Shown here: piece by piece, positions 1 through 64,000 of the stretch | Layout of the letters: every line of letters starts with the position of its first letter | Numbering within the stretch: the first letter of the stretch is position 1 | NCBI RefSeq assembly: GCF_007859765.1 | Contig: NZ_SIHJ01000003.1 | Coordinates: 186,001-250,000 of the forward strand | Source of the DNA: Posidoniimonas corsicana | GTDB taxonomy: Bacteria > Planctomycetota > Planctomycetia > Pirellulales > Lacipirellulaceae | Direction: 5' to 3' | DNA length: 64,000 nt | Position numbers and translations under genes: made by a program | Notes under the pieces: model-generated | Seen by the model: only the letters and a program-made list of their open reading frames with translations | Told to the model about the DNA's origin: nothing | Databases searched by the model: none

Positions 1-10
1 CGGTATCCCG

Positions 11-2854
11 CTACTCCGACAGCCTCAGCCCGGCGGGCAGGGACTCGCCGAAGGCGGATTGGCGTTCCTGGGCTTCCAGGGCGCCGCCGGTTTCGACGAG
101 CTGGACGAGGTGGTCATTCGCCTCATGGCGGCGCAGCCAGGCGAGCACCGCGTCGCGGCGCGGCTCGGCGATGTCGCGGTGGCGGTCGTCGGTGCGGCGG
201 GCGAGCTGCATCGCCGCGAAGTGGGCCACCGGCGGGTCGCCCGCCCAGTCCATGATCGCCTGCAGCCACCGCTCGGCGACCTCGGCCGGCACGACCGTGT
301 TTAAGGGGCCGTACAGCGGCTTGCGTTGCCCCAGCCGGCTGAGCGTCCAGACCATGTCGGCGGCGCGGGGCGCCAGCTTGCGTTTGGGCAGCAGCTCGGT
401 GATGGCGTCGCCCAGCTCGGTCTTGGCGGTGGTGGTCAGCAGCTCCAGCGCGCCGAGCAGCCGCCAGATCTCCGCGGTGCGGGTCGGGTCGAGCGCGGTG
501 CTCATCGCCTTGGCCTTGCCGCCGCTGTACCGCCGCCGCAGCGCCCGCACGTCCGCCAGCAGCGGCTCGGCCAGCCCCTGCTGCGGCCCGTCCGCCAGCC
601 CGCCGGCGAGCCGTCGCCAGAGGATCAGCGACTCGGGCAGCGAGGAGGGGAACGCCAGCTTGCCGCTCACCGCCCGCCAGGTCTGCGCGACGCGCCAGTC
701 GTCGACGGCGAAGCCGTATCCCGGGCGGAGCGAGTAGCCGACGAGGTTCAGCCACCGCGACTCGTGGGCGGCGGAGCGGCGGCGGCCCGGCTCGCATTCC
801 ATCAGCGTTTCCCACAGCCGCCGCAGCACGGAGGTGGGCCACTCGTGCTTCGGCAGGTCGAGCGCGGCGGTCAGGCTCTTCATCAGCTTCGACGGCGGCT
901 CGGCGGCGGACTCGCCGAACACGGCCTCGATCGCCGCGCGGGCGGCGGTCAGCAGCTCATCGTCGACAAACCCCTCGCCCTCGGCGGACGACTCGTGCGG
1001 CTTGAGGTCGGTCTCCGTGGTGGAGCGGACGTCGAACTGCAGCCGCCAGCTGCGCTGCGAGTCGACGCTGCGGCAGGAGAGCTCGAGCATGCCGATCTCC
1101 GACAGGTGCGCGTGCAGCCGCACTTTGGCGACCTGCGCGTCGGTCTTGCGGCTGGCGTGCAGCACGGTGCGGATGGGGGGCAGCGGGGTGAGCTCGGCCG
1201 GGTCGGCGCCGATCAGCTGGCCCGGCGCGTCGACCAGCCGCGTGCTCGACACGTAGATCGGGAACTCGACCGGCTCGGCGAGGGTGAGCTCGAACTCGAG
1301 GTCGCTGACCTCGAAGTCGTCACCCGCCTTGGCCACGCCCGGCGCCAGGCAGACGGCGCGCGGCGTCGGGCCGGCCACGCCCACGTAGTAGCTGCGGGCG
1401 AGCGTGGCGGTGATGCCGACGCCGTCGCCGCGGCGGACCATGCCGTAGTAGGCGGCGCCGCAGGCCACGGCCAGGTCGAGCTGCTGGCTGTCGAGCACCC
1501 GCGGCGTCCAGTCGGCGTCGGGGCCGGTGAACCACTCGCCAAGGGCCTCGACTAAGCGGTCGCGCAGCAGCGGCGACGCGAAGAACCCGCCGTTGAACAG
1601 CACCACGTCGGGCCGGGCCGGGTCGGCGGCGTCGGTGGGGCGGGCGCGGAGCGCGGGGAGCTCGTCACCGGTGTGGCGGTGGCAGGTCAGGAAGTGGGCC
1701 AGGTGGCGGGTGATGGCCGGGTCGGCGGCGAACGGCAGGCCGAAGTCCTGGAAGCCGGACTGGCCGCGCTGCGGCTGCGCGTCGAGGTCGACGCGCGGCA
1801 GGAAGCCGTCGACCAACAGCTTCGCGGCGTCGGTGCGGGTGACCTCGGCCTGCAGGCCGGCGGCGATCAGCTTCGACCCTGCCGCCGGCAGGTGGATGGT
1901 GAGCGACTCGGGCGCGTTGTCGGCGAGCAGGGTTTCTTTCACGCGGCGGGCGGAGCGGACGAGCGCCTCCCACTGCCGGCTCTCCAGCCGCCCGCCGGCG
2001 GCGAGCTGCGCCTCGACGCTCCGCGCGAGCGCCAGGTCCAGGTTGTCGCCGCCCAGCAGCAGGTGGTCGCCGACCGCGACGCGGTGGAACTCGAGGTCGC
2101 CGCTCTCCTGGTTCTCGCCGACGCGGATCAGGGTGAAGTCGCTGGTGCCGCCGCCGATGTCGCAGACCAGGATCTTCTGCCCCGGCGAGACCAGCTCGCG
2201 CCAGTCGTCCCGGTGGCGGTCGATCCAGGCGTGGAACGCGGCCTGCGGCTCTTCCAGCAGCACCACGCGTGGCAGGCCGGCCTGCTTGGCGGCGGCCAGC
2301 GTGAGCTCGCGGGCCACCTCGTCGAACGACGCCGGCAGCGTGATCACCAGGTCCTGCTCGGCCAGCGGGTGCTGGGGGAACCGATGATTCCACACGTCGT
2401 GCAGGTGGCGGAGCACGGCGGCCGCCGCGTCGACCGGCGAGAGCCGCTCGACGTCGGGGTCGCCCCGCCAGGGGAGCAGCGCCGCCGAGCGGTCGACGCC
2501 CGAGTGCGACAGCCACGACTTGGCCGAGCTGACGACCCGGCCCGGGCGGCTGGAGCTCTCGTCGCGGGCGAACGCGCCGACGGCCCACGGCTGGGGGGCG
2601 TCGCTCCAGGGGAGGGCGAACGCGTTGAACTGCTGCTCGGCGGCGGTCGCCTGGCAGAGGAACGATGGCAGCGTCGGGCGGTCGTCGACCTCGCCGGCCG
2701 CCACCACCTGCGGTAGCGGCAGCGTGCGGATCCGCCAGGGCGACTCCTTCGAGTCGACGTAGGCCAGCGCCGAGTTGGTGGTCCCGAGGTCGATGCCCAC
2801 GACGTACCGGCTGGTCGGAGCGCCGGCGGCGGGCTCGTGAGGCTGCGCGGTCAC
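11..2854 (-). CDS. Hsp70 family protein with long C-terminal extension (DUF3731-like)
   Basis: A 947-residue protein with an actin-like Hsp70 ATPase domain. The phosphate-1 motif GIDLGTTNS lies near residues 20-28, a phosphate-2 type CDIGGGTSDF near 233 and an adenosine-type loop VLFNGGFF near 420. Ordinary DnaK has about 630 residues. Here the canonical peptide-binding domain and EEVD-type tail are not evident, and about 300 residues of helix-rich sequence follow, resembling the DUF3731 region of planctomycete and proteobacterial DnaK-related proteins. It starts with GTG, whose GTGA overlaps the stop codon of the upstream Hsp70, indicating translational coupling. It probably acts in the cytoplasm as an ATP-driven client-binding protein; the client is unknown. 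No nucleotide exchange factor gene is adjacent. Confidence 0.88.
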   Translation of the reverse strand: MTAQPHEPAAGAPTSRYVVGIDLGTTNSALAYVDSKESPWRIRTLPLPQVVAAGEVDDRPTLPSFLCQATAAEQQFNAFALPWSDAPQPWAVGAFARDESSSRPGRVVSSAKSWLSHSGVDRSAALLPWRGDPDVERLSPVDAAAAVLRHLHDVWNHRFPQHPLAEQDLVITLPASFDEVARELTLAAAKQAGLPRVVLLEEPQAAFHAWIDRHRDDWRELVSPGQKILVCDIGGGTSDFTLIRVGENQESGDLEFHRVAVGDHLLLGGDNLDLALARSVEAQLAAGGRLESRQWEALVRSARRVKETLLADNAPESLTIHLPAAGSKLIAAGLQAEVTRTDAAKLLVDGFLPRVDLDAQPQRGQSGFQDFGLPFAADPAITRHLAHFLTCHRHTGDELPALRARPTDAADPARPDVVLFNGGFFASPLLRDRLVEALGEWFTGPDADWTPRVLDSQQLDLAVACGAAYYGMVRRGDGVGITATLARSYYVGVAGPTPRAVCLAPGVAKAGDDFEVSDLEFELTLAEPVEFPIYVSSTRLVDAPGQLIGADPAELTPLPPIRTVLHASRKTDAQVAKVRLHAHLSEIGMLELSCRSVDSQRSWRLQFDVRSTTETDLKPHESSAEGEGFVDDELLTAARAAIEAVFGESAAEPPSKLMKSLTAALDLPKHEWPTSVLRRLWETLMECEPGRRRSAAHESRWLNLVGYSLRPGYGFAVDDWRVAQTWRAVSGKLAFPSSLPESLILWRRLAGGLADGPQQGLAEPLLADVRALRRRYSGGKAKAMSTALDPTRTAEIWRLLGALELLTTTAKTELGDAITELLPKRKLAPRAADMVWTLSRLGQRKPLYGPLNTVVPAEVAERWLQAIMDWAGDPPVAHFAAMQLARRTDDRHRDIAEPRRDAVLAWLRRHEANDHLVQLVETGGALEAQERQSAFGESLPAGLRLSE

Positions 2855-4683
2855 GCCGGCGCCCCGTCGTTGGCTCCGTTTTCGGCCCCATTATCGGCAT
2901 CGTCGCGGATGCTGAACTCCAGCTTCCAGCGGCGGTCAGACGTGGTGCTCACGCACCACAGCTCGAACACGCCCAGCTCGGTGATGCGCGACTCGAAGCG
3001 GACCGGCACGTACGTGTCCTGGTCGTCGCCGTCGGCCTCGAGGGCCGTTTCCAGCGAGTCGGTTTCCGCCAGTTGGTCCTCGTCGATGTGGGGCAGCACG
3101 TCGCCGGGCTGGTCCTGCGGCCGCACGGCGGAGCTGAAGAACCGGAAGTGGGCCGGCTCGCCCAGCACCAGGCCGATCTCGCCGGAGGGCACCTCGGCCT
3201 CGGTGCCTTCCTCCATGCCGAAGGGCACCACACACAAGGCGCGCAGCGGGCGGGGCACGCCCGGGATGGCGAGGCCGGCGGTCTCGACCCCGACGTAGTA
3301 CGAGCGGGCCGTGCCGCCGCGGATCCGCATGCCGCCGTGGTGCTTGGTCCAGCCGTAGAACGCGGCGCCGCGGGCCACGGCGTAGGCCAGGTCGTGCTGG
3401 CCGGGCAGCTCCGCGACCGTGTGCCCCGCGGGCGACCAGTCGCGCAGCGCGCCGAGCACCAGCGAGCGGAGCGCGTCGGCCTTGAACACGCCGCCGTTGA
3501 ACAGCACGTGCGTGGGGTAGGCGGCTTCGCCCTGGTCGCCGGCGTGGGCGGTGAGGAACGCCGCCAGGTGCCGGGTGATCGCCACGTCGGACTCGAACGG
3601 CAGCCCGATGTCCTGGAAGCCGGACGCGCGCTGCCGCTGGGGCTTGTCGGTCAGCTGGCACGACGGGAAGAAGCCGCCCACCAGCAGCTCCGAAGCCAGG
3701 TCGGACGGCACGTCGACGCTGACGGTGCCGCCGATCACCTTGCTGCCGCGGCCGAGCACCGACACGCGGTGCGTCTCGGGCCCGTCGGAGTCGAGCAGGG
3801 CCTCCTTGGCGTCGCGGCAGGCGTGCCACAACGACACCGACTGCCACGCGTCGAGCTTGACGCCCTGCTCGCCGAACAGGCCGGCCACGCGGTGCGCGAG
3901 CGCCAGGTCCATGTTGTCGCCGCCGACCAACAGGTGGTCGCCCACGGCCAGGCGCCGCAGCTCGAGCTCGCCCCCCTCGTCGGTCACGTCGATCAGGGTC
4001 AGGTCGGTGGTGCCGCCGCCGACGTCGCACACCAGCAGCCGGTCGCCCGACTTGAGGTCCTTGCGCCAGGCGTCGCCGCGTTCGGCCAGCCACGCGTAGA
4101 GCGCCGCCTGCGGCTCCTCCAGCAGCACCAGGTCGGTCGGCAGGCCGGCCGCCTCGGCCGCCTCGCGGGTCAGCTGCCGCGCGGCCGCGTCGAACGACGC
4201 CGGCACCGTCAGCACGACCTGCTGGTCGCGCGCCGGCGCGTCGGGGAACGCGGCGTCCCAACTCGCGATCAGGTGTTCCACGTACCGCTGTGTGGCCGTG
4301 ACCGGCGAAACCGCGTCCACCTCCTTCGGCGCGCCGTACGGCAGGATCGGCTGCCGGCGGTCGACGCGGCTGTGCCCCAGCCACGACTTGGCGGCAACCA
4401 CGGTCCGGTCGGGCATCTCGGCGCTGCGCCGCCGCGCATACTCGCCCACGCAGTACCGGCGGCCGTTCTCCCACGGCACGTCCAGCCCGCCGGACTCGAC
4501 CTCGTGCAGCGGCGCCAGGTACAGGAACGACGGCAGCGCGCCGCGCTGCTCCACCGTGCTTGCCGCCACCAGCTGCGGCAGCTGCAGCAGCTGGACTTCG
4601 GGCTGCTCCGCGTCGAGCGGGACGTACGCCACCACGCTGTTGGTGGTGCCCAGGTCGACGCCAATCAGGTACTTAGCGCTCAT
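2851..4683 (-). CDS. Hsp70 family protein (second, shorter paralogue)
   Basis: A 610-residue Hsp70-like ATPase. It begins MSAKYLIGVDLGTTNS and carries a second phosphate motif CDVGGGTTDLTLIDV and a VLFNGGVF adenosine loop. The reading frame is open further upstream, but the ATG at 4683 puts the phosphate-1 loop at the usual N-terminal position and leaves 28 bases after the DUF2760 gene, so I chose it. The C-terminal part, after about residue 500, is short and lacks an obvious DnaK lid. It overlaps the next Hsp70 gene by 4 bases. The two paralogues share the order of motifs but differ in length, so they may form an unequal pair. A housekeeping DnaK is unlikely because no grpE or dnaJ lies in this operon. 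Confidence 0.88.
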   Translation of the reverse strand: MSAKYLIGVDLGTTNSVVAYVPLDAEQPEVQLLQLPQLVAASTVEQRGALPSFLYLAPLHEVESGGLDVPWENGRRYCVGEYARRRSAEMPDRTVVAAKSWLGHSRVDRRQPILPYGAPKEVDAVSPVTATQRYVEHLIASWDAAFPDAPARDQQVVLTVPASFDAAARQLTREAAEAAGLPTDLVLLEEPQAALYAWLAERGDAWRKDLKSGDRLLVCDVGGGTTDLTLIDVTDEGGELELRRLAVGDHLLVGGDNMDLALAHRVAGLFGEQGVKLDAWQSVSLWHACRDAKEALLDSDGPETHRVSVLGRGSKVIGGTVSVDVPSDLASELLVGGFFPSCQLTDKPQRQRASGFQDIGLPFESDVAITRHLAAFLTAHAGDQGEAAYPTHVLFNGGVFKADALRSLVLGALRDWSPAGHTVAELPGQHDLAYAVARGAAFYGWTKHHGGMRIRGGTARSYYVGVETAGLAIPGVPRPLRALCVVPFGMEEGTEAEVPSGEIGLVLGEPAHFRFFSSAVRPQDQPGDVLPHIDEDQLAETDSLETALEADGDDQDTYVPVRFESRITELGVFELWCVSTTSDRRWKLEFSIRDDADNGAENGANDGAPA

Positions 4684-4711
4684 CGTTGTGGTCGGCTCGG
4701 TCGTCCGCGAT

Positions 4712-5254
4712 TCAGGTGACTTCGATCTCGGCGGGCGCGACAACCAGGGCCGCGTCGGGGCTGCCGGTCCAGGACGCGATCTCGCACTTCGTGGCGACCC
4801 AGCCCGCGTGCACCAGCGTGCCGGTGACCGGCGGCTGCTGCGAGAGGTTGCCCGTCAGCCGCAGCCGCCGGGTGTCGTAGTCGGCGGGCGCCTGGTAGGG
4901 CTCGCCCTCCGCCACGTCGGCGACCGGCGCCAGGGCGAACACGCGGTCGAGCACCTTGCCGCAGTCCGAGAGCACTTCCCGCGCGGCGGCGCCGATCTGC
5001 GCGTCGGAGTACCCGTCGAGCGACTCGCTGACCAGGTCGACGAACCGGGCCTCGCGCTGCAGGGTCGCCAGCAGGGCGATGGCGTCGCTCCGGCCGGTCT
5101 CGGCGGGTGGGGGGGCGACGGCCGGGCCTTCGGCGGGCGGCGGCAGCTCCGCCTGCGGAGCGGATGCGCCGTCATCGAGCTGCTGGATCGTCTTCCCGAA
5201 GTCGGCGTCGAATAGCACCCGCGCAAAGCAGCGGAGTGCAAGCATGAGTCGCAT
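4712..5254 (-). CDS. DUF2760 domain-containing protein
   Basis: A 180-residue protein, first gene of the operon with two Hsp70s. The start at 5254 (MRLMLALRCFARVLF) gives a hydrophobic amphipathic N-terminus; an in-frame extension to 5308 is proline-rich and unconvincing. The middle is Ala/Pro-rich, and the C-terminal half (DLVSESLDGYSDAQIGAAAR onward, then a small beta-rich part ending ALVVAPAEIEV) matches my recollection of DUF2760. That family is known mainly from its conserved position beside Hsp70 genes, and its biochemical role is unknown. The context implies a dedicated partner or client of the downstream Hsp70s. Confidence 0.75.
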   Translation of the reverse strand: MRLMLALRCFARVLFDADFGKTIQQLDDGASAPQAELPPPAEGPAVAPPPAETGRSDAIALLATLQREARFVDLVSESLDGYSDAQIGAAAREVLSDCGKVLDRVFALAPVADVAEGEPYQAPADYDTRRLRLTGNLSQQPPVTGTLVHAGWVATKCEIASWTGSPDAALVVAPAEIEVT

Positions 5255-5362
5255 AGTGGTTTCCTGGGCGGGGCCGTCGTGGCCGGGCGGCGGTAGTCGG
5301 AGCCTCATCGTACCATTTGAAGCCGCCAGCGATCAGGCCTCGCCGGGGCGCTGTGGCCGCGG

Positions 5363-5391
5363 CTGACGGCCGCAGCTCAATCCGCTAGAGT
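5363..5391 (+). promoter_or_regulatory. Candidate sigma-70 type promoter for the SpoIIE phosphatase gene
   Basis: CTGACG at 5363-5368 and TAGAGT at 5386-5391 are separated by 17 bases, with predicted transcription start near 5398 and a leader of about 34 bases. Matches to TTGACA/TATAAT are partial, so this is a weak call made by eye. Confidence 0.35.
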
Positions 5392-5431
5392 AGCCCGCAA
5401 GCCCGCCCCAGCTCCCGCCTGCAGCCTTGCA

Positions 5432-7396
5432 ATGCCGACCCGACTGTCGATCAACCTCCTGGCGCCCGTCCTGTTTGGAGTCCCCGTGCTGGCCGTGGGG
5501 CTGTGGCTCTCGTTGGCCTGGAATGCGCAGTCCAAACGGGCGGTGGCCGAGTTGGCGGAGCAGGGCATCCAGCAGATCCACCAGTCGGCGTCGACCAAGA
5601 TCACCGACGTGCTCTCGACGCCGGTGCAGGTCTGCCGAGTGAACGAGCACCTGGTGGCCTCTGGGTTGCTGCCGCTGGACGACCTGCCCGCCTGGCGGCC
5701 GACCATCCTGCGTCAGGCCGAGGCGTTCGACACGCTCAGCTCCATCGCGTGGGGCGGTGCAGACGGCCGCTCCGCGTGGGTCACCCGCTACGCGGACGGG
5801 TCGGCCTACTGGGCCCTGAAGGCCGACGGTGACGCCCCGACCATGCAGGAGTGGCGGCTCGGCGCCGACGGCCAACCGACCGATGCGCAGGCCAAGACTT
5901 TCGACTTTGACGTGGGTCAGCGCCCCTGGTTCACGACCCCGCGCGACGCCGGCGGTTCGGCGTGGAGCGCCCCGTACGTCTGGGTCGGGGGCGTCGACAG
6001 CAGCGGCGTCACCCTGGGCATCTCGTACGGCATCCCCCTGTACGGCGACAGCGGCGAGTTTATCGGGGTCGTCGACGCCGACTTCTCCCTCAACGACCTG
6101 TCGGAGTACCTGGGTCGGCAGTCGATCGGCAAGACCGGCGTCGCGGCGTTGCTCTCGCCCGATGGGCGGCTGCTGGCGACCTCCGCCGACGCGGCGGTCG
6201 CAACGCAGGACGGCGGGCTGGTCCGGCTGGCCGACAGCGACAACCCGCTGCTGGCCGCGGCGGGCGGCGTGATCGAGCAACGCGACGGCGCCGCCGACGC
6301 GCTCGTGCCGCTGCTCGACGAACCGCACTACGTCACGACCTCGCGGGTAGGCGACGGCGTGGGGCTCGACTGGACGCTCGTGACGATCGTCCCCGAGAGC
6401 GACTTCACCGCCCACATCGAACGCGAGTACTCGCGGAGCTGGCTGACCAGCCTGATCGCGATGTCGCTGGCGGTCGCCATCGGCCTGTTCGCCGCCCGCT
6501 GGCTGGTGCGCCCGCTCAACCAGCTGGTGACCGCGGTGCGGCGGATCGGCCAGGGCGACCTCGACACGCAGATCGAGGTCCGGCACGCTCCGGAGTACGT
6601 CAACCTGGCGGCCGAGGTGAACCGGATGGCCGCCGGGCTTCAGGACCGCATGCGGATGCAGAAGTCGCTCTCGCTGGCCATGGAGGTGCAACGCAACCTG
6701 CTGCCGACCGACTCGCCCGAACTGCCCGGCCTGGAGATCGCCGGCCACAGCACCTACTGCGACGAGACCGGCGGCGACTACTACGACTTCCTGGACGTCT
6801 CGGGCAGCGACCAGCACACGGCCGTGCTCGTCATCGGCGACGTCATGGGGCACGGCGTCGCCGCGGCGCTGCTGATGGCCACCGCCCGCGGCATCCTCCG
6901 CAGCCGCTCGGCCGTGCCCGGCTCGCTGGCCGACTTCCTTACCCACCTCAACGACATGCTGGTTGAGGACACGCAGGGCGAGCGGTTCATGACCATGCTG
7001 CTGGTGACCGTGTCGTCCAAGACGCACGAGCTGCGGTGGGCTTCCGCCGGCCACGGTCCGCCCATGATCTACGACCCCACCAAAGACACCTTCTTCGACC
7101 TCGAGGGCGGCGGGCTGCCGCTCGGGCTGATGGACGGCGAGGACTACGAGGAGTACCAGCTGCCGCCGGTCGGTCCCGGCTCGGTGATCTTCGTCGCGAC
7201 CGACGGCCTGGAAGAAACGATGAACGCCCGGCACGAACAGTTCGGCATCGAACGGCTGCAATCGCTCGTGCGCGAGAACGCGGCCAAGCCGGCCGAACAG
7301 ATCAGCCAGACCATCCGCCAGGCGATCGCGACCTACCGCGGCGCGGTGTCACAAGCAGACGACCTGACGTTTGTCGTGGCGAAGGTGCTGGACTGA
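5432..7396 (+). CDS. Cache-HAMP-SpoIIE (PP2C-type) serine phosphatase
   Basis: A 654-residue membrane receptor-phosphatase. An N-terminal membrane segment (about residues 8-30) is followed by an extracytoplasmic sensor of double-Cache type (about 35-330, with a typical YGIPLYGDSGEFIGVVDADFS stretch). Then come a second membrane segment (about 336-358), a HAMP linker (about 356-410) and a SpoIIE/RsbU-type PP2C domain (about 420-650). Metal-binding motifs GGDYYDF and IGDVMGHGVAAAL are intact, and the C-terminus has DDLTFVVAKV. Such proteins dephosphorylate anti-sigma-factor antagonists in partner-switching cascades in response to a periplasmic ligand. No STAS or anti-sigma gene is adjacent, so the target must be encoded elsewhere. 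Confidence 0.92.
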   Translation: MPTRLSINLLAPVLFGVPVLAVGLWLSLAWNAQSKRAVAELAEQGIQQIHQSASTKITDVLSTPVQVCRVNEHLVASGLLPLDDLPAWRPTILRQAEAFDTLSSIAWGGADGRSAWVTRYADGSAYWALKADGDAPTMQEWRLGADGQPTDAQAKTFDFDVGQRPWFTTPRDAGGSAWSAPYVWVGGVDSSGVTLGISYGIPLYGDSGEFIGVVDADFSLNDLSEYLGRQSIGKTGVAALLSPDGRLLATSADAAVATQDGGLVRLADSDNPLLAAAGGVIEQRDGAADALVPLLDEPHYVTTSRVGDGVGLDWTLVTIVPESDFTAHIEREYSRSWLTSLIAMSLAVAIGLFAARWLVRPLNQLVTAVRRIGQGDLDTQIEVRHAPEYVNLAAEVNRMAAGLQDRMRMQKSLSLAMEVQRNLLPTDSPELPGLEIAGHSTYCDETGGDYYDFLDVSGSDQHTAVLVIGDVMGHGVAAALLMATARGILRSRSAVPGSLADFLTHLNDMLVEDTQGERFMTMLLVTVSSKTHELRWASAGHGPPMIYDPTKDTFFDLEGGGLPLGLMDGEDYEEYQLPPVGPGSVIFVATDGLEETMNARHEQFGIERLQSLVRENAAKPAEQISQTIRQAIATYRGAVSQADDLTFVVAKVLD

Positions 7397-7416
7397 CGGC
7401 GCCCTGCCCCGGCGCG

Positions 7417-8124
7417 TCACCAGTCTTCCCGCGCGGCGATCGCCACGGCGGAGGTTTCAATCCGCAGGATTGTGCGGCCGAGCGACAGCCGCGACCAGCC
7501 GGCCGCTTCGGCCGCGGCGACCTCGGTGTCGCTGAAGCCGCCCTCGGGGCCGATCAGCCGCCACGCCTCGGTGGCGCCGCCGGCTGTGGAGTCGGCCGCC
7601 GGTTGGTCGGCGCCCTCGCCGGGGTGGGCGATCCGCCGGCTGGCGGTCGGGGGCGCGAGCGTGAGCGCGGCCTCGAAGGGAACCGGCTCGTCGATGGTCA
7701 TCAGCACGTTGCGGCCGCACTGCTTGGAGGCCTCAATCACGCCGCGGCGGAGCTTGTCGAGCGCCCCGCCCGACAGCTTCGCGACGCTCCGCTCGGTGAC
7801 CAGCGGGACGAGCCGTGTGACGCCCAGCTCGGTCAGCTTCTCCACCAGGTACTTCTGGCGGTCGCCCTTGGGCAGCGCCACGCCCAGCACCAGCGGCCGC
7901 GGGCGTTCGCGGTCCACGTCGCGGCGTGCTAGCACGCGGGCGTCGACCGTGGACCGCGTGCTGGCGGCCACCTCCGCGTCGAACTCGGCGCCGGACCCGT
8001 CGAACAGCGTGATCGCGTCTCCTGGCTTGGCCCGCATCACGTGCAGCAGGTGGTGGGCCTCACTGCCGGCGAGCTGGGCTGTATCGCCGGTGATCGGCTG
8101 TTCGCAGAAGAAACGTTCGCTCAC
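7417..8124 (-). CDS. rsmE: 16S rRNA (uracil-1498-N3)-methyltransferase RsmE
   Basis: A 235-residue SPOUT-class methyltransferase of normal length. It has the N-terminal PUA-like part (ERFFCEQPITGDTAQLAGSE, HHLLHVMRAKPGD), the central LGVALPKGDRQKYLVEKLTE stretch and the trefoil-knot motifs LIGPEGGFSDTEV and LSLGRTILRIETSAVAI that bind S-adenosylmethionine. RsmE methylates N3 of U1498 in the decoding region of 16S rRNA. The start is GTG. It is convergent with the phosphatase gene, ending 20 bases away. A low-complexity Gly/Ala/Asp stretch sits just before the LIGPEGG motif, apparently a lineage-specific loop. Confidence 0.93.
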   Translation of the reverse strand: MSERFFCEQPITGDTAQLAGSEAHHLLHVMRAKPGDAITLFDGSGAEFDAEVAASTRSTVDARVLARRDVDRERPRPLVLGVALPKGDRQKYLVEKLTELGVTRLVPLVTERSVAKLSGGALDKLRRGVIEASKQCGRNVLMTIDEPVPFEAALTLAPPTASRRIAHPGEGADQPAADSTAGGATEAWRLIGPEGGFSDTEVAAAEAAGWSRLSLGRTILRIETSAVAIAAREDW

Positions 8125-8167
8125 GGCAGCGTATCAGAGCAGGGGTGGTTGAACTCAGGTGTTGATC

Positions 8168-8247
8168 GTAGCCCCCGGCTCTGCCGGGGGATTGAATCAT
8201 GGCAACACTTTGCACCTATGCTGTCTCCCAGCAGAGCCGGGGGCTAC
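8168..8247. repeat. REP-like hairpin pair, family A (GTAG + CCCCCGGC hairpin, inverted pair)
   Basis: GTAG at 8168-8171 is followed by the perfect hairpin CCCCCGGC-TCT-GCCGGGGG (8172-8190). After a 34-base spacer comes an inverted copy, CTCCCAGC-AGA-GCCGGGGG-CTAC (8225-8247). The unit is a head-to-head pair of short palindromes, each with GTAG at its 5' foot. It lies between rsmE and the ExeA-like ATPase in a 280-base spacer. A related but degenerate copy lies at about 12422-12444. Confidence 0.75.
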
Positions 8248-8404
8248 GAGCCGATCAACGGGACGGCCCGCACAATGCTCGCCCATGCTAGCAAGCGTCC
8301 CGCGGCGCCAGTTGGCGTTGAGTCGGCACGCCGGCAGCGCCGATTATGACGAACAGCCCCGCCCGCGCGCAGGCGCCGGGCCGACTCCTCCGTGGGAACC
8401 AAGC

Positions 8405-9220
8405 ATGTACCTGAAGCACTGGCAGCTGGACTACTCGCCGTTTGGCACGACCATCGACCCCACGCGGGCGTACCCCTCGGAGGCGTTGGAGGAGGCCGCC
8501 GCGCGGATCCAGTACCTGGTGGGCGAGCGGCGGCGGGTGGGCGTGCTGCTGGGCGAGCGGGGGCTGGGCAAGACCGCCACGCTGGCCGCCACCCAGCTTC
8601 GGCTGCAGCGGGCGGGCGCCGCGGTGTGCCGGGTCGACGCGTATGGGTTGTCCCGCCGCGAGCTGCTGTGGCAGGCGGCCGAGGGCCTGCAGGCCGGGCC
8701 CGACCCGACCGACGACGAGGCGCGGCTGTGGCGGCGGCTGTCGGACCGCGCGCGGCACCTCAAGTGGCAGAACCTCGACGCGGTGCTGATGCTGGACGAC
8801 GCCGACCAGCTGGGCGCCGACCTGATGCGGCAGCTGGTGCGCCTGCTGCGGCTGGACCCCGAGGCCGACTCGCGCTGGACCGTGGTCCTGGCGACCGACC
8901 CGGAGCGGCTGGCCCGGCTCGACGAGGCCGTGCTGCACGCCATCGACCTGCGGATCGACCTCTACCCCTGGACGCTGGACGACGCCGCCGGCTTCGTGCA
9001 GAACGCGCTGTTTGAAGCCGGACGCACGGCGCCCGTCTTCGACGACGACGCCATCGCCCGCCTGCACGAGCTGACCGCCGGCGTGCCGCGGCACGTGGTC
9101 CGGCTGGCCGACTTCGCGCTGGTGGCCGGCGCCGGCGCGGGCGCCGAAGCGATTGACGCCGGCATCGTCGAGCAGGCGTTCGAGGAGATCAGCTGGTCGC
9201 CGCCGGTCGCGGCGGGGTAG
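8405..9220 (+). CDS. ExeA-like AAA+ ATPase
   Basis: A 271-residue P-loop ATPase. The ATG at 8405 starts MYLKHWQLDYSPFG, the hallmark N-terminus of ExeA/GspA-type ATPases (compare YxxxFGxxxxPF); the longer open frame upstream is low-complexity and runs through a repeat, so I reject it. Walker A GERGLGKT is at about 50-57, Walker B VLMLDDAD at about 127-134, and a sensor-type segment VVLATDPERL follows. ExeA proteins use ATP to help place the secretin in the outer membrane, usually with a peptidoglycan-binding domain that is absent here. No type II secretion genes are adjacent; the Tad/pseudopilin genes lie 50 kb away. Confidence 0.8.
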   Translation: MYLKHWQLDYSPFGTTIDPTRAYPSEALEEAAARIQYLVGERRRVGVLLGERGLGKTATLAATQLRLQRAGAAVCRVDAYGLSRRELLWQAAEGLQAGPDPTDDEARLWRRLSDRARHLKWQNLDAVLMLDDADQLGADLMRQLVRLLRLDPEADSRWTVVLATDPERLARLDEAVLHAIDLRIDLYPWTLDDAAGFVQNALFEAGRTAPVFDDDAIARLHELTAGVPRHVVRLADFALVAGAGAGAEAIDAGIVEQAFEEISWSPPVAAG

Positions 9221-9261
9221 GGCGGCGCGGATTCGACGGCGTCACGGCCGACGCTGCGCGG

Positions 9262-9267
9262 TACAAT
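9262..9267 (+). promoter_or_regulatory. Candidate -10 element for the DUF4404 gene
   Basis: TACAAT lies 35 bases before the ATG at 9302. No convincing -35 is visible at normal spacing. The same TACAAT form occurs before other genes in the window, for example at 38912 and 50925. Confidence 0.3.
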
Positions 9268-9301
9268 AGGCCAGACCCCGAACCGCACCCCAGGCGCCCC
9301 C

Positions 9302-9574
9302 ATGACCCACGACGAACTGGTCGCCACGCTCCGCAAGCTGCACGACGAACTCGCCCAGGCCGACGGCGTCGACGCCTCGACCCGCGAGGCGTTCGCCCGC
9401 GTGTCGGCCGATATCGAGCGGCTGACCGACCCCGACCAGCCGACCACCGATGAGGACGCCGCCGCCGGCCGCGAGGGCCTCAACGGCCTGGTCACCGAGT
9501 TCGAGGCCGAGCACCCGCAGATCTCGGCGATGATCGGGCGGATCGCGGACGCGCTGGCGCAGTTGGGGATCTAA
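9302..9574 (+). CDS. DUF4404 family protein
   Basis: A 90-residue helical, acidic protein. It has an N-terminal helix MTHDELVATLRKLHDELAQ, a charged middle, and a C-terminal helix ending SAMIGRIADALAQLGI. Length and pattern match DUF4404, a family of small soluble bacterial proteins of unknown function. No signal peptide, membrane segment or cysteines are present. It is monocistronic, between the ExeA-like ATPase and a repeat cluster. Confidence 0.75.
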   Translation: MTHDELVATLRKLHDELAQADGVDASTREAFARVSADIERLTDPDQPTTDEDAAAGREGLNGLVTEFEAEHPQISAMIGRIADALAQLGI

Positions 9575-9585
9575 ATATTCTCCGA

Positions 9586-9689
9586 GGTGGGGGCCCCGGG
9601 GGCGCTCCGCGATAGCGGAAGCCCCTGCGACGCACCAACCGCGTCGCGTACCTCTCGGGGGCTTCCCTGCGGGAGCGCCCCCGGCGCCC
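9586..9689. repeat. Hairpin repeat, family D (inverted pair of GC-rich imperfect palindromes)
   Basis: The left arm at about 9597-9626 (GGGGGCGCTCCGCGATAGCG then GAAGCCCCTG) is matched by an inverted arm at about 9654-9685. The left arm is identical at 29 of 30 positions to the reverse complement of 11568-11597, on the other side of the neighbouring nuclease-like gene. GTGG precedes the left arm. It sits directly downstream of the DUF4404 gene and could also act as a transcription terminator, but no T-tract follows. Confidence 0.7.
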
Positions 9690-9737
9690 GTGCAGCCATC
9701 GCGACCAGGGGAGATGCCCCAGGCTACGATAAGTAGT

Positions 9738-9799
9738 GTAGGGTGCATGAAATGCACCGGCTCTGTGACCGGTTGTGTGATGCGTTGCACGCACCCTAC
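9738..9799. repeat. REP-like hairpin pair, family B (GTAG + GGTGCAT hairpin)
   Basis: GTAG (9738-9741) and GGTGCAT-GAA-ATGCACC (9742-9758) are followed after 20 bases by the inverted copy GATGCGT-TGC-ACGCACC-CTAC (9779-9799). In the second copy the stem has changed on both strands from GCAT to GCGT, mostly keeping pairing. The final C of the CTAC foot is the last base of the stop codon of the downstream-facing gene at 9799. A second unit of the family is at 37180-37243. Confidence 0.75.
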
Positions 9800-11385
9800 T
9801 AAGCGCCATCCCCCGAGGTCCGCAGCGCCGCGAGCTTTTCCCTTAGCTGCGTTAGCTGCCGCTCGAAGCTGGCCTGCTCGATCCGCACGCGTTCCAGGAT
9901 GGTCTCGCTGGAGGAGCGGATGGTCTCGGCCGGCTTGCGGATCTTGTCCAGGTTCTGCGCGCTCTTCTCGATGCTGTTGATCGCCTTGTCAATGCTGGGC
10001 CAGTCGGCCTCCTGGGTGTCGGTGCCGCGGTGGAACTCGACGGCGCACGCCTTGGCGATCTCCAGCGCCGCCAGCAGGTAGGCGTCGGTCGCCGGGTCCT
10101 CCGGGTCCCATTTGACGAGAACGTCATTCCTATAGCGGACTAGGGGACGAGTCATAGCTTGAGAGGATTGCGCGAAAACGAAAACGCCAAAATCGGCTTT
10201 CCGATTTTTCCGAGCCAGATCGATCTCTTCGCGTGCCTTTACGACGGTGTACTTCCCGTCGTCTTTCGCTTCGACGACATACCGTGCTCCCGCCCCTTGT
10301 GACTCAGGGCCAAGCTCTACAACCACATCACCAACTTTGCGACGGCTGACAGCGCCTGTAGATGCGCCCGTGCGATCTGCAAGATCGCCGCTCCGCTGGC
10401 CGAAGTCCATCACGAACTCGGCCACGGCCTCCTCGAACAGGTTGCCGTGCTCCGGCGAGCGGGCGTCGGAGTCGCGCTTCTGCGACAGCCGCGCGAGCGT
10501 GATCTTGACCTCCTCCTGGAACTCGACGTTGGTTTTGACCTGCGCCTCGAGGATGGTCAGCAGCTCGCGCTTCAGCCGCGTGAGCGACGAGTGCTCGTTG
10601 TCCAGCGAGAACTCGCTGGTGATGGTCCGCTGCGCCCGCTCGACGTTGCCAACCAGCCGGTTGAGCGCGGAGTCTTCCTTGTTGAGGTCGAACTCCTTAA
10701 CCACCTCGTCGATCTTGCCCTGCAGGTCCTTGCTGAGGTCGCCGTGGCGACTGGTCAGCTCGCGGACCAGCTTGAACAGGGCGCCCTCGTGGTTGTCGAG
10801 CGAGAACTCCCGCTTCATCTGCTCCTGCTGCTTGGTCAGCTCGGCGTCGACCGTCTTGCGGAGCGTGGCCAGCAGGCCCTCGGACTGCTGCGGGTCGAGC
10901 TGCCTCAGCAGCGGGCCGACCATCGCCTCGACGCGCTTGGCGAAGGGCGAGCCCTCGCCGTGCAGCTGCACCTCGAAGAAGCGGGCCAGCTCGCCGTCCT
11001 CGCTCACCAGCCGCTGCAGCCGCTCGGGCAGGCGGCCGCTGGCGGGGTCGAAGTACTCCTTCAGCACCACGGCGGTCCGTTCCTGCGTCTTCTCGCCGTG
11101 CTCGGCGAGGGTCTTCTGCAGGTTCTCCAGCAGCTCGGCGCTGGCGTTCTTGACCAGGTCGGCGTCGATGCGGCTGTTGGCGTGCCGCAGCGCCAGCACG
11201 CCGATCCGCAGGGCGTCCAGCGCGAAGTCGCTGCGGGGTCGGCCCTCGGGCACCTCGGCCAACGCCTGCAGGGTCTCGCGGTCGCGGACCAGCAGCTCCA
11301 GCCGCATCAGCGCGGCGGGCTCCAGCGGGTGGTCTTCGAGGGTGGTGTCGTCGTTGTCGTCGTCGAGCTCGGGGAACAGCGACAT
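9799..11385 (-). CDS. Coiled-coil protein with putative PD-(D/E)XK nuclease core
   Basis: A 528-residue protein, not assigned to a named family. The start MSLFPELDDDNDD at 11385 is preferred over a low-complexity extension to 11496. Residues about 30-320 are charged and heptad-rich (long coiled coil). At about 350-400 a compact alpha/beta core has GDVVVEL, then YVVEAKDDGKYTV and DFGVFVFAQ, the D...ExK arrangement of the restriction-endonuclease-like fold. The last 70 residues are again coiled coil. The core is encoded by visibly lower-GC DNA (about 10,100-10,420) than the flanking coils. It could be a DUF2130-like or structural-maintenance-associated nuclease; activity is inferred only. Related hairpin repeats lie on both sides of the gene. 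Confidence 0.7.
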   Translation of the reverse strand: MSLFPELDDDNDDTTLEDHPLEPAALMRLELLVRDRETLQALAEVPEGRPRSDFALDALRIGVLALRHANSRIDADLVKNASAELLENLQKTLAEHGEKTQERTAVVLKEYFDPASGRLPERLQRLVSEDGELARFFEVQLHGEGSPFAKRVEAMVGPLLRQLDPQQSEGLLATLRKTVDAELTKQQEQMKREFSLDNHEGALFKLVRELTSRHGDLSKDLQGKIDEVVKEFDLNKEDSALNRLVGNVERAQRTITSEFSLDNEHSSLTRLKRELLTILEAQVKTNVEFQEEVKITLARLSQKRDSDARSPEHGNLFEEAVAEFVMDFGQRSGDLADRTGASTGAVSRRKVGDVVVELGPESQGAGARYVVEAKDDGKYTVVKAREEIDLARKNRKADFGVFVFAQSSQAMTRPLVRYRNDVLVKWDPEDPATDAYLLAALEIAKACAVEFHRGTDTQEADWPSIDKAINSIEKSAQNLDKIRKPAETIRSSSETILERVRIEQASFERQLTQLREKLAALRTSGDGA

Positions 11386-11510
11386 GCGCGAAGGACTCCG
11401 TTCTTCGGAAGCGAGGAGCAGGGGCCGGCCGCGGGCCCGGGTGCTGTACAGGTGTACTATCGCGGAACGCGGCGGCCGCGGCAAGTCGGGCGGCATAACT
11501 ACAGAGGGTG

Positions 11511-11599
11511 GTGGGGGCGCACACGACGGGAAGCCCCCGTGGCGTAAGGCTCCAGCGCTGACGTATCAGGGGCTTCCGCTAGCGCGGAGCGCCCCCGCC
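11511..11599. repeat. Hairpin repeat, family D, second unit
   Basis: The left arm at 11511-11544 (GTGGGGGCGC start, AAGCCCCCG end) pairs with an inverted arm at 11567-11599 (CAGGGGCTTCCGCT, then AGCGCGGAGCGCCCCC). The right arm is the near-identical reverse complement of 9597-9626. The unit lies in the 235-base spacer upstream of the nuclease-like gene, so the two family D units bracket that gene. Confidence 0.7.
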
Positions 11600-11620
11600 A
11601 CCCAGTGCATGCGGCGCAGC

Positions 11621-12283
11621 TTACGCAGGCCGCAGGGTCAGCTCGCCGCACGCCTCGTCCACCGCGGCGCGCATCTCGGGCAGCAGCCGCGTGAACTCGG
11701 TGGGGATCTCCGGCAGGCGGACCCGTTTCATCACCTGGTTGAGCCGCATCAGCAGCCGGTGGTCGTCGGCGTAGTCGGCCAGGAACCGGACCTCGACGTA
11801 CTTGCCAATGAACCAGGCCAGGTCGCCGGCGGGGCGGGCGGTCATCTGCTCGACCGCTTGCTGGACGAACGCGGCGTCGACGCGGGCGACTTGCTCGTAG
11901 TACGCGGCGAGCAGCGGCGGGTCCTGGGCGATGAGCGTGGCGTCCAGCAGCAGCTCCACCAGGATGTGGCCCAGGAACCAGGGACGCATGCCGTCGGCGT
12001 CGCAGAAGGCCTCACGCAGGCGGCGGGCGAAGTCGAGCGACAACCGCGTGAACGCGGCCGACTCGTGGAACCAGTGGTCGTCCGCGTGGTGCCGCGTGAC
12101 GCCCCACGCCAGGTCCGCCAGCCGCGAGTCGGCGTCACGCAGGTAGGGCTCGGCGTGGCGGGTGCGGCACTTGGTCCGCTTGGCGACCACACCCAGCCAG
12201 TCGGGCACGGCGACGCCGGCCAGCGCGTACACGCCGCGGCTGGGCTCACGGAGCAGCGGCAGCGCGTGGGCGAAGTAGTTCAC
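11621..12283 (-). CDS. Conserved hypothetical protein, possibly ACP-phosphodiesterase-like (HD-type)
   Basis: A 220-residue soluble helical protein. I chose the GTG at 12283 because GGAGAG lies 3 bases upstream and the sequence then reads VNYFAHALPLL, resembling the MNYLAHL start of AcpH-type proteins. A histidine/aspartate cluster GVTRHHADDHWFH near residue 80 and FLGHILVELLLD near 125 fit a metal-dependent helical hydrolase of AcpH/HD type, but the match is too weak to name a substrate. The gene is flanked by repeats on both sides and is not obviously in an operon. Confidence 0.6.
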   Translation of the reverse strand: MNYFAHALPLLREPSRGVYALAGVAVPDWLGVVAKRTKCRTRHAEPYLRDADSRLADLAWGVTRHHADDHWFHESAAFTRLSLDFARRLREAFCDADGMRPWFLGHILVELLLDATLIAQDPPLLAAYYEQVARVDAAFVQQAVEQMTARPAGDLAWFIGKYVEVRFLADYADDHRLLMRLNQVMKRVRLPEIPTEFTRLLPEMRAAVDEACGELTLRPA

Positions 12284-12286
12284 GTG

Positions 12287-12292
12287 CTCTCC
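12287..12292 (-). promoter_or_regulatory. Ribosome binding site deciding a GTG start
   Basis: On the minus strand GGAGAG lies 3 bases before the GTG at 12283. The upstream in-frame codons to 12364 have no comparable site. Confidence 0.5.
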
Positions 12293-12421
12293 GTAGCACT
12301 CTTGCTGAGCAATGCCGGCTGTGCGGCGTGGTCGGGGAGCGTCGCGGCAATAGGCGGATGCCACAACCCCCCGACTTCAGCCGGAGGACTGCGTCACCTG
12401 AGAACTGATGCTCTGGCATAT

Positions 12422-12444
12422 CCCCCCACCGAGCGGGGGGCTAC
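12422..12444 (-). repeat. REP-like hairpin, family A-like (single good arm)
   Basis: On the minus strand GTAG (12444-12441) is followed by CCCCCCGCTCGGTGGGGGG, a C/G-arm hairpin like the unit at 8168. A possible degenerate partner rich in CCCCCCG lies at about 12367-12388. It occupies the 211-base spacer between the AcpH-like gene and the 54-aa ORF. Confidence 0.5.
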
Positions 12445-12494
12445 AAGCGAACAGCTTTGCTGCCCGCGAACCATTGAGCGGCGCGGAGGGCCCG

Positions 12495-12659
12495 CTAGCC
12501 GCTGAAGCGGCTCAGCTCGAGGTACAGGAACAGGCAGCCGAACAGCATCGACAGGAAGGCGATGATCAGCATCACCGTGTAGATGTTGGTCTTGGGCTTC
12601 TGGACCAGAACGCCCCGCGGCGCGTTAGCCGAGGTTGAGTCGAGTTGCGACACGGTCAC
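12495..12659 (-). CDS. Small membrane protein, 54 aa
   Basis: A short frame reading MTVSQLDSTSANAPRG, then a polar stretch with VQKPKTNIYT, then one hydrophobic helix VMLIIAFLSMLFGCLFLYLE and a short tail LSRFSG. The GTG start at 12659 has AGGAG one base upstream. The first 35 bases overlap the end of the preceding coiled-coil gene in another frame, which implies translational coupling. The N-out or N-in single-span layout, with a Cys in the helix, suggests an accessory subunit of the membrane coiled-coil protein. No family recognised; the coding call rests on the ribosome site, overlap and membrane helix. Confidence 0.6.
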   Translation of the reverse strand: MTVSQLDSTSANAPRGVLVQKPKTNIYTVMLIIAFLSMLFGCLFLYLELSRFSG

Positions 12660-13464
12660 TCTCCTGGATTCGGCCTTCTTGGAAACGGGGGTCGATGCGA
12701 CCGATCGCGCGGTCGGGTTCGGTCGAGAGGATCTCGGCGCGGCCCAGGTAGCGGGTGCCGCGGAAGATCTCGACCGTGTGGCCCTTGCGGAGGCCGTCGT
12801 CCTCGCCGATGGATACCTGGATCAGGATGGTCGAGCCGCGGCGGGCGACGCCCGTCACGACGCCGTCCACGCGGGGCGTGACGTCGTCCATCGTGGCGCT
12901 GGGGTCGAGGCCCTCGGCCTCCATGACGCTGGTCATCTCGCCGACCTGGGCCAGCAGGCTGGTGCGCTGCTCGATGGTGTTCTCGAGCTGACGCTGGGCC
13001 TGGTGCAGCTCGTCGGTGGCTGCCAGGGCGCGGTTGATCGCCTCGTCGGTCTCGTTCAGCGCGACGCGGATGTCGCCTCGCAGCTGCTGGTTCTCTTCGG
13101 TGGTGTTGTTGATGCTCTGCTGGGTGCTCGCCACGGCGGCGGTCGCCTCGGTCCACTCGCCGCGGAGGTCGTCGACCTCGCGCTGCAGGTTGGTGGTGCG
13201 TCCGGCCAGCACGTCGCGCTCGCTCTCCAGCTTGCGGACCTGCTGCAGGGCCGCCTCGCGCTGGGCCTCTAGCTCGCTCTGCAGCCGCTCGAACTCCGAC
13301 TCCTTCTGGCTGAGCCGGTTCTGCGCCTGGGTGAGCTGGGTCTGGGCCGTGTTCGCCTTCGCCTGCCAGTCGCGGTGCGTCGAGTACACCACGGCGGCGA
13401 GCGTCATGAAGATGATGCTCATGATGAAGATGAACACGACGAAGATCTTGCCAATGAAGTTCAT
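12625..13464 (-). CDS. Membrane-anchored coiled-coil protein
   Basis: A 279-residue protein. One N-terminal membrane helix (about residues 6-28, FVVFIFIMSIIFMTLAAVVY) is followed by a long uninterrupted coiled coil (about 35-180), then a beta-rich domain (about 205-275) containing GVVTGVARRGSTILIQVS and LRKGHTVEIFRG. The layout resembles MreC (helix, coiled coil, beta domain), but sequence similarity is not clear and no mreB/mreD lies nearby. It is probably a periplasmic envelope scaffold, conserved in planctomycetes. It is followed by, and overlaps, a 54-aa membrane ORF. Confidence 0.75.
   Translation of the reverse strand: MNFIGKIFVVFIFIMSIIFMTLAAVVYSTHRDWQAKANTAQTQLTQAQNRLSQKESEFERLQSELEAQREAALQQVRKLESERDVLAGRTTNLQREVDDLRGEWTEATAAVASTQQSINNTTEENQQLRGDIRVALNETDEAINRALAATDELHQAQRQLENTIEQRTSLLAQVGEMTSVMEAEGLDPSATMDDVTPRVDGVVTGVARRGSTILIQVSIGEDDGLRKGHTVEIFRGTRYLGRAEILSTEPDRAIGRIDPRFQEGRIQESDRVATRLNLG
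12661..12665 (-). promoter_or_regulatory. Ribosome binding site for the 54-aa ORF
   Basis: On the minus strand AGGAG lies one base before the GTG at 12659, inside the end of the overlapping upstream gene. It supports the small ORF as a real gene. Confidence 0.45.
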
Positions 13465-13739
13465 CGTTGCTTCCAGTGTTCCTGGGACCGCTCCGGGGCG
13501 GATCTTGCCCTCGCGGCCTGGGGCTGGGCGCCCCGGGTTCCGTGCCGTGCGCCGCCATGCGTAACCAGCCGCGTCGGTCCCAACGCGGCCCCGGCGGCGT
13601 CCAAGCGCCGCGGAGAAACTTCAGTATAGTCAGGCCGTTTCCGGGGTGTCAATTTACGCGCTCTGCGTAAACCAAGGCCGGATAAGGGCTTGGGAACCGG
13701 TTGTGACGGCCGCGCCGCCCGCCCGCCCGACGCCGCCGC

Positions 13740-13955
13740 TCAGCCGCCCGGAAAACAGGCGCAACCCGACCCGCACGACCCCGGCGGGGGGCCGTCGTCC
13801 CGCGGAGAACCGCCCCCGGAGGGCGCCGCGGGCACGCTCAGCAGCTTCATCAGCTGCTCGCCGCCGCACTCCGGGCAGACCGGCTTCTCGTCGCCGCGGA
13901 TCAGCAGCTCGGCGGGATTGTCGCAGTCGCGGCACAGGTACTCGTACAGGGGCAT
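13740..13955 (-). CDS. FmdB-type zinc ribbon protein
   Basis: A 71-residue protein starting MPLYEYLCRDC with a second pair CPECG about 20 residues later. These form the four-cysteine zinc ribbon of the FmdB/CxxC_CxxC_SSSS regulatory-protein family. The tail has a second Cys-rich patch (SCGSGCACFP), common in planctomycete members, which might bind a further metal. Its role is unproven; FmdB was proposed as a regulator. It is the last gene of the floA/nfeD cluster, 101 bases after the preceding gene. Confidence 0.85.
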   Translation of the reverse strand: MPLYEYLCRDCDNPAELLIRGDEKPVCPECGGEQLMKLLSVPAAPSGGGSPRDDGPPPGSCGSGCACFPGG

Positions 13956-14056
13956 AGCTGGTCGGTCGCGTAGGGGAGGGCTGTCGGGCCGGGCGGCCGC
14001 CGCGTGGCGCCCGGCCTGTTATTCAAACGTAGCTCGCGGCGGGTTGGTTCGGGGGA

Positions 14057-14701
14057 TCACCAGCGGTCGGTTGGCCGCTGCAGGATCTCGTTCAGGATGA
14101 TCGCGTTCCGCACGCCTTCGGGGTTGGCCAGCATGGCGGCGATCTGCTCGCCGCCGAGCGTGGCGGCCAGCGGGTCGACCTCCGGCTCCGGCTCTTCCTC
14201 CCGGCGGCGGAGCGTGCCGAGCCGGTGCTCGAACTTCGCCTTGAGCCGGGCCTCGAGTTTCTCGTCGGCCAGGCCAACCTCTTCGCCCAGGTGGGCGGCC
14301 TGCTCGGCGAGCTGCGACTCGGCCAGCGGCCGCACGTGCTGGGCGACGTGCTCGCTGACGGTGTCGCCGTGGTAGGGGCTCGGCTCCAGCGGCGCGGCGA
14401 TCTTGCGGGCCGGCTGGTCGGCGTCGTCGAGCATGATCGGCTCGACGGCGGGCTCGGGCTCCTTCGGCGGCAGGCCCTTCGCGCGGCGGAGGAACTCGTC
14501 CACCTCCGAGCGGAGGTCGGCCTCGCGCGGCGCGCCCGGCTTGGGTGGGGGTGCCGGGCGGTTGCCGGCCGGTTTCGGCTTGGGCTTCTCGCCGCCGCCC
14601 AGCTCGGTCAGCACGTACCGCAGCACCACGAACACGATCACCACCAGGTAGCCGATGATGTCGGTCCAGTCGGCGAGCAGCAGTGCTTCGGGCTGGGGCA
14701 T
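14057..14701 (-). CDS. Membrane-anchored hypothetical protein downstream of floA
   Basis: A 214-residue protein with one N-terminal membrane helix (about 14-34, IIGYLVVIVFVVLRYVL). It continues with a Pro/Lys/Ala-rich linker, then an acidic helical region with FLRRAKGLPPKEPEPA and a coiled-coil-prone stretch. The C-terminus GGEQIAAMLANPEGVRNAII resembles the end of planctomycete proteins of unknown function. It lies 52 bases after floA in the same orientation, so it is probably part of the flotillin operon, perhaps as a cytoplasmic adaptor. No enzyme motif seen. Confidence 0.7.
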   Translation of the reverse strand: MPQPEALLLADWTDIIGYLVVIVFVVLRYVLTELGGGEKPKPKPAGNRPAPPPKPGAPREADLRSEVDEFLRRAKGLPPKEPEPAVEPIMLDDADQPARKIAAPLEPSPYHGDTVSEHVAQHVRPLAESQLAEQAAHLGEEVGLADEKLEARLKAKFEHRLGTLRRREEEPEPEVDPLAATLGGEQIAAMLANPEGVRNAIILNEILQRPTDRW

Positions 14702-14753
14702 CGGGGTGGTGGCTGTTGGTTGGTGGTTTGCTGGCTGGCCGGTGGGCCGTGTG

Positions 14754-15782
14754 CTATCGTTTGCCGGCCTTGGCGATCGCGTCGCGCATGTCGGTGTCGG
14801 CCTGGACGTTCTGCAGCTTGTAGTAGTCGAGGATGCCGAGTTTGCCGGTCTGGAACGCGGCGGCCATGGCGCGGGGCACCTCGGCCTCGGCCTCGACCAG
14901 CTTGGCGCGGCTCTCCTCGATGGTCGAGAAGTTCTCCTGCTCCTTCGCCACGGCGTTGGCGCGGCGGCCCTCGGCCTGGGCCCGCGCGACGCGGGTGTCG
15001 GCCTCGGCCTGGTCGGCCTGCAGGCGGGCGCCGATGTTGTCGCCGACGTCGATGTCGGCGATGTCGATCGACACGATCTCGAACGCCGTCTGCGAGTCGA
15101 GCTTCTTAGCCAGCACCGCGCGGCTGATCCGGTCCGGGTTCTCCAGCACGTCCTTGTGCGTGTCGGCCGAGCCGATCGCGCTGACGATGCCCTCGCCCAC
15201 GCGGGCGATGATGGTCTCTTCGGTGGCGCCGCCGATCAGCTGGTCCAGGTTCGCGCGGACCGTGACGCGGGCCTTTACCTTGAGCTGGATGCCGTTCTTG
15301 GCGATCGCGTCCAGCGAGGACCGCTTGCTGTTCTTGGCCGGGCAGTCGATCACCCGCGGGTAGACGCTCGTCTGCACCGCCTCGAGGATGTTGCGGCCGG
15401 CCAGGTCGATGGCCGTGGCCCGCTTGAACTCGAGGTCGATGATCTTCGCCTTGCGGGCGGCGATCATCGCGCGGACCACCAGCGGCACGTTGCCGCCGGC
15501 CATGTAGTGCGCCTGCAGCGCGCTGGAGGTGACGCCGTCCGAGTCGCCGATGCCGGCCTGCACGGCCATGATCTTGCTGCGGACGATCACCGACGGGTTG
15601 ACCTTGCGGATCCACATCCAGAACAGGTCGAACAGCCCGATCCCGGCGCCGGTCGTGATCGACTGGATCCACAACCGTGCGAATCTGGCGAATATCGCCA
15701 GGACGAAAAGCAAGAACAGCAACCCTGCGACCGCAATGATCAGCGCTAGGGTATCGCCTTGAGCGAGCGGGAAGAGCGGCAT
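14754..15782 (-). CDS. floA: Flotillin-like protein FloA
   Basis: A 342-residue protein with an N-terminal membrane helix ([20 protein letters not shown]), the [20 protein letters not shown] stretch and an SPFH-type core ([38 protein letters not shown]). A helical Ala/Glu-rich segment ([20 protein letters not shown]) follows. This is the UPF0365/FloA family, of normal length. FloA oligomerises in the cytoplasmic membrane to organise functional microdomains. It follows two NfeD genes on the same strand, the classical nfeD-floA arrangement known from Bacillus yqfB-yqfA. Confidence 0.95.
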
Positions 15783-15878
15783 TTCAGGTGGTCCGAATGG
15801 GTGGGTATCCAGCTACGTTGTAGGAGTTCGCGGGGCGGAGTTCAACCTTGCCGGGTGCGGGCGGTCGTTGCACCGCCG

Positions 15879-16475
15879 CTACGCCAGCGGGTCTTCCAGC
15901 GAGTCGATCCCCAGCTCCTCGATCGGCCGCGTCAGCAGGTCGTCGGGGTTCTGGTTGGCGGGGCGGTCGCCCTGGTCGGCGGGGCGGACCATTACTCGGT
16001 TGCCGCGGACCTCCACCACCTTGACGTACTGGCCCGGGTCGATCGCCCGGCCCTGGCTGATGGCGTCGATCATCTGGCCGTCGATCTCCACGGCGCCGCT
16101 GGGCAGCATCTTGGACCGGGCCACGCCCACCCGCCCCACCAGCGCGTGCCGCGGGTCGTCCGGCAGCACGTCCTCCTCGCGCGGCGCCTGGCCGATCATC
16201 GCCTTGCCCATCGGCGTGTGCGGCAGCACCTTGAACGCGCCGATCAGCAGCAGCGGGACCACCACCACCAGCCCCAGGCCCATCCCCAGGCCGCCGCTGG
16301 CACCCGCGGCCTGGTACGCGTAGTAGATGCTGGCGATCAGGCTGCACGTGGCGAAGAACCCGATGATGCCGCCCGAGGGGATCAGCACCTCCGCGACAAT
16401 CAGCAGGCAACCCACCATGGCCAGCAGCAGGGCCAGGCCCAGCGGGGAGACCAGGTTGAAGTCGGCGAGGAGCAT
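15879..16475 (-). CDS. Short NfeD family protein
   Basis: A 198-residue membrane protein. Two to three membrane helices (about 8-32, 34-55, 62-83) include VAEVLIPSGGIIGFFATCSL. A soluble C-terminal OB-fold domain follows (about 115-180; RHALVGRVGVARSKMLPSGAVEIDG, then QYVKVVEVRGNRVMVRP). This is the short NfeD type without a protease domain. NfeD OB domains interact with stomatin/flotillin partners, and the gene lies directly upstream of floA. The C-terminus ends in a short acidic tail. Confidence 0.9.
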   Translation of the reverse strand: MLLADFNLVSPLGLALLLAMVGCLLIVAEVLIPSGGIIGFFATCSLIASIYYAYQAAGASGGLGMGLGLVVVVPLLLIGAFKVLPHTPMGKAMIGQAPREEDVLPDDPRHALVGRVGVARSKMLPSGAVEIDGQMIDAISQGRAIDPGQYVKVVEVRGNRVMVRPADQGDRPANQNPDDLLTRPIEELGIDSLEDPLA

Positions 16476-16539
16476 CGGGCTGGTGGGTCGTAGGTGGTGG
16501 TTGGTGGTCTGTGAGGCTGCGCGTTAGCTGGGGGCGGTG

Positions 16540-18813
16540 TCAGGTCTTCTTCACCATGACGCGGCTGCCCTTCGCTTTGACGACGACGATGCGGTCGCCG
16601 CGGTCGATGACCTCGCCGTCGGCGATGACGTCCAGCAGCTCGCCGTCGATCTCGGCCTTGCCGCTGGGCATCAGGTTCGTGACCGCCGCGCCGGTCTGGC
16701 CGACCAGGTGCGCGTAGTCGGCCAGCGACTCGCGGTGGTCCAGCTCGGCCAGCTCGACCTCGTCGGCCGGCGCCAGCATCATCCGCCGCACGCCCGGCGC
16801 GTGGGGCAGGTACCGGCGGAAGGCGAACGCGGCGATCATGCAGCCCACCATCGACAGCACCACCAGCGTGATCGACTCGCGGAGCTCGCCCATCTGGCCC
16901 TGCGTCTTGGGGATCACGAACGTCTGGCTCACCAGCACCAGCGAGGCGAGCACCATCGCGATGCCGCCCAGGCCGAAGATGCCGAAGCCGGGCAGGACGA
17001 AGGCCTCCATCAGGATGAAGAAGATGCCGAACAGGAACAGCAGCACCTCCAGCCACTCGGCCGTGCCCGACAGGAAGTGGCTCCAGAAGAAGAGCAGGAA
17101 CGCCACGCTCGCGACGAACCCGCCGACGCCCAGGCCGGGCGCGTTGAGCTCGATGTAGATGCCGCCGAAGCCGATCACCAGCAGCAGCCCCGCCAGCCAC
17201 GGGTTGGCGAGCGCCTCGACCAGCTCGAGCGCCCAGTTGGGCTGGGCGACCGGCGGGTCGGCGTCGAAGCCGTAGAGCTGCTTGAGGTCGTCGTAGCTGT
17301 CGACCACGGCGAACGCCACGCCCAGCCGCTTGGCGTCGGCGGACTCGAGCGCCAGCACGGCGCCGGGCTTGGTCAGCTCCTCCTCCTGCCGCCACGCGTC
17401 GGGGTTGGGCTGCGCGGCGAGCTCCTCCTCGTTCATCAGCCGTTGGCCGCCGGTCTCGCGGTCGGTGTAGCGGTGGAGCGTCTGGCCCGGGTCAACCATC
17501 GCCGCCAGCAGCGACCAGCTGTGGCCGCCGTGCTCGGCGAGCGGGCCGCGGATGCTGGCCAGCGTCGCGTCGACCTGCTGCTGGGTGAGCCGGTTGGGGT
17601 TGGGCTTGTCGTCTTCCGGCCGGGCGCGGCCCGGTCGGTCGCCGGGGGGCGGCATGCGGCGGGCGGGGCCGTCGGCCGCGGGCGGCTGGACCGTGATCCC
17701 GCCGCCGATCGTGGCGCCGGGGTGCATCACCAGCTGGTCGCAGGCCAGCGCGATCAGCGCCGCGCCGCCGGAGGCCTCGACCGGCACGTAGGCCACGGTG
17801 CGGACGTCGGACTCTTCGAGCTCGGCGAGGGTCGCGGCCAACTCGGCGCAGAGGTCGATGCGGCCGCCGCCGGAGTTGATCCGCAGGCCGATCCAGTTGA
17901 CGCCGCGCTGGTCCATCTCGCTGCCGATGAGCGTCTTGATCTGCTTGAGCCGCCGCTCGGTGAGCTCGCCGTTCAGCTCGATGAAGGCGGGCGTCCAGTT
18001 GGCCAGCGTGGTCTGGTCCTCCTGCACCGCCGACTCGGGCAGCGCCAGCACGCGGGCGAGCGCGGACTCGTCCCGCACGCGGTAGTCGATCCAGCTCTGC
18101 TCGCGGGCCTCGCTGCCGGTGAACACCGCCAGCGCGCCGGCCGGCGAGAGCACCTGCGTGTCGATCACGGTCCGCTGGGCCTCGAGGTCGTCGAGGTCGC
18201 GGCGGAGCACGAAGTCGACGCCGGTCTCGTTCTCGACGCGGAGCAGCTCCAGCCGCCGGTCGATCATGGCGAGCGCCGCGGCGGGCGGGATGTTGCGCCG
18301 CGCGGCGGCGATCTCTTCGTACACGGCGGCCATGCCGGGCTCGACCGGGCGCGCGGGGTCCTCGTCCAGGCCCGCCTCGCCGAGCTCGGCGTCGGGCGAC
18401 ATGGCGATCTCTTCGCAGGCCAGCGCGACCAGCACGGCGTGGCCTTTGACCGTCTGGGGGAGATAGGCGATGGTCTTCACGCCGGTCATGTCGCGCAGCA
18501 AGAACCGCGCGAGCGACAAGCAGCGTTCGAACTCCGACCCGCCGGCGGCGCCGTCGCCGTCAAACTGGAGGATGAGGGTGGGGCGGCCGTCGCGGTCGGG
18601 TGCGGCCTGCCGCTGGAGCTTCTCCGCGGTGCGAGTGAGCACGCCCTGCAGCGCCTGGTCGTCGCCGCCGGTGAGCGGAAGCCGCAGCTTCACCAGGCTG
18701 CCAACGGGCTCTGCGGCTGACGCGTCCGCGCACCCGGCGAGCACCGCTGCTGCGACTGCGCACGCCAGCAGCCCGCGGAGGCGAGCGCCAGCATCGAACG
18801 TGGGGCGGATCAT
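16540..18813 (-). CDS. Long NfeD protein with tandem ClpP-fold domains, predicted lipoprotein
   Basis: A 757-residue protein. The start MIRPTFDAGARLRG at 18813 gives a lipoprotein signal ending VLAGC; the frame is open to 19950 but that extension is antisense to the next gene and low-complexity. Two ClpP/crotonase-like modules follow (about 35-280 and 300-480), then about five membrane helices (about 545-690) and a C-terminal OB-fold NfeD domain (about 690-755, ending DRIVVVKAKGSRVMVKKT). In long NfeD proteases the nucleophile lies in an ASAGxxIAL motif. Here the two equivalents read KGHAVLVALA and SGGAALIALA, so both lack Ser at that position by simple alignment. It is the first gene of the nfeD-floA operon. 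Confidence 0.88.
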   Translation of the reverse strand: MIRPTFDAGARLRGLLACAVAAAVLAGCADASAAEPVGSLVKLRLPLTGGDDQALQGVLTRTAEKLQRQAAPDRDGRPTLILQFDGDGAAGGSEFERCLSLARFLLRDMTGVKTIAYLPQTVKGHAVLVALACEEIAMSPDAELGEAGLDEDPARPVEPGMAAVYEEIAAARRNIPPAAALAMIDRRLELLRVENETGVDFVLRRDLDDLEAQRTVIDTQVLSPAGALAVFTGSEAREQSWIDYRVRDESALARVLALPESAVQEDQTTLANWTPAFIELNGELTERRLKQIKTLIGSEMDQRGVNWIGLRINSGGGRIDLCAELAATLAELEESDVRTVAYVPVEASGGAALIALACDQLVMHPGATIGGGITVQPPAADGPARRMPPPGDRPGRARPEDDKPNPNRLTQQQVDATLASIRGPLAEHGGHSWSLLAAMVDPGQTLHRYTDRETGGQRLMNEEELAAQPNPDAWRQEEELTKPGAVLALESADAKRLGVAFAVVDSYDDLKQLYGFDADPPVAQPNWALELVEALANPWLAGLLLVIGFGGIYIELNAPGLGVGGFVASVAFLLFFWSHFLSGTAEWLEVLLFLFGIFFILMEAFVLPGFGIFGLGGIAMVLASLVLVSQTFVIPKTQGQMGELRESITLVVLSMVGCMIAAFAFRRYLPHAPGVRRMMLAPADEVELAELDHRESLADYAHLVGQTGAAVTNLMPSGKAEIDGELLDVIADGEVIDRGDRIVVVKAKGSRVMVKKT

Positions 18814-19084
18814 TCGGAATGTACTGGCTGGGGTTCGGTCGGACGAATTATAGAGCCGGGGCAACAAGCGGGCAAAGCACGCGGTCCGCCGCGTGGCGCC
18901 AGGGTATTCGTATCTTCGGCCAGCAGATTGCTCCGCGGCCCGCGATTTATGGCTAAGCCTGCGCTCGACTGTTAAGCTAGAAGGAGCAGGCCCGCGGCCC
19001 GGCGTGGACGCGCGGCCCCCTCTTTTGGAACAGTAGAGCATCGCGGCGATTCTGGCGCGCCGCCGATGGGTCCCCCAGGTTGCA

Positions 19085-20653
19085 ATGTCGGATCCGACCC
19101 CCCCCGCCAACTCGCCCCCTGCGCCGCCGCCCGCCACCGATCGCGACGGCGAAGACCAGCGCGGACCCTCCGCCCTGGGCGAGGCCTGGGGCGAGATCGT
19201 GCAGGGCAGCCCGAGCTGGCTGACCAGCCTGGTGCTGCACATGGTCGTGGTCATCGTGCTGGCGCTGTGGTCGCTGCCGGTGCTGCCCGAGCTGAGCAAA
19301 AACCTGCTGCTGTCGGAGCCGAGCACCGAGGAGGAGAGCTTCGACGACTTCGAGGAGATCAACCTCGACCAGGCCGAGCTCGAGACCGAGCCCGTCGAGT
19401 TCGAGGTGCAGCCCGAGGTGGAGCAGCTGGCCGAGGAGGTGAGCCTGTCCACGTTCGAGGACCTGACCGCGGCGCCCACCTTCACCGAGCTGTCGGACGT
19501 CGGCCTGACGCCGGCGGCGCCGTCGCTGCCGAGCGACGCGCTGGGCTTCAGCGGCGTTGGCACCACGGGACGCGGAAAGATGTCGCTCGCGGCGATCGCC
19601 AAGGCGGGCGGCAGCGCCGAGAGCGAGGAGGCCATCGAGAACGCGCTGAAGTGGATCGCCGAGCACCAGAACCCCGACGGCACGTGGACGCTGGTCCACA
19701 CCCTGGGGCCGTGCCAGGGGCGGTGCCCGAACCCGTCCAACCGCCCGCCCGCCGAGTCGGTCCGCGCCGGCACCGGGCTGGCGCTGCTGCCGTTCCTGGG
19801 GGCGGGCCAGACGCACAAGGACGGCAAGTACAAGCGGGTGGTGACCCGCGGCCTCGAGGCGCTCGGCCGGCTCGGCAAGGTCGAGGACGTCGGCGCGTCG
19901 TGGCGTGACGCCATCGGCGGCGGCGCGTACTCGCACGGCATCGCCGCCATCGCGCTGTCAGAAGCCTACGGCATGACCGGCGACTCGTCCGTGGGCGGAT
20001 TCGCCCAGGCGGCCATCGACCACATCATCGCGAGCCAGGGGACCGACGGCGGCTGGCGCTACGCCGCCAACCAGGTCCCGGGCGACACGTCGGTCGTCGG
20101 CTGGCAGGTGATGGCGCTGAAGAGCGCGTACCTGGCGCATCTCCGAGTGCCGCCGGCCGTGGCCGCCGGCGCCAGCCAGTTCCTCAACACGGTGTCGCAC
20201 GCCAACGGCACGGAGTACTCCTACCTGCCGAGCCCCACGGACCCGAACTACGGCCCGTCGCCGACCCGCTCGTCCATCGGGCTGCTGTGCCGCATGTACC
20301 TCGGCTGGAAGCGCGACAACGAGGCGCTCCGCGAGGGCGTGCTCAAGCTTGCCGAGCGGGGCCCATCGAACAACGACTACTACTACAACTACTACGCGTC
20401 GCAGGTGCTGTTCCAGTACACCGGCGGCAAGGGCGCGGTGTGGCGCGACTGGAACCTCAAGCTCCGCGACCAGCTGATCGGCCAGCAAGAGACCCAGGGC
20501 CACGCCCGCGGAAGCTGGTACACCGACGGCCCGCACAACGATACCGGCGGCCGGCTGTACATGACCTCGCTCGCCACGATGACGCTGGAGGTCTACTACC
20601 GGTACATGCCGATCTACCAGACCGACGCGGTCGACAAGGAGTTCCCGGAGTAG
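19085..20653 (+). CDS. Membrane-anchored prenyltransferase/squalene-cyclase-fold protein
   Basis: A 522-residue protein. A Pro-rich N-terminus is followed by a membrane helix (about 47-68, LTSLVLHMVVVIVLALWSLP) and an acidic linker (75-140). The rest (about 170-510) is an alpha/alpha toroid made of repeats such as ALKWIAEHQNPDGTW and HIIASQGTDGGWRYAANQ. The catalytic DxDD motif of squalene-hopene cyclases is not evident, so it is more likely a binding or scaffolding toroid of the kind planctomycetes carry in many copies. The N-terminal anchor with acidic linker recalls TonB-like energy-coupled layouts. It is divergent from the long NfeD gene across 271 bases. Confidence 0.85.
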   Translation: MSDPTPPANSPPAPPPATDRDGEDQRGPSALGEAWGEIVQGSPSWLTSLVLHMVVVIVLALWSLPVLPELSKNLLLSEPSTEEESFDDFEEINLDQAELETEPVEFEVQPEVEQLAEEVSLSTFEDLTAAPTFTELSDVGLTPAAPSLPSDALGFSGVGTTGRGKMSLAAIAKAGGSAESEEAIENALKWIAEHQNPDGTWTLVHTLGPCQGRCPNPSNRPPAESVRAGTGLALLPFLGAGQTHKDGKYKRVVTRGLEALGRLGKVEDVGASWRDAIGGGAYSHGIAAIALSEAYGMTGDSSVGGFAQAAIDHIIASQGTDGGWRYAANQVPGDTSVVGWQVMALKSAYLAHLRVPPAVAAGASQFLNTVSHANGTEYSYLPSPTDPNYGPSPTRSSIGLLCRMYLGWKRDNEALREGVLKLAERGPSNNDYYYNYYASQVLFQYTGGKGAVWRDWNLKLRDQLIGQQETQGHARGSWYTDGPHNDTGGRLYMTSLATMTLEVYYRYMPIYQTDAVDKEFPE

Positions 20654-20657
20654 CGGG

Positions 20658-21188
20658 CTACAGCTCGGCCCGGTCCAGGTGCTCTTCGCGGCCGATGTCG
20701 GGCTGCTTGCCGGTCAGCCGCCCCTTGGCGATCTCGAACAGGGTCATCGGCTTGGAGTGCTTGGCCTTCATATACGTGACGGTCAGCGCCTCGACGAAGA
20801 TCAACGCTAGCCGAGGGTCGTCCGGCCCGCCGTCGCGGCCGGGGCCGTCGTCCGGGAACCACATCTTCCAGTCGTCTTCGTAGAGCTCGTGGATCTTGTC
20901 GCGGTCCTGGCAGATGCTCGCCCGCCCGCTGACCGACACCCACTCGCTGGAGCCGTGGTCGTAGTAGCCGAGGCTGACATGCGGGTCGGCCTCGATCTCG
21001 TCGACCTTGTGGGTATCGATGCTGGTGACGAACCACAGGTCGGCCAGCGGCCCGCGGTCCTGGGTCGCCATCGGGCGCGTGACCAAGAGCCCGTCGGGGC
21101 GGCGGGTGGTCATCAGCGCGACCTCCATGCCGTCGATCAGTTCGTAGAGCTCGTCGATTTTTTCGGGGGTGGTCGTGGGGGAACCCAT
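20658..21188 (-). CDS. Pyridoxamine 5'-phosphate oxidase-like (general stress protein 26 type)
   Basis: A 176-residue flavin-binding split-barrel protein. The start MGSPTTTPEKIDELYELIDG at 21188 is preferred; an open extension to 21335 has no homology-like pattern. MEVALMTTRRPDGLLVTRPM, DLWFVTSIDTHKVDEIEADP and HVSLGYYD correspond to the general stress protein 26 branch of the PNPOx family, which binds FMN or F420-type cofactors but whose substrates are unknown. It ends 4 bases from the convergent toroid gene. Confidence 0.88.
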   Translation of the reverse strand: MGSPTTTPEKIDELYELIDGMEVALMTTRRPDGLLVTRPMATQDRGPLADLWFVTSIDTHKVDEIEADPHVSLGYYDHGSSEWVSVSGRASICQDRDKIHELYEDDWKMWFPDDGPGRDGGPDDPRLALIFVEALTVTYMKAKHSKPMTLFEIAKGRLTGKQPDIGREEHLDRAEL

Positions 21189-21413
21189 GGTGGTTGCTTT
21201 CGGTTGGGCGAACGCGCCGCAGGGCGGCGTGCTTGCGAACTCGGTGCGGCCGACACTCGCGTGATCGGCGGAGTCCAACTGGATGCAACTCACATACCAC
21301 GCCGCCGCGAGCCCCTGCCGCTGCGCGGCGCCCAACCACCCCGGCCGCCCGGTGACCAGTTGTCTGAGCCGGAGACCTACGGGCGCAGGAGTTATTGAAC
21401 TTGGCGATGCGGT

Positions 21414-22820
21414 TCAGTTCTTCGCCAGATCGATGCAGACCAGCCGATCGTCGCCCCGCAGGTAAAGCAGGCCGCGGGCCAGCACCGGCGCGGTCCAGGC
21501 ATAGGGCTCGAGCAGCTGCTTGCCGGTGGCGTCACGCAGCGTGACCGACCGCACCAGCTCGTACCGCCCGGGGGTGGCCTTGAGGACGTGCAGCTCGCCG
21601 CTCTCGGCCAGGCAGATCAGGTGGCCGTCGGCGTAGAGCAGCGAGCATCGCCCCAGCGATTCTTGACGCCATTTGACTTCGCCGGTCGACCACTCCACGC
21701 AGCGGAGCTCGGCCCCGTTCGAGTGGCGGCCGCTGCTGCCGTACAGGTAGCCCTCGTGGTGGATGGCCGTGTTCCAGTGCAGCTGCATTGACTTCTCACG
21801 TTCCCGCGGATCGTCCCGCCAGACGATGTCGAACGCCCCGGGCCGCACCCGCAGCAGTGAACTTCCAGGGCCGTAGGTCTCGGAGATGAAGACCTCGTCG
21901 CCCACCACGACCGGCGACGAAGCGTTCACGCTCTCCAGGGTCTTCGCCCGCCAGGGGTACTGGAAATCAATCTCGCCCGTCTGTGGGTTCAGCGCGACCA
22001 GGCCGCCGCGGGCGAACACGAAGCACCAGGGCCGGCCCTCGATGTCGGCGGCGACCGGGCTCGCGTAGCTGGCCAGCTCGTCGGCGCACGTCCAAACCAC
22101 CTTGCCGTCTAGCTTGTCGAACGCTGCCACCCCGGCGCCGTTGGCCGGCACGGCGCCCCGCGCCGCGTAGACATCGCGCGGCGCGTCGGCCGGGCTGCCG
22201 CCGACGTTCACGATCACGTGGCCGCCGACCACCAGCGGCGTGCTGCCGACGCCGAAGAAGTTCTTCACCACGCGAAACCGCTCGGTGGTGTCGACTTCCC
22301 ACAGCAGCCCGCCGTCGGACGCGCTGGCGCACCTCAGGACCCCCTCGGCGCTCAGCGTGTAGACCCGCGCCCCGTCTACCACCGGCGAGCAGCGGGGGCC
22401 GTTGTTGTAGCCGAGCAGGTCCTCGTAGTCGGTCGGGTAGGAAACGGCCCAGAGCTGCTCGCCCGTTTCCGCCACGCGGCAGGTCAGCCGGTCCTGATCG
22501 CCGTGGCGGTCGAAGTGGAACAACCGTCCGCGGCTGATCGAGGGCCCGCTGTAGCTGGTCCCCAGCGGCGTCTGCCACACGATCGGCGGCCCCTCGGCCG
22601 GCCAATCGAAGTCGAGTCCCGTCTCCCGTGACTTGCCATCGGCCGCGGGCCCAAGAAACGTCGGCCAGTCGTGCCCGAAGTCGCGAGTCGCGATGTCCGG
22701 CGGCAGCGGCTCAGCGGCGTCCTCCGTTGCCGGTTCGGCGCGGCCGGGCGTGCCCCACGCCGCCAGCAGCAGAGCAAACAGTAGCGATCGGAGCGGCGTG
22801 GCGAATCGATAACGACTCAT
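21414..22820 (-). CDS. Secreted PQQ-like beta-propeller repeat protein
   Basis: A 468-residue protein with a Sec signal peptide (MSRYRFATPLRSLLFALLLA, cleavage after GRA near residue 28). It consists of a beta-propeller of BamB/PQQ-dehydrogenase type: repeats with GQLWAVSYP-like, GKVVWTCADELASYASPVA and GEVKWRQESLG strands, ending LLYLRGDDRLVCIDLAKN. PQQ-binding residues of true dehydrogenases are not evident. Planctomycetes encode many such periplasmic propellers of unknown role, often annotated as outer membrane biogenesis BamB-like. It is monocistronic. Confidence 0.87.
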   Translation of the reverse strand: MSRYRFATPLRSLLFALLLAAWGTPGRAEPATEDAAEPLPPDIATRDFGHDWPTFLGPAADGKSRETGLDFDWPAEGPPIVWQTPLGTSYSGPSISRGRLFHFDRHGDQDRLTCRVAETGEQLWAVSYPTDYEDLLGYNNGPRCSPVVDGARVYTLSAEGVLRCASASDGGLLWEVDTTERFRVVKNFFGVGSTPLVVGGHVIVNVGGSPADAPRDVYAARGAVPANGAGVAAFDKLDGKVVWTCADELASYASPVAADIEGRPWCFVFARGGLVALNPQTGEIDFQYPWRAKTLESVNASSPVVVGDEVFISETYGPGSSLLRVRPGAFDIVWRDDPREREKSMQLHWNTAIHHEGYLYGSSGRHSNGAELRCVEWSTGEVKWRQESLGRCSLLYADGHLICLAESGELHVLKATPGRYELVRSVTLRDATGKQLLEPYAWTAPVLARGLLYLRGDDRLVCIDLAKN

Positions 22821-23173
22821 GATGCGACCGGACGGGGTACGCGGAGCAGGTTGGCCAGAGCAGCGACGCCAGCATCCTTGAGATTCACGAGTGTAGCACA
22901 GCTAGGGGATACTGTTGGCGGTTGAGTCAGCCTTCCGGCCGGCGTTCTATTCGCGGTATCTTACCGCTCCTCAGCAGGCATTGGCCCCCTGCTTGTTCAA
23001 ATTGGCATTGCCCTGTTAGTCGTGGGGCATTGTGAGTTGTTTTGGGCTCGCCATGTTTCATGCTCCGATGAGTATGCGATGCAACTCACTACATTGCGAT
23101 AAGAGCGAATCAACTGCCCGGGCGAGTCGCCGAAGTAATCGTCCACGCAGTGCACCCGCGAGTCTGTGGCGGC
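22821..23173. other. Intergenic stretch, 353 bases
   Basis: This is the divergent region between the propeller gene and a small membrane-protein gene. I see one short perfect hairpin, GCGGTA-TCT-TACCGC (22953-22967), and no convincing promoter or RNA gene. GC is somewhat lower than in neighbouring genes. Confidence 0.4.
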
Positions 23174-23608
23174 ATGAACTCACAGCAGAACGCACCCGCC
23201 GGGTCGCCCGCGGCCAACCCTTTTAAATCGCCAACGGCGCGGGCGGAGGTCCGGCACGCCACGCGCCGGCCGGTCGCCTGGGGGAAGGGGATCGCCACGG
23301 GCGCGGCGGTGTGGGGGCTGGCGAGCCTCGCTGCGTGGGCGCGTTTCGGCCGGTTCGGCGAGGTGCTGAGGGAGGGGAGCCCGGAGTTTGAGATCTACGT
23401 ACTGCTGCTCGGGCCGCTGTGGTTCCTCAGCGGGCTGCTGGATCTGCAAGCGTGGGGAGTCAGCTCGCTTGCCGAGTACCGCCTGTGGCTGCTCTCAGGC
23501 GTGCTGCTGCAGGCATTGGTCTGGACCGGGGTGTTCACCGCCATGCGAAGCTGGTCGGCCCGCCGCGCCTTTGTCGAGAGCCGACAGCCAACAGCCGATA
23601 GCCAATAG
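23174..23608 (+). CDS. Small hypothetical membrane protein
   Basis: A 144-residue protein from the ATG at 23174 (MNSQQNAPAGSPAANPFKSP). A polar N-terminus of about 35 residues precedes two or three hydrophobic segments: GIATGAAVWGLASLAAW, EIYVLLLGPLWFLSGLLDLQ and LWLLSGVLLQALVWTGVF. No family recognised. It is convergent with fabF, ending 16 bases before that gene's end. The start is uncertain because no strong ribosome binding site is visible. Confidence 0.55.
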   Translation: MNSQQNAPAGSPAANPFKSPTARAEVRHATRRPVAWGKGIATGAAVWGLASLAAWARFGRFGEVLREGSPEFEIYVLLLGPLWFLSGLLDLQAWGVSSLAEYRLWLLSGVLLQALVWTGVFTAMRSWSARRAFVESRQPTADSQ

Positions 23609-23624
23609 CGTTCCCGCAGCGAAC

Positions 23625-24902
23625 TCACACGCCCCGCGCGATTAGCGTAATGTTCTGCCCGCCGAATCCGAAGCTGTTGGACAGCACGATGTTGCACTGC
23701 TGGTCGCGGGCCTCGTTGGGGATGTAGTCGAGGTCGCAGTTGGGGTCGGGCGTTTCGTAGTTGATGGTCGGCGGCAGTTTGTTGTCCTTGATGGCCATCA
23801 GGCTGATGATCAGCTCGGTGGCGCCGGCCGCGGCGATCAGGTGGCCCATCATGCTCTTGGTGCTCGAGACCGGCGTGGCGCGGGCGTCGTCCTCGCCGAG
23901 GGCCTGCTTGAGGCTGAGGGTCTCGACCTTGTCGTTGACGGTGGTGCTGGTGCCGTGGGCGTTGACGTAGTCGATGTCGGATGTGCCGATGCCGGCGTCC
24001 TTCAGCGCCATCTTGATGCAGCTGGTGGCGCCGCGCCCCTCGGGGTGGGTGTCGGTGATGCGGAAGGCGTCGGCCGTGGCGCCGTAGCCGACCAGCTCGC
24101 CGTAGATCTGCGCGCCGCGGGCCTTGGCGTGCTCGTACTCCTCGAGGATCAGCATTGCGGCGCCCTCGCCCAGCACGAAGCCGTCGCGGTGCTGGTCGAA
24201 CGGGCGGCTGGCGCGCTCCGGCTCGTCGTTCCGTTCGGAGAGCGCGGTCAGCAGGTTGAAGCCCGTGACGCCGAACGGGTGGATCATGCTGTGCGCGCCG
24301 CCGGAGATCATGACGTCGGCGTCGCCGCGGCGGATGATCTCGGCCGCCTCGCCGATGGCCTGGCTGCTGGCGGCGCAGGCGGTCAGGCAGTTGAAGTTGG
24401 GGCCCTGGGCGTCGAACTGCGCGGCTACGTAGGCGGCCGGCATGTTGGGCTCCTGCTCCAGCTCCTCCATCGGGTCGAGCAGCTCCAGGCCCTTCTGCAC
24501 GAACTTGGTCAGGTCGAACTCGCCGCCCTGGATGGCGGCGGTCATCATCGCGCTGAAAGCGCCGAAGTCCTGCTGGCCCTCGCCCGCGCCCAGGTACACG
24601 CCCATCCGCGTGGGCTCGACCGTGCCGAGCGCGCCGGAGTCCTCCATCGCCTGCTTGGCGGCGCCGACGGCGAAGCGGGTGTGGCGGCCGCGCTTCTCCC
24701 ACACGGCCGGGTCCTCGCCGACCGAGGCGATCGACCAGTCGCGGACCTCCGACGCGATGTTGGTGGGGAACTTCGACGCGTCGAACAGCGAGGTCTGACG
24801 CACGCTGCTCTTGCCCGCCAGCAGGTTGGCCCACAGCTCGGGCACGGTGGTCCCCAGCGGGGTGACGCAGCCAACTCCGGTGATGACGACTCGGTTACGC
24901 AT
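23625..24902 (-). CDS. Beta-ketoacyl-ACP synthase (FabF type)
   Basis: A 425-residue thiolase-fold condensing enzyme, close to the usual FabF length. It starts MRNRVVITGVGCVTPLG. The catalytic triad is complete: Cys176 in NCLTACAASS, His316 in NAHGTSTT and His354 in MMGHLIAAAG; the GFGGQN tail is present. It condenses acyl-enzyme with malonyl-ACP. It is the last gene of a four-gene operon with two FabZ-like dehydratases and an ACP and no ketoreductase or malonyl transferase, so it relies on those of housekeeping synthesis. The cluster probably makes a specialised acyl chain rather than bulk fatty acid. Confidence 0.93.
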   Translation of the reverse strand: MRNRVVITGVGCVTPLGTTVPELWANLLAGKSSVRQTSLFDASKFPTNIASEVRDWSIASVGEDPAVWEKRGRHTRFAVGAAKQAMEDSGALGTVEPTRMGVYLGAGEGQQDFGAFSAMMTAAIQGGEFDLTKFVQKGLELLDPMEELEQEPNMPAAYVAAQFDAQGPNFNCLTACAASSQAIGEAAEIIRRGDADVMISGGAHSMIHPFGVTGFNLLTALSERNDEPERASRPFDQHRDGFVLGEGAAMLILEEYEHAKARGAQIYGELVGYGATADAFRITDTHPEGRGATSCIKMALKDAGIGTSDIDYVNAHGTSTTVNDKVETLSLKQALGEDDARATPVSSTKSMMGHLIAAAGATELIISLMAIKDNKLPPTINYETPDPNCDLDYIPNEARDQQCNIVLSNSFGFGGQNITLIARGV

Positions 24903-25033
24903 GGCGGGCTCGCGGGAAGAAGCTGCCGCCGACCGCGGTCGGCGGGGGGAGGATTCCGGAACGTTATTTTACGCCGGCCGGAGGCGGCGCGTACACCGGC
25001 GGCGGACGCCGCCGGGTGTGCTGGCGCCCAGGC

Positions 25034-25567
25034 TCACGCGTACGACGGCAGGCCGTAGTCGCCGGGCGTCATGGGGCTGCCGTCCTCGTGCCTGCCGACC
25101 TTGAACACGTCGGTGATCTGCAGCCAGTGGGCCAGGTCCTCTGGGTCGAACAGCCGGCTCGGCAGGCCCTGCGCGGTGGCCGCGCCGGCCTGCATGCGGG
25201 CGAAGAAGATCTCCGCCCGGGCCTGCTGGCGGTCGCCCACCGTGCCGACCACGGTCGCCTGGGCGCCCACCTCCTTGGTGGCGCCCACCTCGGCGCGGTA
25301 GGTGATGGTGTCGCCGGGGCGGACCAGGCCGTCGAACTCCAGCCGGGTGAACTTGGCCAGCACCACCAGCTCCTTGAAGTCGTACAGCTCGCTGACCAGC
25401 AGGCCGGCCGTCTGGGCCATGCCCTCGGCGATCAGCGTGTTGGGCATCACCGGGTACGACTCCCAGTGGTCGTGCAGGTGCTCCTCGCTCAGCGAGACAC
25501 CCTTGTGCCCCACCGCGTGCGAGCCCGCCACGTACTCCGTGAATCGATCGACCCAGAACCAGCGCAT
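25034..25567 (-). CDS. FabZ-like 3-hydroxyacyl-ACP dehydratase (second)
   Basis: A 177-residue hot-dog-fold protein beginning MRWFWVDRFTEYVAGSHAVG at 25567; the longer frame runs into the repeat-like spacer and is rejected. His34 (HLHDHWESYPVMPNT) and Glu48 (IAEGMAQTAG) match the catalytic pair of FabZ. It differs from its paralogue in this operon in having Trp after the catalytic His and NTL instead of GVF in the helix cap. A C-terminal extension of about 25 residues follows the hot-dog fold. It lies between the ACP gene and fabF. Confidence 0.88.
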   Translation of the reverse strand: MRWFWVDRFTEYVAGSHAVGHKGVSLSEEHLHDHWESYPVMPNTLIAEGMAQTAGLLVSELYDFKELVVLAKFTRLEFDGLVRPGDTITYRAEVGATKEVGAQATVVGTVGDRQQARAEIFFARMQAGAATAQGLPSRLFDPEDLAHWLQITDVFKVGRHEDGSPMTPGDYGLPSYA

Positions 25568-25624
25568 GGGAGGAAGGGGTGGTTGGTGGCTAGTGGCTAG
25601 TGGTTGGCGGCCCGCGTTGGCCCT

Positions 25625-25647
25625 GGCCCCCGGCGTGCGCCGGGGGA
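25625..25647. repeat. Isolated GC hairpin in the fab operon
   Basis: CCCCCGGC-GTGC-GCCGGGGG lies in the 95-base gap between the ACP gene and the second FabZ-like gene. Its stem is identical to family A hairpins, but the 5' foot is CTGG instead of GTAG and no partner copy is present. It could modulate readthrough inside the operon. Confidence 0.5.
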
Positions 25648-25662
25648 TCGGACCGGCCGGCG

Positions 25663-26049
25663 CTACTTGCTCAGCTTGTGCTCGACGAAGCGGCACATGT
25701 CCTGCACGGTGAGCTGCTTGCCCAGGTTCTGCACGACCGGGTCCGACTCGAAGGCGGACAGGTCGGCGAACGGCATCCGCTCCTTCAGCTTGGTCAGGCC
25801 CTCGGGCGTGACCTTGCCGTCCTGCACGTAGGAGGCGTCGGTCAGGATGTCCTCGGGGAACAGCTCGCCGCGCTCGATCTTGATGTCGAACGCCTTCTCC
25901 AGGCGGAACACGATGTCCAGGAAGTCGATGCTCTCGGCGTCCAGGTCGGCCTGCAGCTTGGCCTCCGGCGTCACCTCGTCCTCTTCAACGCCCAGGGCGT
26001 CGACCAAGGCTTCTTGAACCTTCTCAAAGATCTCTTCTTGCGTGGGCAT
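25663..26049 (-). CDS. Acyl carrier protein, long form
   Basis: A 128-residue protein with an N-terminal ACP domain (MPTQEEIFEKVQEALVDALG) and the phosphopantetheine attachment Ser40 in DAESIDFLD. Helix III follows (FRLEKAFDIKIERGELFP). Ordinary ACPs have about 78 residues and read DSLD; here the attachment site is ESIDFLD. A further 50 residues continue, with KVTPEGLTKLKERMPFADL and a C-terminal helix QDMCRFVEHKLSK. It is probably the dedicated carrier for the neighbouring KS and dehydratases. The divergent attachment site and extension suggest it is not the housekeeping AcpP. Confidence 0.92.
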   Translation of the reverse strand: MPTQEEIFEKVQEALVDALGVEEDEVTPEAKLQADLDAESIDFLDIVFRLEKAFDIKIERGELFPEDILTDASYVQDGKVTPEGLTKLKERMPFADLSAFESDPVVQNLGKQLTVQDMCRFVEHKLSK

Positions 26050-26157
26050 CGTAATCGTTCTCCGGTCTGACTGGGTTCTGTACTCGGATCGGCCGGGCGG
26101 GGCCCGTGCCGTAAAGGCTTGGCGGGGTGGTTGCGGCGGCCCCGGGCGCCGGCGTTG

Positions 26158-26655
26158 CTAGCTGTTGGCGAGCGCGGCCTGCATCTCTGGGGTGACGATC
26201 GCCTTGGACCACTTACGCAGCGAGGTCCGCAGGCGCCCGTCCGACTCGGCCTGCGCGGGGTCGTCGTCGGCCAGGCAGTAGCGCTCCAGCACCAGGCGGC
26301 CGCTCAGCGAGGTCCCCTCGTCGACCTTGCCGGTCACCTTGAAGCCGACCTCGCGGCCCTCCACTTTGTTCACTTCGGCCGTGATGGTCAGCTTGCTGCC
26401 CGGCGACACGAAGTCCGCGTACTTGACGTTGCGCGCCTCTTTGAGCGCGACGATCGTGTGCTGGAAGTCGTCCGACAGCCGCAGCAGCCACGCGGCCGAC
26501 TGGGTCGCGGCCTCGAGCATGAACACGCCCGGCAGCACCGGGAACTCGGGGAAGTGGTCCTGCAGGTACTCCTCGCTGTACGAGACGTTCTTCGACGTCA
26601 CCATGCGCTCGCCGGGCACAAACTCTTCGATGGCGTCAATCAACCAGAATCGCAT
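26158..26655 (-). CDS. FabZ-like 3-hydroxyacyl-ACP dehydratase (first)
   Basis: A 165-residue hot-dog-fold dehydratase and first gene of the operon. It begins MRFWLIDAIEEFVPGERMVT, has the canonical DHFPEFPVLPGVFMLEA helix with His34 and Glu48, and ends in a helical tail (KWSKAIVTPEMQAALANS). FabZ removes water from 3-hydroxyacyl-ACP to give the trans-2-enoyl product. Having two non-identical FabZ-like proteins with one KS and one ACP suggests a heterodimeric dehydratase or two chain-length or stereochemical steps. Promoter at 26745-26773. Confidence 0.9.
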   Translation of the reverse strand: MRFWLIDAIEEFVPGERMVTSKNVSYSEEYLQDHFPEFPVLPGVFMLEAATQSAAWLLRLSDDFQHTIVALKEARNVKYADFVSPGSKLTITAEVNKVEGREVGFKVTGKVDEGTSLSGRLVLERYCLADDDPAQAESDGRLRTSLRKWSKAIVTPEMQAALANS

Positions 26656-27106
26656 GGGCAGGGTTCTCTTGACGTCGCGAGGGCCGCTGGCGGGCGGATG
26701 GAGGGTTTGGAGGATTGGGGGGGATGGATAATATCAAGCCCCGGATTATATCCCGCTCCCCTATCCGCCACAACGGTGAGGGGCCGCCGGACCGGGCCGG
26801 ATTGCCCCACCCCGCTATTTTCGTGCGTCTCGTTTAGTGGAGTCCGCGGGCCCGGGCAAGCCCAGTGGCGGCGTCGGGCCCGCGCCGGCGGAAAACACGA
26901 TTCCCCTTATCGACCAATCACCGGGGCCGTTGTCAGCCTCAATTGGGCTTTCGGCTGGCTAAAGTCGGCCGGACCGCCATCCGGAAGGGATTGCCGCCCA
27001 ACGGCTGGCGGGCGGGGTATAACGGTGCGGTCAGCCGTCGCGTCGTGGGACAGCACGCGCGGGCCGCATCGAAGTTCAACCCGCCCGCAACTCCTGCCGA
27101 GCGACC
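26656..27106. other. Divergent intergenic region, 451 bases
   Basis: It contains the minus-strand promoter of the fab operon (26745-26773). Nothing else convincing is visible apart from C/G-rich partial palindromes around 26,850-26,890. No RNA gene recognised. Confidence 0.4.
26745..26773 (-). promoter_or_regulatory. Promoter of the fabZ-acp-fabZ-fabF operon
   Basis: On the minus strand TTGTGG (26773-26768) and a perfect TATAAT (26750-26745) are separated by 17 bases. The predicted start is near 26738, 83 bases before the first gene. It is one of the best sigma-70-like promoters in the window. Confidence 0.6.
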
Positions 27107-27868
27107 GTGGAGAGCGAAGCCGACACAATACCCGCGCCGGTGGTTCCGTTTCGAACGACCTTCCGCTGCGCCGCGATCATGTATTGGGGGGTCTTTGTGC
27201 CTCCCTGTTACCTGTTCTTCATGGCGACCTACAGCTGGTTCCGGCTGAGGAGGCAGACAGGCAGTCGGGCGGACTACGCATTGCTGCTGCTCCAATGGCC
27301 GAACTTGGCGTTCGTCTACCCATTGGTCGTGGCCGGGTGCGTAAGCGCGGCGCGGATTGCTTGGGCGCCCAGCACCCGCCGCGGCGATCTTTGGGTGCGC
27401 ATCGGAGTTTACACGGGTATGGCGAATTGGCTCGTGCTCGCCGTGCTCTGGGCAGTGGGCGTGGACCAACAAACGTCGGGGTCAGGAAGCTTCATCATCC
27501 TGTTGGCGATCGCGCCGATTGTGTTCTTCCTGGGAACTCTCCCGTGGGTTGCTTGCACCCGCGTGTCATCAAATGGTCCTCCCTGGGAGTCGATGCTCTA
27601 CGGTTTGTTCTTTGTGGTGGCGATCGCAACGTTCTTTGTCACGATCCCGGCCTACTTCTATGGTTCGACTATCTGGGCGGCGCCGTTGGCGTTGGTCTGC
27701 TACGCCTGGGCGGGTTGGGATTGCCTTGCCGGAGACCCACTGAGCAAGCGACGCGTGTCGTTAAAAGCCATGCTTGGAGTGTTTGTATGGCTATCGATCC
27801 ACCTCGCTGCGTGGCGGTACGCTGTGACCTCGATGCTCGCGCGGCACGGGCAGGAGTTCACGGAGTGA
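27107..27868 (+). CDS. Polytopic membrane protein of unknown function
   Basis: A 253-residue protein with about seven hydrophobic segments, including GVFVPPCYLFFMATYSWF, WLVLAVLWAVGV, FIILLAIAPIVFFLGTL, GLFFVVAIATFFVTIPAYFY and AAPLALVCYAWAGW. The GTG at 27107 is the longest start; the ATG at 27179 (MYWGVF) is an alternative. GC is lower than in flanking genes. No family recognised and no enzyme motif seen. Confidence 0.6.
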   Translation: MESEADTIPAPVVPFRTTFRCAAIMYWGVFVPPCYLFFMATYSWFRLRRQTGSRADYALLLLQWPNLAFVYPLVVAGCVSAARIAWAPSTRRGDLWVRIGVYTGMANWLVLAVLWAVGVDQQTSGSGSFIILLAIAPIVFFLGTLPWVACTRVSSNGPPWESMLYGLFFVVAIATFFVTIPAYFYGSTIWAAPLALVCYAWAGWDCLAGDPLSKRRVSLKAMLGVFVWLSIHLAAWRYAVTSMLARHGQEFTE

Positions 27869-27890
27869 CCCGATAGTCTCACCCGGGATG

Positions 27891-27899
27891 TGGTAGGAT
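27891..27899 (+). promoter_or_regulatory. Candidate extended -10 promoter
   Basis: TGG-TAGGAT gives an extended -10 (TGn plus hexamer), with predicted start near 27906 and a leader of about 93 bases before the secreted protein at 27999. No -35 is visible. Confidence 0.3.
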
Positions 27900-27998
27900 C
27901 CGCCCGGAGATGCTGGATCGAGCTGAACCTTTTGGCCGCCACCCGCGTCCCACTCTAGGCTGCGATTGCACGCTCCTCGGCAACACCGGAGGCTCCTC

Positions 27999-28457
27999 AT
28001 GCTGCGGACCACTTATCTCGTGCTGGCGATGCTGGCCGCGGCCGCTTTGCCCGCAGAAGAGCCAAAGACGCTCTTGGCCCGGATCTTCGAGTGGCGGTAC
28101 CCCGACGCCAAGATCCTCGAGTCGGTTATGAGTGACGCCGCGACAAAGGACGCCCAAGGGAAACGCACGACGCCCTCGGGGCAGTGTCGCACCGTGATGA
28201 CCACCGCCGACTCGTTTGCGGAAGTGGTGGCCTACTACACTGCGATGCTCACCCCGCCAGACGGCGGCAAGCATAGCGAACCGGCCGGCGCGGCGTTCCC
28301 GCGGTCGGTCACCTATCACAGCGACTCGGCCGAACGTCCCGTGGCGATTCAGATCATCCAGGTCACCACCGATACGTCCTCGACCACGCTTGTGATCAGC
28401 CGTGCGAAAGGTGAGGCCCAGACGCACATCGCGTGGACGCAGTACGAGCGGCTGTAG
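27999..28457 (+). CDS. Small secreted hypothetical protein
   Basis: A 152-residue protein starting MLRTTYLVLAMLAAAALPAE at 27999, a clear Sec signal peptide with cleavage near residue 18. The mature part is alpha/beta, with FAEVVAYYTAMLTPPDG and VAIQIIQVTTDTSSTTLVIS, a pattern like periplasmic proteins of unknown function in planctomycetes. The longer non-ATG frame is not needed. It is followed 67 bases later by a GNAT gene on the same strand, so they may be cotranscribed. Confidence 0.68.
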   Translation: MLRTTYLVLAMLAAAALPAEEPKTLLARIFEWRYPDAKILESVMSDAATKDAQGKRTTPSGQCRTVMTTADSFAEVVAYYTAMLTPPDGGKHSEPAGAAFPRSVTYHSDSAERPVAIQIIQVTTDTSSTTLVISRAKGEAQTHIAWTQYERL

Positions 28458-28524
28458 GTGATTAGGGGTGACGGGCTTGCGGAGCGGCATTCGAGACACG
28501 CGGCTGACAACCAAAGGCCACGAC

Positions 28525-29013
28525 ATGACCGACCTCATCCTCGACACCGAACGTCTGAGGCTCGTGCTCGATTCGGCGGAAGCCACCCGTGACTGGATCG
28601 ACGAGCTGGGCCCCGAGATCCGGGCCCAGCTGTCGGCCGAGTGGCTGGCGCTGGTCGAGGCGGCCGACGAGGCCGACCCGTGGGTTCACGGGTTCCGGAT
28701 GGTTCAGCGCGACTCGGACATGGTGATCGGATCGTGCGGCTTCAAGGGCCCGCCCTCGGCCGAGGGGGCAGTGGAGATCGCCTACCAGGTCGAACCCGAC
28801 TGGCAGGGCCAGGGCTACGCCACCGAGTCCGCCCGGGCGTTGGCCGCGTACGCGGCGGGGCAGGGCGGGGTGAGGGTGGTCAGGGCGCACACGCTGCCGG
28901 AGGAGAACGCGTCGACGCGCGTGCTCACCAAGTGCGGCTTCGAGTGTGTCGGCGAGGTCATCGACCCCGATGACGGTCCCGTCTGGCGGTGGGAACGACG
29001 CGGCGGCCGCTAG
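28525..29013 (+). CDS. GNAT family N-acetyltransferase (RimJ/RimL-like)
   Basis: A 162-residue acetyltransferase. The ATG at 28525 (MTDLILDTERLRL) has AAAGG upstream. It has the GNAT core: VIGSCGFKGPPS (beta 4), EIAYQVEPDWQGQGYATE (motif A with the QGQGYA acetyl-CoA pyrophosphate loop) and AHTLPEENASTRVLTKCGF (motif B). The N-terminal ILDTERLRL signature is that of RimJ/RimL-type enzymes, which acetylate protein N-termini or small amines. Its TAG stop overlaps the stop of the convergent CotH gene by 3 bases. Confidence 0.9.
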   Translation: MTDLILDTERLRLVLDSAEATRDWIDELGPEIRAQLSAEWLALVEAADEADPWVHGFRMVQRDSDMVIGSCGFKGPPSAEGAVEIAYQVEPDWQGQGYATESARALAAYAAGQGGVRVVRAHTLPEENASTRVLTKCGFECVGEVIDPDDGPVWRWERRGGR

Positions 29014-30794
29014 TTCCGGGCGACGGTGGGGGCCTTGTAGTTCAGCAGGAACTCGCGGCGGGCGTCGAAGAAACTGCGCAGCGTGCCCTCGGCGCCCGCT
29101 TCGGGCGAGGTGGACCGCTCGAAGGCGGCGAAGTCGCTGAGCCCGCGGGTGTCGACCTTCACCGAGTCGGCAACCAGCTCGCGCTGCTGCGCGACCAGCT
29201 TGCCGATCTGGTTCCAGTCGAGCTGCTTCTCGGCGATCTCGCGGACGTAGCCCAGGTACCGCTCGCGGAGTTCGGGGACGGCCAGCAGGCGGCTGCGGAG
29301 CGGGGTGCGGTCGTTGTCCAGGCCGACCAGCGGGTCCAGGTCGGGGCCGCCGTGACCGGGGCCGCCGCCGAAGCCGCGTCCGCGCCGGCCCCCGCGGTCA
29401 TCACCGCGCTGGCGGTCGCCGCGGCGGTCGTCCCGCCCCTCGCCGCGCGGCCGCCGCTGACGGCCGCCCTCGTCGTCGTCGCGTTGGGCGAACTGCTCGG
29501 GCGGAGGACCGAACCCGGGCGGTGGGCCAAAGCCTTCGGGCGGCCCGGCCTGGGGATCAAACCCGGGGGGCGGCCCGAAGCCCGGCGGCGGTCCGAACCC
29601 GCGGCCTCCTCCCGGCCCGCCGCGTCCGCCGTGCGCCTGCATCGCCTCGTTCATGTCGTGCGGGATGGTGTGGAACACGCCGTTGGCGTCGCGGAACAGG
29701 CTGTAGTCGCTGGCGCGGGTCCAGTAGCCGTCGCTGTTCACCAGCGCCACGTCGAGCGCTAGGAACCACAGCGTCTGATTAATGTCGAGGATCGGGCTGA
29801 GCTTCTCCTGCAGGTTGTCGAGCGGCGTTTCGTTCAGCACGCGGCAGAGCTCGACCAGCGCCTGCCACTCCTCGTCGCCGTCGTCGGACTTCATCTCGTA
29901 CCGCTGCTTGTAGTCGGCCAGGTCGTCGCCGGTGTAGCGGAGGCCGCCGTCGCCGCGGGGGCTGCCGGGCACCTTCCAGCGGGTGCCCTTGGACGGGTCG
30001 AAGTTCTCCTTCAGGAACACCTTGTTGAACTGCTGCACGTTGGCGTACACGCCCCAGAACTCGCCGTTGATCACCACGCGGGCCAGGTTGGCCCTGGGCG
30101 CCGGGAGGTGCTCGCGGGCGATGTGTGAGTAGAGCAGCGTGCTCATGAGCGACGGGTCGCCGTTGCAGTTGAGCAGGTTGAGCGACTTGTGGCCGTAGAG
30201 CCGCTGGTCCTTGTCCGCCATGTCGATCGACACGTTGAGCGAACGCTTGCGTCCCTCCGGCACCATCATGAACGACGACGCGCCGCGGAATCCAACGCCC
30301 ACGTTCTCGTACACCTTGCCGTCGACAGTCAGCCGCGCCGGAACCTCGACGTCGGTCGGCTTGAAGGCCGCCATCTGCTGCTCCCAGTCGTCGTCCTCGA
30401 ACTCGAAGAAGAACGTCCGCAGGACCGACGTGTCGTACAGCTCGGCGTCGGGGAAGATCTCCGCGTCGGCGGGCGCCACCTGCGGGCCGGGCTGGGGCGG
30501 CTGCTGATCACCGCGGCCGAACCGGCCGCGCCCGCCCGGGCCCCGGCCGCGTTGCGGGCGGTCGGCGAGCTCCTTGCGGGCCTCGGCGCGTTCCTGGCTG
30601 TTGAGCCAGCCGTCGTGGTTGGCGTCGTGCTTGGCGACGAGCTCCATGTCGGGGCCGCCCATCGGGCCGCCGAAGCCGCGGCCGCCGGGGCGGCCGCCAG
30701 GGGGACCGTCGAAGCCCGGCGGTTGGGCGACCACACAGGCAGCTAGCAGCAGCGAGGCGAGGAACCAGGTGGTGGTCGACTTCAGGCGTAGCAT
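29010..30794 (-). CDS. CotH kinase family protein with EF-hand, secreted
   Basis: A 594-residue protein. A signal peptide (MLRLKSTTTWFLASLLLAAC) is followed by a Gly/Pro-rich linker, an EF-hand-like loop DANHDGWLNSQE near residue 55, and a CotH kinase-like domain (about 105-400; VGFRGASSFMMVPEGRKRSL, LNLLNCNGDPSLMSTLLYSH, RTHIPHDMNEAM-type core). CotH proteins are atypical protein kinases that phosphorylate secreted proteins. A low-complexity Gly/Pro/Arg insert (about 390-490, PPGFGPPPGF repeats and an RGDDRRGDRQ-like run) interrupts the C-terminal part. The cysteine in LLAAC could alternatively be a lipobox. Confidence 0.86.
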   Translation of the reverse strand: MLRLKSTTTWFLASLLLAACVVAQPPGFDGPPGGRPGGRGFGGPMGGPDMELVAKHDANHDGWLNSQERAEARKELADRPQRGRGPGGRGRFGRGDQQPPQPGPQVAPADAEIFPDAELYDTSVLRTFFFEFEDDDWEQQMAAFKPTDVEVPARLTVDGKVYENVGVGFRGASSFMMVPEGRKRSLNVSIDMADKDQRLYGHKSLNLLNCNGDPSLMSTLLYSHIAREHLPAPRANLARVVINGEFWGVYANVQQFNKVFLKENFDPSKGTRWKVPGSPRGDGGLRYTGDDLADYKQRYEMKSDDGDEEWQALVELCRVLNETPLDNLQEKLSPILDINQTLWFLALDVALVNSDGYWTRASDYSLFRDANGVFHTIPHDMNEAMQAHGGRGGPGGGRGFGPPPGFGPPPGFDPQAGPPEGFGPPPGFGPPPEQFAQRDDDEGGRQRRPRGEGRDDRRGDRQRGDDRGGRRGRGFGGGPGHGGPDLDPLVGLDNDRTPLRSRLLAVPELRERYLGYVREIAEKQLDWNQIGKLVAQQRELVADSVKVDTRGLSDFAAFERSTSPEAGAEGTLRSFFDARREFLLNYKAPTVARN

Positions 30795-30818
30795 ATCGGC
30801 TTTCGTTTACTGGGCGAC

Positions 30819-30876
30819 GGTGACTGGGCGTCGGTAGGGGGGCGACGCCAGCAACGCGATGGTGACTGGGCGTCGG
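30819..30876. repeat. 16-bp direct repeats upstream of the CotH gene
   Basis: GGTGACTGGGCGTCGG occurs at 30819-30834 and 30861-30876 (period 42, four helical turns). They lie 25-82 bases upstream of the CotH start on the minus strand. A third partial copy, ACTGGGCGACGG, is at 30809-30820. This is a possible regulator site or slipped duplication. Confidence 0.5.
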
Positions 30877-31014
30877 GAAGCACGGGCCGAGAAACGGCGG
30901 CAGCCGGCGGCAGTCTACAGGCGCGGCGACTTTCTTTCTCCGCACCGTGGTGCGTGCAGGGCTTATAACACCGCCGCCGCGGTGTGGCGCCGGACTCGCC
31001 GGCCATTTGTCGCC

Positions 31015-31731
31015 CTAGCCGAACAGGCCCCGCACCCAGCCGAACAGCCCGCGGCTGGCGCCCTCCACCTCATCGAAGCGGCGGAACTTTGCTAGCTCGT
31101 TCCGCGCGTGCTGCGAGACGGGCGTCCGCCGCAGGTCGATGTGCCGCAGGCTCGGCGCGAGGGTCACAGCCAGGATGCCCTGGTCGGTGACCTTGGTTCC
31201 GGCCAGCCGCAGCGTTTCCAGATAGGCGACGCCGTCGGCGTTCGCCATCAGCTCGCTCAGCTCGGCGTCGCCGACCGGGCGGTCGGTAAGGTCGATGCCG
31301 CGGAGCCGGTCGGCGAGCTGCGAGAAGTCGACGCCGACCGTGTCCTCCAGCCAGTCGAGCTGCTGCAGGTCGATCGCGCCGCCCCACTGCTCGACCAGCT
31401 CGATCACCTCCCGCTGCGCGACGTACATCGGCAGCTGCGCACCGAGCCACGGCAGCCGCTTCTCGTTCTTCTTGGCGTACTCCACCGCCTCGTCGAACGC
31501 CTGCTGCACCTCGCGGAACGCCTCGGCGCTGCCGTTGTGATCGGGGTGGGTCTCGCGGGCCTTCTCGCGGAACGCCTGCTTGACGTCGTCCATCCGCACG
31601 GGGAGCGACAGGCCAAGCACCTTGAGGAAGCTGCGCTGGCGACGGCTGCGGCGGACGATATCGGCGTTGCGCTCGATGGTCGCGTCCATCGCGGCGGCCC
31701 GCTCGCGGCGGGACTCTCTGGCGTCGCTCAT
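31015..31731 (-). CDS. J-domain protein with leucine-rich-repeat-like C-terminus
   Basis: A 238-residue protein from the ATG at 31731 (MSDARESRRERAAAMDATIE). The J domain spans about 38-80 (VRMDDVKQAFREKARETHPD), with the essential HPD tripeptide intact. A middle helical part (AQREVIELVEQWGGAIDLQQ) leads to an LRR-like segment (about 145-210: VAYLETLRLAGTKVTDQGIL, SLRHIDLRRTPVS). J domains stimulate Hsp70 ATPase, so it could serve one of the atypical Hsp70s at the start of the window, 26 kb away. A J domain fused to LRR-like repeats is unusual. Confidence 0.82.
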   Translation of the reverse strand: MSDARESRRERAAAMDATIERNADIVRRSRRQRSFLKVLGLSLPVRMDDVKQAFREKARETHPDHNGSAEAFREVQQAFDEAVEYAKKNEKRLPWLGAQLPMYVAQREVIELVEQWGGAIDLQQLDWLEDTVGVDFSQLADRLRGIDLTDRPVGDAELSELMANADGVAYLETLRLAGTKVTDQGILAVTLAPSLRHIDLRRTPVSQHARNELAKFRRFDEVEGASRGLFGWVRGLFG

Positions 31732-31774
31732 AGCTGAATAGAACCCCCGCGCCGGTCTTGGTCGGAATGGTCCT

Positions 31775-31803
31775 ATTCTAGGCAGCCGTGGACGCCGGGA
31801 CAA
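31775..31803 (-). promoter_or_regulatory. Candidate promoter of the J-domain gene
   Basis: On the minus strand TTGTCC (31803-31798) and TAGAAT (31780-31775) have 17-base spacing; predicted start near 31768, 37 bases before the ATG. Confidence 0.45.
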
Positions 31804-31851
31804 AGCGGCAATCACGGCCACAGCGCGAATCCCGCCGGGCCGGGCGTCGGG

Positions 31852-32637
31852 TTAGGCCGGTTGCCCCTGCCGGATCCGCGTACAGACGCTGTCCCACAGC
31901 GCGAGCCGCGCCCGCAGCGTGCCCACGGCCGCCCGCTCGGCCTCGCGCCACTTGTCGTCGCTGCCCTGGCAGACCGAGGCCACCAGCCGCTCGGCCATCG
32001 GGCCGTGGTGGTCGCCGTCGAGCTCGATGTGCCGGCCGAGGTAGTACTCGAACTCGTCCAGCCCCCCATCGGCGCGGTTCACATTCGCGACGATCTGCCG
32101 GAACACGTCCGGCAGCAGGTCCTCCCGCCCGAACGTGAACGCCGCGGCGACCTCGTGCGTCGCCCCGTGCTCGACCAGGTCGAAGGTCGCGCCGACAAAC
32201 TCGGCCACGCCCGGCTCTACCGACCCGTCCGCCAGCGCGTCGCGGACCAGCTGGCCGCCGCGGAGCCGTTCGACCAGGCTCTCGATCGGCCCGCAATCGG
32301 CGCCGCAGGCGCGCATCGCCGAGAGGTACAGGTCGTAGTGGCTGGCGTAGCCGTGGTCGGGCCGCTCGTCGGTCTCCTCACCGAGCACGATCTCGTTGAT
32401 CAGCCGCGCCGAGAGCGGGTCGGCCGGCGGCAGCCAAGGCTGGCTGGCGCCCGTGAGGTCGGCCTGCAGCCGCTTGAGCAGCGACATGAAGTCCCACACC
32501 GCGTACACGTGGTGCTGCATGAACACCCGCAGCGCGGGCAGCTGGTCGATGGATTCGTAGAGCGAGTGCTCGAGCAGCGCCAGGCGGTGGGGCTCGATGG
32601 CCTGGCGGAGTTGCTCGAGTCGGTGGTCGTGCGGCAT
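31852..32637 (-). CDS. DUF3050 (heme-oxygenase-like fold) protein
   Basis: A 261-residue helical protein beginning MPHDHRLEQLRQAIEPHR at 32637. Conserved-looking segments are LRVFMQHHVYAVWDFMSLLK near residue 38, NEIVLGEETDE near 88, and EYYLGRHIELDGDHHGPMAE near 200. The pattern matches DUF3050, related to iron-binding heme-oxygenase-like diiron folds: Glu and His residues recur in EETDE and HIELDGDHHGP. No characterised substrate. A -10-like TATAGT lies at 32679-32674 on the minus strand, about 37 bases upstream. Confidence 0.8.
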   Translation of the reverse strand: MPHDHRLEQLRQAIEPHRLALLEHSLYESIDQLPALRVFMQHHVYAVWDFMSLLKRLQADLTGASQPWLPPADPLSARLINEIVLGEETDERPDHGYASHYDLYLSAMRACGADCGPIESLVERLRGGQLVRDALADGSVEPGVAEFVGATFDLVEHGATHEVAAAFTFGREDLLPDVFRQIVANVNRADGGLDEFEYYLGRHIELDGDHHGPMAERLVASVCQGSDDKWREAERAAVGTLRARLALWDSVCTRIRQGQPA

Positions 32638-32716
32638 GTGGTCCTCGGTAGGGCGGGGCGGGCGGTCGGAGGCACTATAGAAGCTAAGCCTGCCGAAGCC
32701 CACCGTGGAACCCACA

Positions 32717-33214
32717 TCAGCCGGCGGGGAACTGACGGCAGTACTCGTACAGGGCCATCGCGGTAGCGGTCGCGACGTTGTAGCTGTGCGGCATGCCCCA
32801 CACCGGGATCTCCACCACGTCGTGCAGCAGGGCCAGGGCGTCGTCGGTGAGGCCGGTCCGCTCGTTGCCGATCACCAGCGCGGTGCGGCGCTGGAACTCG
32901 TAGTGGTGCAGGTCGGTCGAGTCGGTGGTCTGCTCCAGCCCGACCAGCCGGTAGCCCTCCTCACGCAGCGACTTGAGCACCGGCGGCAGGCTCCGCTTGA
33001 CCTCCAGCCGGACGGTCTCGGCGGCGTCACGGGCGATCTCCGCGTCGAGCTTCGCCCGCCCGGTGGCGATGATCCGCTCCACCCCGCAGCAGCCCGCCGC
33101 GCGGAAGATCCGCGACAGGTTCACGTTGCTCCGCAGCGGCGCGCAGACCAGCAGCAGCTCGCGGGGGCGCTGCAATCGGGCGGGCGGCTTGTGGCGGAGG
33201 TGCTCGAACGACAT
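32717..33214 (-). CDS. TrmH/SpoU family RNA methyltransferase
   Basis: A 165-residue SPOUT methyltransferase. Motif 1 is SNVNLSRIFRAAGCCGVERI, motif 2 ALVIGNERTGLTDDAL and motif 3 IPVWGMPHSYNVATATAMAL, the deep-knot SAM site. It uses SAM to 2'-O-methylate a tRNA or rRNA ribose. The protein is short, lacking the extra N-terminal RNA-binding domain of RlmB, and fits a TrmL/TrmH-like stand-alone enzyme. The specific target cannot be told from sequence alone. Confidence 0.9.
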   Translation of the reverse strand: MSFEHLRHKPPARLQRPRELLLVCAPLRSNVNLSRIFRAAGCCGVERIIATGRAKLDAEIARDAAETVRLEVKRSLPPVLKSLREEGYRLVGLEQTTDSTDLHHYEFQRRTALVIGNERTGLTDDALALLHDVVEIPVWGMPHSYNVATATAMALYEYCRQFPAG

Positions 33215-33268
33215 GCGTTCTATCCTGCCTTGCGGGCGGAGAAACCGCCAGAGGCCGACCGCGCGGCC

Positions 33269-33490
33269 TCAGTCCTCCAGGTAGAACACCTCGTCGGTCG
33301 GCTCGTCGAACAGCTTGGCGATGCGCAGCGCCAGCGCCAGCGAAGGGGTGTACGCGCCCTTCTCGAGCGCGATGATCGTCTGCCGCGTCACGCCCACCTC
33401 GTCGGCCAGTTGCTGCTGCGTCATCCCTGCGCGTTCGCCGCGCAGCTCGCGCACCCGGTTCTGCAGCCGCGGTTCCGCTTTACGAGGCAT
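33269..33490 (-). CDS. XRE-type helix-turn-helix regulator (small)
   Basis: A 73-residue protein from the ATG at 33490 (MPRKAEPRLQNRVRELRGER). The helix-turn-helix is MTQQQLADEVGVTRQTIIAL, followed by EKGAYTPSLALALRIAKLFD and the tail DEPTDEVFYLED typical of the small YozG/YvaO-type group. The start overlaps the end of the upstream membrane-protein gene by 11 bases, so the two are translationally coupled. Such pairs are usually autoregulatory; a palindrome overlaps the shared promoter at 33955-33972. Confidence 0.92.
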   Translation of the reverse strand: MPRKAEPRLQNRVRELRGERAGMTQQQLADEVGVTRQTIIALEKGAYTPSLALALRIAKLFDEPTDEVFYLED

Positions 33491-33890
33491 GCCCGGCGCC
33501 CCGGTAGCTGCGGACCTCAACGAACCCCTTCACCGCGTAGCACACGGCGAACTGCACCCACACCAGCCAGGTGAGCCACGCCACGGGCACGGCCGGCTCT
33601 CGCTGGGAGGAGGCCCACAGCACGATGGCGATCATCCCCATGAAGCCGAGCATCCAGCCGGTGAATACCCCCAGTCGCAGGCCCCGCTGGTGGATGACGC
33701 TGTCGCGCTCGTCCAGCACGACCGCCGCCCCGCGCTTGTTGGTGAACAGGGCGGCCGCGCCCAGCAGGCCTAGCAGCCCGAAGGCGCCGGTCGCGCCGTT
33801 GCCCAGCCAGGGGTACAACGCGGTCACGGCGGCTATCGCGGACAGGCTTGTGACCAGCTCCAACCAAGCGATCTTCTCACCAGCGTTCAT
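33480..33890 (-). CDS. Small membrane protein coupled to the XRE regulator
   Basis: A 136-residue protein (MNAGEKIAWLELVTSLSAIA) with four predicted membrane helices (about 9-29, 33-50, 76-96, 105-125) and a charged loop KRGAAVVLDERDSVIHQRGL between the second and third. Operons of an XRE regulator with a small DUF2178-like membrane protein carrying a DERDxxIxxR loop are widespread in bacteria and archaea; their function is unclear. The start at 33890 is preferred over 33947 because it gives a short leader from the predicted promoter. Confidence 0.82.
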   Translation of the reverse strand: MNAGEKIAWLELVTSLSAIAAVTALYPWLGNGATGAFGLLGLLGAAALFTNKRGAAVVLDERDSVIHQRGLRLGVFTGWMLGFMGMIAIVLWASSQREPAVPVAWLTWLVWVQFAVCYAVKGFVEVRSYRGAGHAS

Positions 33891-33931
33891 CGGACCACTC
33901 CAACTAGGGGCGAAGCGAAACCAACGTGTGT

Positions 33932-33960
33932 AACATAAACTAGACAATTGCGGATGTCAA
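33932..33960 (-). promoter_or_regulatory. Promoter of the membrane-protein/XRE pair
   Basis: On the minus strand a perfect TTGACA (33960-33955) and TATGTT (33937-33932) are separated by 17 bases. The predicted start is near 33925, 35 bases before the ATG at 33890. Confidence 0.62.
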
Positions 33961-33972
33961 CTCTATTTGACA
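33955..33972. promoter_or_regulatory. Candidate operator: TGTCAA-N6-TTGACA palindrome
   Basis: The perfect palindrome TGTCAACTCTATTTGACA has its left half identical with the -35 hexamer of the XRE pair promoter. Its size and position fit a repressor site for the small XRE protein; the surrounding 40 bases are AT-rich for this genome. Confidence 0.5.
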
Positions 33973-34135
33973 TGCCACCCGGCGCAACCGGAGCAACCCA
34001 ACCGCCGCGGTTGCTGCACCGCCGCGACGTTGTCGCTTTTTCTCATCGCACGGCGGCCGGGGCGACCTACTTTTGCAGCGAACGCCGCGTGGGACCTCCC
34101 CGCGCCGACCCGCCTGCCCGACCCCGCCCGCTGCA

Positions 34136-35524
34136 ATGACCGCTTCGCCCAAGCTGCTCCTGGTAGACGACGACCGTCAGGTTCTCGAGTCGATGGCCGA
34201 CTGGCTACGCGACCAGGGCTTCGACCTCGACACGGCCGGCGGCTACTCGGACGCTCTGGAGCGCATGGGCGCCGGCGCATACGACCTCTTGCTGTCGGAC
34301 ATCCGGCTGCAGGACGGCGACGGCTTCGACCTGTTGGAGCGGTCGCTCCGCCAGTGGCCGCAGACGCAGGTCATCCTGCTCACCGGCTACGGCACCCCAG
34401 ACTCCGCCATCGAGGCGGTCCGCGCCGGCGCGTTCGACTACCTCACCAAGCCGCTCATGGACGACGAGCTCTTGATGTCGATCGAGCGGGCGTTGTCGCA
34501 ACGCAAAGTCGTCGAAGAGAACAACAGCCTGAAGGCCGAGCTCGAGAAGAAGTACGGCCTGAGCGGCGTGGTCGGCGCCGACCCGCGGATGGTCAAGGTG
34601 TTCGACATGGTCGAGTCCATCGCCGACACCCGCGCCACGGTGCTGGTGACCGGCGAGAGCGGCACCGGCAAGAGCCTGATCGCCCGCGCCATCCACCGGC
34701 GCAGCAGCCGCGCGAACGGGCCGTTCGTTGAGGTCGCCTGCGGCGCGCTGCCCGAGAACCTGCTGGAGAGCGAGCTGTTCGGCCACGTGGCCGGCGCCTT
34801 CACCGGCGCGACCGCCAACAAGACCGGCAAGTTCCTGCAGGCCGACGGCGGCACGATCTTCCTGGACGAGATCGGCACCGCCACGCCCGCCATGCAGGTC
34901 AAGCTGCTGCGGGTGCTGCAGGAGCTGGCCTTCGAGCCGGTCGGCGGCAGCGAGACCCACACCGTCGACGTGCGGGTGATCCTGGCCACCAACGAGGACC
35001 TGGCGAAGAACGTCGCGGAGGGCACGTTCCGGCAGGACCTGTACTACCGGATCAACGTGATCAACATCGAGTTGCCGCCGCTCCGCAGCCGCGTGAGCGA
35101 CGTGCCCGTGCTCGCGCAGAAGTTCTTGCAGGAGGTCTGCGAGGACTCCGGCCGCGACGTGAAGGGCTTCACCGACGAGGCGATCGCCACGATGCAGAGC
35201 TACGGCTGGCCCGGCAACGTGCGGGAGCTGCAGAACGTGGTGGAGCGATCGGCGCTGCTGGGCAAGGGCGAGATGATCGACACCATCGACCTGCCCCCCG
35301 AGATGCGCGTGGGCGGCGGCCTGACCGCGCCGGCCAGCTTCAGCGGCAAGACCCTCAAGGAGGCGCTCGAGGGCCCCGAGCGGCAGATCATCCGCGAGGT
35401 GCTCGAGAAGAACGACTGGAACCGCAACCAGACCGCCGACGAGCTGGGCATCAACCGCACCACGCTCTACAAGAAGATGAAGCGGCTGGGCCTGGAAGAA
35501 CAGGCCGTGGCGCGCGGTAAATAG
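34136..35524 (+). CDS. Sigma-54-dependent response regulator (NtrC family)
   Basis: A 462-residue regulator from the ATG at 34136. The receiver domain (1-120) has the acidic pocket DDD at 11-13, phosphoacceptor Asp55 and Lys105. The AAA+ domain has Walker A GESGTGKS at 173-180, the sigma-54 contact motif GAFTGA at 220-225 and Walker [11 protein letters not shown] at 238-247. A C-terminal Fis-type helix-turn-helix ([20 protein letters not shown]) follows. All functional residues are present. No histidine kinase gene is adjacent, so it is an orphan in this window. It activates sigma-54 promoters when phosphorylated. Confidence 0.95.
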
Positions 35525-35551
35525 CCGGCGGCCGCAAGCGACCCCAACGTA

Positions 35552-35650
35552 GTAGCCGATGGATTACATCCATCGGATGCTCCGGGTAACGCTCTGCTGT
35601 ACGAGTCGACCCAACTCCGAGTTCTCCGACAGATGTAATCTGTCGGCTGG
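35552..35650. repeat. REP-like hairpin pair, family C, first unit
   Basis: GTAG (35552-35555) and the perfect hairpin CCGATGGAT-TAC-ATCCATCGG (35556-35576) are followed by a 49-base spacer and an inverted copy CCGACAGAT-GTA-ATCTGTCGG (35626-35646). The 3' foot is CTGG instead of CTAC. Both stems are perfect 9-bp palindromes although their sequences differ at paired positions. The unit lies between the NtrC-type gene and the pectate lyase gene. Confidence 0.8.
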
Positions 35651-35728
35651 AGTGGGCGCGACTTTGCTTTGCCGCGCCGTGTTGTGCTAACCTCGGGGGT
35701 TCCCTCTTCCCCCCTCCGAGGCCGATCG

Positions 35729-37156
35729 ATGCGCTGGCCCCACTCCGTGTGCACCCGCGTCGCGCTTGCACTGCTCCTCTTTCTGCAGCTCACGAACATT
35801 GCTGTGGCCGAACCGCCCAGCCGCGCCCAGACGCTTGCCGCCATCAAGTCGGCGGCGCGGTACTTCCGTGGCACGCACGCGCTGCACGGCGGGTGCGTGT
35901 ACCACTACTCGCTCGACACGCAGCAGCGGTGGGGCGAGGGGCCGGCCGGCGAGTCGCTCGTCTGGGTCGAGCCACCCAGCACGCCGAGCGTAGGGCTGGC
36001 GATGCTCCGCGCGTTTCGCGCTACCGGTGACAAGTTCTACCTCGATGCCGCCCGCGAGACCGCCGGCGCGATGGTCAACGGGCAGATGGCCACCGGCGGG
36101 TGGCCCCGCGCGTTCGACATCGCCGGGCGGATGCGCGGCGAGCCGTTCTCCGGGGCGCGCGACCGGACCGAGGGCCGCTCGTCGCTCGACGACGGGCAGA
36201 CCCAGACCGCCATCCGCTTCATGGCCCGCGCCGACCAGGCGTTCGGCTTCGCCGACAAGCCGGTCCACGACGCCTCGCGGCGGGCGTTGGCCGCGCTGCT
36301 CACGGCCCAGTTCCCCAACGGCGCGTTCCCCCAGGTGTGGAGCGGGCCGGTCGAGCCGCACCCGGTCGTCCCGGCCGGCTACCCGGACTACGACTGGCGC
36401 ACCGAGCACCGCGTCAAGGAGTACTGGGACCTCTACACGCTGAACGACAACGTGTGCGGCTACGCCGCCCAGGCGCTGGCCGCCGCCCACGAGGTCTATG
36501 GCGAGCCCGACTACGAGGCCGCGCTCCGCAAGCTAGGCGACTTCCTGATCCTCGCCCAGATGCCGGCGCCGCAGCGTGGCTGGGCCCAGCAGTACAACTA
36601 CCAGATGCGGCCCGTCTGGGCCCGCGCGTTCGAGCCCCCCGCCATCGCCAGCGACGAAACGCAAGAAGCGATCGAGACGCTGCTGCTGATCCACCGCGTC
36701 ACCGGCGACGACAAGTACCTGGCGCCCATCCCCGCGGCGCTCGACTACCTCGAGTCGTCGGTGCTGCCGGACGGGCGCCTGTCGCGCTACTACGAGCTGC
36801 GCACCAACCGCCCGCTGTACATGCAGCGCAACGGCCGGCAGTACACGCTGACCTACAACGACGACCGGCTGCCCAGCCACTACGCGTGGAAGATCCCGTC
36901 GCGGCTCGAGTCGCTGCGGAAGAAGCACGAACGCGCCGCGTCGGGCGACGGCCCGCCCCAACCCAACCCCGCCGCGCTGGCGGAGCGGGCGCGGCGGGTC
37001 ATCGGCGAGCTCGACGACCAGGGCCGGTGGGTGAGCGTCAACAGCGGCGGCCGCCACAAGGGCCAGCCGGAGTTTGCCGCCGGCGAGCGGTACGTATCGA
37101 GCGGCGCGTTCTGCGAGAACATCGGCGTGCTGTGTGATTACCTGCAGGCCATGTAG
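35729..37156 (+). CDS. Secreted pectate lyase (PL10-like)
   Basis: A 475-residue protein with a signal peptide (MRWPHSVCTRVALALLLFLQ, cleavage after VAE/AEP near residue 28). The catalytic region follows an alpha/alpha-toroid pattern of the PL10 pectic acid lyase family: GGWPRAFDIAGRMRGEPFSG, LDDGQTQTAIRFM, QQYNYQMRPVWARAFEPPAI and YFxxSVLPDGRLSRYYELRT-like segments. PL10 enzymes cleave polygalacturonate by beta-elimination with calcium. It is longer than the minimal PL10 domain and its calcium-binding Asp residues are not in the classical spacing, so substrate specificity may differ. Copies of repeat family C lie on both sides. Confidence 0.78.
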   Translation: MRWPHSVCTRVALALLLFLQLTNIAVAEPPSRAQTLAAIKSAARYFRGTHALHGGCVYHYSLDTQQRWGEGPAGESLVWVEPPSTPSVGLAMLRAFRATGDKFYLDAARETAGAMVNGQMATGGWPRAFDIAGRMRGEPFSGARDRTEGRSSLDDGQTQTAIRFMARADQAFGFADKPVHDASRRALAALLTAQFPNGAFPQVWSGPVEPHPVVPAGYPDYDWRTEHRVKEYWDLYTLNDNVCGYAAQALAAAHEVYGEPDYEAALRKLGDFLILAQMPAPQRGWAQQYNYQMRPVWARAFEPPAIASDETQEAIETLLLIHRVTGDDKYLAPIPAALDYLESSVLPDGRLSRYYELRTNRPLYMQRNGRQYTLTYNDDRLPSHYAWKIPSRLESLRKKHERAASGDGPPQPNPAALAERARRVIGELDDQGRWVSVNSGGRHKGQPEFAAGERYVSSGAFCENIGVLCDYLQAM

Positions 37157-37179
37157 CGCGGGGCAGCAGCATGTGGCTT

Positions 37180-37243
37180 GTAGGGTGCATGCAATGCACC
37201 ATCGCGGTGTGGTGGGGTCGTTGGTGCATTTCATGCACCCTAC
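37180..37243. repeat. REP-like hairpin pair, family B, second unit
   Basis: GTAG (37180-37183) and GGTGCAT-GCA-ATGCACC (37184-37200) are followed by a 22-base spacer and the inverted copy GGTGCAT-TTC-ATGCACC-CTAC (37223-37243). Both stems are perfect. It is very similar to 9738-9799, with unrelated spacer sequence. Confidence 0.8.
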
Positions 37244-37264
37244 CGACTCGTCGCAGAGGACCCG

Positions 37265-37364
37265 CTAGCCGATGGATTACATCCATCGGACGCCCCGGGG
37301 CGATGCTTTCCCTGGCCGGTCGACCTTTCACCGGGTTCTCCGACGGATGTAATCCGTCGGCTAC
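37265..37364. repeat. REP-like hairpin pair, family C, second unit
   Basis: CCGATGGAT-TAC-ATCCATCGG (37269-37289) is preceded by CTAG. After 50 bases comes the inverted copy CCGACGGAT-GTA-ATCCGTCGG-CTAC (37340-37364). The CTAC foot contains the stop codon of the minus-strand GNAT gene (37361-37363). Spacers of the two family C units share GTTCTCCGAC before the right arm. Confidence 0.8.
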
Positions 37365-37804
37365 TGAGCCTGTGGATCTGCTGCAGGCAGCTCTCGCAGC
37401 AGCGTGTACCGGACCACGCCGTGGGGGTAGACCGTCAGCTCGTGCTTCACTTCGTAGCCTAGCCGCAGGTAGAGCTCGGGCGCCTGGAAGCTGAAGGTCT
37501 CGAGGAACACCGACGTGCACCCGCGTCGTGCTGCGGCGGCTTCGAACTCGCGGACCAGCCGGCTCGCGATCCCCTGGCGGCGGCGATGCGGCGCGACCCA
37601 CAGCTGCTGCAGCTCGCAGGCGGGGCCCCACGTGCGGCCGATCGCGCCGGCGATGACCCGCCCCTCGGACCGCGCGAAGCAGGCCAGCGGTCGCACCTCA
37701 CCCAGCGGGGCCGCCTGCTCGTTCGCCGCGCCGAGGCCCTCGTCGACGATTGCAAGGTCGTCATGCGACGGGGCGTCCGTGGTGCTGTAGTCAACGCTGC
37801 TCAT
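37361..37804 (-). CDS. GNAT family N-acetyltransferase
   Basis: A 147-residue GNAT. The start MSSVDYSTTDAPSHDDLAIV at 37804 is preferred over a Ser/Ala-rich extension to 37864. Core motifs are VIAGAIGRTWGPACELQQLW, then WVAPHRRRQGIASRLVREFE with the RRQGIAS acetyl-CoA loop, and SVFLETFSFQAPELYLRLGY. Together they match stand-alone small-molecule acetyltransferases. Its first 14 bases overlap the preceding gene. Its stop codon lies within the hairpin repeat foot. Confidence 0.88.
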   Translation of the reverse strand: MSSVDYSTTDAPSHDDLAIVDEGLGAANEQAAPLGEVRPLACFARSEGRVIAGAIGRTWGPACELQQLWVAPHRRRQGIASRLVREFEAAAARRGCTSVFLETFSFQAPELYLRLGYEVKHELTVYPHGVVRYTLLRELPAADPQAQ

Positions 37805-38294
37805 TCGGAATCGGCCGCGGGTGCTGGCGGAAGAACTCGCGCTCGCTGATCTCGCCAGATTCAAGTTGCCGTAGGAGCTCTGCCGGCGTCTTAACGCTAG
37901 TTGTTTCGCTCTTCACCCGGAAGATCCCATGATTGGTGCTGGTGACGGTGCGGACCCCCTTATCGGAGAAATAGACTTCGTAACTCCCGTGTCCTCTGAC
38001 CTCCCCAACATAGGTGGCGCCGTCGGGCAAGGTGACGAAATACGCGAACGGTTCTTCACCGTTTCTCAGTATCTGGACCTCACCGTTAGCGTCCGCCTTG
38101 CATGTGCCGCTGCCCAGGATGATGGTCGCGCCCGCCGTCGGCATTCCATCGACGTGAAACCGAAGCGTTGTGCGCCACGGACCGCGGTCTGCAAACGCGG
38201 CCAACACCACGGCCCCGGAAGCCGCTGCTACGAAGAGCAGTGCGTAGTCAAAGGGCCGCAGTCGCAACCGATTGGAAGTTTCGGTCACCGACAC
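37791..38294 (-). CDS. Membrane-anchored hypothetical protein
   Basis: A 167-residue protein. Only the part downstream of the preceding gene's stop is coding here: GTG at 38294 (or 38288) begins VSVTETSNRLRLRPFDYALL. One membrane helix (about 16-36) precedes a beta-rich domain (TLRFHVDGMPTAGATIILGS, GEVQILRNGEEPFAYFVTLP) that resembles carboxypeptidase-regulatory-like folds. A C-terminal short helix TPAELLRQLESGEISEREFF looks like a SHOCT-type segment. GC is lower than in neighbours. The TAGTG overlap with the upstream gene and the 14-base overlap with the GNAT indicate a coupled operon. Confidence 0.65.
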   Translation of the reverse strand: MSVTETSNRLRLRPFDYALLFVAAASGAVVLAAFADRGPWRTTLRFHVDGMPTAGATIILGSGTCKADANGEVQILRNGEEPFAYFVTLPDGATYVGEVRGHGSYEVYFSDKGVRTVTSTNHGIFRVKSETTSVKTPAELLRQLESGEISEREFFRQHPRPIPNEQR

Positions 38295-38833
38295 TACACC
38301 CAGGGCCCGCCGAACTTGTCGTCCTTCGGCAGCCCCTCGGTCAGCTCGTCGACGCCCTCGGTCGCCTCGGGCGTGTCGGAGGGGAGGCGGCTGAACTCGC
38401 GGCCCTCGGCCGGGTCGACCGGCTTGAGGTCGGCGGACGTGTACTTGTTGGGGAGGTGGCGGTCGTTCTCCTGGATGTGGTAGACGACCTGGCCCTGGTA
38501 GTCGTCCCACTGCACCTCGGCGACGCGGCCGGTGTGGGCCTCGTTGCGCATCAGCCGGGTGCGGACCTCGACCAGGTCGCCGATCTCGTAGTCCGGCTTG
38601 GCAACCTCCTGCCACAGGGCCGACTTGACCCGCAGCGTCAAGTCTCCGTAGCGGATCGTGTGGTAGGCGCCCGACTCCTCGTCGCGGCGCCAGATCCGCT
38701 GGCTGGGGAAATGCGACCGCGCTAGCGCGACGTCCTCGGGGTGGACCCAGTCGTCCCCGTCCTGCGGCCAGTGCGGGTAGTAGCCGTACTTGGGGGTGAG
38801 CTTGAGTGGCGGTGGATTGGCGGCTTCGTCCAT
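38294..38833 (-). CDS. Conserved hypothetical protein (possibly DUF6960-like)
   Basis: A 179-residue soluble protein (MDEAANPPPLKLTPKYGYYP). The N-terminal half has YGYYPHWPQDGDDWVHPEDV, a Trp/His/Asp-rich stretch, then a small beta domain (IGDLVEVRTRLMRN, GRVAEVQWDDYQGQVVYHIQ) that looks like an SH3/KOW-type barrel. The C-terminus is acidic. I recall similar planctomycete proteins of unknown function, but the family name is uncertain. It is first of a three-gene overlapping set, with a promoter so close that the mRNA may have no leader. Confidence 0.68.
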   Translation of the reverse strand: MDEAANPPPLKLTPKYGYYPHWPQDGDDWVHPEDVALARSHFPSQRIWRRDEESGAYHTIRYGDLTLRVKSALWQEVAKPDYEIGDLVEVRTRLMRNEAHTGRVAEVQWDDYQGQVVYHIQENDRHLPNKYTSADLKPVDPAEGREFSRLPSDTPEATEGVDELTEGLPKDDKFGGPWV

Positions 38834-38839
38834 GCTCCA

Positions 38840-38870
38840 ATTATACGGGAATTGCCGGTTCCCGTGGCAA
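38840..38870 (-). promoter_or_regulatory. Promoter predicting a leaderless transcript
   Basis: On the minus strand TTGCCA (38870-38865), 19-base spacer and a perfect TATAAT (38845-38840). The last T of the -10 is 7 bases before the ATG at 38833, so transcription would begin at or beside the A of the start codon. Confidence 0.45.
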
Positions 38871-38971
38871 GGGATTCCGCCGGGGGCGCGGCGGACAAGC
38901 GGCCGACGACCTACAATTACAAGACTCCCTCCCTAGCCGAAACCCGACGATCCTCCGGCCCCGCCCGCAGC

Positions 38972-40483
38972 ATGCGCACCGACCAATTCCTCAAGCACCA
39001 CGGCGTCACGTCCAACCCGTTCACCGAGGAGGACGCCCAGACCGACCCGGTGTTCAAGTCGAAGTGCCGCGGCACCACGTTCCACCCCGCGTGGGACAAG
39101 GTGTTCGGCGAGCCGACCGACCCGGCCACGTCGATCGTGTTCGGCGAGAAGGGCGCCGGCAAGACCGCCATGCGGCTGCAGGTGATCGGGCAGCTGGCCA
39201 GCCACAACAAGGAGGTCAAGCAGGGCCGGCTGTGGGTCATCGAGTACGACGACTTCAACCCGTTCCTCGACCGGTTCGCCGACCGCCTGAGCGCCCGCAA
39301 GCAGCGCGACCCGGCCAAGGTGCTGGCGGAGTGGAAGCTGTGGGACCACATGGACGCCATCCTGTCGCTCGGCGTGACCGACCTGGTGGACCACCTGCTC
39401 GACTCGCCGCACCGCGACGGGCCGGAGGCCAACCGGCTGCGTCCCAGCCCCGGCGCGACGCAGTTCAAGAACGCGCTGGACCGCTCGCAGAAGCGCGACC
39501 TGTTGCTCCTGGCCGCCTGCTACGACAACTCCACCGCCGAACCGTTCACGGTCCGCTGGAAGCGGCTGAAGCGGGCGGTCGGCTACGGCGCGGCAAGCGC
39601 CTGGGGCGAGGCGCTCGTCGGCCTGGCGGTCACCGCGATCGCCGTGGGCGCGATGATCGCCACCAGCAACTGGGGCTGGCTATCGGCGCCGTGGGTCTAC
39701 CTGGCGGTCGCCTTCGGCTGGCTGCCCTGGGTCTACAAGTGGGCCCGCCGCCGCTGGATGGCCGGCAAGGTTTCCAAGCACCTGCGGGTGCTCCGCCGCG
39801 ACGCCGGCAGCATCCGCGAGCTGCTGATGTCGTTCGCGTCGCGCGACCTGCTCAACCAGCCGCTGCCCGACAAGAACCGCACCGACGACCGCTACGAGCT
39901 GCTCGGCAAGCTGCAGGGCGTGCTGCGGGCGCTGGGCGTGACCGGCGTGGTGGTGCTGGTGGACCGCGTGGACGAGCCGCACCTGCTCAACGGCAAGGCC
40001 GAGCTGATGCGCGACCTGGTGTGGTCCATGCTCGACAACAAGTTCCTCAAGCAGCCGGGCATCGGTCTGAAGCTGCTGCTGCCGTCCGAGCTGGCCGAGC
40101 ACGTTCACCGCGAGGACCGCGACTTCCACCAGCGGTCGCGGCTGGACAAGCAGAACATGGTGCCCTCGCTCGACTGGACCGGCGAGGCGCTGTGGGACCT
40201 GACCAACGACCGCATCGCCGCCTGCAGCGACGCCGACCCGTCGCCCACCATCCGCGAGATGATCTCCGCAGACGTGTCCGACGAGCGGCTGCTGGACGCG
40301 TTCCGCTCGCTCCGCACGCCGCGGCACCTGTTCAAGTTCCTGTTCCGCCTGATCTCCACCCACTGCAGCGCCCACAAGGACACCGACCCGGCGTGGAAGA
40401 TCAACCGCGAGACCTTCGAGTCCGTCCTGGCGGTCTACACCCGCGAACAGGCGGCGGTCGACCGTGGGCTCTCGGTGGGGTAG
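38972..40483 (+). CDS. Membrane-associated P-loop ATPase (KAP-like)
   Basis: A 503-residue protein from the ATG at 38972 (MRTDQFLKHHGVTSNPFTEE). Walker A GEKGAGKT is at 58-65. A putative double membrane insertion (about 205-250, GLAVTAIAVGAMIATS and PWVYLAVAFGWLPWVYKW) splits the ATPase, and Walker B VVVLVDRVDE is at about 325-334. This is the KAP-type layout, an intracellular NTPase anchored by inserted helices. A C-terminal helical region follows. KAP NTPases are linked to membrane-tethered complexes and, in some bacteria, phage defence; no defence partner genes are adjacent. Confidence 0.78.
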   Translation: MRTDQFLKHHGVTSNPFTEEDAQTDPVFKSKCRGTTFHPAWDKVFGEPTDPATSIVFGEKGAGKTAMRLQVIGQLASHNKEVKQGRLWVIEYDDFNPFLDRFADRLSARKQRDPAKVLAEWKLWDHMDAILSLGVTDLVDHLLDSPHRDGPEANRLRPSPGATQFKNALDRSQKRDLLLLAACYDNSTAEPFTVRWKRLKRAVGYGAASAWGEALVGLAVTAIAVGAMIATSNWGWLSAPWVYLAVAFGWLPWVYKWARRRWMAGKVSKHLRVLRRDAGSIRELLMSFASRDLLNQPLPDKNRTDDRYELLGKLQGVLRALGVTGVVVLVDRVDEPHLLNGKAELMRDLVWSMLDNKFLKQPGIGLKLLLPSELAEHVHREDRDFHQRSRLDKQNMVPSLDWTGEALWDLTNDRIAACSDADPSPTIREMISADVSDERLLDAFRSLRTPRHLFKFLFRLISTHCSAHKDTDPAWKINRETFESVLAVYTREQAAVDRGLSVG

Positions 40484-40734
40484 CGGGAACCGCGTAGCCC
40501 GTAGTTTCCTCGAGCCCTCTCGCAGCAACCATCGACGAGGTCCGTTGGCGATCGGGCGCACGGAGCGAACCTGCGTAGCCGACGCACAACCGCCCGCTTC
40601 CGCCGGCAGCGGCTCGGGTAGAAGTGGTCGCGGTTTGTTGCTCGCACCTCGCAACCCTTCCCGGTCGCGGCTAACATGGTCGCTGGCGGCCGAGCGAACC
40701 CCGAAACCAGAGCCCGAAACCCGAAACCCGAGTT

Positions 40735-41865
40735 ATGGCGAGCCAGCAGTGCATCGGAGTCCTCACCAGCGGCGGCGACTGCCCCGGGCTTAACGCCGCG
40801 ATCCGCGGGCTCGGCAAGGCCGCGGTCGACCAGTACGAGATGTCGGTCATCGGCTTCAGGGACGGCTTCCGCGGCCTGGCCCTGGACCGCATCCTGCGGA
40901 TCACTGCGGACCAGCTCTCGGGCATCCTGACCGACGGCGGCACGCTGCTGGGCGCCAGCCGCGACAAGCCCCACAAGATGCCCATCGGCGACCGCACCGA
41001 GGACATGACCGACGCCATCGTCAAGACGTACGAGCGGCACGGCCTGGACTGCGTGGTCTGCATCGGCGGCGGCGGCACGCAGAAGAACGCGCTGCGGCTG
41101 CAGGAGGCGGGCCTCAACGTGGTGTCGCTCCCCAAGACCATCGACAACGACATCGGCCTGACCGACGTGTCGTTCGGATTCGACACGGCGCTCGGCATCG
41201 CCACCGAGGCGATCGACCGACTGCACTCCACCGCCACCAGCCACCACCGCATCATCGTGGTCGAGCTGATGGGCCACCGCGCCGGCTGGCTGGCGCTCGG
41301 CGCCGGCATCGCCGGCGGCGCCGACGTGATCCTGATCCCCGAGATCCCCTACTCGATCGAGTACGTCGCCGAGGCGATCAACGCCCGTGCGCGGCGTGGC
41401 AAGCGGTTTAGCATCGTCGCGGTGGCCGAGGGCACGATGACCGTCGAGCAGGCCAAGACCATCGACGAGCTGGCCGCCGCGAAGAGCAGCGCCGAGACCA
41501 AAGAAGAAAAGAAGAAAGCCTCGCAGCAGCTCGAGGACTTCCACAAGGAGCACGTGGACCACACGCTCAAGCTGACGCACCAGTTGGAGGAGATGACCGG
41601 CCTGGAGTCGCGGCTCACCATCCTGGGCCACCTGCAGCGGGGCGGCACCCCCTCGGCCGCCGACCGGCTGCTGGCCACCAGGCTGGGAACCGCGTGCGCC
41701 GAGCTGCTGCACGCACGCAAGTACGGCTACATGGTGGCCGCCCGGGGCGACGGCTCCGAGGCCGTGCCGATCATCGAGGTCGCCGGCAACAAGAAACTGG
41801 TCCCGCCCGACCACCCCTGGGTCCGCGCCGCGAGGAGCGTCGGCACCAGCATGGGCGACGCGTAG
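40735..41865 (+). CDS. 6-phosphofructokinase (phosphoryl donor uncertain)
   Basis: A 376-residue PFK of the PfkA fold. Visible motifs are [17 protein letters not shown] (nucleotide loop), PKTIDNDI with catalytic Asp137, and [15 protein letters not shown] and [16 protein letters not shown] (fructose-6-phosphate site). At the donor-determining positions the motif is IGGGGT (Gly113, Gly114) where ATP enzymes have IGGDGS and PPi enzymes GGDD/GGED; and Lys134 where ATP enzymes have Gly and PPi enzymes Lys. A charged helical insert (about 240-275, [20 protein letters not shown]) is present. The start ATG follows a short CCGAAACC repeat tract. It is a glycolytic enzyme, but ATP versus PPi use cannot be decided from sequence. 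Confidence 0.92.
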
Positions 41866-42033
41866 CCTCAGCCACCCCACCCCTACCTAACCGACTCACC
41901 AGTCCGCCGATCATTCCCTCCGACGGAGCGCCCGCTCCGTGCGGCATGGATTGCAGCACGCGCACCGGGCCCCCGCCGGCCGCAGCCCACCGGGCGGCGG
42001 CGCCCAGCAAGTCGAACGTCACGCGTCACACGT

Positions 42034-43284
42034 ATGGCCAACGCCGACCCCAAGCAACGCCTGCAGGCCCTCGACGTCATGCGGGGCGCCACCATCCTGG
42101 CGATGATCCTGGTCAACAACCCGGGCACGTGGGGCGCCATCTACGACCCGCTGGAGCACGCCGCGTGGCACGGCTGGACGCCGACCGACCTGATCTTCCC
42201 GTTCTTCTTGTTCATGGTTGGCGTGGCGATGGCCTACGCCTTCCGGAAGTATGAGAAGCAGGGGCCAACGCCGGTCACCGTCGGCATGGCGATGGACTAC
42301 GCCTTCCGCAAGTACAAGCCGACCGAGCAGCCGGCGGTCAGGCCGGACTGGCCGCGGATCTTGCGGCGGACGCTCACGCTGATCGCGCTGGGCCTGCTGC
42401 TCAACGCGTACGGCAGCCTGCTGGGCGCCGCGCTGGGGCGGGGCGAGTTCAGCCTCCAGACGCTCCGCCTGCCGGGCGTGCTGCAGCGGATCGGGCTGGC
42501 GTACTTCGGCGGCGCGGTGGTGGTGCTGCTGCTCAAGCCGTGGCTCCGCGTCGTCGTGGGCCTGGCGATGCTGCTGGGCTACGCGGCGCTCTTGATGTAC
42601 CTGCCGGCGGCCGCGGACTACGCCGAGCGGTTCTCGCCCGAGGGCAACGTGACCCGCGCCGTCGACATCGCCGTGCTGGGCAAGGACCACATGTACACCC
42701 GCGCGACCAGCGAGCCGACCGAGCCCGAGGGCCTGCTGAGCACGCTGCCGTCGATCGTCACGGTGCTGCTCGGCTACGCGGTAGGCAAGTTCCTGCAGTG
42801 GGGGCCGATCGGCGCGGGGCGGCTGGCGGCGCTGGCGCTCATCGGCGCCGTGCTGACCGCGGCCGGCGTGGGCTGGGACGCCTGGTTCCCCGAGTTCGGC
42901 GGCGTGCCGATCAACAAGAAGCTGTGGACCAGCAGCTTCGTGCTGCTGACCGCCGGTTTGGGCACGCTGACGCTCACTGTCATCCTGGCGTTGTTCGACT
43001 GGCTCGGCGCCCGATCAAAGGCGATGCAGGTCATCGCGACCGCGTTCACCGCGGTCGGCGTGAACGCGATCACCGCGTTCGTGCTGGCTTCGCTGACAGC
43101 CGCCACCCTCGCCCGGCTCCGCATCGGCGACCTCAGCGTGCACGGCTGGCTGTACCAGCACCTGTTCGTCGAGCACCTCGGCCCCGGCGAGGCGGCGTCG
43201 CTCGCCATGGCGGTCGCCACCGTGCTGTTCTGGTGGTCGGTGATGCTGGTGTTCTACCGCCTGAAGTGGGTGGTGCGGGTGTAG
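42034..43284 (+). CDS. Heparan-alpha-glucosaminide N-acetyltransferase-like membrane protein (DUF5009/DUF1624 type)
   Basis: A 416-residue protein with about ten membrane helices. It begins with the acyltransferase signature RLQALDVMRGATILAMILVN and WTPTDLIFPFFLFMVGVAMA, seen in bacterial homologues of HGSNAT; LPGVLQRIGLAYFGG follows. These proteins move acetyl or acyl groups across the membrane to sugars. A 21-residue tandem duplication near residues 62-95 repeats a MAYAFRKY/MDYAFRKY block. The C-terminus has alternating helices and no extra domain. Substrate unknown. Confidence 0.85.
   Translation: MANADPKQRLQALDVMRGATILAMILVNNPGTWGAIYDPLEHAAWHGWTPTDLIFPFFLFMVGVAMAYAFRKYEKQGPTPVTVGMAMDYAFRKYKPTEQPAVRPDWPRILRRTLTLIALGLLLNAYGSLLGAALGRGEFSLQTLRLPGVLQRIGLAYFGGAVVVLLLKPWLRVVVGLAMLLGYAALLMYLPAAADYAERFSPEGNVTRAVDIAVLGKDHMYTRATSEPTEPEGLLSTLPSIVTVLLGYAVGKFLQWGPIGAGRLAALALIGAVLTAAGVGWDAWFPEFGGVPINKKLWTSSFVLLTAGLGTLTLTVILALFDWLGARSKAMQVIATAFTAVGVNAITAFVLASLTAATLARLRIGDLSVHGWLYQHLFVEHLGPGEAASLAMAVATVLFWWSVMLVFYRLKWVVRV
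42220..42315 (+). repeat. 63-bp tandem duplication inside the HGSNAT-like gene
   Basis: The 33-base blocks 42220-42252 and 42283-42315 match at 29 of 33 positions and encode GVAMAYAFRKY and GMAMDYAFRKY. The offset is 63 bases, so the reading frame is kept. Confidence 0.7.
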
Positions 43285-43747
43285 CTGGTTCCCGCATCCG
43301 AATCGCAGGCCTCGCTCTCGCGTCGCTAGGCAACGATGACCAGGCGTCCGGACGCTCGCCCTGCAGCTTGGGGTTGCGCGCGGTGAGCGGTTGCCCGCGG
43401 CGTCCTCGGCTGATCCCACAGTGGCTGGGTGGCGATATAAATTTCTGTTACACATCTGCTCGCCTGTTTTCGAGTGGCTGTCTATCATGAGGAGAGGATG
43501 CCCCTAGTCGGCGGGCGGCCTACGGAACGGCTGCCCGCAGGAGGTAATCCTTCGTCCCCGCCGCTGGGCGTTCCCAATCGCGGATGCTCGGCGCGTGCAC
43601 CAACGGCGGCCGCACGCGGGCTGCCTCGCGCCCGGTGCGCACCGTCACATTCCCATCGGCACTGCTTCCCATCGGCACTGCCCGCGGCAGCCCAGTCTGA
43701 TTGGCGCCGCGGCTGCTCACTCCAAGCCGTCCCAGGACCTTCAGTAA
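43285..43747. other. Intergenic stretch, 463 bases, upstream of the LamG/GH128 gene
   Basis: It contains an AT-rich patch with GATATAAATTT at 43433-43443 (possible -10 region), an AGGAGAGG-ATG sequence near 43492 opening a frame I do not believe is real, and the 16-bp tandem repeat at 43650-43681. No RNA gene recognised. Confidence 0.4.
43650..43681 (+). repeat. Perfect 16-bp tandem repeat
   Basis: TTCCCATCGGCACTGC occurs twice head-to-tail, 67 bases before the start of the giant LamG protein. Confidence 0.7.
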
Positions 43748-46700
43748 ATGACGCAGCGGCTTCGCTCTTCGGTGTCCAACGGCGCCGCCCCCAGCGGGCG
43801 GCGGCTCTCCTTCGAGTCGCTCGAGGGCAGGGCCATGCTGAGCCTGACGCACCTCTACACGTTCAACGACGGCACGGCCAACGACTCGGTGGGCGCGGCG
43901 CACGGGACGCTGGTGAACGGCGCCAGCATCGTCGACCAGAAACTCGCGCTGCAGAACTCCGGGATCAGCAGCGGCGACGACGCGTCCGTGCAGCACGTGC
44001 AGCTGCCGGCGGACATCCTGGTCGGGAACGACGCGACGATCGAGGTTTGGTACGCGGCTGCCAACTCGTCCAACTGGTCGCGGGTGTTCGACATCGGCAA
44101 CCAGGTCGGCAGCTCCGGCGACAGCTACCTGTTCTTCACTCAGCAGAGCGGCTCGGGCGACTCCCGCGCCGCGATGCGCACCAGCGCGGGGTCCGAGGTG
44201 GTGGTCACCACCGGGACCTCGGACGACGGCGCCCAGCACATGGCCGCGGTGGTGATCGGCGGCGGGCGGCTCCGGCTGTACATGGACGGGCAGGAGGTGG
44301 GGTCGTCGCCGCTTAGCGGCCGCACCACCGCCAACTCGATCAACGACACGCTGAACTACCTGGGCCGCTCGCTGTTCGACGGCGACCCGGGGTTCACCGG
44401 CCTGATCGACGAGGTCCGCATCTACGACAACGCGCTGTCGTCCGGCGAGATCGCCGCCCACGCGGCGGAGGGGCCCGCCGTTGACGCGCTGCCCGGCGAC
44501 TACGACTACAACGGCGTCGTGGACAACGAGGACCACGCGACCTGGCGGCTGCAGTTCGGCATGTCCGGCGCCAACCTGTCGGCCGACGGCAACGGCGACG
44601 GCGTCGTGGACGCGGCCGACTACACCGTGTGGCGCGACAACCTGGGCGCCGGGCAGCAGGACCCGGCCGACCAGCAGCTGCACGACGAGTCGCTGTCGGT
44701 CGGGACGCTGCTGAACACCACGATCGAGCTCACCGGCGACGCCCAGCTCCACATCACCGGCACGGGGAACCCGATCAGCGGCAGCGAGATCCGCCTGAAC
44801 TCCACGGACGCTTGGCTGTTCTTCCCGAACCTCAGGCCCTCGGAAGTCAACGCCGAGCTGCTCTCGCAGATCCGCGTCAACGGCAAGGCCGCGTTCCACG
44901 GCATCACGGTCCGCGTGGTGCAGTACGAGCTGGGCGCGGTGGTGATCCCCCACGGCTACGACTTCCAGCCGCTGCAGGCGTTCACCGGCCCGCAGTTCAC
45001 CGGCGAGTCGGCGTCGTTCGGGCTGTACACCTACTACAACAACCCCGGCGCGCTGGGCGTGATGCAGCAGGACGTCAGCTCGTTCACGCTCAAGCGGGGC
45101 TACATGGCGACCATTGGCTCCGACGCCAACGCCCGGCACAGCAAGGTCTACGTGGCGCAGGACTTTGACCTCGAGGTGTCGCTGCTGCCCGAGGAGCACG
45201 ACAACGAGGTGCAGTTCATCCGGGTGTTCCCGTGGCGCTGGGTGGCGAAGAAGGGAGCGTCGGACATCGGCCCCGAGACGCTCGACGCCGCCTGGTTCTA
45301 CAACTGGAACAACAGCGAGGACTCGTCGTTCGACTACGAGTACGTGCCGATCCGCCAGCAGCGGTGGTGGCCGGGCTACCCGACCGACAAGCCGGACGTG
45401 ACCCACCTGCTGGGCTTCAACGAGCCCGACAACCCGGTGGAGGACGCGTACCAGACCCTGAACAACGGCTCGGTCGACGCCGCGATCGCCGTCTGGCCCG
45501 AGCTGCTCGCCACCGGCCTCCGCGTCGGCTCGCCCGCCGTGACCGACGGCGGCAAGGCGTGGCTCTACGAGTTCATGGACAAGGCGATCGCCGCCGACCT
45601 GCGCGTCGACTACATCGCCATCCACAACTACCAGGCCAACCACTCCGCCGCGTCGTTGCAGAACTGGCTCCGGGACATCTACGACCGGTACCAGCTGCCG
45701 ATCTGGATCACCGAGTTCAACAACGGCGCCAACTGGACCGGCGGCGCCGACCCCACCTACCAGCAGAACGCCCAGTGGGTGGCCGACGTCACGGACATGA
45801 TGGACAACACGCCGTGGATCGAGCGGTACTCCATCTACAGCCGCGTCGAGGCCGTCCGCGAGATGACCTACTCCGACGGCAGCCTCACCCCGGCGGGCCA
45901 GGTGTACCACGACAACGCGTCGCCGGTCGGCTTCGTGCAGGACGTGCTCGCGCCCGGCCCAACGTCCGGCCGCGGCATCGCCCAGTACGCCTTCGACGGC
46001 GACGCGCTGGACGACTCGGGCTACGGCTACAACGGCCACGTCGCGGGGTTCGCCAACTACGAGGGCGACCGCCAGCAGGGCGTCGTGCTCGACCTGGACG
46101 GCGCCACGAACTACGTGCAGCTGCCCGAGGGCGTGGCCAGCGGCGACGAGTTCACCTTCGCCGGCTGGGTGAACTGGGACGGCGGCGGCAACTGGCAGCG
46201 GATCTTCGACTTCGGCAACGACACGTCGTCCTACCTGTTCCTGACGCCGTCCAACGGCTCGTCGATGCGGTTTGCCATCAAGGACGGCGGCGGCGAGCAG
46301 GTCGTGCAGACCAGCCCGCTGCCGGTCGGCCAGTGGACGCACGTGGCGGTGACCCTGGGCGGCGGCTCGGCCAGGCTGTACGTGAACGGTACGCTGGCGG
46401 CGACCAACAACTCCGTGACCATCCGGCCCAGCGACTTCAACCCGACCCGCAACTACCTGGGCGATTCCCAGTTCGCCAACGACCCCCTCTTCAACGGCCG
46501 GCTGAACGATGTGCTGGTCACCGACTACGCGCTGACCGGCGCCCAGATCGCCGCGCTGATGACCAACACGCCGCCCGCGTTCGCGGCCGCGTCCCTGACG
46601 CTCGGCCCGGCCACTCGGAACGTGGCGTTCTCCGATTCGGTGGCCGGCCTGGCGACCGACCCGGACGCCGGCGACTCGGTCACCTACGCCAAGGCCAACG

Positions 46701-47113
46701 GCCCCGCGTGGCTGACGGTCTCCTCGACCGGCGTGCTCTCGGGGACCCCGACCGCCGCCAACCAGGGCCTGCAAGAGTTCGTCATCGCGGCGACCGACTC
46801 GCGCGGCGCGGTGACCTACACCGTTCTCACGATCCCGGTGCAGGACGCGACCGCGCGGGGCATGGCGTTCTCGCTGCCGGCGGAGCCATCCACCGACAGC
46901 GGCGCCGACACGCCCGCGGCCATCCAGACCGCCGCCGCGCCGCTGCCGACCGGCGACCCGAATCTCCTGCTGACGCTCGACCCGCAGGCCGACCCGGCAG
47001 AAGACCCGTGGGCGGCTCTCGGCGAGCCCGCCGCCGCCGACACAGACGCCGGCGAGTGGGCGCCCGCCGACCTCAGCGCCGGCGAACTCGACACCGCCTT
47101 CGCCGGGCTGTGA
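43748..47113 (+). CDS. Large secreted LamG / GH128-like glycosidase with dockerin-like repeat
   Basis: A 1121-residue protein. The N-terminus has RLSFESLEGRAMLS (residues 19-32), an LEPR-XLL-type motif of planctomycete exported proteins. Order: LamG (about 33-235), dockerin-like calcium repeats (about 248-300, DYDYNGVVDNEDHATW and [15 protein letters not shown]), a beta-rich linker (about 305-450), and a GH-A barrel of Glyco_hydro_cc/GH128 type (about 450-735) with acid/base Glu559 in GFNEPD and nucleophile Glu656 in ITEFNN. A second LamG (about 745-940), a cadherin/Ig-like domain (about 941-1033, GDSVTYAKANGPAWLTVSST) and an acidic tail complete it. It probably cleaves a beta-1,3-glucan outside the cell. 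A related gene follows immediately. Confidence 0.86.
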   Translation: MTQRLRSSVSNGAAPSGRRLSFESLEGRAMLSLTHLYTFNDGTANDSVGAAHGTLVNGASIVDQKLALQNSGISSGDDASVQHVQLPADILVGNDATIEVWYAAANSSNWSRVFDIGNQVGSSGDSYLFFTQQSGSGDSRAAMRTSAGSEVVVTTGTSDDGAQHMAAVVIGGGRLRLYMDGQEVGSSPLSGRTTANSINDTLNYLGRSLFDGDPGFTGLIDEVRIYDNALSSGEIAAHAAEGPAVDALPGDYDYNGVVDNEDHATWRLQFGMSGANLSADGNGDGVVDAADYTVWRDNLGAGQQDPADQQLHDESLSVGTLLNTTIELTGDAQLHITGTGNPISGSEIRLNSTDAWLFFPNLRPSEVNAELLSQIRVNGKAAFHGITVRVVQYELGAVVIPHGYDFQPLQAFTGPQFTGESASFGLYTYYNNPGALGVMQQDVSSFTLKRGYMATIGSDANARHSKVYVAQDFDLEVSLLPEEHDNEVQFIRVFPWRWVAKKGASDIGPETLDAAWFYNWNNSEDSSFDYEYVPIRQQRWWPGYPTDKPDVTHLLGFNEPDNPVEDAYQTLNNGSVDAAIAVWPELLATGLRVGSPAVTDGGKAWLYEFMDKAIAADLRVDYIAIHNYQANHSAASLQNWLRDIYDRYQLPIWITEFNNGANWTGGADPTYQQNAQWVADVTDMMDNTPWIERYSIYSRVEAVREMTYSDGSLTPAGQVYHDNASPVGFVQDVLAPGPTSGRGIAQYAFDGDALDDSGYGYNGHVAGFANYEGDRQQGVVLDLDGATNYVQLPEGVASGDEFTFAGWVNWDGGGNWQRIFDFGNDTSSYLFLTPSNGSSMRFAIKDGGGEQVVQTSPLPVGQWTHVAVTLGGGSARLYVNGTLAATNNSVTIRPSDFNPTRNYLGDSQFANDPLFNGRLNDVLVTDYALTGAQIAALMTNTPPAFAAASLTLGPATRNVAFSDSVAGLATDPDAGDSVTYAKANGPAWLTVSSTGVLSGTPTAANQGLQEFVIAATDSRGAVTYTVLTIPVQDATARGMAFSLPAEPSTDSGADTPAAIQTAAAPLPTGDPNLLLTLDPQADPAEDPWAALGEPAAADTDAGEWAPADLSAGELDTAFAGL

Positions 47114-47195
47114 GGTGAACCTGGCCGGAAGCTCCTCCCTGGCCATGCCTTTACCGCGTAGCGCAATGCTGGCTCAACACAGGACGACCCCTCGA

Positions 47196-49796
47196 ATGAC
47201 CTTCTTAGGCGCGCGAACGGGTGGATTCCTTGCACTGGCGCTCGCTGGGGTATTGGCCTCGCGTTGCTGTACGGCGCAGACGCTCTCGTTCAGCTACTCG
47301 TCCGCCGGCGTGACCACGGCGATGACCGACTGGGGCGCCGACACCGCGTGGCCCAGCGCCAACAACGTGCGCCAGAGCATCCAGCACCTCGGCCTGGATC
47401 AGATCGACGTGATGCGCGTTAACTTCTACTCGGACGAAGCGCTGCAGGCGAATGGGTCCATCGGGCCCTTCTCCATGGCGCGGCTGGACAACCAGCTCTC
47501 GCTTGCCGCGTTGGCGGGCGACAAGCCGATCTCGATCGTCCCGCACCTCGGCGACGCTGTCCCATCGGACCCGAGCCTCACCGCCGGAACCAATCCCTAC
47601 TACCGCAGCGGCAGCCAATTGAACGAGGCTCGCTGGGTCGACCTGCTAAGGGCCACCCAGACGTACATCCAGAGCCAAGGGTGGACGGTCGCCGAGATCG
47701 AGCCGTTCAACGAGCCCGACTTCGACATCCCCGGGATCAACCCAGAGCAGGGGTCCCCGCAGAACCTGCTCAACGTCATGAACGCGATGAAGGCGGACGC
47801 GTCGTTCGACGGCGTCAAGCTCGTGGGCCCCAGCACGTTGAACGCCAACGTCTTCCCATCGTGGTGGAGCGTGGTCAAGGGGCCCGCCGACTACGGCTCA
47901 TCCCACGCGCTCGCCGGATCACGCGACGACTACGTGAACTTCATCCAGCAGGTGCAGGCCGAGGGCGACACGGTCTACAACCCGGAGATCCACAGCATCG
48001 CCGAGATGCTCTACGGCGCCAACTACGGGATGCAGGGCGGCATCTTCTGGGGGCCGAACTACTTGTCCCGCGGCCTGCTGGTCAACTCCATCGCCGACGG
48101 AAAACGCCTGGCGTACGCCGAGAACCCGAACCCCGCGTACAGCACCGCGGCGGCCGTGTACCGTGACGCCGACGGCGCCGTGCGGGCGTTCGCGGGCGGC
48201 TTCGAGCGAGACTACCAGGGCGACCCCTCGACCTACCGCGTGATCAGCACAGATCAGGACCTCTACTTCAACGGCGTCGGGCCGATGCGCGAGTACACGA
48301 TGCGCGCCGCGCAGAGCACGCACGGCTCCTACGTCGAGATCGAGGCCGACGAACCCGCCGTGCCCGCGCTGGACGGACACCGGTGGAAGATCGTGGAGTT
48401 GGCGCAGGGCCGCGCCCTCGAGGTCGCCGGCGGCGGGGTGGGGGACGGGATCAACATCCAGGTCGCGCCACTGCTCGCCAACGATTCGCCGAACCTGGCC
48501 CGCCAGACGTGGGACATCGTGCGGGTCAGCGACGACGGCACAGACGGCGTAAAGAGCGAGAACGAGGAGGCCACCGGCTACTACCAGTTGCTCAACACCA
48601 ACAGCGGCGGCTCCGCCGAGGTCCGCGACTTTTCACTCAACAACGGCGGCAATGTCTGGCAGTACGGCCAGGGTGAGTTCGACCTGCGGCAGTGGTTCAT
48701 CGAACCGGCGGGCGACGGCGCGTTCCACCTCCGCAACGGCTACAGCCACAAGTACCTGTCAGCGCAGTCCTCCTCGTCGAACGTCAACCAGAACGACCTC
48801 ATGCGGGGGTCTTTCCAGAAGTGGCGGTTTGTGCTCGCTAACCCGGCCCTCAGCGAGTCGGTGGTCGCGCGGTACGGCCTCGACGCGAACCCGAACGACA
48901 GCAGCGGCTCGGGCAACCACGCGTCCCCGACCGGCAGGCCGGGCTACGTTACCGGGAAGGTCGGCGACGCGATCAACCTGGACGGCGTCGACGACTACCT
49001 CACGCTGCCCGCCGGGGTGGGCAACAGCGAGGGGATCACCGTCTCCGCGTGGGTCAACTGGGACGGCAACGCGGGCTCTGGCCTCGACTGGCAGCGGATC
49101 TTCGACTTCGGCAACCCCAGCGCCGGCCTCCCCCAGGAGTACATGTTCCTCACGCCCCGCAGCGGCAACGGCGGCGTCCGGTTCGCCATCTCGGCCGGCA
49201 GTTCCGCCGGCGAGCACTACCTCGAAACCACCGACCCGTTGCCGACCGACGAGTGGGTGCACGTTGCGGTGACCCTGGGAGGAAACACGGCCGTACTGTA
49301 CCTCAATGGCGAGCCGGTCATCGCCGGCGACGTGTGGCTCAACCCGGAGGAGTTCGGCTTCTCGCAGAACTACATCGGCAAGAGCCAGTGGAACGACCCG
49401 CTGTTCAACGGCCGCATCGACGACTTCCGCATCTACGACTACGCGCTGCACTCGTCGCAGATCGCCAGCCTGCTCAACCCGCTGCCTGGCGACTTCAATG
49501 GCGACGGCGTGGTCGACGCCGCGGACTACACGGTGTGGCGCGACAACCTCGGCGAGATCGAGAACGGCGTCCCCCTGTTTGGGAACGGCGATGGTGGCGT
49601 CGTGGGCCAGAGCGACTGGGCGATCTGGGCCGCCAACTTCGGCGCCTCGCTCAGCAACGGCGGCGGGGGGGAGGCATTGTCGAGCGCCCCCGAGCCCTCG
49701 TCGGTGTGCCTAGCAGCGATCCTCGCGCTGCTCTGCGGTGGCCGCGGGTTCCAATGGACGCTTGGTCGCGACGGCTTCACTGCCATCTCCAAGTAA
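47196..49796 (+). CDS. Secreted GH-A-like/ricin/LamG protein with dockerin-like repeat and PEP-CTERM
   Basis: An 866-residue protein. The ATG at 47196 (MTFLGARTGGFLALALAGVL) gives a signal peptide; longer starts (GTG 47115, ATG 47145, ATG 47166) are possible. Order: a TIM-barrel-like glycosidase domain with acid/base Glu173 in IEPFNEPDF, followed by LAYAENPNPAYSTAAAVYRD as in uncharacterised GH proteins; a ricin-type beta-trefoil (about 370-550, HRWKIVELAQGRALEVAGGG); LamG (about 563-750); dockerin-like repeats (about 765-830, [20 protein letters not shown]); and a PEP-CTERM-like tail (APEPSSVCLAAILALLCGG). It is 82 bases after the GH128 gene and probably in one operon. The glycan target is unknown. 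Confidence 0.82.
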   Translation: MTFLGARTGGFLALALAGVLASRCCTAQTLSFSYSSAGVTTAMTDWGADTAWPSANNVRQSIQHLGLDQIDVMRVNFYSDEALQANGSIGPFSMARLDNQLSLAALAGDKPISIVPHLGDAVPSDPSLTAGTNPYYRSGSQLNEARWVDLLRATQTYIQSQGWTVAEIEPFNEPDFDIPGINPEQGSPQNLLNVMNAMKADASFDGVKLVGPSTLNANVFPSWWSVVKGPADYGSSHALAGSRDDYVNFIQQVQAEGDTVYNPEIHSIAEMLYGANYGMQGGIFWGPNYLSRGLLVNSIADGKRLAYAENPNPAYSTAAAVYRDADGAVRAFAGGFERDYQGDPSTYRVISTDQDLYFNGVGPMREYTMRAAQSTHGSYVEIEADEPAVPALDGHRWKIVELAQGRALEVAGGGVGDGINIQVAPLLANDSPNLARQTWDIVRVSDDGTDGVKSENEEATGYYQLLNTNSGGSAEVRDFSLNNGGNVWQYGQGEFDLRQWFIEPAGDGAFHLRNGYSHKYLSAQSSSSNVNQNDLMRGSFQKWRFVLANPALSESVVARYGLDANPNDSSGSGNHASPTGRPGYVTGKVGDAINLDGVDDYLTLPAGVGNSEGITVSAWVNWDGNAGSGLDWQRIFDFGNPSAGLPQEYMFLTPRSGNGGVRFAISAGSSAGEHYLETTDPLPTDEWVHVAVTLGGNTAVLYLNGEPVIAGDVWLNPEEFGFSQNYIGKSQWNDPLFNGRIDDFRIYDYALHSSQIASLLNPLPGDFNGDGVVDAADYTVWRDNLGEIENGVPLFGNGDGGVVGQSDWAIWAANFGASLSNGGGGEALSSAPEPSSVCLAAILALLCGGRGFQWTLGRDGFTAISK

Positions 49797-49883
49797 GCGA
49801 CGCACTGCTCTGCGATCAACGCACGCGACGCCGCATCGGTCGCCACACCGGCAAGAGTTGGCTAGTGCGTAGCCGCGCGCCGT

Positions 49884-49918
49884 GCTAACACCCGGTAGCG
49901 GGTTAGCCTGCTTCTTGT
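49884..49918 (+). terminator. Probable intrinsic terminator of the glycosidase operon
   Basis: GCTAACACCCG-GTA-GCGGGTTAGC forms a stem with a two-base bulge (49884-49907), followed by the T-rich CTGCTTCTTGTT, 87 bases after the stop codon. Confidence 0.5.
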
Positions 49919-49938
49919 TGCATCGCCGTCCAGCGTGC

Positions 49939-50370
49939 CTACCCGCGGTCGCGCGTAGGCGTGGCGCCCGTCTGAGCACCAGCCTTCGCAAACACCAAGA
50001 TCAGAAACAGAATGCCCAGCCAGAGGAATACGGGATAAGTAACGATCGTAGGAGGCCGGCCGTTGAGACTGAATGAATCAGGCGCGTTGGCAAAGGGCGA
50101 GATGGCGAGAATCGCCGTGCCAAACGCCAGCAACACGATGAGGGCATTCGGCTTCCGACGACTCCGCAGCAGGTCAAGCAGTGCAACCGAGGCGACTACG
50201 CACGAAGCCACGGCAACAGCAAGGACAGTGAAGCCAATCCAGTCGTGCGCAAGTCGGGCGACCGACACCCCGAACGCTTCCAGCGAGAGGCCGCCTTCGG
50301 CGGCAACGATGGAGAACCATGCCGCGAGTGCGACCTGAACACCGAGAAGTAGTTTTGACCTCACTGACAT
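49939..50370 (-). CDS. Small membrane protein of unknown function
   Basis: A 143-residue protein (MSVRSKLLLGVQVALAAWFS) with four hydrophobic helices (about 6-24, 44-66, 74-92, 111-133). No family recognised. It has lower GC than the flanking glycosidase genes and starts the 4-kb low-GC pocket. It faces opposite to the next two genes of the pocket. Confidence 0.55.
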   Translation of the reverse strand: MSVRSKLLLGVQVALAAWFSIVAAEGGLSLEAFGVSVARLAHDWIGFTVLAVAVASCVVASVALLDLLRSRRKPNALIVLLAFGTAILAISPFANAPDSFSLNGRPPTIVTYPVFLWLGILFLILVFAKAGAQTGATPTRDRG

Positions 50371-50729
50371 GATCGCGAGCCAGATTCTCGTTAGACAGAA
50401 CCTTATCCAGGTAGCGATTCCATTCTAACCACGACCCGTGCGCTGGGACAGCTTCAGTGGTCTGGACCACCGCTCAAGGTTGGAGGCTTTCAAAACGGAA
50501 TCGGTGTGAAACACCTGCGCGCCGGGTAGCACCGACTTTAGTTCGAACGCTTCCTGTCGCAAGCGACAACGAAGGGCTGCCGGTCGCGTCGGGCAAGAAG
50601 TACGTGCTCCGGACGGACGTGTTCTACTCACTCGCGGGAGGCTAGGGCGCCCTTAGCGCGGTTGTGCCCGCGACTGGGCGGTCGCGATTCGCCGGCTCGA
50701 CCGCCTGTGGAAGGTGTGCAGGACGGTGA

Positions 50730-50790
50730 ATCCAACGCAGGTTTGGCGGCCCCGATACTGACCGAGGTTGTGAAAACCTCAGCGAGTTCG
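50730..50790 (+). repeat. Pocket element, copy 1
   Basis: ATCCAAC at 50730-50736, then ACCGAGGTTGTGA at 50761-50773 and AAAACCTCAGCGAGTT. It aligns with copy 2 at 52441 through GGTG-N-CCAAC at the left and TGACCGAGGTTGTGA at the right. GAGGTT-GTGA-AACCTC forms a short hairpin. Confidence 0.5.
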
Positions 50791-50921
50791 GACGTTCTCT
50801 CCGGCGCAGCGGCCGATGCAACCTCTTTGACTTCGAGCGGGAGCGCAATGCGATCAGTTCGGCCTGCCTCAGCAGCAAGTGGTTCATCATGATGAACGTC
50901 TCCGCCCCTCTGCCAGTCGTC

Positions 50922-50930
50922 TGGTACAAT
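50922..50930 (+). promoter_or_regulatory. Candidate extended -10 promoter for the zinc-ribbon membrane protein
   Basis: TGG-TACAAT, with predicted start near 50937 and a leader of about 99 bases. ACGGAG lies at 51019-51024 before the ATG at 51036. No -35 seen. Confidence 0.35.
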
Positions 50931-51035
50931 GGGCCTCAGGAACGCGGCTCAGCCGCAAACAGCGCGAACGCTGACGCCAACCAACAGCGCAGGCGGCGGA
51001 ACGATTCCGCCTGACCAACGGAGCATGTTCCAGCC

Positions 51036-52157
51036 ATGGCGATCAAACTCCAATGCGCGTGCGGCAAACGACTCACCGCGCCCGAGTCGGCGACCGGCGA
51101 GCGAGGCAAGTGCCCAAAGTGTGGGCGGGAGTTTTCGATTCGAGAAGCGCAACCGACCGCCCAGCAGGCTAGTGCGGCAACTCCAGCGATGCCCGAGTCC
51201 GGCTTACGTATCGTGCCGGTTTTGACTGGTGCGACTCTTGGGGGCTTGTGTGCGTTTGCAGTTCGACAAGCTCAAAGCCTCGATGCCTCCGACGAAGTGA
51301 GTATGACTCTTGTGGGGGTTGGTGTCTTTGCCTGTCTGGGGGCGGTCACTGGTTATCTCTGGCAGGGGCGATTCCCGCGAATCACCTTCTCCGCAGTACA
51401 AACAGGCATCCGTCCTTACCTTGCGTCGCGACTGCTCGGAAAATTTGATCGTCCCAAGACAATGCCCGCCAATGAGCCAATCCCAAAAGGGTTTTGGTTC
51501 GGTACTTGTATCCGGCGAAGTCGCCATCAGTACGTTCGCCATGTGCGAGGTCCGTTGGGTGTGATTGCGGGGCTTTGCGGCACGGCAACCGGCCTGATCA
51601 TCATCTTGCTTTCGCTAGTCATACTATTCATGGCAGCATCCACGGTTCTCTCTCTCCTAGCTTGGATAACTGGCTTTCTGCCGGAGGCCGTAGCGCCAGC
51701 AGGCAGTGATTGGCAGTCCACCGCACTCTGGCTGCTTGCGCTTCCGCTTTCCTTTCTCCTCGCATTCTGCGGCGTGCTTGTCGTCCGTTTCGCTGGGTAC
51801 GGACAAATAGCCGCGTACAGCACCTTCTTCTGCGATTTCGACGCGGGGAAGGTCTATGCTTGGAGATGGTACCTGGGAGCGTACAAAGGTCTGGAGCACG
51901 CCGATCTCGCAAGAATCGATCGAGTGGGCGTTTTCGAGTGTAAAGAAGCGCGATCGGGCGAGGGTGGTGGGACCGAGACCGTATACTACGTCGCACTGTT
52001 TCAGGACGAGAGACCAGTGCTTTCCGTCCAGCGCTATTCATCACTTATGGCATGGAGAGCAAAGTCTCTTGCCAAAGAGATTGCGGAAGTTCTGAAGAAA
52101 CAGTGCGACACCAATCCAACCACACGAAGGCTTCATAGAGGAAGCTCCTCGAATTGA
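51036..52157 (+). CDS. Zinc-ribbon membrane protein of unknown function
   Basis: A 373-residue protein. It starts with a small zinc ribbon MAIKLQCACGKRLTAPES with CxC and CPKC pairs (residues 7-33) common in planctomycete membrane proteins. A first hydrophobic pair (about 50-105), a polar loop, and two strong membrane helices (about 180-225 and 230-260) follow, then a PH-like cytoplasmic domain (about 270-360; AYSTFFCDFDAGKVYAWRWY, ADLARIDRVGVFECKEARSG, TETVYYVALFQDERPVLSVQ). No enzymatic motif. GC is visibly lower than in surrounding genes, which suggests recent acquisition or weak selection. Confidence 0.68.
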   Translation: MAIKLQCACGKRLTAPESATGERGKCPKCGREFSIREAQPTAQQASAATPAMPESGLRIVPVLTGATLGGLCAFAVRQAQSLDASDEVSMTLVGVGVFACLGAVTGYLWQGRFPRITFSAVQTGIRPYLASRLLGKFDRPKTMPANEPIPKGFWFGTCIRRSRHQYVRHVRGPLGVIAGLCGTATGLIIILLSLVILFMAASTVLSLLAWITGFLPEAVAPAGSDWQSTALWLLALPLSFLLAFCGVLVVRFAGYGQIAAYSTFFCDFDAGKVYAWRWYLGAYKGLEHADLARIDRVGVFECKEARSGEGGGTETVYYVALFQDERPVLSVQRYSSLMAWRAKSLAKEIAEVLKKQCDTNPTTRRLHRGSSSN

Positions 52158-52440
52158 ACCTACTTCGTCCGCGTGCCTATACGGCGGCGGATAGCGCGAC
52201 TTGGCTTCAACTCCGTGGGTCGCCTCCTCGTCGCCCTTCACCTTGTGGACCGCCAGCCCTCGTCTTCCCATGGAGTGGCATCCCGACGACCTCTCCCAGC
52301 GAGAGCGTCGGGCTTAGTTGTCCCGAGTCCCAATCGACTGAGGTAGACGTCACCGAAATCACTTGCGCAATGACTGACCTGAGCGAGCGAGGATGGACCA
52401 GCCGACCTGAGATAGCCCCACCTAGAACGCGCTGAGGTGT

Positions 52441-52508
52441 GCCCAACCTCGGCGCTTTCAAGAGTCCCGAATCTGACCGAGGTTGTGACAACCGACGCGA
52501 GTTAGAGG
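52441..52508 (+). repeat. Pocket element, copy 2
   Basis: GCCCAAC (52441-52447), CTCGGCG, a 20-base loop region, then ACCGAGGTTGTGA (52476-52488) and GCGAGTTAGAG (52498-52508). CAACCTCGG and CCGAGGTTG form a 9-bp perfect inverted repeat. Confidence 0.55.
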
Positions 52509-52595
52509 GCGAGAAGATTGCGGTCGGGGATGGACACCGACCGCAATTGGGAAGCCTCTAAGACCTGCGCCGGACGATCAAACCTAAGTTACGTT

Positions 52596-52604
52596 TGCTA
52601 TACT
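52596..52604 (+). promoter_or_regulatory. Extended -10 promoter for the 162-aa hypothetical
   Basis: TTTGC-TATACT carries the TGn extension (52596-52598) and a 5/6 -10 hexamer (52599-52604); predicted start near 52611, 67 bases before the gene. Confidence 0.4.
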
Positions 52605-52677
52605 CTTGAAATCAATCGAAATCGGTCGCGTGAATGCAGGTTTAGCCAACTACACTTGTGACTAAGAGGCCATCTCT

Positions 52678-53166
52678 TTGGTAGAACCAGCACAGATTCG
52701 TGAGCGGTTCAAACTCTACGTGGGTGAAGAATGTTATTCGCGTTTCGTAACGCAAGTTCCTTCTAGACACGATGGCACGCGATTGCGTTTCTGGATGGAG
52801 AGGGACTGGGGCCGATTCGAGACGGATAACCCCGATTGTAGATTAGACTATCAGGGCGTCGTTGAGGTGTTCTCCGATTGCCCGAAATATGGGGCGAAAG
52901 TCAGACGGAAGCGGTATTTGGAGCGTGTAGGTTCGTGGCTGACTAATCAAGTAACTCTTGAGGAGTTGGAGACTAAGAATAGTCATGGAGGATTCGACTT
53001 AATACGAGGAGAGTGGTCACGAGTAAGATCTCAGTTCCGCGAGGGAGACGAGTTACACGAATTTCGATCCCCACCAGACACATGGCAGAAACTACGAGGC
53101 CGAGCAGGGATTGCGCTAGTTCGAGACGGTGAAGTAATCGATCTAATCGTTACGGCCCTGAATTAG
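52678..53166 (+). CDS. Hypothetical protein, low-GC, TTG start
   Basis: A 162-residue soluble protein reading MVEPAQIRERFKLYVGEECY, then FVTQVPSRHDGTRLRFWMER and a C-terminal VRDGEVIDLIVTALN. The start is TTG at 52678 with AGAGG about 9 bases upstream; the first in-frame ATG would remove a third of the protein. Composition is close to 48% GC, far below the rest of the window. No family recognised. It is flanked on both sides by copies of the pocket element, as a cassette gene would be. Confidence 0.6.
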   Translation: MVEPAQIRERFKLYVGEECYSRFVTQVPSRHDGTRLRFWMERDWGRFETDNPDCRLDYQGVVEVFSDCPKYGAKVRRKRYLERVGSWLTNQVTLEELETKNSHGGFDLIRGEWSRVRSQFREGDELHEFRSPPDTWQKLRGRAGIALVRDGEVIDLIVTALN

Positions 53167-53305
53167 CACGGCATCGATGCCCATCAATAGCTGAAGCTGA
53201 CTAGCATAGGAGTGAAACATCTACGCGCTTTTTGACCCGTCCAAATCTACAGCGGTGCAGCTCACCTCTCGGTCCATTCGCCGGTCGCCAAATTGCAGGA
53301 AGTGT

Positions 53306-53356
53306 GCCCAACCTCAGCGACTTTGAGCCCGACCCTACGAAGGGTTGGCGTTAAAC
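53306..53356 (+). repeat. Pocket element, copy 3
   Basis: GTGTGCCCAACCTCAGCG as in copy 2, then CTTTGAGCCCGACCC, and ending GGTTGGCGTTAAAC. GCCCAAC (53306-53312) and GTTAAAC (53350-53356) literally satisfy the RYYYAAC/GTTRRRY consensus of attC ends but are not complementary to each other. Confidence 0.45.
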
Positions 53357-53631
53357 GCCCGCGCATCTCAAGACCCAGCTACCAGCCCTGACTTCGCACT
53401 AGCGATCAGACTTGGCCGGTGCGTTCCCGGCGCCTGCGCGGCGGTGCGACTGGCTTGGCGGCAATCTCCTGCGGCTCGCAAGTTCGTCGTAGGAAACGGC
53501 CGCCCGGCGCGGCCCAATGGGGGTGCGTGCGCGGGTTCAGCGGTTGTGAGGTGGGCGGGGGCGTGGCCGTGTGGGTAGACGGCTGACTCTTACCGCCGAG
53601 GAATGGCTGTCCGAACGGCGCGCCCAGAATC

Positions 53632-53762
53632 GGACAAAACCCCTGACCACCCACCTGGGTGGTATAGTCCTAAGGGTCGAATTTTAAAGCACTTACGGAG
53701 AATCAGCGGGAAGGGTGTGCCCCGGGTTTTGTCCCCTTCGCTCGTGTTTTTGGACAAAACCC
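53632..53762. repeat. GGACAAAACCC repeat with 11-bp hairpin
   Basis: GGACAAAACCC occurs at 53632-53642 and 53752-53762, and inverted (GGGTTTTGTCC) at 53724-53734, so the last two form a perfect 11-bp stem with a 17-base loop. TGTCCGA/TCGGACA and ACCACCC/GGGTGGT stems lie just before. Confidence 0.6.
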
Positions 53763-53780
53763 TGCTGCCGAGACGCCGTC

Positions 53781-53815
53781 AAAAAAGCGAGGCCGCCCCG
53801 GGGGGCGGCCTCGCT
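53781..53815 (-). terminator. Strong intrinsic terminator of the PEP-CTERM gene
   Basis: On the minus strand the 11-bp stem GCGAGGCCGCC / GGCGGCCTCGC (53814-53787) is followed directly by TTTTTT (53786-53781), 31 bases after the stop codon of the PEP-CTERM gene. Confidence 0.85.
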
Positions 53816-53845
53816 GGTTGGTCGCGGGTTGCTGGGTGGCGGGGG

Positions 53846-55375
53846 TTAGCGTCGCCGGCGGCGGGCCAGGGCGCCGGCCAGGCCGAGCAGCGTCAGGGCG
53901 GCGGCGGCGGGCTCGGGCGCGGCGGCGGCCGAGGCGGTGGGCGCCGGGCTGGTCATCGACCCGTAGTTGCTCCGCCACAGGGCGTAGTCGAGCGCGTCGA
54001 CCGTGCCGGCGCTGGAGCCGGTCTCGTCGCCGTTGCCGGCCAGCGGGAACGGCGTGCCCAGGTTGTCACGCCACACGGTGTAGTCGGCCGCGTCGACCTT
54101 GCCGTCGGCGTTGAAGTCGCCGGGCAGACCGATCGGCGGGCTGATGACGTCCTCGCCGATCGCCTCGATGGCGTTGATGTCGATCACGCCGCGGAACGGC
54201 GGGTCCTCGCCGTCGGGGCCGCCGGCCAGCATGAGCTCGGAGAGGGCGAAGCCGTGGTCCCACACGTGGCCGCCGTGGTGCAGGAAGCTGGCGCCCTTGA
54301 AGGTGTCGAGCACGAACAGCTCGCTGCCGGTCGAGTAGTAGCCGTCGGGGTCGGCGGGGTCGATGATCTGGCGGATGCTGAAGATGATCGAGTCGCCGCG
54401 CATCTCGCCGTCCAGGCCGAAGGGCTCGATCGGGCCGCCATTCTGGTCGACCAGTTCCTCGCCGTGGGTGGTGGGGTCGCCGAGGTCGCTGGGCTCGCGG
54501 TCAAACCGCTCGGGGTGGCCGAGGATGTCGCTGACCATCAGCGCGTCGAGGTTGATGGCGTTGCGGCCCTGCTGCTCGTCCCTCAGCGAGAACGCGGACG
54601 GGGGGATCGGGCCCAGCAGCGACTCGACCGCCATCACGATCTCCGGGTGGCTCAGGTAGGCCGAGCCGGACGCGTTCCAGACCGACACGCCGCTCGGGAA
54701 GTCGACGTCCAGCGAGTAGCGGTCCGAGTCGCCGATGACGGGCGCGTCGGGCTCCTCGATCTTGCGGGGCTCGGGCCCCCAGACCTCCAGGCCGTCGACG
54801 TCGTGGGGGAGCGGCATCGCGTTGACCTCGGGGAGCGACGCCCACAGGCCCTGCATCGAAGGGGGACCGAACATGCCGGACATCTCGACGCTCACCTCGC
54901 CGGCGCCGCCGATCTTGTTGCCGTTGGAGAGGATCACCGGGCCGCCGCTGGGCACGGGGACCAGGCCCATCCCCCCGCCCGGCATGTGGGCGGCGATGAG
55001 GTCGTCGTGCGAGAAGATCAGGTGCGACTCGTCACGGAGGGTCTCGTCGAAGAGCGCGTCGCGGTGGTTGGCGATGGCGTCGACCTGCTGGTCCTCCTTC
55101 CAGTCGGGGCGGGTGAACGAGAAGTCGACGCCGTCGGCCGTGCCGCCGATGCCGTCCCAGGCGATCACCTGCTGCGGGTCGGCCGTGGGGCCGACGGTGG
55201 AAAAGTCGAAGTCGTGCGAGTGCTCCTTGCCGTACACCCCGTCCGGCGCCGACATGCCCGGGCCGACCACCGGCAGCCCGCTGACGGGCACCGGCGTGTA
55301 CGGCACGGCCGCGTGGGCGGCCGCGGTCAGCAGGGAGGCGAGTGCTAGCAGTCCAGTGCTTCTCAGAACGGGCAT
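53846..55375 (-). CDS. Secreted PEP-CTERM protein with dockerin-like repeats
   Basis: A 509-residue protein from the ATG at 55375 ([20 protein letters not shown], signal cleaved after AHA). A large beta-rich region of unknown fold (about 25-410) is followed by dockerin-like repeats (about 415-475, [20 protein letters not shown] and [15 protein letters not shown]) and a PEP-CTERM sorting signal: [20 protein letters not shown] with a terminal Arg cluster. PEP-CTERM proteins are processed by an exosortase and attached to the envelope or exopolymer. The exosortase gene is not in this window. The central region matches no enzyme I know. Confidence 0.83.
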
Positions 55376-55673
55376 GGTCGTGTCCCCTCGGTCGCCCTGG
55401 TCGGTGTTCCCTCCGCGGTCGTCTCTGGCAGGGCGCGGCCAGCGATCCGCTTGTCTGCTGGGGAGATCAACAAGCGGTGGGAAAGCCCGCCACATTGGTG
55501 GAAGAAAGGAGGAGAGACGCGCAGGTGCGCAGGGAACGGCAGCGAGATAGCCCTACCCGGCGGGCGACAGCCGTCGGGTCCTGAGGGTTGGCGCCGGAAA
55601 GGGGAGGGGACCCGCGAGTGGGGCTCCGGCGAGGCGCGGCCCGCCGGCTAGGGGGGCCAGCGTGCGTGGCGGG

Positions 55674-56288
55674 CTACTCGACCTGTTCGCCCTGCATCTG
55701 GTAGATGGCGAGGGGGTTGCCGTCGGGGCCGGGGAACTCTTCGATGGCGAAGCGCCCCGTCACGGAGACGGGGCGGATCGAGAACTCGGCCGACTGGCCG
55801 GGCTGCATGCTGATGAGGATGCAGTCGTACAGGGCGGCGCCGGGGCCGAAGCAGCACTCCTGGTTGTCGCGGACCAGCACGAACTGCTTGATCCCGCGTT
55901 TCTGCGCGGTGGGCAGGATGTAGCCGCGGATCCGCATCCGCTGCCCGTTGAGGGCCTCGATCGGATCGGTGAGCATGTCCCGCGCGAAGGGGGCGTCGGG
56001 CTCGATGTCGAACACGAGATCGTCGAACGACTTGTCGACCAGCCGGTCGGGGTCGGTCGGCTCGGCGGGCTGCTGCTTAGCGGCGGGCTGCTCCGCGGGC
56101 CGCGGCGCCGCTTGTTGGGAGGCGTCGCTGGTCTTGGGGGGCGGGTCGAGCTTGGCGGGCGCCGGCGCCGTTGGGTCGGAGACCGACGTGAACGGCTGCC
56201 CGGGCGACTGGGCGTTGCCTACCGGGTCGCAACCGGTGGGCGCCAGCAGGCACGCGACGCCGAGCGTAGTGGCGAGCAGTCGTAGCAC
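55674..56288 (-). CDS. DUF3299 family protein (lipoprotein-like)
   Basis: A 204-residue protein. I chose the GTG at 56288 because GGAAGGG lies 8 bases upstream; it gives VLRLLATTLGVACLLAPTGC, a lipoprotein-like signal. A Pro/Ala-rich linker is followed by a DUF3299 domain (about 90-200): GQRMRIRGYILPTAQKRGIK, then FVLVRDNQECCFGPGAALYD with adjacent cysteines, and EFSIRPVSVTGRF. The role of DUF3299 is unknown; adjacent Cys residues suggest a metal or redox site. A paralogue is the next upstream gene. Confidence 0.8.
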   Translation of the reverse strand: MLRLLATTLGVACLLAPTGCDPVGNAQSPGQPFTSVSDPTAPAPAKLDPPPKTSDASQQAAPRPAEQPAAKQQPAEPTDPDRLVDKSFDDLVFDIEPDAPFARDMLTDPIEALNGQRMRIRGYILPTAQKRGIKQFVLVRDNQECCFGPGAALYDCILISMQPGQSAEFSIRPVSVTGRFAIEEFPGPDGNPLAIYQMQGEQVE

Positions 56289-56296
56289 GCGGGTTG

Positions 56297-56303
56297 CCCT
56301 TCC
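56297..56303 (-). promoter_or_regulatory. Ribosome binding site deciding the DUF3299 start
   Basis: GGAAGGG on the minus strand, 8 bases before GTG 56288; the upstream TTG start at 56324 has nothing comparable. Confidence 0.5.
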
Positions 56304-56367
56304 GTTGAGGTCACATGGCGGCAACGCTAGCAGCGGGCGGTGCCGCCCGGCAGAATTCGTTCCCGCT

Positions 56368-57102
56368 CTACTTTATGTAATCGGCCTGCAGGGAATAGAC
56401 CAATACCGGTTCTCCCTGAGCGGTGTTGCCGGCGCGGCAGGTGAGCGTGCCGCCGAGGCGGAACAGGCGGGTTTCGAGGTCGGCGCTGAGGCCGTCGCCC
56501 AGGTAGACCATCATCTGGTCGAAGTAGGCCACTTTGTTGACGTCGCCGAAGCAGCACTGGTTGTTGTCGCGGACCAGCAGGAATTCCTTGTTGCCGGTCT
56601 TGTACTGCACGGAGTCGGGCCGGATGTAGCCCTTGATGAACACCCGCTCGCCGTCGCCCATCAGCTGCTGGATGTGCTCGGGGATCGGGCGGAGGGCTTC
56701 CTCGTCCTCGGCCGAGGGCTTGAGCCCCTGGAACGAGATCCGCTGGTACCCGTCGGGCACCTCGGTGGCGAACACCAGGCCGCCGTAGGCCGAGCCGCCG
56801 ATCAGCGACGCCGCGGCGACCGCCAGGCCGACGGTGGCCAGCTTGGCGCCGGTGTAGATCTCGCTGTTCGCCCGGATCGACCGCAGCGCCATCCAGCTGA
56901 TCGCCATCGCCGCCAGCGGGATGGCCGCCAGCAGCAGCAGGTACTGCATGTCCGTCAGGCTGGCCACCGTGAGCGGGTAGATCAGCGAGCAGACCGCCAG
57001 CAGCACGCCGACGATGGCGCCCGCGTGCAGCGCGCGGTAGCTAGCGGAGTCGTCTTCGTAGGGCTCAACCGACGTCTGGGGGTCGAGGGTGACCGTGCTC
57101 AT
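56368..57102 (-). CDS. Membrane protein with C-terminal DUF3299-like domain
   Basis: A 244-residue protein (MSTVTLDPQTSVEPYEDDSA). Three membrane helices (about 27-47, 55-73, 88-108; DUF4190-like layout) precede a DUF3299-like domain (about 130-240) with GERVFIKGYIRPDSVQYKTG and FLLVRDNNQCCFGDVNKVAY. The RDNxxCCFG motif is shared with its paralogue 79 bases downstream, which suggests gene duplication with different anchors: helices here, lipid there. They may be cotranscribed and function as a pair. Confidence 0.82.
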   Translation of the reverse strand: MSTVTLDPQTSVEPYEDDSASYRALHAGAIVGVLLAVCSLIYPLTVASLTDMQYLLLLAAIPLAAMAISWMALRSIRANSEIYTGAKLATVGLAVAAASLIGGSAYGGLVFATEVPDGYQRISFQGLKPSAEDEEALRPIPEHIQQLMGDGERVFIKGYIRPDSVQYKTGNKEFLLVRDNNQCCFGDVNKVAYFDQMMVYLGDGLSADLETRLFRLGGTLTCRAGNTAQGEPVLVYSLQADYIK

Positions 57103-57169
57103 GGCGGCAGTGGGTGGTGGCTGGGGTGAGGGGACCGGGGCCCGCCCAGGGGGCCTGCCCGGAACTCCC

Positions 57170-57175
57170 ATTATA
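57170..57175 (-). promoter_or_regulatory. Candidate -10 element for the DUF3299 pair
   Basis: A perfect TATAAT on the minus strand (57175-57170), 68 bases upstream of the ATG at 57102. No -35 at standard spacing. Confidence 0.35.
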
Positions 57176-57230
57176 GCCGCGCCGCCGCCGGAAGGCGCTA
57201 GCCGCCCCGGGGCCGCCCTCCGCGCATAAG

Positions 57231-57263
57231 GGAGGCCGCCGGTGGGTCAGTCCGGCGGCCTCA
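57231..57263 (-). terminator. Stem-loop downstream of the TadG-like gene
   Basis: GAGGCCGCCGG and CCGGCGGCCTC form a perfect 11-bp stem around a 9-base loop, 91 bases after the stop. No clear T-tract follows, so termination is uncertain. Confidence 0.4.
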
Positions 57264-57353
57264 AGGGGTGCTCGTCGGGAAACGAGCAACGGGTGGACAC
57301 CTGGGAGGGGGCCCGGCCCCCGCCCGTCGTGGGGGGCGGAGCCCCCGGTGCTG

Positions 57354-59111
57354 CTACTCCTCCGCGTCCATCTCGTAGACCAGCTGCGCGGGGGGCACCT
57401 TGGCAGCGATCTGGCCGAACGCCTCGAGCATCTGCGACTCCATCTCGGCGATCGTGCTGCCGCCCGGCACGCTGATGAAGATGCCGCCGCCGGCGTGGGC
57501 GATCGCCCGCATCAGGTCGCGGTCGGCGTTGGCGCCCACGGCCATGGTGTGGATGGTGATCCCCCGCTCAGTCGCTTGGACGGCCTCGTAGAAGGCGTAC
57601 TTCTTGTGCTGGTCGTTGGTGCTGTAGTCGGCGGAGCCGTCGCCGTCGTAGTCGGTCCAGTCGTCCCAGTCGAAGTCCGACGGCATGCTCCAGCCCGACT
57701 TCGAGCGGTTGGCCTGACCGTCGGTCATCAGGATCATGGTCGGGCGGGCGCCGTAGCGGCTGTGGCCCTCGTCGTCCGGGTCGCCGTCGGCGCCGACCAG
57801 CAGCTCGCGGCCCTTGAGCACGCCGTCGCCCACGGCGGTGTAGACGTCGTAGTGGCCGGCCTGGTGGCGGCGCTGGATGGCGTTGACCAGGTCGTACTCG
57901 TGCGAGATGGGGTCGTCGGTCAGGTCGATCGACACCTCGCCGTCGCTGTGCGAGGTCTCCCACACGGCGTACGAGCCGTAGCTCACCACGCCGATCTCAT
58001 CGCCGAAGTCCAGGTCCGCCAGGAAGCCGAGGAACAGCGAGGCGCCGTTCTTCACCGCCGTGTACGGGTAGTGTGACGTCCGCCACAAGTCCTCCGACAC
58101 GGTCCACTTCATCTGGTTGTTCTGCTGCATGTAGTCCATCAGCGTGCGGTAGCCGTACTTCTTCTTGTAGGGGCCGGACAGCTTTTTCACGTAGTTGATG
58201 TAGCTGTTCCAGTCGTTCTTGCTGGTGTTGTTGCTCGGCTCGCCCTTGGGCTGCCCGCTCGAGTACCGGCCCGCTTGGGGGTACTTGTGCACGTAGTCGC
58301 CGTTGTCGTCCTTCTCGTTGAGGCCGAGCTGGCTGCGGATGGTGTTGGTGTCGGAGCTGCTGACGTAGGTCCCCGCGTAGGAGTCGATATCGCCGAACCC
58401 GGTGGAGGGGAACTTGCTCTTGGACGTGCCGGGCCAGGTGGGGTCGGCCGCCTGCAGCTCGTCCCACATCTGGTCGAGGCCGGCCTCGACCTCCGACTGG
58501 GTGAAGTTGCCGATCGAGCGGAGCTCGGTGTCGTCGCTCATCGAGCCGGAGAAGTCGAGCACGAGGACCAGGTCGCGGGCCTCGACGAACGCCGTGGCGG
58601 AGGTCGCGATCGGCACGCTCTCTTTGCCCACCGCCCAGCCGAACGCCAGCGGGAACTCGCCGTCGGGCGCGTCGAGGTCGGAGTTGTCGCGGCGGGCGAC
58701 CACCTTCACCACGTTGTACGGCGACTCGCCCCACAGGATGGGCCACGAGTCGGTGGCCTGGTCGTAGCCCCGCTTGCCAAAGAACACGTCTAGGTCCGGG
58801 TCGACGTAGACCCCATTGAGCTCCGCGACCTGGGCGGCCATCTCGCGGGCCGCCGAGACCGCGATGCTGTTGGCGTCGATCGAGGCGGAGCCCTGCCCCT
58901 GGCCCGCCGCGTGGATAGCCGCGGTGATCTCCTGCGAAGCCGCCAGCGCCGCCGCGTCCACCGCGTTCTGCATCTCGGTCTGGGTGAGCACGATTCGGCC
59001 CGAGTCGATCGACATCGACACGAACGCGAACACCACGCAGAGCAGGAATCCGGTGAGCACGACGATCACGCCCTGGCGTGGCGTCGGCGGCGACTTGGCG
59101 GCGGGGGTCAT
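57354..59111 (-). CDS. TadG-like protein with vWA domain
   Basis: A 585-residue protein. The Tad N-terminus (RQGVIVVLTGFLLCVVFAFV; SMSIDSGRIVLTQTEMQNAV; DAAALAASQEI) is that of TadG/TadE-type pseudopilin-like proteins. A vWA domain (about 190-560) follows, with the MIDAS motif LDFSGSMSDD, a large low-complexity insertion (about 250-350, Tyr/Lys/Ser-rich) and MILMTDGQAN. The protein is exported and possibly binds matrix or pili. It follows two TadE genes (65-base gap), forming a partial Tad locus. Confidence 0.88.
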   Translation of the reverse strand: MTPAAKSPPTPRQGVIVVLTGFLLCVVFAFVSMSIDSGRIVLTQTEMQNAVDAAALAASQEITAAIHAAGQGQGSASIDANSIAVSAAREMAAQVAELNGVYVDPDLDVFFGKRGYDQATDSWPILWGESPYNVVKVVARRDNSDLDAPDGEFPLAFGWAVGKESVPIATSATAFVEARDLVLVLDFSGSMSDDTELRSIGNFTQSEVEAGLDQMWDELQAADPTWPGTSKSKFPSTGFGDIDSYAGTYVSSSDTNTIRSQLGLNEKDDNGDYVHKYPQAGRYSSGQPKGEPSNNTSKNDWNSYINYVKKLSGPYKKKYGYRTLMDYMQQNNQMKWTVSEDLWRTSHYPYTAVKNGASLFLGFLADLDFGDEIGVVSYGSYAVWETSHSDGEVSIDLTDDPISHEYDLVNAIQRRHQAGHYDVYTAVGDGVLKGRELLVGADGDPDDEGHSRYGARPTMILMTDGQANRSKSGWSMPSDFDWDDWTDYDGDGSADYSTNDQHKKYAFYEAVQATERGITIHTMAVGANADRDLMRAIAHAGGGIFISVPGGSTIAEMESQMLEAFGQIAAKVPPAQLVYEMDAEE

Positions 59112-59176
59112 TGCGGGGTCTCCAAGGGAAACCGGGGCGGCCGGCGCCGGCCCGGTGAGATAAAGGTGGGCGGGCG

Positions 59177-59653
59177 TTAGTCGGAGATGGTCGCGCGGCC
59201 GTTGCGGAAGTAGACCGAGGCGCTCATCGCGTAGTCGCTGTCGGCGCCGACCGACATGTAGCTGATGTCTGAGTAGTCCACCGACACACGGACCTCGAAC
59301 AGGCGGAGGTCGTTGTCTGGGTCGGCGATGTCGAAGTCGAGCGATGGGTCGTCCGCGTCCTTCACCTCGACGGTGATCCCCTCGCGGGGCAGGCCGTTGG
59401 ACTCGAGGAAGGTCTTGACGTCCTCGGCCAGCTTGCCGTTGGCGGTCTGCCCGTCCGTTAGCATGCCGTCGCGGTCCATCGAGGCGAAGCGGGCGCCCTC
59501 GCGGGCGGCGGTCTCCAGCAGGTTCTGCGCCTCGTAGCTGCGGTTGAGCTGGATCATGGCGAACATGATGGTCAGCAGCACCGGCGCCACCACGGCGAAC
59601 TCAACCGCGGCGACTCCCCGACGATCTCTGGGCGGGCGATGCTTGTGACTCAT
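59177..59653 (-). CDS. TadE family protein (second)
   Basis: A 158-residue protein. The N-terminal part RRGVAAVEFAVVAPVLLTIM is the TadE-like motif (basic, Gly, Glu-Phe, hydrophobic helix), followed by QLNRSYEAQNLLETAAREGA. The rest is a beta-rich exported domain. TadE proteins are minor pseudopilins needed for Flp pilus assembly. It lies 46 bases after the first TadE and 65 bases before TadG. Confidence 0.88.
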   Translation of the reverse strand: MSHKHRPPRDRRGVAAVEFAVVAPVLLTIMFAMIQLNRSYEAQNLLETAAREGARFASMDRDGMLTDGQTANGKLAEDVKTFLESNGLPREGITVEVKDADDPSLDFDIADPDNDLRLFEVRVSVDYSDISYMSVGADSDYAMSASVYFRNGRATISD

Positions 59654-59699
59654 GACGCGGTTCCCGGGGGTGGTTCGGTTCTGCTTGAAGGGTGGGGGC

Positions 59700-60173
59700 C
59701 TACTCGTGACGCATGAACGCCTGGCCCTGCAGCACCACGCCGCTCATGAACGGCATGGGCACCAGGGCGATGTCGTTGTAGTTGACCTTGGCGCGGACCA
59801 GGAACAGCTGACGCGGCTCCGCGTCCTGGAGGTTGACGTCGGGCAGGGCCTCGAAACCCGACTGCTGAGTCGGCACGCTGGAGCCGGCGTCGAACGACGA
59901 GCCGTCCTTGACGAACACCTCCACCGCGTTGACGTCCACGGCGCCGGAGAGCACCTGCCGCACGTGGCTCTCGACGGAGGTCGCGGTCTGGCCCTGCGTC
60001 GACCCCAGGCGGGCGCCGGCGCGGCACGCGCTGCGGAGCACGTTGTTCACCATCTGGGCGTGGCCGAACTCGATCAACGCGAACACAAAGAACAGGAACA
60101 CCGGCAGCACGAACGCCATCTCGACGATCGTGGTGCCTCGGCGGCCGTCCCGGTGGGCGGTGCGCAGCTTCAT
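59700..60173 (-). CDS. TadE family protein (first)
   Basis: A 157-residue protein. RRGTTIVEMAFVLPVFLFFV gives the TadE motif with Glu at the prepilin-like +5 position and a hydrophobic helix, followed by ALIEFGHAQMVNNVLRSACR. It is first in the tadE-tadE-tadG set. No Flp pilin, TadA ATPase, secretin or prepilin peptidase gene is in this window. Confidence 0.88.
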   Translation of the reverse strand: MKLRTAHRDGRRGTTIVEMAFVLPVFLFFVFALIEFGHAQMVNNVLRSACRAGARLGSTQGQTATSVESHVRQVLSGAVDVNAVEVFVKDGSSFDAGSSVPTQQSGFEALPDVNLQDAEPRQLFLVRAKVNYNDIALVPMPFMSGVVLQGQAFMRHE

Positions 60174-60524
60174 AGGGATGATTTCCCCCCTGCAGTCGGC
60201 CCCGGTCTGGCGGACCGTGGTCGGGCGGGGAGTTGTGGAAAAGGAGAGGAGGAGGAGTGCAGCAGCGGCGGATAGCCGTTCACTGAAACACTAGCTCAGC
60301 ATCCGGCGGCGTGCCGGGTATACGCAGCTTTTTCTTCCGCGGGGAGCTGCAAACGTTGCAGGCGTTGCAAACCGAGCTGAGAGACCGCGGCAGAGATCCA
60401 CCGCGGAATTGTCGCCTGAGCGACGCACGGAACTGCGCCGGTGCGGCGTAATGCCAGCCAACGCAGGAGTGGGACCGCTGCTAGCGGGGGCGCACTCCAG
60501 GGGCCTGGCATGCCCCCGTCCACG
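60174..60524. other. Intergenic stretch, 351 bases
   Basis: It lies upstream of the tadE set and downstream of the pseudopilin. It contains the small palindrome CTGCAAACGTTGCAG (60348-60362) and the family D-like hairpin next to the pseudopilin stop (60484-60521). No promoter I trust, no RNA gene. Confidence 0.4.
60484..60521 (-). repeat. Family D-like GC hairpin adjoining a stop codon
   Basis: On the minus strand GTGG is followed by ACGGGGGCATGCCAGG and then CCCCTGGAGTGCGCCCCC, with GGGGGC and GCCCCC arms. It begins 3 bases after the pseudopilin stop codon, itself in a GTAG tetranucleotide. It may serve as that gene's terminator. Confidence 0.5.
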
Positions 60525-60941
60525 CTACCAGTCGGCGCCAGTGGCGTGGTTGACGATGAAGTCGCCCGTCGAGTTGTCGTAGGCCCAGCTCTCGGTGCCG
60601 CTGGCGGTGAGCGCGGCGCCAGAGGTCTGGATCCGCACGGAGTCGCCCGTGTTGCCCACGGCGGCCTCAGGAAACGGCCCGCTGAGCATCTCGGCCAGGT
60701 CGGACTTCAGATCGGCCTCGGTGCCGCCGTCGCCCGGTAGGGCGTTGTTCTGGGCCCGGTAGAGCTGGATCGCGTCACGGATGACCATGAGCGAGTGGCG
60801 GGTCGCGTTCGAGCGGGCCTCGCCGGCGGTGTCGAACATCCGCGGCGCGGCGACCGCGGCCAGGATCCCGAGGATCAGCACCACGATCACGAGCTCAACG
60901 AGGGTAAATGCTGTTCGGCGGTTGGTGTTGCGATTCATCAT
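60525..60941 (-). CDS. Type II secretion/type IV-like pseudopilin
   Basis: A 138-residue protein. The N-terminus RRTAFTLVELVIVVLILGIL is a class III signal, cleaved before Phe with Glu at +5, followed by a hydrophobic stalk helix and an alanine/proline-rich AAVAAPRMFDTAGEARSNAT. The C-terminal domain (QLYRAQNNALPGDGGTEADL; TESWAYDNSTGDFIVNH) has the pattern of GspG/GspH-like and planctomycete DUF1559-less pseudopilins. It starts at 60941 or 60938. It is divergent from a PilX-like gene. Confidence 0.9.
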   Translation of the reverse strand: MMNRNTNRRTAFTLVELVIVVLILGILAAVAAPRMFDTAGEARSNATRHSLMVIRDAIQLYRAQNNALPGDGGTEADLKSDLAEMLSGPFPEAAVGNTGDSVRIQTSGAALTASGTESWAYDNSTGDFIVNHATGADW

Positions 60942-61197
60942 CGGATCGTTGAAAGCATTTGTTGTACACAGAGATCACTCGCCAAAAGGTAGGTCACAAA
61001 TGGATAGGAGTGATAACCACTTTCCACACTGCAGGACTCCGCAAGGCCGCTACGCCGACGCCGTCATAACCCGTCCGTTGGTTCCAGCGACCCTTTTCCA
61101 GCTGCCACGTCCTGGACGAGCTACTCTTCTGCACGCCCTCTACCAGGTCGTCTGCACAGCGCCGGCGATAAGGCGCCTCCCGGCGGGCCCAACGAGC

Positions 61198-62175
61198 ATG
61201 AATCAGCGCCGCAATACCGCTCGAAGCGTTACGACCCGACGCGGCGCCGCGCTGTACGTGGCGGTCATGGCGACCGCCCTGATGGTGACGCTGCTCGGAC
61301 TGGCAGGGCTGGCGAAGGTGCAGATCCAGCGGCGCGAGGCGACCGAGCTGGCCGACCGCATCGCCGCCCGCGAGGCCGCCAACGGCGCGGCTGGGTTGGC
61401 GCTGATCAACATCGCTGCCGACAACAACTGGCGGACCAACTACGCCAGCGGGGTGGAGTCGACGCCGCTGGCGATCGGCGGCGCCCGCGGCGCCACGGTC
61501 AGCTGGGTGATGGTCGATTCGGATGGCGACCTTACCAATCAGGACACGGACCTGCAGCTGTCAGGCGTCGGCCGTGTGGGCGATTCGGTGCAGGTGGCGA
61601 CCGTCGGCGTCAAAGCGGTGGGGGTTGGCCCCAGTGAGCTGCGCAACTACGACATCCTGTCGGGGGCGTCGTCGGACAAGCTGGCGGACGACAAGTGGTG
61701 GTGCCAGTACCTCCGGCCAGACCTACCGGACGACGCCATCTCGTGGCGGGTCACCCGAGTAGAGTTCTACTGCCGCAGGGACCAGAGCAACCGGGATCTG
61801 CAGGTGGTGCTCTACGAGCCCACCGCCTCGAACTGGCCGTCAGGGGTCGTGCTCGACTCGGTGAACGCCAGCAGCAATGACTTTGGGAGCTCGTGGGGCT
61901 GGCGGGGCGTCACTTTCAGTGGCGGCGCTTCGTTGGGCGCGGACGACGGCGTCTGCGTCGCCCTGACAACTTCGGAAAACCAAGAACCGTTGGAGATCGC
62001 CTACCGGAGCGGGGGCGTTGGCGAGTCGCAATCGGCGCTTATCACCGGGGATCCTACTTGGACTACGTACGACACCGACAAGGCTCTGCTGTACCGCGTA
62101 TACGGCGAGTACGTCACCGCCGACGCGGCGTGCGAGGTGATCGAGGGCACCTGGGAGTGGGGCGCGCTGCCGTAG
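61198..62175 (+). CDS. PilX-like exported protein
   Basis: A 325-residue protein. The ATG at 61198 gives MNQRRNTARSVTTRRGAALY, a basic stretch then a hydrophobic helix (VAVMATALMVTLLGLAGLAK) like the PilX N-terminus; a long open frame upstream overlaps the divergent pseudopilin promoter region and is rejected. Most of the rest is a beta-rich domain, including VEFYCRRDQSNRDLQVVLYE and GDPTWTTYDTDKALLYRVYG, which resembles a lectin/jelly-roll fold. It is possibly a minor tip subunit of the pseudopilus. Confidence 0.7.
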   Translation: MNQRRNTARSVTTRRGAALYVAVMATALMVTLLGLAGLAKVQIQRREATELADRIAAREAANGAAGLALINIAADNNWRTNYASGVESTPLAIGGARGATVSWVMVDSDGDLTNQDTDLQLSGVGRVGDSVQVATVGVKAVGVGPSELRNYDILSGASSDKLADDKWWCQYLRPDLPDDAISWRVTRVEFYCRRDQSNRDLQVVLYEPTASNWPSGVVLDSVNASSNDFGSSWGWRGVTFSGGASLGADDGVCVALTTSENQEPLEIAYRSGGVGESQSALITGDPTWTTYDTDKALLYRVYGEYVTADAACEVIEGTWEWGALP

Positions 62176-62240
62176 CGTTCTGCAACTCGCCACCGGCTTC
62201 CGGAGCAAGCGGCCGTACGCAACCGGCCGTAGGCGCGGGG

Positions 62241-63998
62241 CTAGTACGTCAGGATCGCGTCGACCGCGAAGCTGGTCTGATCGCTGCCCGGCGCGCGGTC
62301 AAACCGCAGCTCGGGCCGCATGACGAAGCCCTCGAGTGGGCGGTAGTTGAGGCCGAGCGTGGTCTCGTAGTAGGAGGTCCCGTCGGTCTTCCACCACTCC
62401 GCCCGGGCGCCGACGCCCCACCGGCAATTGAGCGCGTAGAGCAGGTAGTTGTTGAGCCCGATCTGGTTGTCGTTCAGGCCGGTCCCGGTGAGGTCGTCGT
62501 AGTTGACGTAGTCGGACTGCAGCACGTAGGTCAGCCGCGGCGTGACAGCCACATCCGCCACGATGCTGTGGGTATAGCCGCTGCCGCCGCCGCTGCGGGC
62601 GCCCAGGTTGCCCGCGGTCGCGACGTACGCCAGCGTGACGCTCGACAGCGGCCGCGCGGAGAAGCCGCCAACAAACGTGCTGCCGCCGTCGGTCTGGTCG
62701 AACCCGGTGTCCCAGCCGAGCGTGTAGCCGAGATAGACCTCCAGCCCCCAGGGGTTTCCGTAGGGCTGGTAGGTGGCCAGGGCGCCGGTGTGGGTGAACG
62801 GCTCGCTGTTGAACATCGTCAGCGAGTGACTGTAGAAGAAGTTGTCCGGAGCGGTCACGACCTCGTAGCCGACCGGCGTGAAGAAGTGCCCGAAGATGAG
62901 CGACCACTCGTCGGCGGCGAGCTGCCCATACAACTGCGGGATCGCCCAGCCGTAGATGCCGTGGTCCAGCGACGCGTCCCACGACCCGAAGCCAGGGGTG
63001 TCCGCGCGGGGGTTGCCGAAGGCTTGCGTCTTCTGCGCGTCGGTTCCGTACATGAGGTCGAAACGGAAGCCCCAGTCGGGGCCGTGGCGGCCGTCGGCCT
63101 CGCGGCCGATCCAGAACCATTGCTGCTGCCAGCGGATGCCCGAAGGCACGTCGTTGAACGCCCGCAGGTCGCCGAATGAAGTGGACCGCGGGGTCTGATC
63201 GGTGTGATAGCCGAGCTGGGTCCAGCCGCCGACATCAATCCGCGGGTCGGGGCCAACCGGTCCGCCCAGCAGGCCGGCGGGCAGCCACGCTCCAAACTGG
63301 AGGAACTCGCCGAAGCTGTCCGCCAGGTAGCCGGGGCTGCTGGAGTAGCCGTAGGGGGCGCACGCATCGCCGCAGCCGGGGCCCACGCCGATCATCGGAT
63401 CGCCTGCCCAGGTGCTCTCGGACGGCTCGATGGCCGGGCTCACAAGGTCCGGCTGGCCGAGGCTGGGCTTGGTGGAGGGCCGCCCGGCGGGCAGTTCCTC
63501 CAGCACAATCGGGGCGGTGGGGTCGTCGGTTTCGTACTGGGCGGTTGCAACAGCGGTGAACGCCGGGCCAGTGAGTGGCGCCGGGGCGATGTCGAGCTGG
63601 GTCGCGAGCAGGGTCTGACCCGTGTCGTGCCGCACCCGGGCGACCGACCCGACCAGACCCTCCAGGTCCAGCGAGGTGGTTGGTTCGATGTACCGGTGCA
63701 CGGCGCCGCTGGCATCACGGAGCACGTAGGGCGGCTCGTCAGGCCGCCCGGCGGTATTGTGGTCGAGCACCCACTCATTCGGGCCAAGCGCCGGCATTCG
63801 GCGGGCGATTGGGGTCGCCTGTGGCGCGGCGGGAGCGGGGAAGCTACGCGGGGCCGGCGAACTCGCTGCAGGCCCTCCCTCCCAGCGGTTCGGCGACCAG
63901 CCCAAGTCGGGGGATTCGGCCAATGCGGACTGCCAACCGGCCGCGCACGCGGCGGCCACAAGGGCAATCGATAGCAGATTGGTCGGCCTGCGGTGCAT
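62241..63998 (-). CDS. Outer-membrane beta-barrel protein (putative porin, BBP2-like)
   Basis: A 585-residue protein complete in the window; its ATG is only 2 bases from the edge. A signal peptide (MHRRPTNLLSIALVAAACAA, cleaved after ALA) is followed by a Pro/Ala-rich N-terminal part of about 200 residues and then a beta-barrel (about 230-585). Barrel strands are aromatic-rich (IDVGGWTQLGYHTDQ, IYGWAIPQLYGQLA, GFVMRPELRFDRAP) and the protein ends SFAVDAILTY with a terminal aromatic. The pattern is of the planctomycete/acidobacterial putative porin BBP2 (OmpL-like) family. The substrate is unknown. Confidence 0.85.
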   Translation of the reverse strand: MHRRPTNLLSIALVAAACAAGWQSALAESPDLGWSPNRWEGGPAASSPAPRSFPAPAAPQATPIARRMPALGPNEWVLDHNTAGRPDEPPYVLRDASGAVHRYIEPTTSLDLEGLVGSVARVRHDTGQTLLATQLDIAPAPLTGPAFTAVATAQYETDDPTAPIVLEELPAGRPSTKPSLGQPDLVSPAIEPSESTWAGDPMIGVGPGCGDACAPYGYSSSPGYLADSFGEFLQFGAWLPAGLLGGPVGPDPRIDVGGWTQLGYHTDQTPRSTSFGDLRAFNDVPSGIRWQQQWFWIGREADGRHGPDWGFRFDLMYGTDAQKTQAFGNPRADTPGFGSWDASLDHGIYGWAIPQLYGQLAADEWSLIFGHFFTPVGYEVVTAPDNFFYSHSLTMFNSEPFTHTGALATYQPYGNPWGLEVYLGYTLGWDTGFDQTDGGSTFVGGFSARPLSSVTLAYVATAGNLGARSGGGSGYTHSIVADVAVTPRLTYVLQSDYVNYDDLTGTGLNDNQIGLNNYLLYALNCRWGVGARAEWWKTDGTSYYETTLGLNYRPLEGFVMRPELRFDRAPGSDQTSFAVDAILTY

Positions 63999-64000
63999 CC

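Follow-up and report, generated by a model that had tools for sequence, protein, structure and literature searches.

Four perfectly paired hairpins in a 64,000-nt stretch of the Posidoniimonas corsicana genome (contig NZ_SIHJ01000003.1, positions 186,001 to 250,000; the whole stretch is referred to here as the window) appear to be REP-like palindromes, a family arranged mostly as inverted doublets, that are copied, or were until recently, by a genome-encoded HUH/Y1 transposase of the RAYT (TnpA-REP) kind. We put the probability of this reading at about 85%. Comparable systems have been described, and by analogy with them the hairpins would be bound, cleaved and moved by a 159-aa protein encoded in the same genome.

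The hairpins lie at positions 35557-35575 (+), 35627-35645 (−), 37270-37288 (+) and 37341-37359 (−), where the original prediction had placed them, and a mean of 0 such hairpins was found in 100 dinucleotide shuffles of the window. The three stem variants that it had described (ATGG/CCAT, ACAG/CTGT and ACGG/CCGT) and the constant TAC loop were recovered as well, but its start positions precede the actual ones by one base, and the stem, given there as 8 bp, has 9 bp (CCG...CGG) and is perfect in all four copies. We also observed that the four hairpins form two inverted doublets, each with two unlike stems, an arrangement absent from the prediction. Doublet 1 (35556-35646, no strand; 91 bp, 49-nt spacer) joins CCGATGGAT-TAC-ATCCATCGG (35556-35576, +) to CCGACAGAT-TAC-ATCTGTCGG (35626-35646, −), and doublet 2 (37269-37360, no strand; 92 bp, 50-nt spacer) joins CCGATGGAT-TAC-ATCCATCGG (37269-37289, +) to CCGACGGAT-TAC-ATCCGTCGG (37340-37360, −). 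AG stands directly 5′ of every hairpin, within a GTAG foot at the left hairpin of doublet 1 (35552-35555, +) and at the right hairpin of doublet 2 (37361-37364, −).

All four hairpins are intergenic and close to gene ends. A sigma-54 response regulator gene (NtrC/AtoC-like; 34136-35524, +) lies to the left of doublet 1, a pectate-lyase-like gene (35729-37156, +) between the doublets, and a GNAT acetyltransferase gene (37361-37804, −) to the right of doublet 2; the stop codon of the latter is the TAG (37361-37363) of the right-hairpin foot. Other palindromes can be found in the window. A further inverted doublet with a GTAG foot, formed by GTAGCCCCCGGCTCTGCCGGGGGA and an imperfect partner, occurs at 8166-8249, and its core CCCCCGGC-TCT-GCCGGGGG also flanks a more distant RAYT-like gene on both sides in another genome (G028, locus L139). 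A third GTAG-footed palindrome family (GTAGGGTGCATG...) is present at 37180-37243, 25 bp to the left of doublet 2, and at 9738-9799; the former copy is the target of Rfam matches at 37174-37250 to a microRNA family, which were set aside as far below the gathering score and on a palindrome different from the hairpins. Imperfect inverted repeats at 9617-9666 and 11529-11577, which start with GGAAGCCCC and end with GGGGCTTCC, are perhaps another repeat family.

The core GGATTACATCC occurs in 27 exact copies in the 6.77-Mb window genome (G000), and its reversed pattern in none. When the three inner stem pairs were left free, the pattern returned 27 copies in this genome, 32 in that of the other species of the genus (G041) and 0 in the other 41 of the 43 family genomes. 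A search of named genomes gave 11 matches in 11 records, which were taken as chance (by eye, nine had unpaired arms and two were paired, one of these with a G-T). We then relied on a repeat model of sequence only, built without base pairs, and thus without pairing bias, from 45 pattern-found copies; it gave at least 78 matches at E ≤10 in G000 and G041, with 150 candidates scored per genome, out of 3387 in one and 3021 in the other. The copies read were 73 of the 74 matches with E ≤0.05 (33 in G000 and 40 in G041), which leaves out four matches with E >0.6 and one at G041 C1:197907. They make up 29 inverted doublets (58 copies) and 15 singlets, and the doublets measure 74-76 bp (n = 9), 89-93 bp (n = 18), 82 bp (n = 1) or 129 bp (n = 1). 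The outer flanks of the doublets seemed by eye to be inverted in places (e.g., G000 C1:3664943), an impression that vanished against shuffled partners, there being no shared inverted extension (136 vs. 131.2, P = 0.22). As is usual for REPs, many palindromic copies are present per genome (their intergenic position was checked for the four in the window). The foot reads NNAG in 70/73 copies, NTAG in 47/73, GTAG in 26/73 and GTGG in 0/73; REPs in the strict sense carry a 5′ GTAG or GTGG, and we therefore use the term REP-like.

Two stem pairs vary in step among the 73 copies of the two species. At columns 9/21 the pair is CG in 52 copies and TA in 21, at columns 10/20 it is GC in 63 and AT in 10, and mixed or wobble forms are found at neither. 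The lack of intermediates suggests that no fewer than two double changes arose long ago and were then copied, so that covariation within the genus looks like three inherited stem types. Outside these pairs, 16 changes were seen in 1314 stem positions, all one-sided and none compensated, with G-T left by two of them, and four changes in 219 loop positions; stem and loop do not differ in rate (Fisher P = 0.51), in counts that cover only copies similar enough for detection. Since they take uncompensated stem changes at the rate of the loop, single copies do not look individually maintained. The doublet that occupies an orthologous place in G000 and G041 (L045/L091) has uncompensated changes in both species.

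These counts bear directly on the original prediction, which had taken the four window copies as evidence for a folded single strand, had proposed a genome-wide covariation check, and had named unpaired substitutions at an unconstrained rate as the result that would speak against it. The last is what single copies display. The four copies do not suffice as proof, their variable pairs being a few old double changes spread by copying, and the genome-wide check yields, within the genus, three stem types without intermediates. Its wider claim, that the folded strand matters, holds between genera, as described below. Judged from the sequences, pairing is kept in replicating lineages and not copy by copy.

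The surroundings of the window hairpins differ between the two species. In G041, the pectate-lyase-like gene (64% identical) is followed directly by the two genes that lie beyond the acetyltransferase gene in the window (the first at 27% identity in 118 aa with E = 2e-13, the second at 82% in 179 aa), and the matching place (L210) is without doublet 2, the neighbouring palindrome and the GNAT acetyltransferase gene. The left neighbour of the pectate-lyase-like gene in G041 is, by eye, not the NtrC-like gene. Gene order therefore differs on both flanks of this gene, and at this one locus both doublets lie at breaks in gene order relative to G041 (35524-35729 and 37157-37790). The second break corresponds to a segment of ~630 bp (37157-37790) that holds doublet 2 and the acetyltransferase gene and is missing from the matching place in G041. 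Sites common to both species are the doublet L045/L091 and a single hairpin (L037/L077).

The gene for the 159-aa protein lies at G000 C5:163645-164121, between two complete doublets. In G041, two single hairpins that together span ~690 bp enclose a 179-aa ORF, whose homologous part shares 64% identity with the protein across 159 aa. Homologues were found at E ≤0.001 in 28 of the 43 family genomes, some of them weak, and a family profile matched at E ≤1e-8 in at least 29 of 343 genomes of the phylum (the window's included), many of the matches being distant, with 10 candidates scored per genome; a plasmid search with the 159-aa protein gave 0 matches. The protein alignment comprises 17 of 30 loci, the remainder being L119, L125, L129, L131, L133, L134, L135, L137 and L138 and the weak distant matches L139-L142. 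H83, H85, W119, Y142 and H146 are invariant in all 17 aligned members, which share an HUH motif of the form [TSQ]HxH and the Y-motif YLxxHxG; the unaligned member L135 breaks the latter (YMPKLSG). RAYT transposases carry an HUH motif and a single catalytic tyrosine, which in this family would be Y142.

Domain models agree with this assignment at varying strength. Among the 17 aligned members at E ≤1, nine matched Y1_Tnp (PF01797; best E = 1.9e-7), nine the IS200/IS605 transposase model (best 6.8e-8) and six the REP-associated tyrosine transposase model (best 9.7e-4), and the 159-aa protein of the window genome taken alone had 0 matches in Pfam or NCBIfam. The best PDB profile match was the ISHp608 transposase over the HUH region, which is not significant (E = 0.34). 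Compared profile against profile, the family scored 99.5% (E = 2.9e-23) with a set of five class-3-like proteins, the class label being our own reading, and 14.9% with four classical proteins including E. coli rayT. Because YLxxHxG fits no Y-motif of the listed subclasses, we file the family, on these motif and profile comparisons, as a relative of class 3 RAYTs outside the published RAYT subclasses. The Pfam Y1_Tnp genes of the two genomes (five in G000, six in G041) were also considered as the mover and dropped; no exact GATTACATC core occurs within up to 1.5 kb on each side of these loci. The five such matches in G000 (L028-L032, on C1 and C2) include one that is broken by stops (L029) and two that resemble published class 3 RAYTs (L030 and L032, with a TYGxWLPGDxRG start and a Y....Q end).

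Hairpins also accompany the homologous genes of other genera. Perfect hairpins (arms ≥7, loop 3-4) number 55 in 12.5 kb (4.4 per kb) less than 200 bp from 30 RAYT-like genes, four of which are weak distant matches, and, at distances above 600 bp, 17 in 52.5 kb (0.32 per kb), a near/far ratio of ~14. They flank 17 of the 30 genes on both sides within 200 bp, seven on one side and six on neither. At 15/30 loci the hairpin consists of AGCC, a 7-base arm, a 3-base loop (TAC, AAC, CAC and CCC among others) and the second arm, and several other homologue loci have hairpins with 4- to 6-base loops. We aligned 24 distinct 3-base-loop hairpins, leaving out identical hairpin repeats and L131 (foot CAAGCC) and including two hairpins from L048 and L180. 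Six of the seven stem pairs are changed on both sides, doubly changed cells number 63 against 16.9 (sd 4.0) after shuffling, and covariation scores 0.973, compared with 0.228 for shuffled and 0.05-0.27 for slid alignments. The shuffles are not exceeded by the number of pairs altered in both arms (6 vs. 5.6) or by that of further pair types (16 vs. 15.6). No row with more than one broken pair had been admitted, a choice that inflates the 96.4% of positions that are paired and not the number of pair types; likewise, the AGCC foot is present in 24/24 hairpins, but AGCC was the search key for them. Independent evidence came from a separate pattern with one pair freed, AGCCGCGNTGCTACGCANCGC, which returned 51 matches in 7 of the 43 family genomes, all other than those of the genus, and the freed position was paired in 50 of them (A-T 37, G-C 12, T-A 1, unpaired 1). 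In a genome from another family of the phylum (G240), the stems are GGGCCGC and GGGTCGC with loops TAC or TGC. Other genera thus keep the pairing and the foot while the stem sequence changes, which argues strongly for a pairing constraint across genera.

These observations could be accommodated if the enzyme reads a folded single strand in which an AG(CC) foot precedes a short, perfectly paired stem that closes a small loop. Stems would then drift only through paired changes in lineages that are still copied, new stem types would spread by copying, and an inserted copy, no longer maintained, would decay without compensation. TnpA-REP is reported to act on folded single-stranded REPs, with cleavage lowered or nearly abolished by a mismatch in the perfect group 3 stem (PMC8266576), and by analogy pairing may be demanded at copying and not afterwards. 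A need for pairing only at copying fits both the strong covariation across genera and the free decay of single copies.

Several other origins of the paired changes were weighed. Fold-back template switching (quasipalindrome correction) alters both arms at once, and compensation could in principle arise by this mutational route without selection on pairing; the absence of G-T or other intermediates at the two variable pairs is what a one-step double change would give. We nevertheless consider it unlikely, since these copies also contain the 16 stem changes left uncorrected and the orthologous doublet is uncompensated in both species. Palindromic sites of a dimeric protein bound to double-stranded DNA would also covary, the half-sites changing together by the symmetry of the protein, and covariation alone cannot part such symmetry from hairpin pairing. 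That the best-conserved part is the asymmetric AGCC foot, that half-sites diverge between genera, and that the associated gene is HUH/Y1, an enzyme type whose action on folded single strands has been demonstrated (PMC8266576), makes this interpretation very improbable.

Hardly any credence is left for RNA hairpins selected by the host on each copy, as transcript 3′ ends or terminators. The position of the window hairpins near gene ends, and the folding of both window doublets as single-stranded DNA far better than shuffled sequences (z −5.0 and −6.1), would suit such a role. Terminator, promoter and Rfam readings gave nothing at the hairpins, however, the sole terminator-like site (36930-36942) lying elsewhere. 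Stem changes as frequent as those of the loop and uncompensated, a sequence confined to the two genomes of this genus among the 43 of the family, and the same architecture bracketing transposase-like genes all tell against it. An equally slight chance is given to MITEs, mobilized through their terminal inverted repeats by a conventional double-strand transposase. The inverted ends and the lengths of 27/29 doublets (74-93 bp, the 129-bp form and the one 82-bp form excluded) resemble such elements, but the gene between ends of this type is HUH/Y1-like, 15 singlets occur beside the 29 doublets, and the outer flanks share no inverted extension.

Copying by a RAYT-kind enzyme would place the family close to published REPtrons, in which short palindromes of moderate copy number, an HUH/Y1 gene bracketed by the same palindromes, and related RAYTs with different cognate stems are likewise described (PMC2817692, PMC3686654, PMC8266576, PMC6006769); perfect stems of 8-9 bp are reported for Stenotrophomonas REPs. 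The foot differs from that of these systems, being NNAG-CC here with GTAG in a minority of copies, and the YLxxHxG motif of the aligned members differs from those listed in the published RAYT table (YI..NP or Y..Q; PMC6006769). According to the same source, class 3 TnpA-Y1 proteins are found principally in Planctomycetes, Acidobacteria and Proteobacteria with atypical flanking structures, and have the HuH motif NHVH, the Y motif YV[VI][AENY]EQ and a CnGA hairpin foot. The present family is similar to them in its profile-profile match and differs from that description in [TSQ]HxH, YLxxHxG and the AGCC foot, with neither Y----Q nor CnGA. REP sequences in planctomycetes have been published before (PMC3733652; PMC6006769, class 3), and among the papers listed by full-text searches on RAYTs, REPs and planctomycetes, no title or abstract opening describes the repeat family reported here.

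The doublets are more often mixed than would be expected. Within the genus, 25/29 combine two different stem types, and four are uniform against 11.3 expected (P = 0.0008, a guide only, because copies share descent); uniform doublets number 0/15 in G041 (P = 0.001) and 4/14 in G000 (P = 0.23, not significant). Beside homologous genes, among hairpins of the AGCC+7+3+7 form only, 15/16 doublets with 3-base loops are mixed (10/34 loci, nine genomes), 12 by fully compensated differences and three with a broken pair. In other genera, 41 copies in 40 stretches are mostly singlets, and seven rows with an inward partner represent six doublets, five mixed and one uniform. Four doublets with longer loops (L118, L133, L182 and L183) are uniform. 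Gene-flanking hairpins without a 3-base-loop doublet are uniform or nearly so at L118, L120, L121, L123, L124, L126, L127, L128 and L130, and mixed at L116 and L136.

Pairing in the genus doublets is better locally (508/522) than between left and right hairpins (452/522), and spacer ends are less complementary within doublets than between permuted partners (98 vs. 119.9, sd 7.2), a significant difference; an ad hoc split of spacer ends into two classes gave 19/29 mixed against 14.5 expected (P = 0.086, not significant). Of the four doublets submitted to DNA folding, three preferred one long hairpin; only doublet 1 of the window did not. The inverted doublet as a unit, the preferred spacings and the singlets recall the REPINs of P. 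fluorescens SBW25 (PMC3116915), as the doublet arrangement in REPIN definitions would have it. SBW25 doublets are described there as typically built from identical REPs and seldom mixed, and compensatory changes as common along a single long hairpin, in contrast to the mixed stems and the spacer ends less complementary within than between doublets found here, so that one REP type and one long hairpin, the remaining REPIN features, do not describe the family. The Y and Z units of E. coli BIMEs (PMC2817692, PMC8266576) likewise combine two REP types per doublet, and do so next to the RAYT gene too. In E. coli REPs a stem bulge is conserved and GTAG is present, whereas the stems here are perfect, and unlike in BIMEs the two types are set apart by one or two compensated pairs within the genus and by up to three elsewhere.

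These observations raise the possibility that closely spaced doublets are kept heterotypic, with two distinguishable ends and two local hairpins favoured over one long one. We regard this as a tentative and rather doubtful proposal. Hairpins separated by a gene, which would be hard to fold together, are mostly uniform, as it would lead one to expect; its odds are lowered by the uniform state of four doublets and of additional loci. If it is true, the hairpins of one doublet would differ by one to three fully compensated pairs while each remains perfectly paired, and the compensatory changes would record two element ends diverging while each must fold, a process repeated in several genera by RAYTs that belong to none of the published subclasses. 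Mixed doublets would then predict local hairpins, and not one long hairpin, as the substrate, opposite to the Pseudomonas REPIN picture. The present analysis links a repeat family with the enzyme that probably acts on it, and the family provides a natural series of stems on one architecture that could be useful for asking whether recognition depends on fold, foot or loop.
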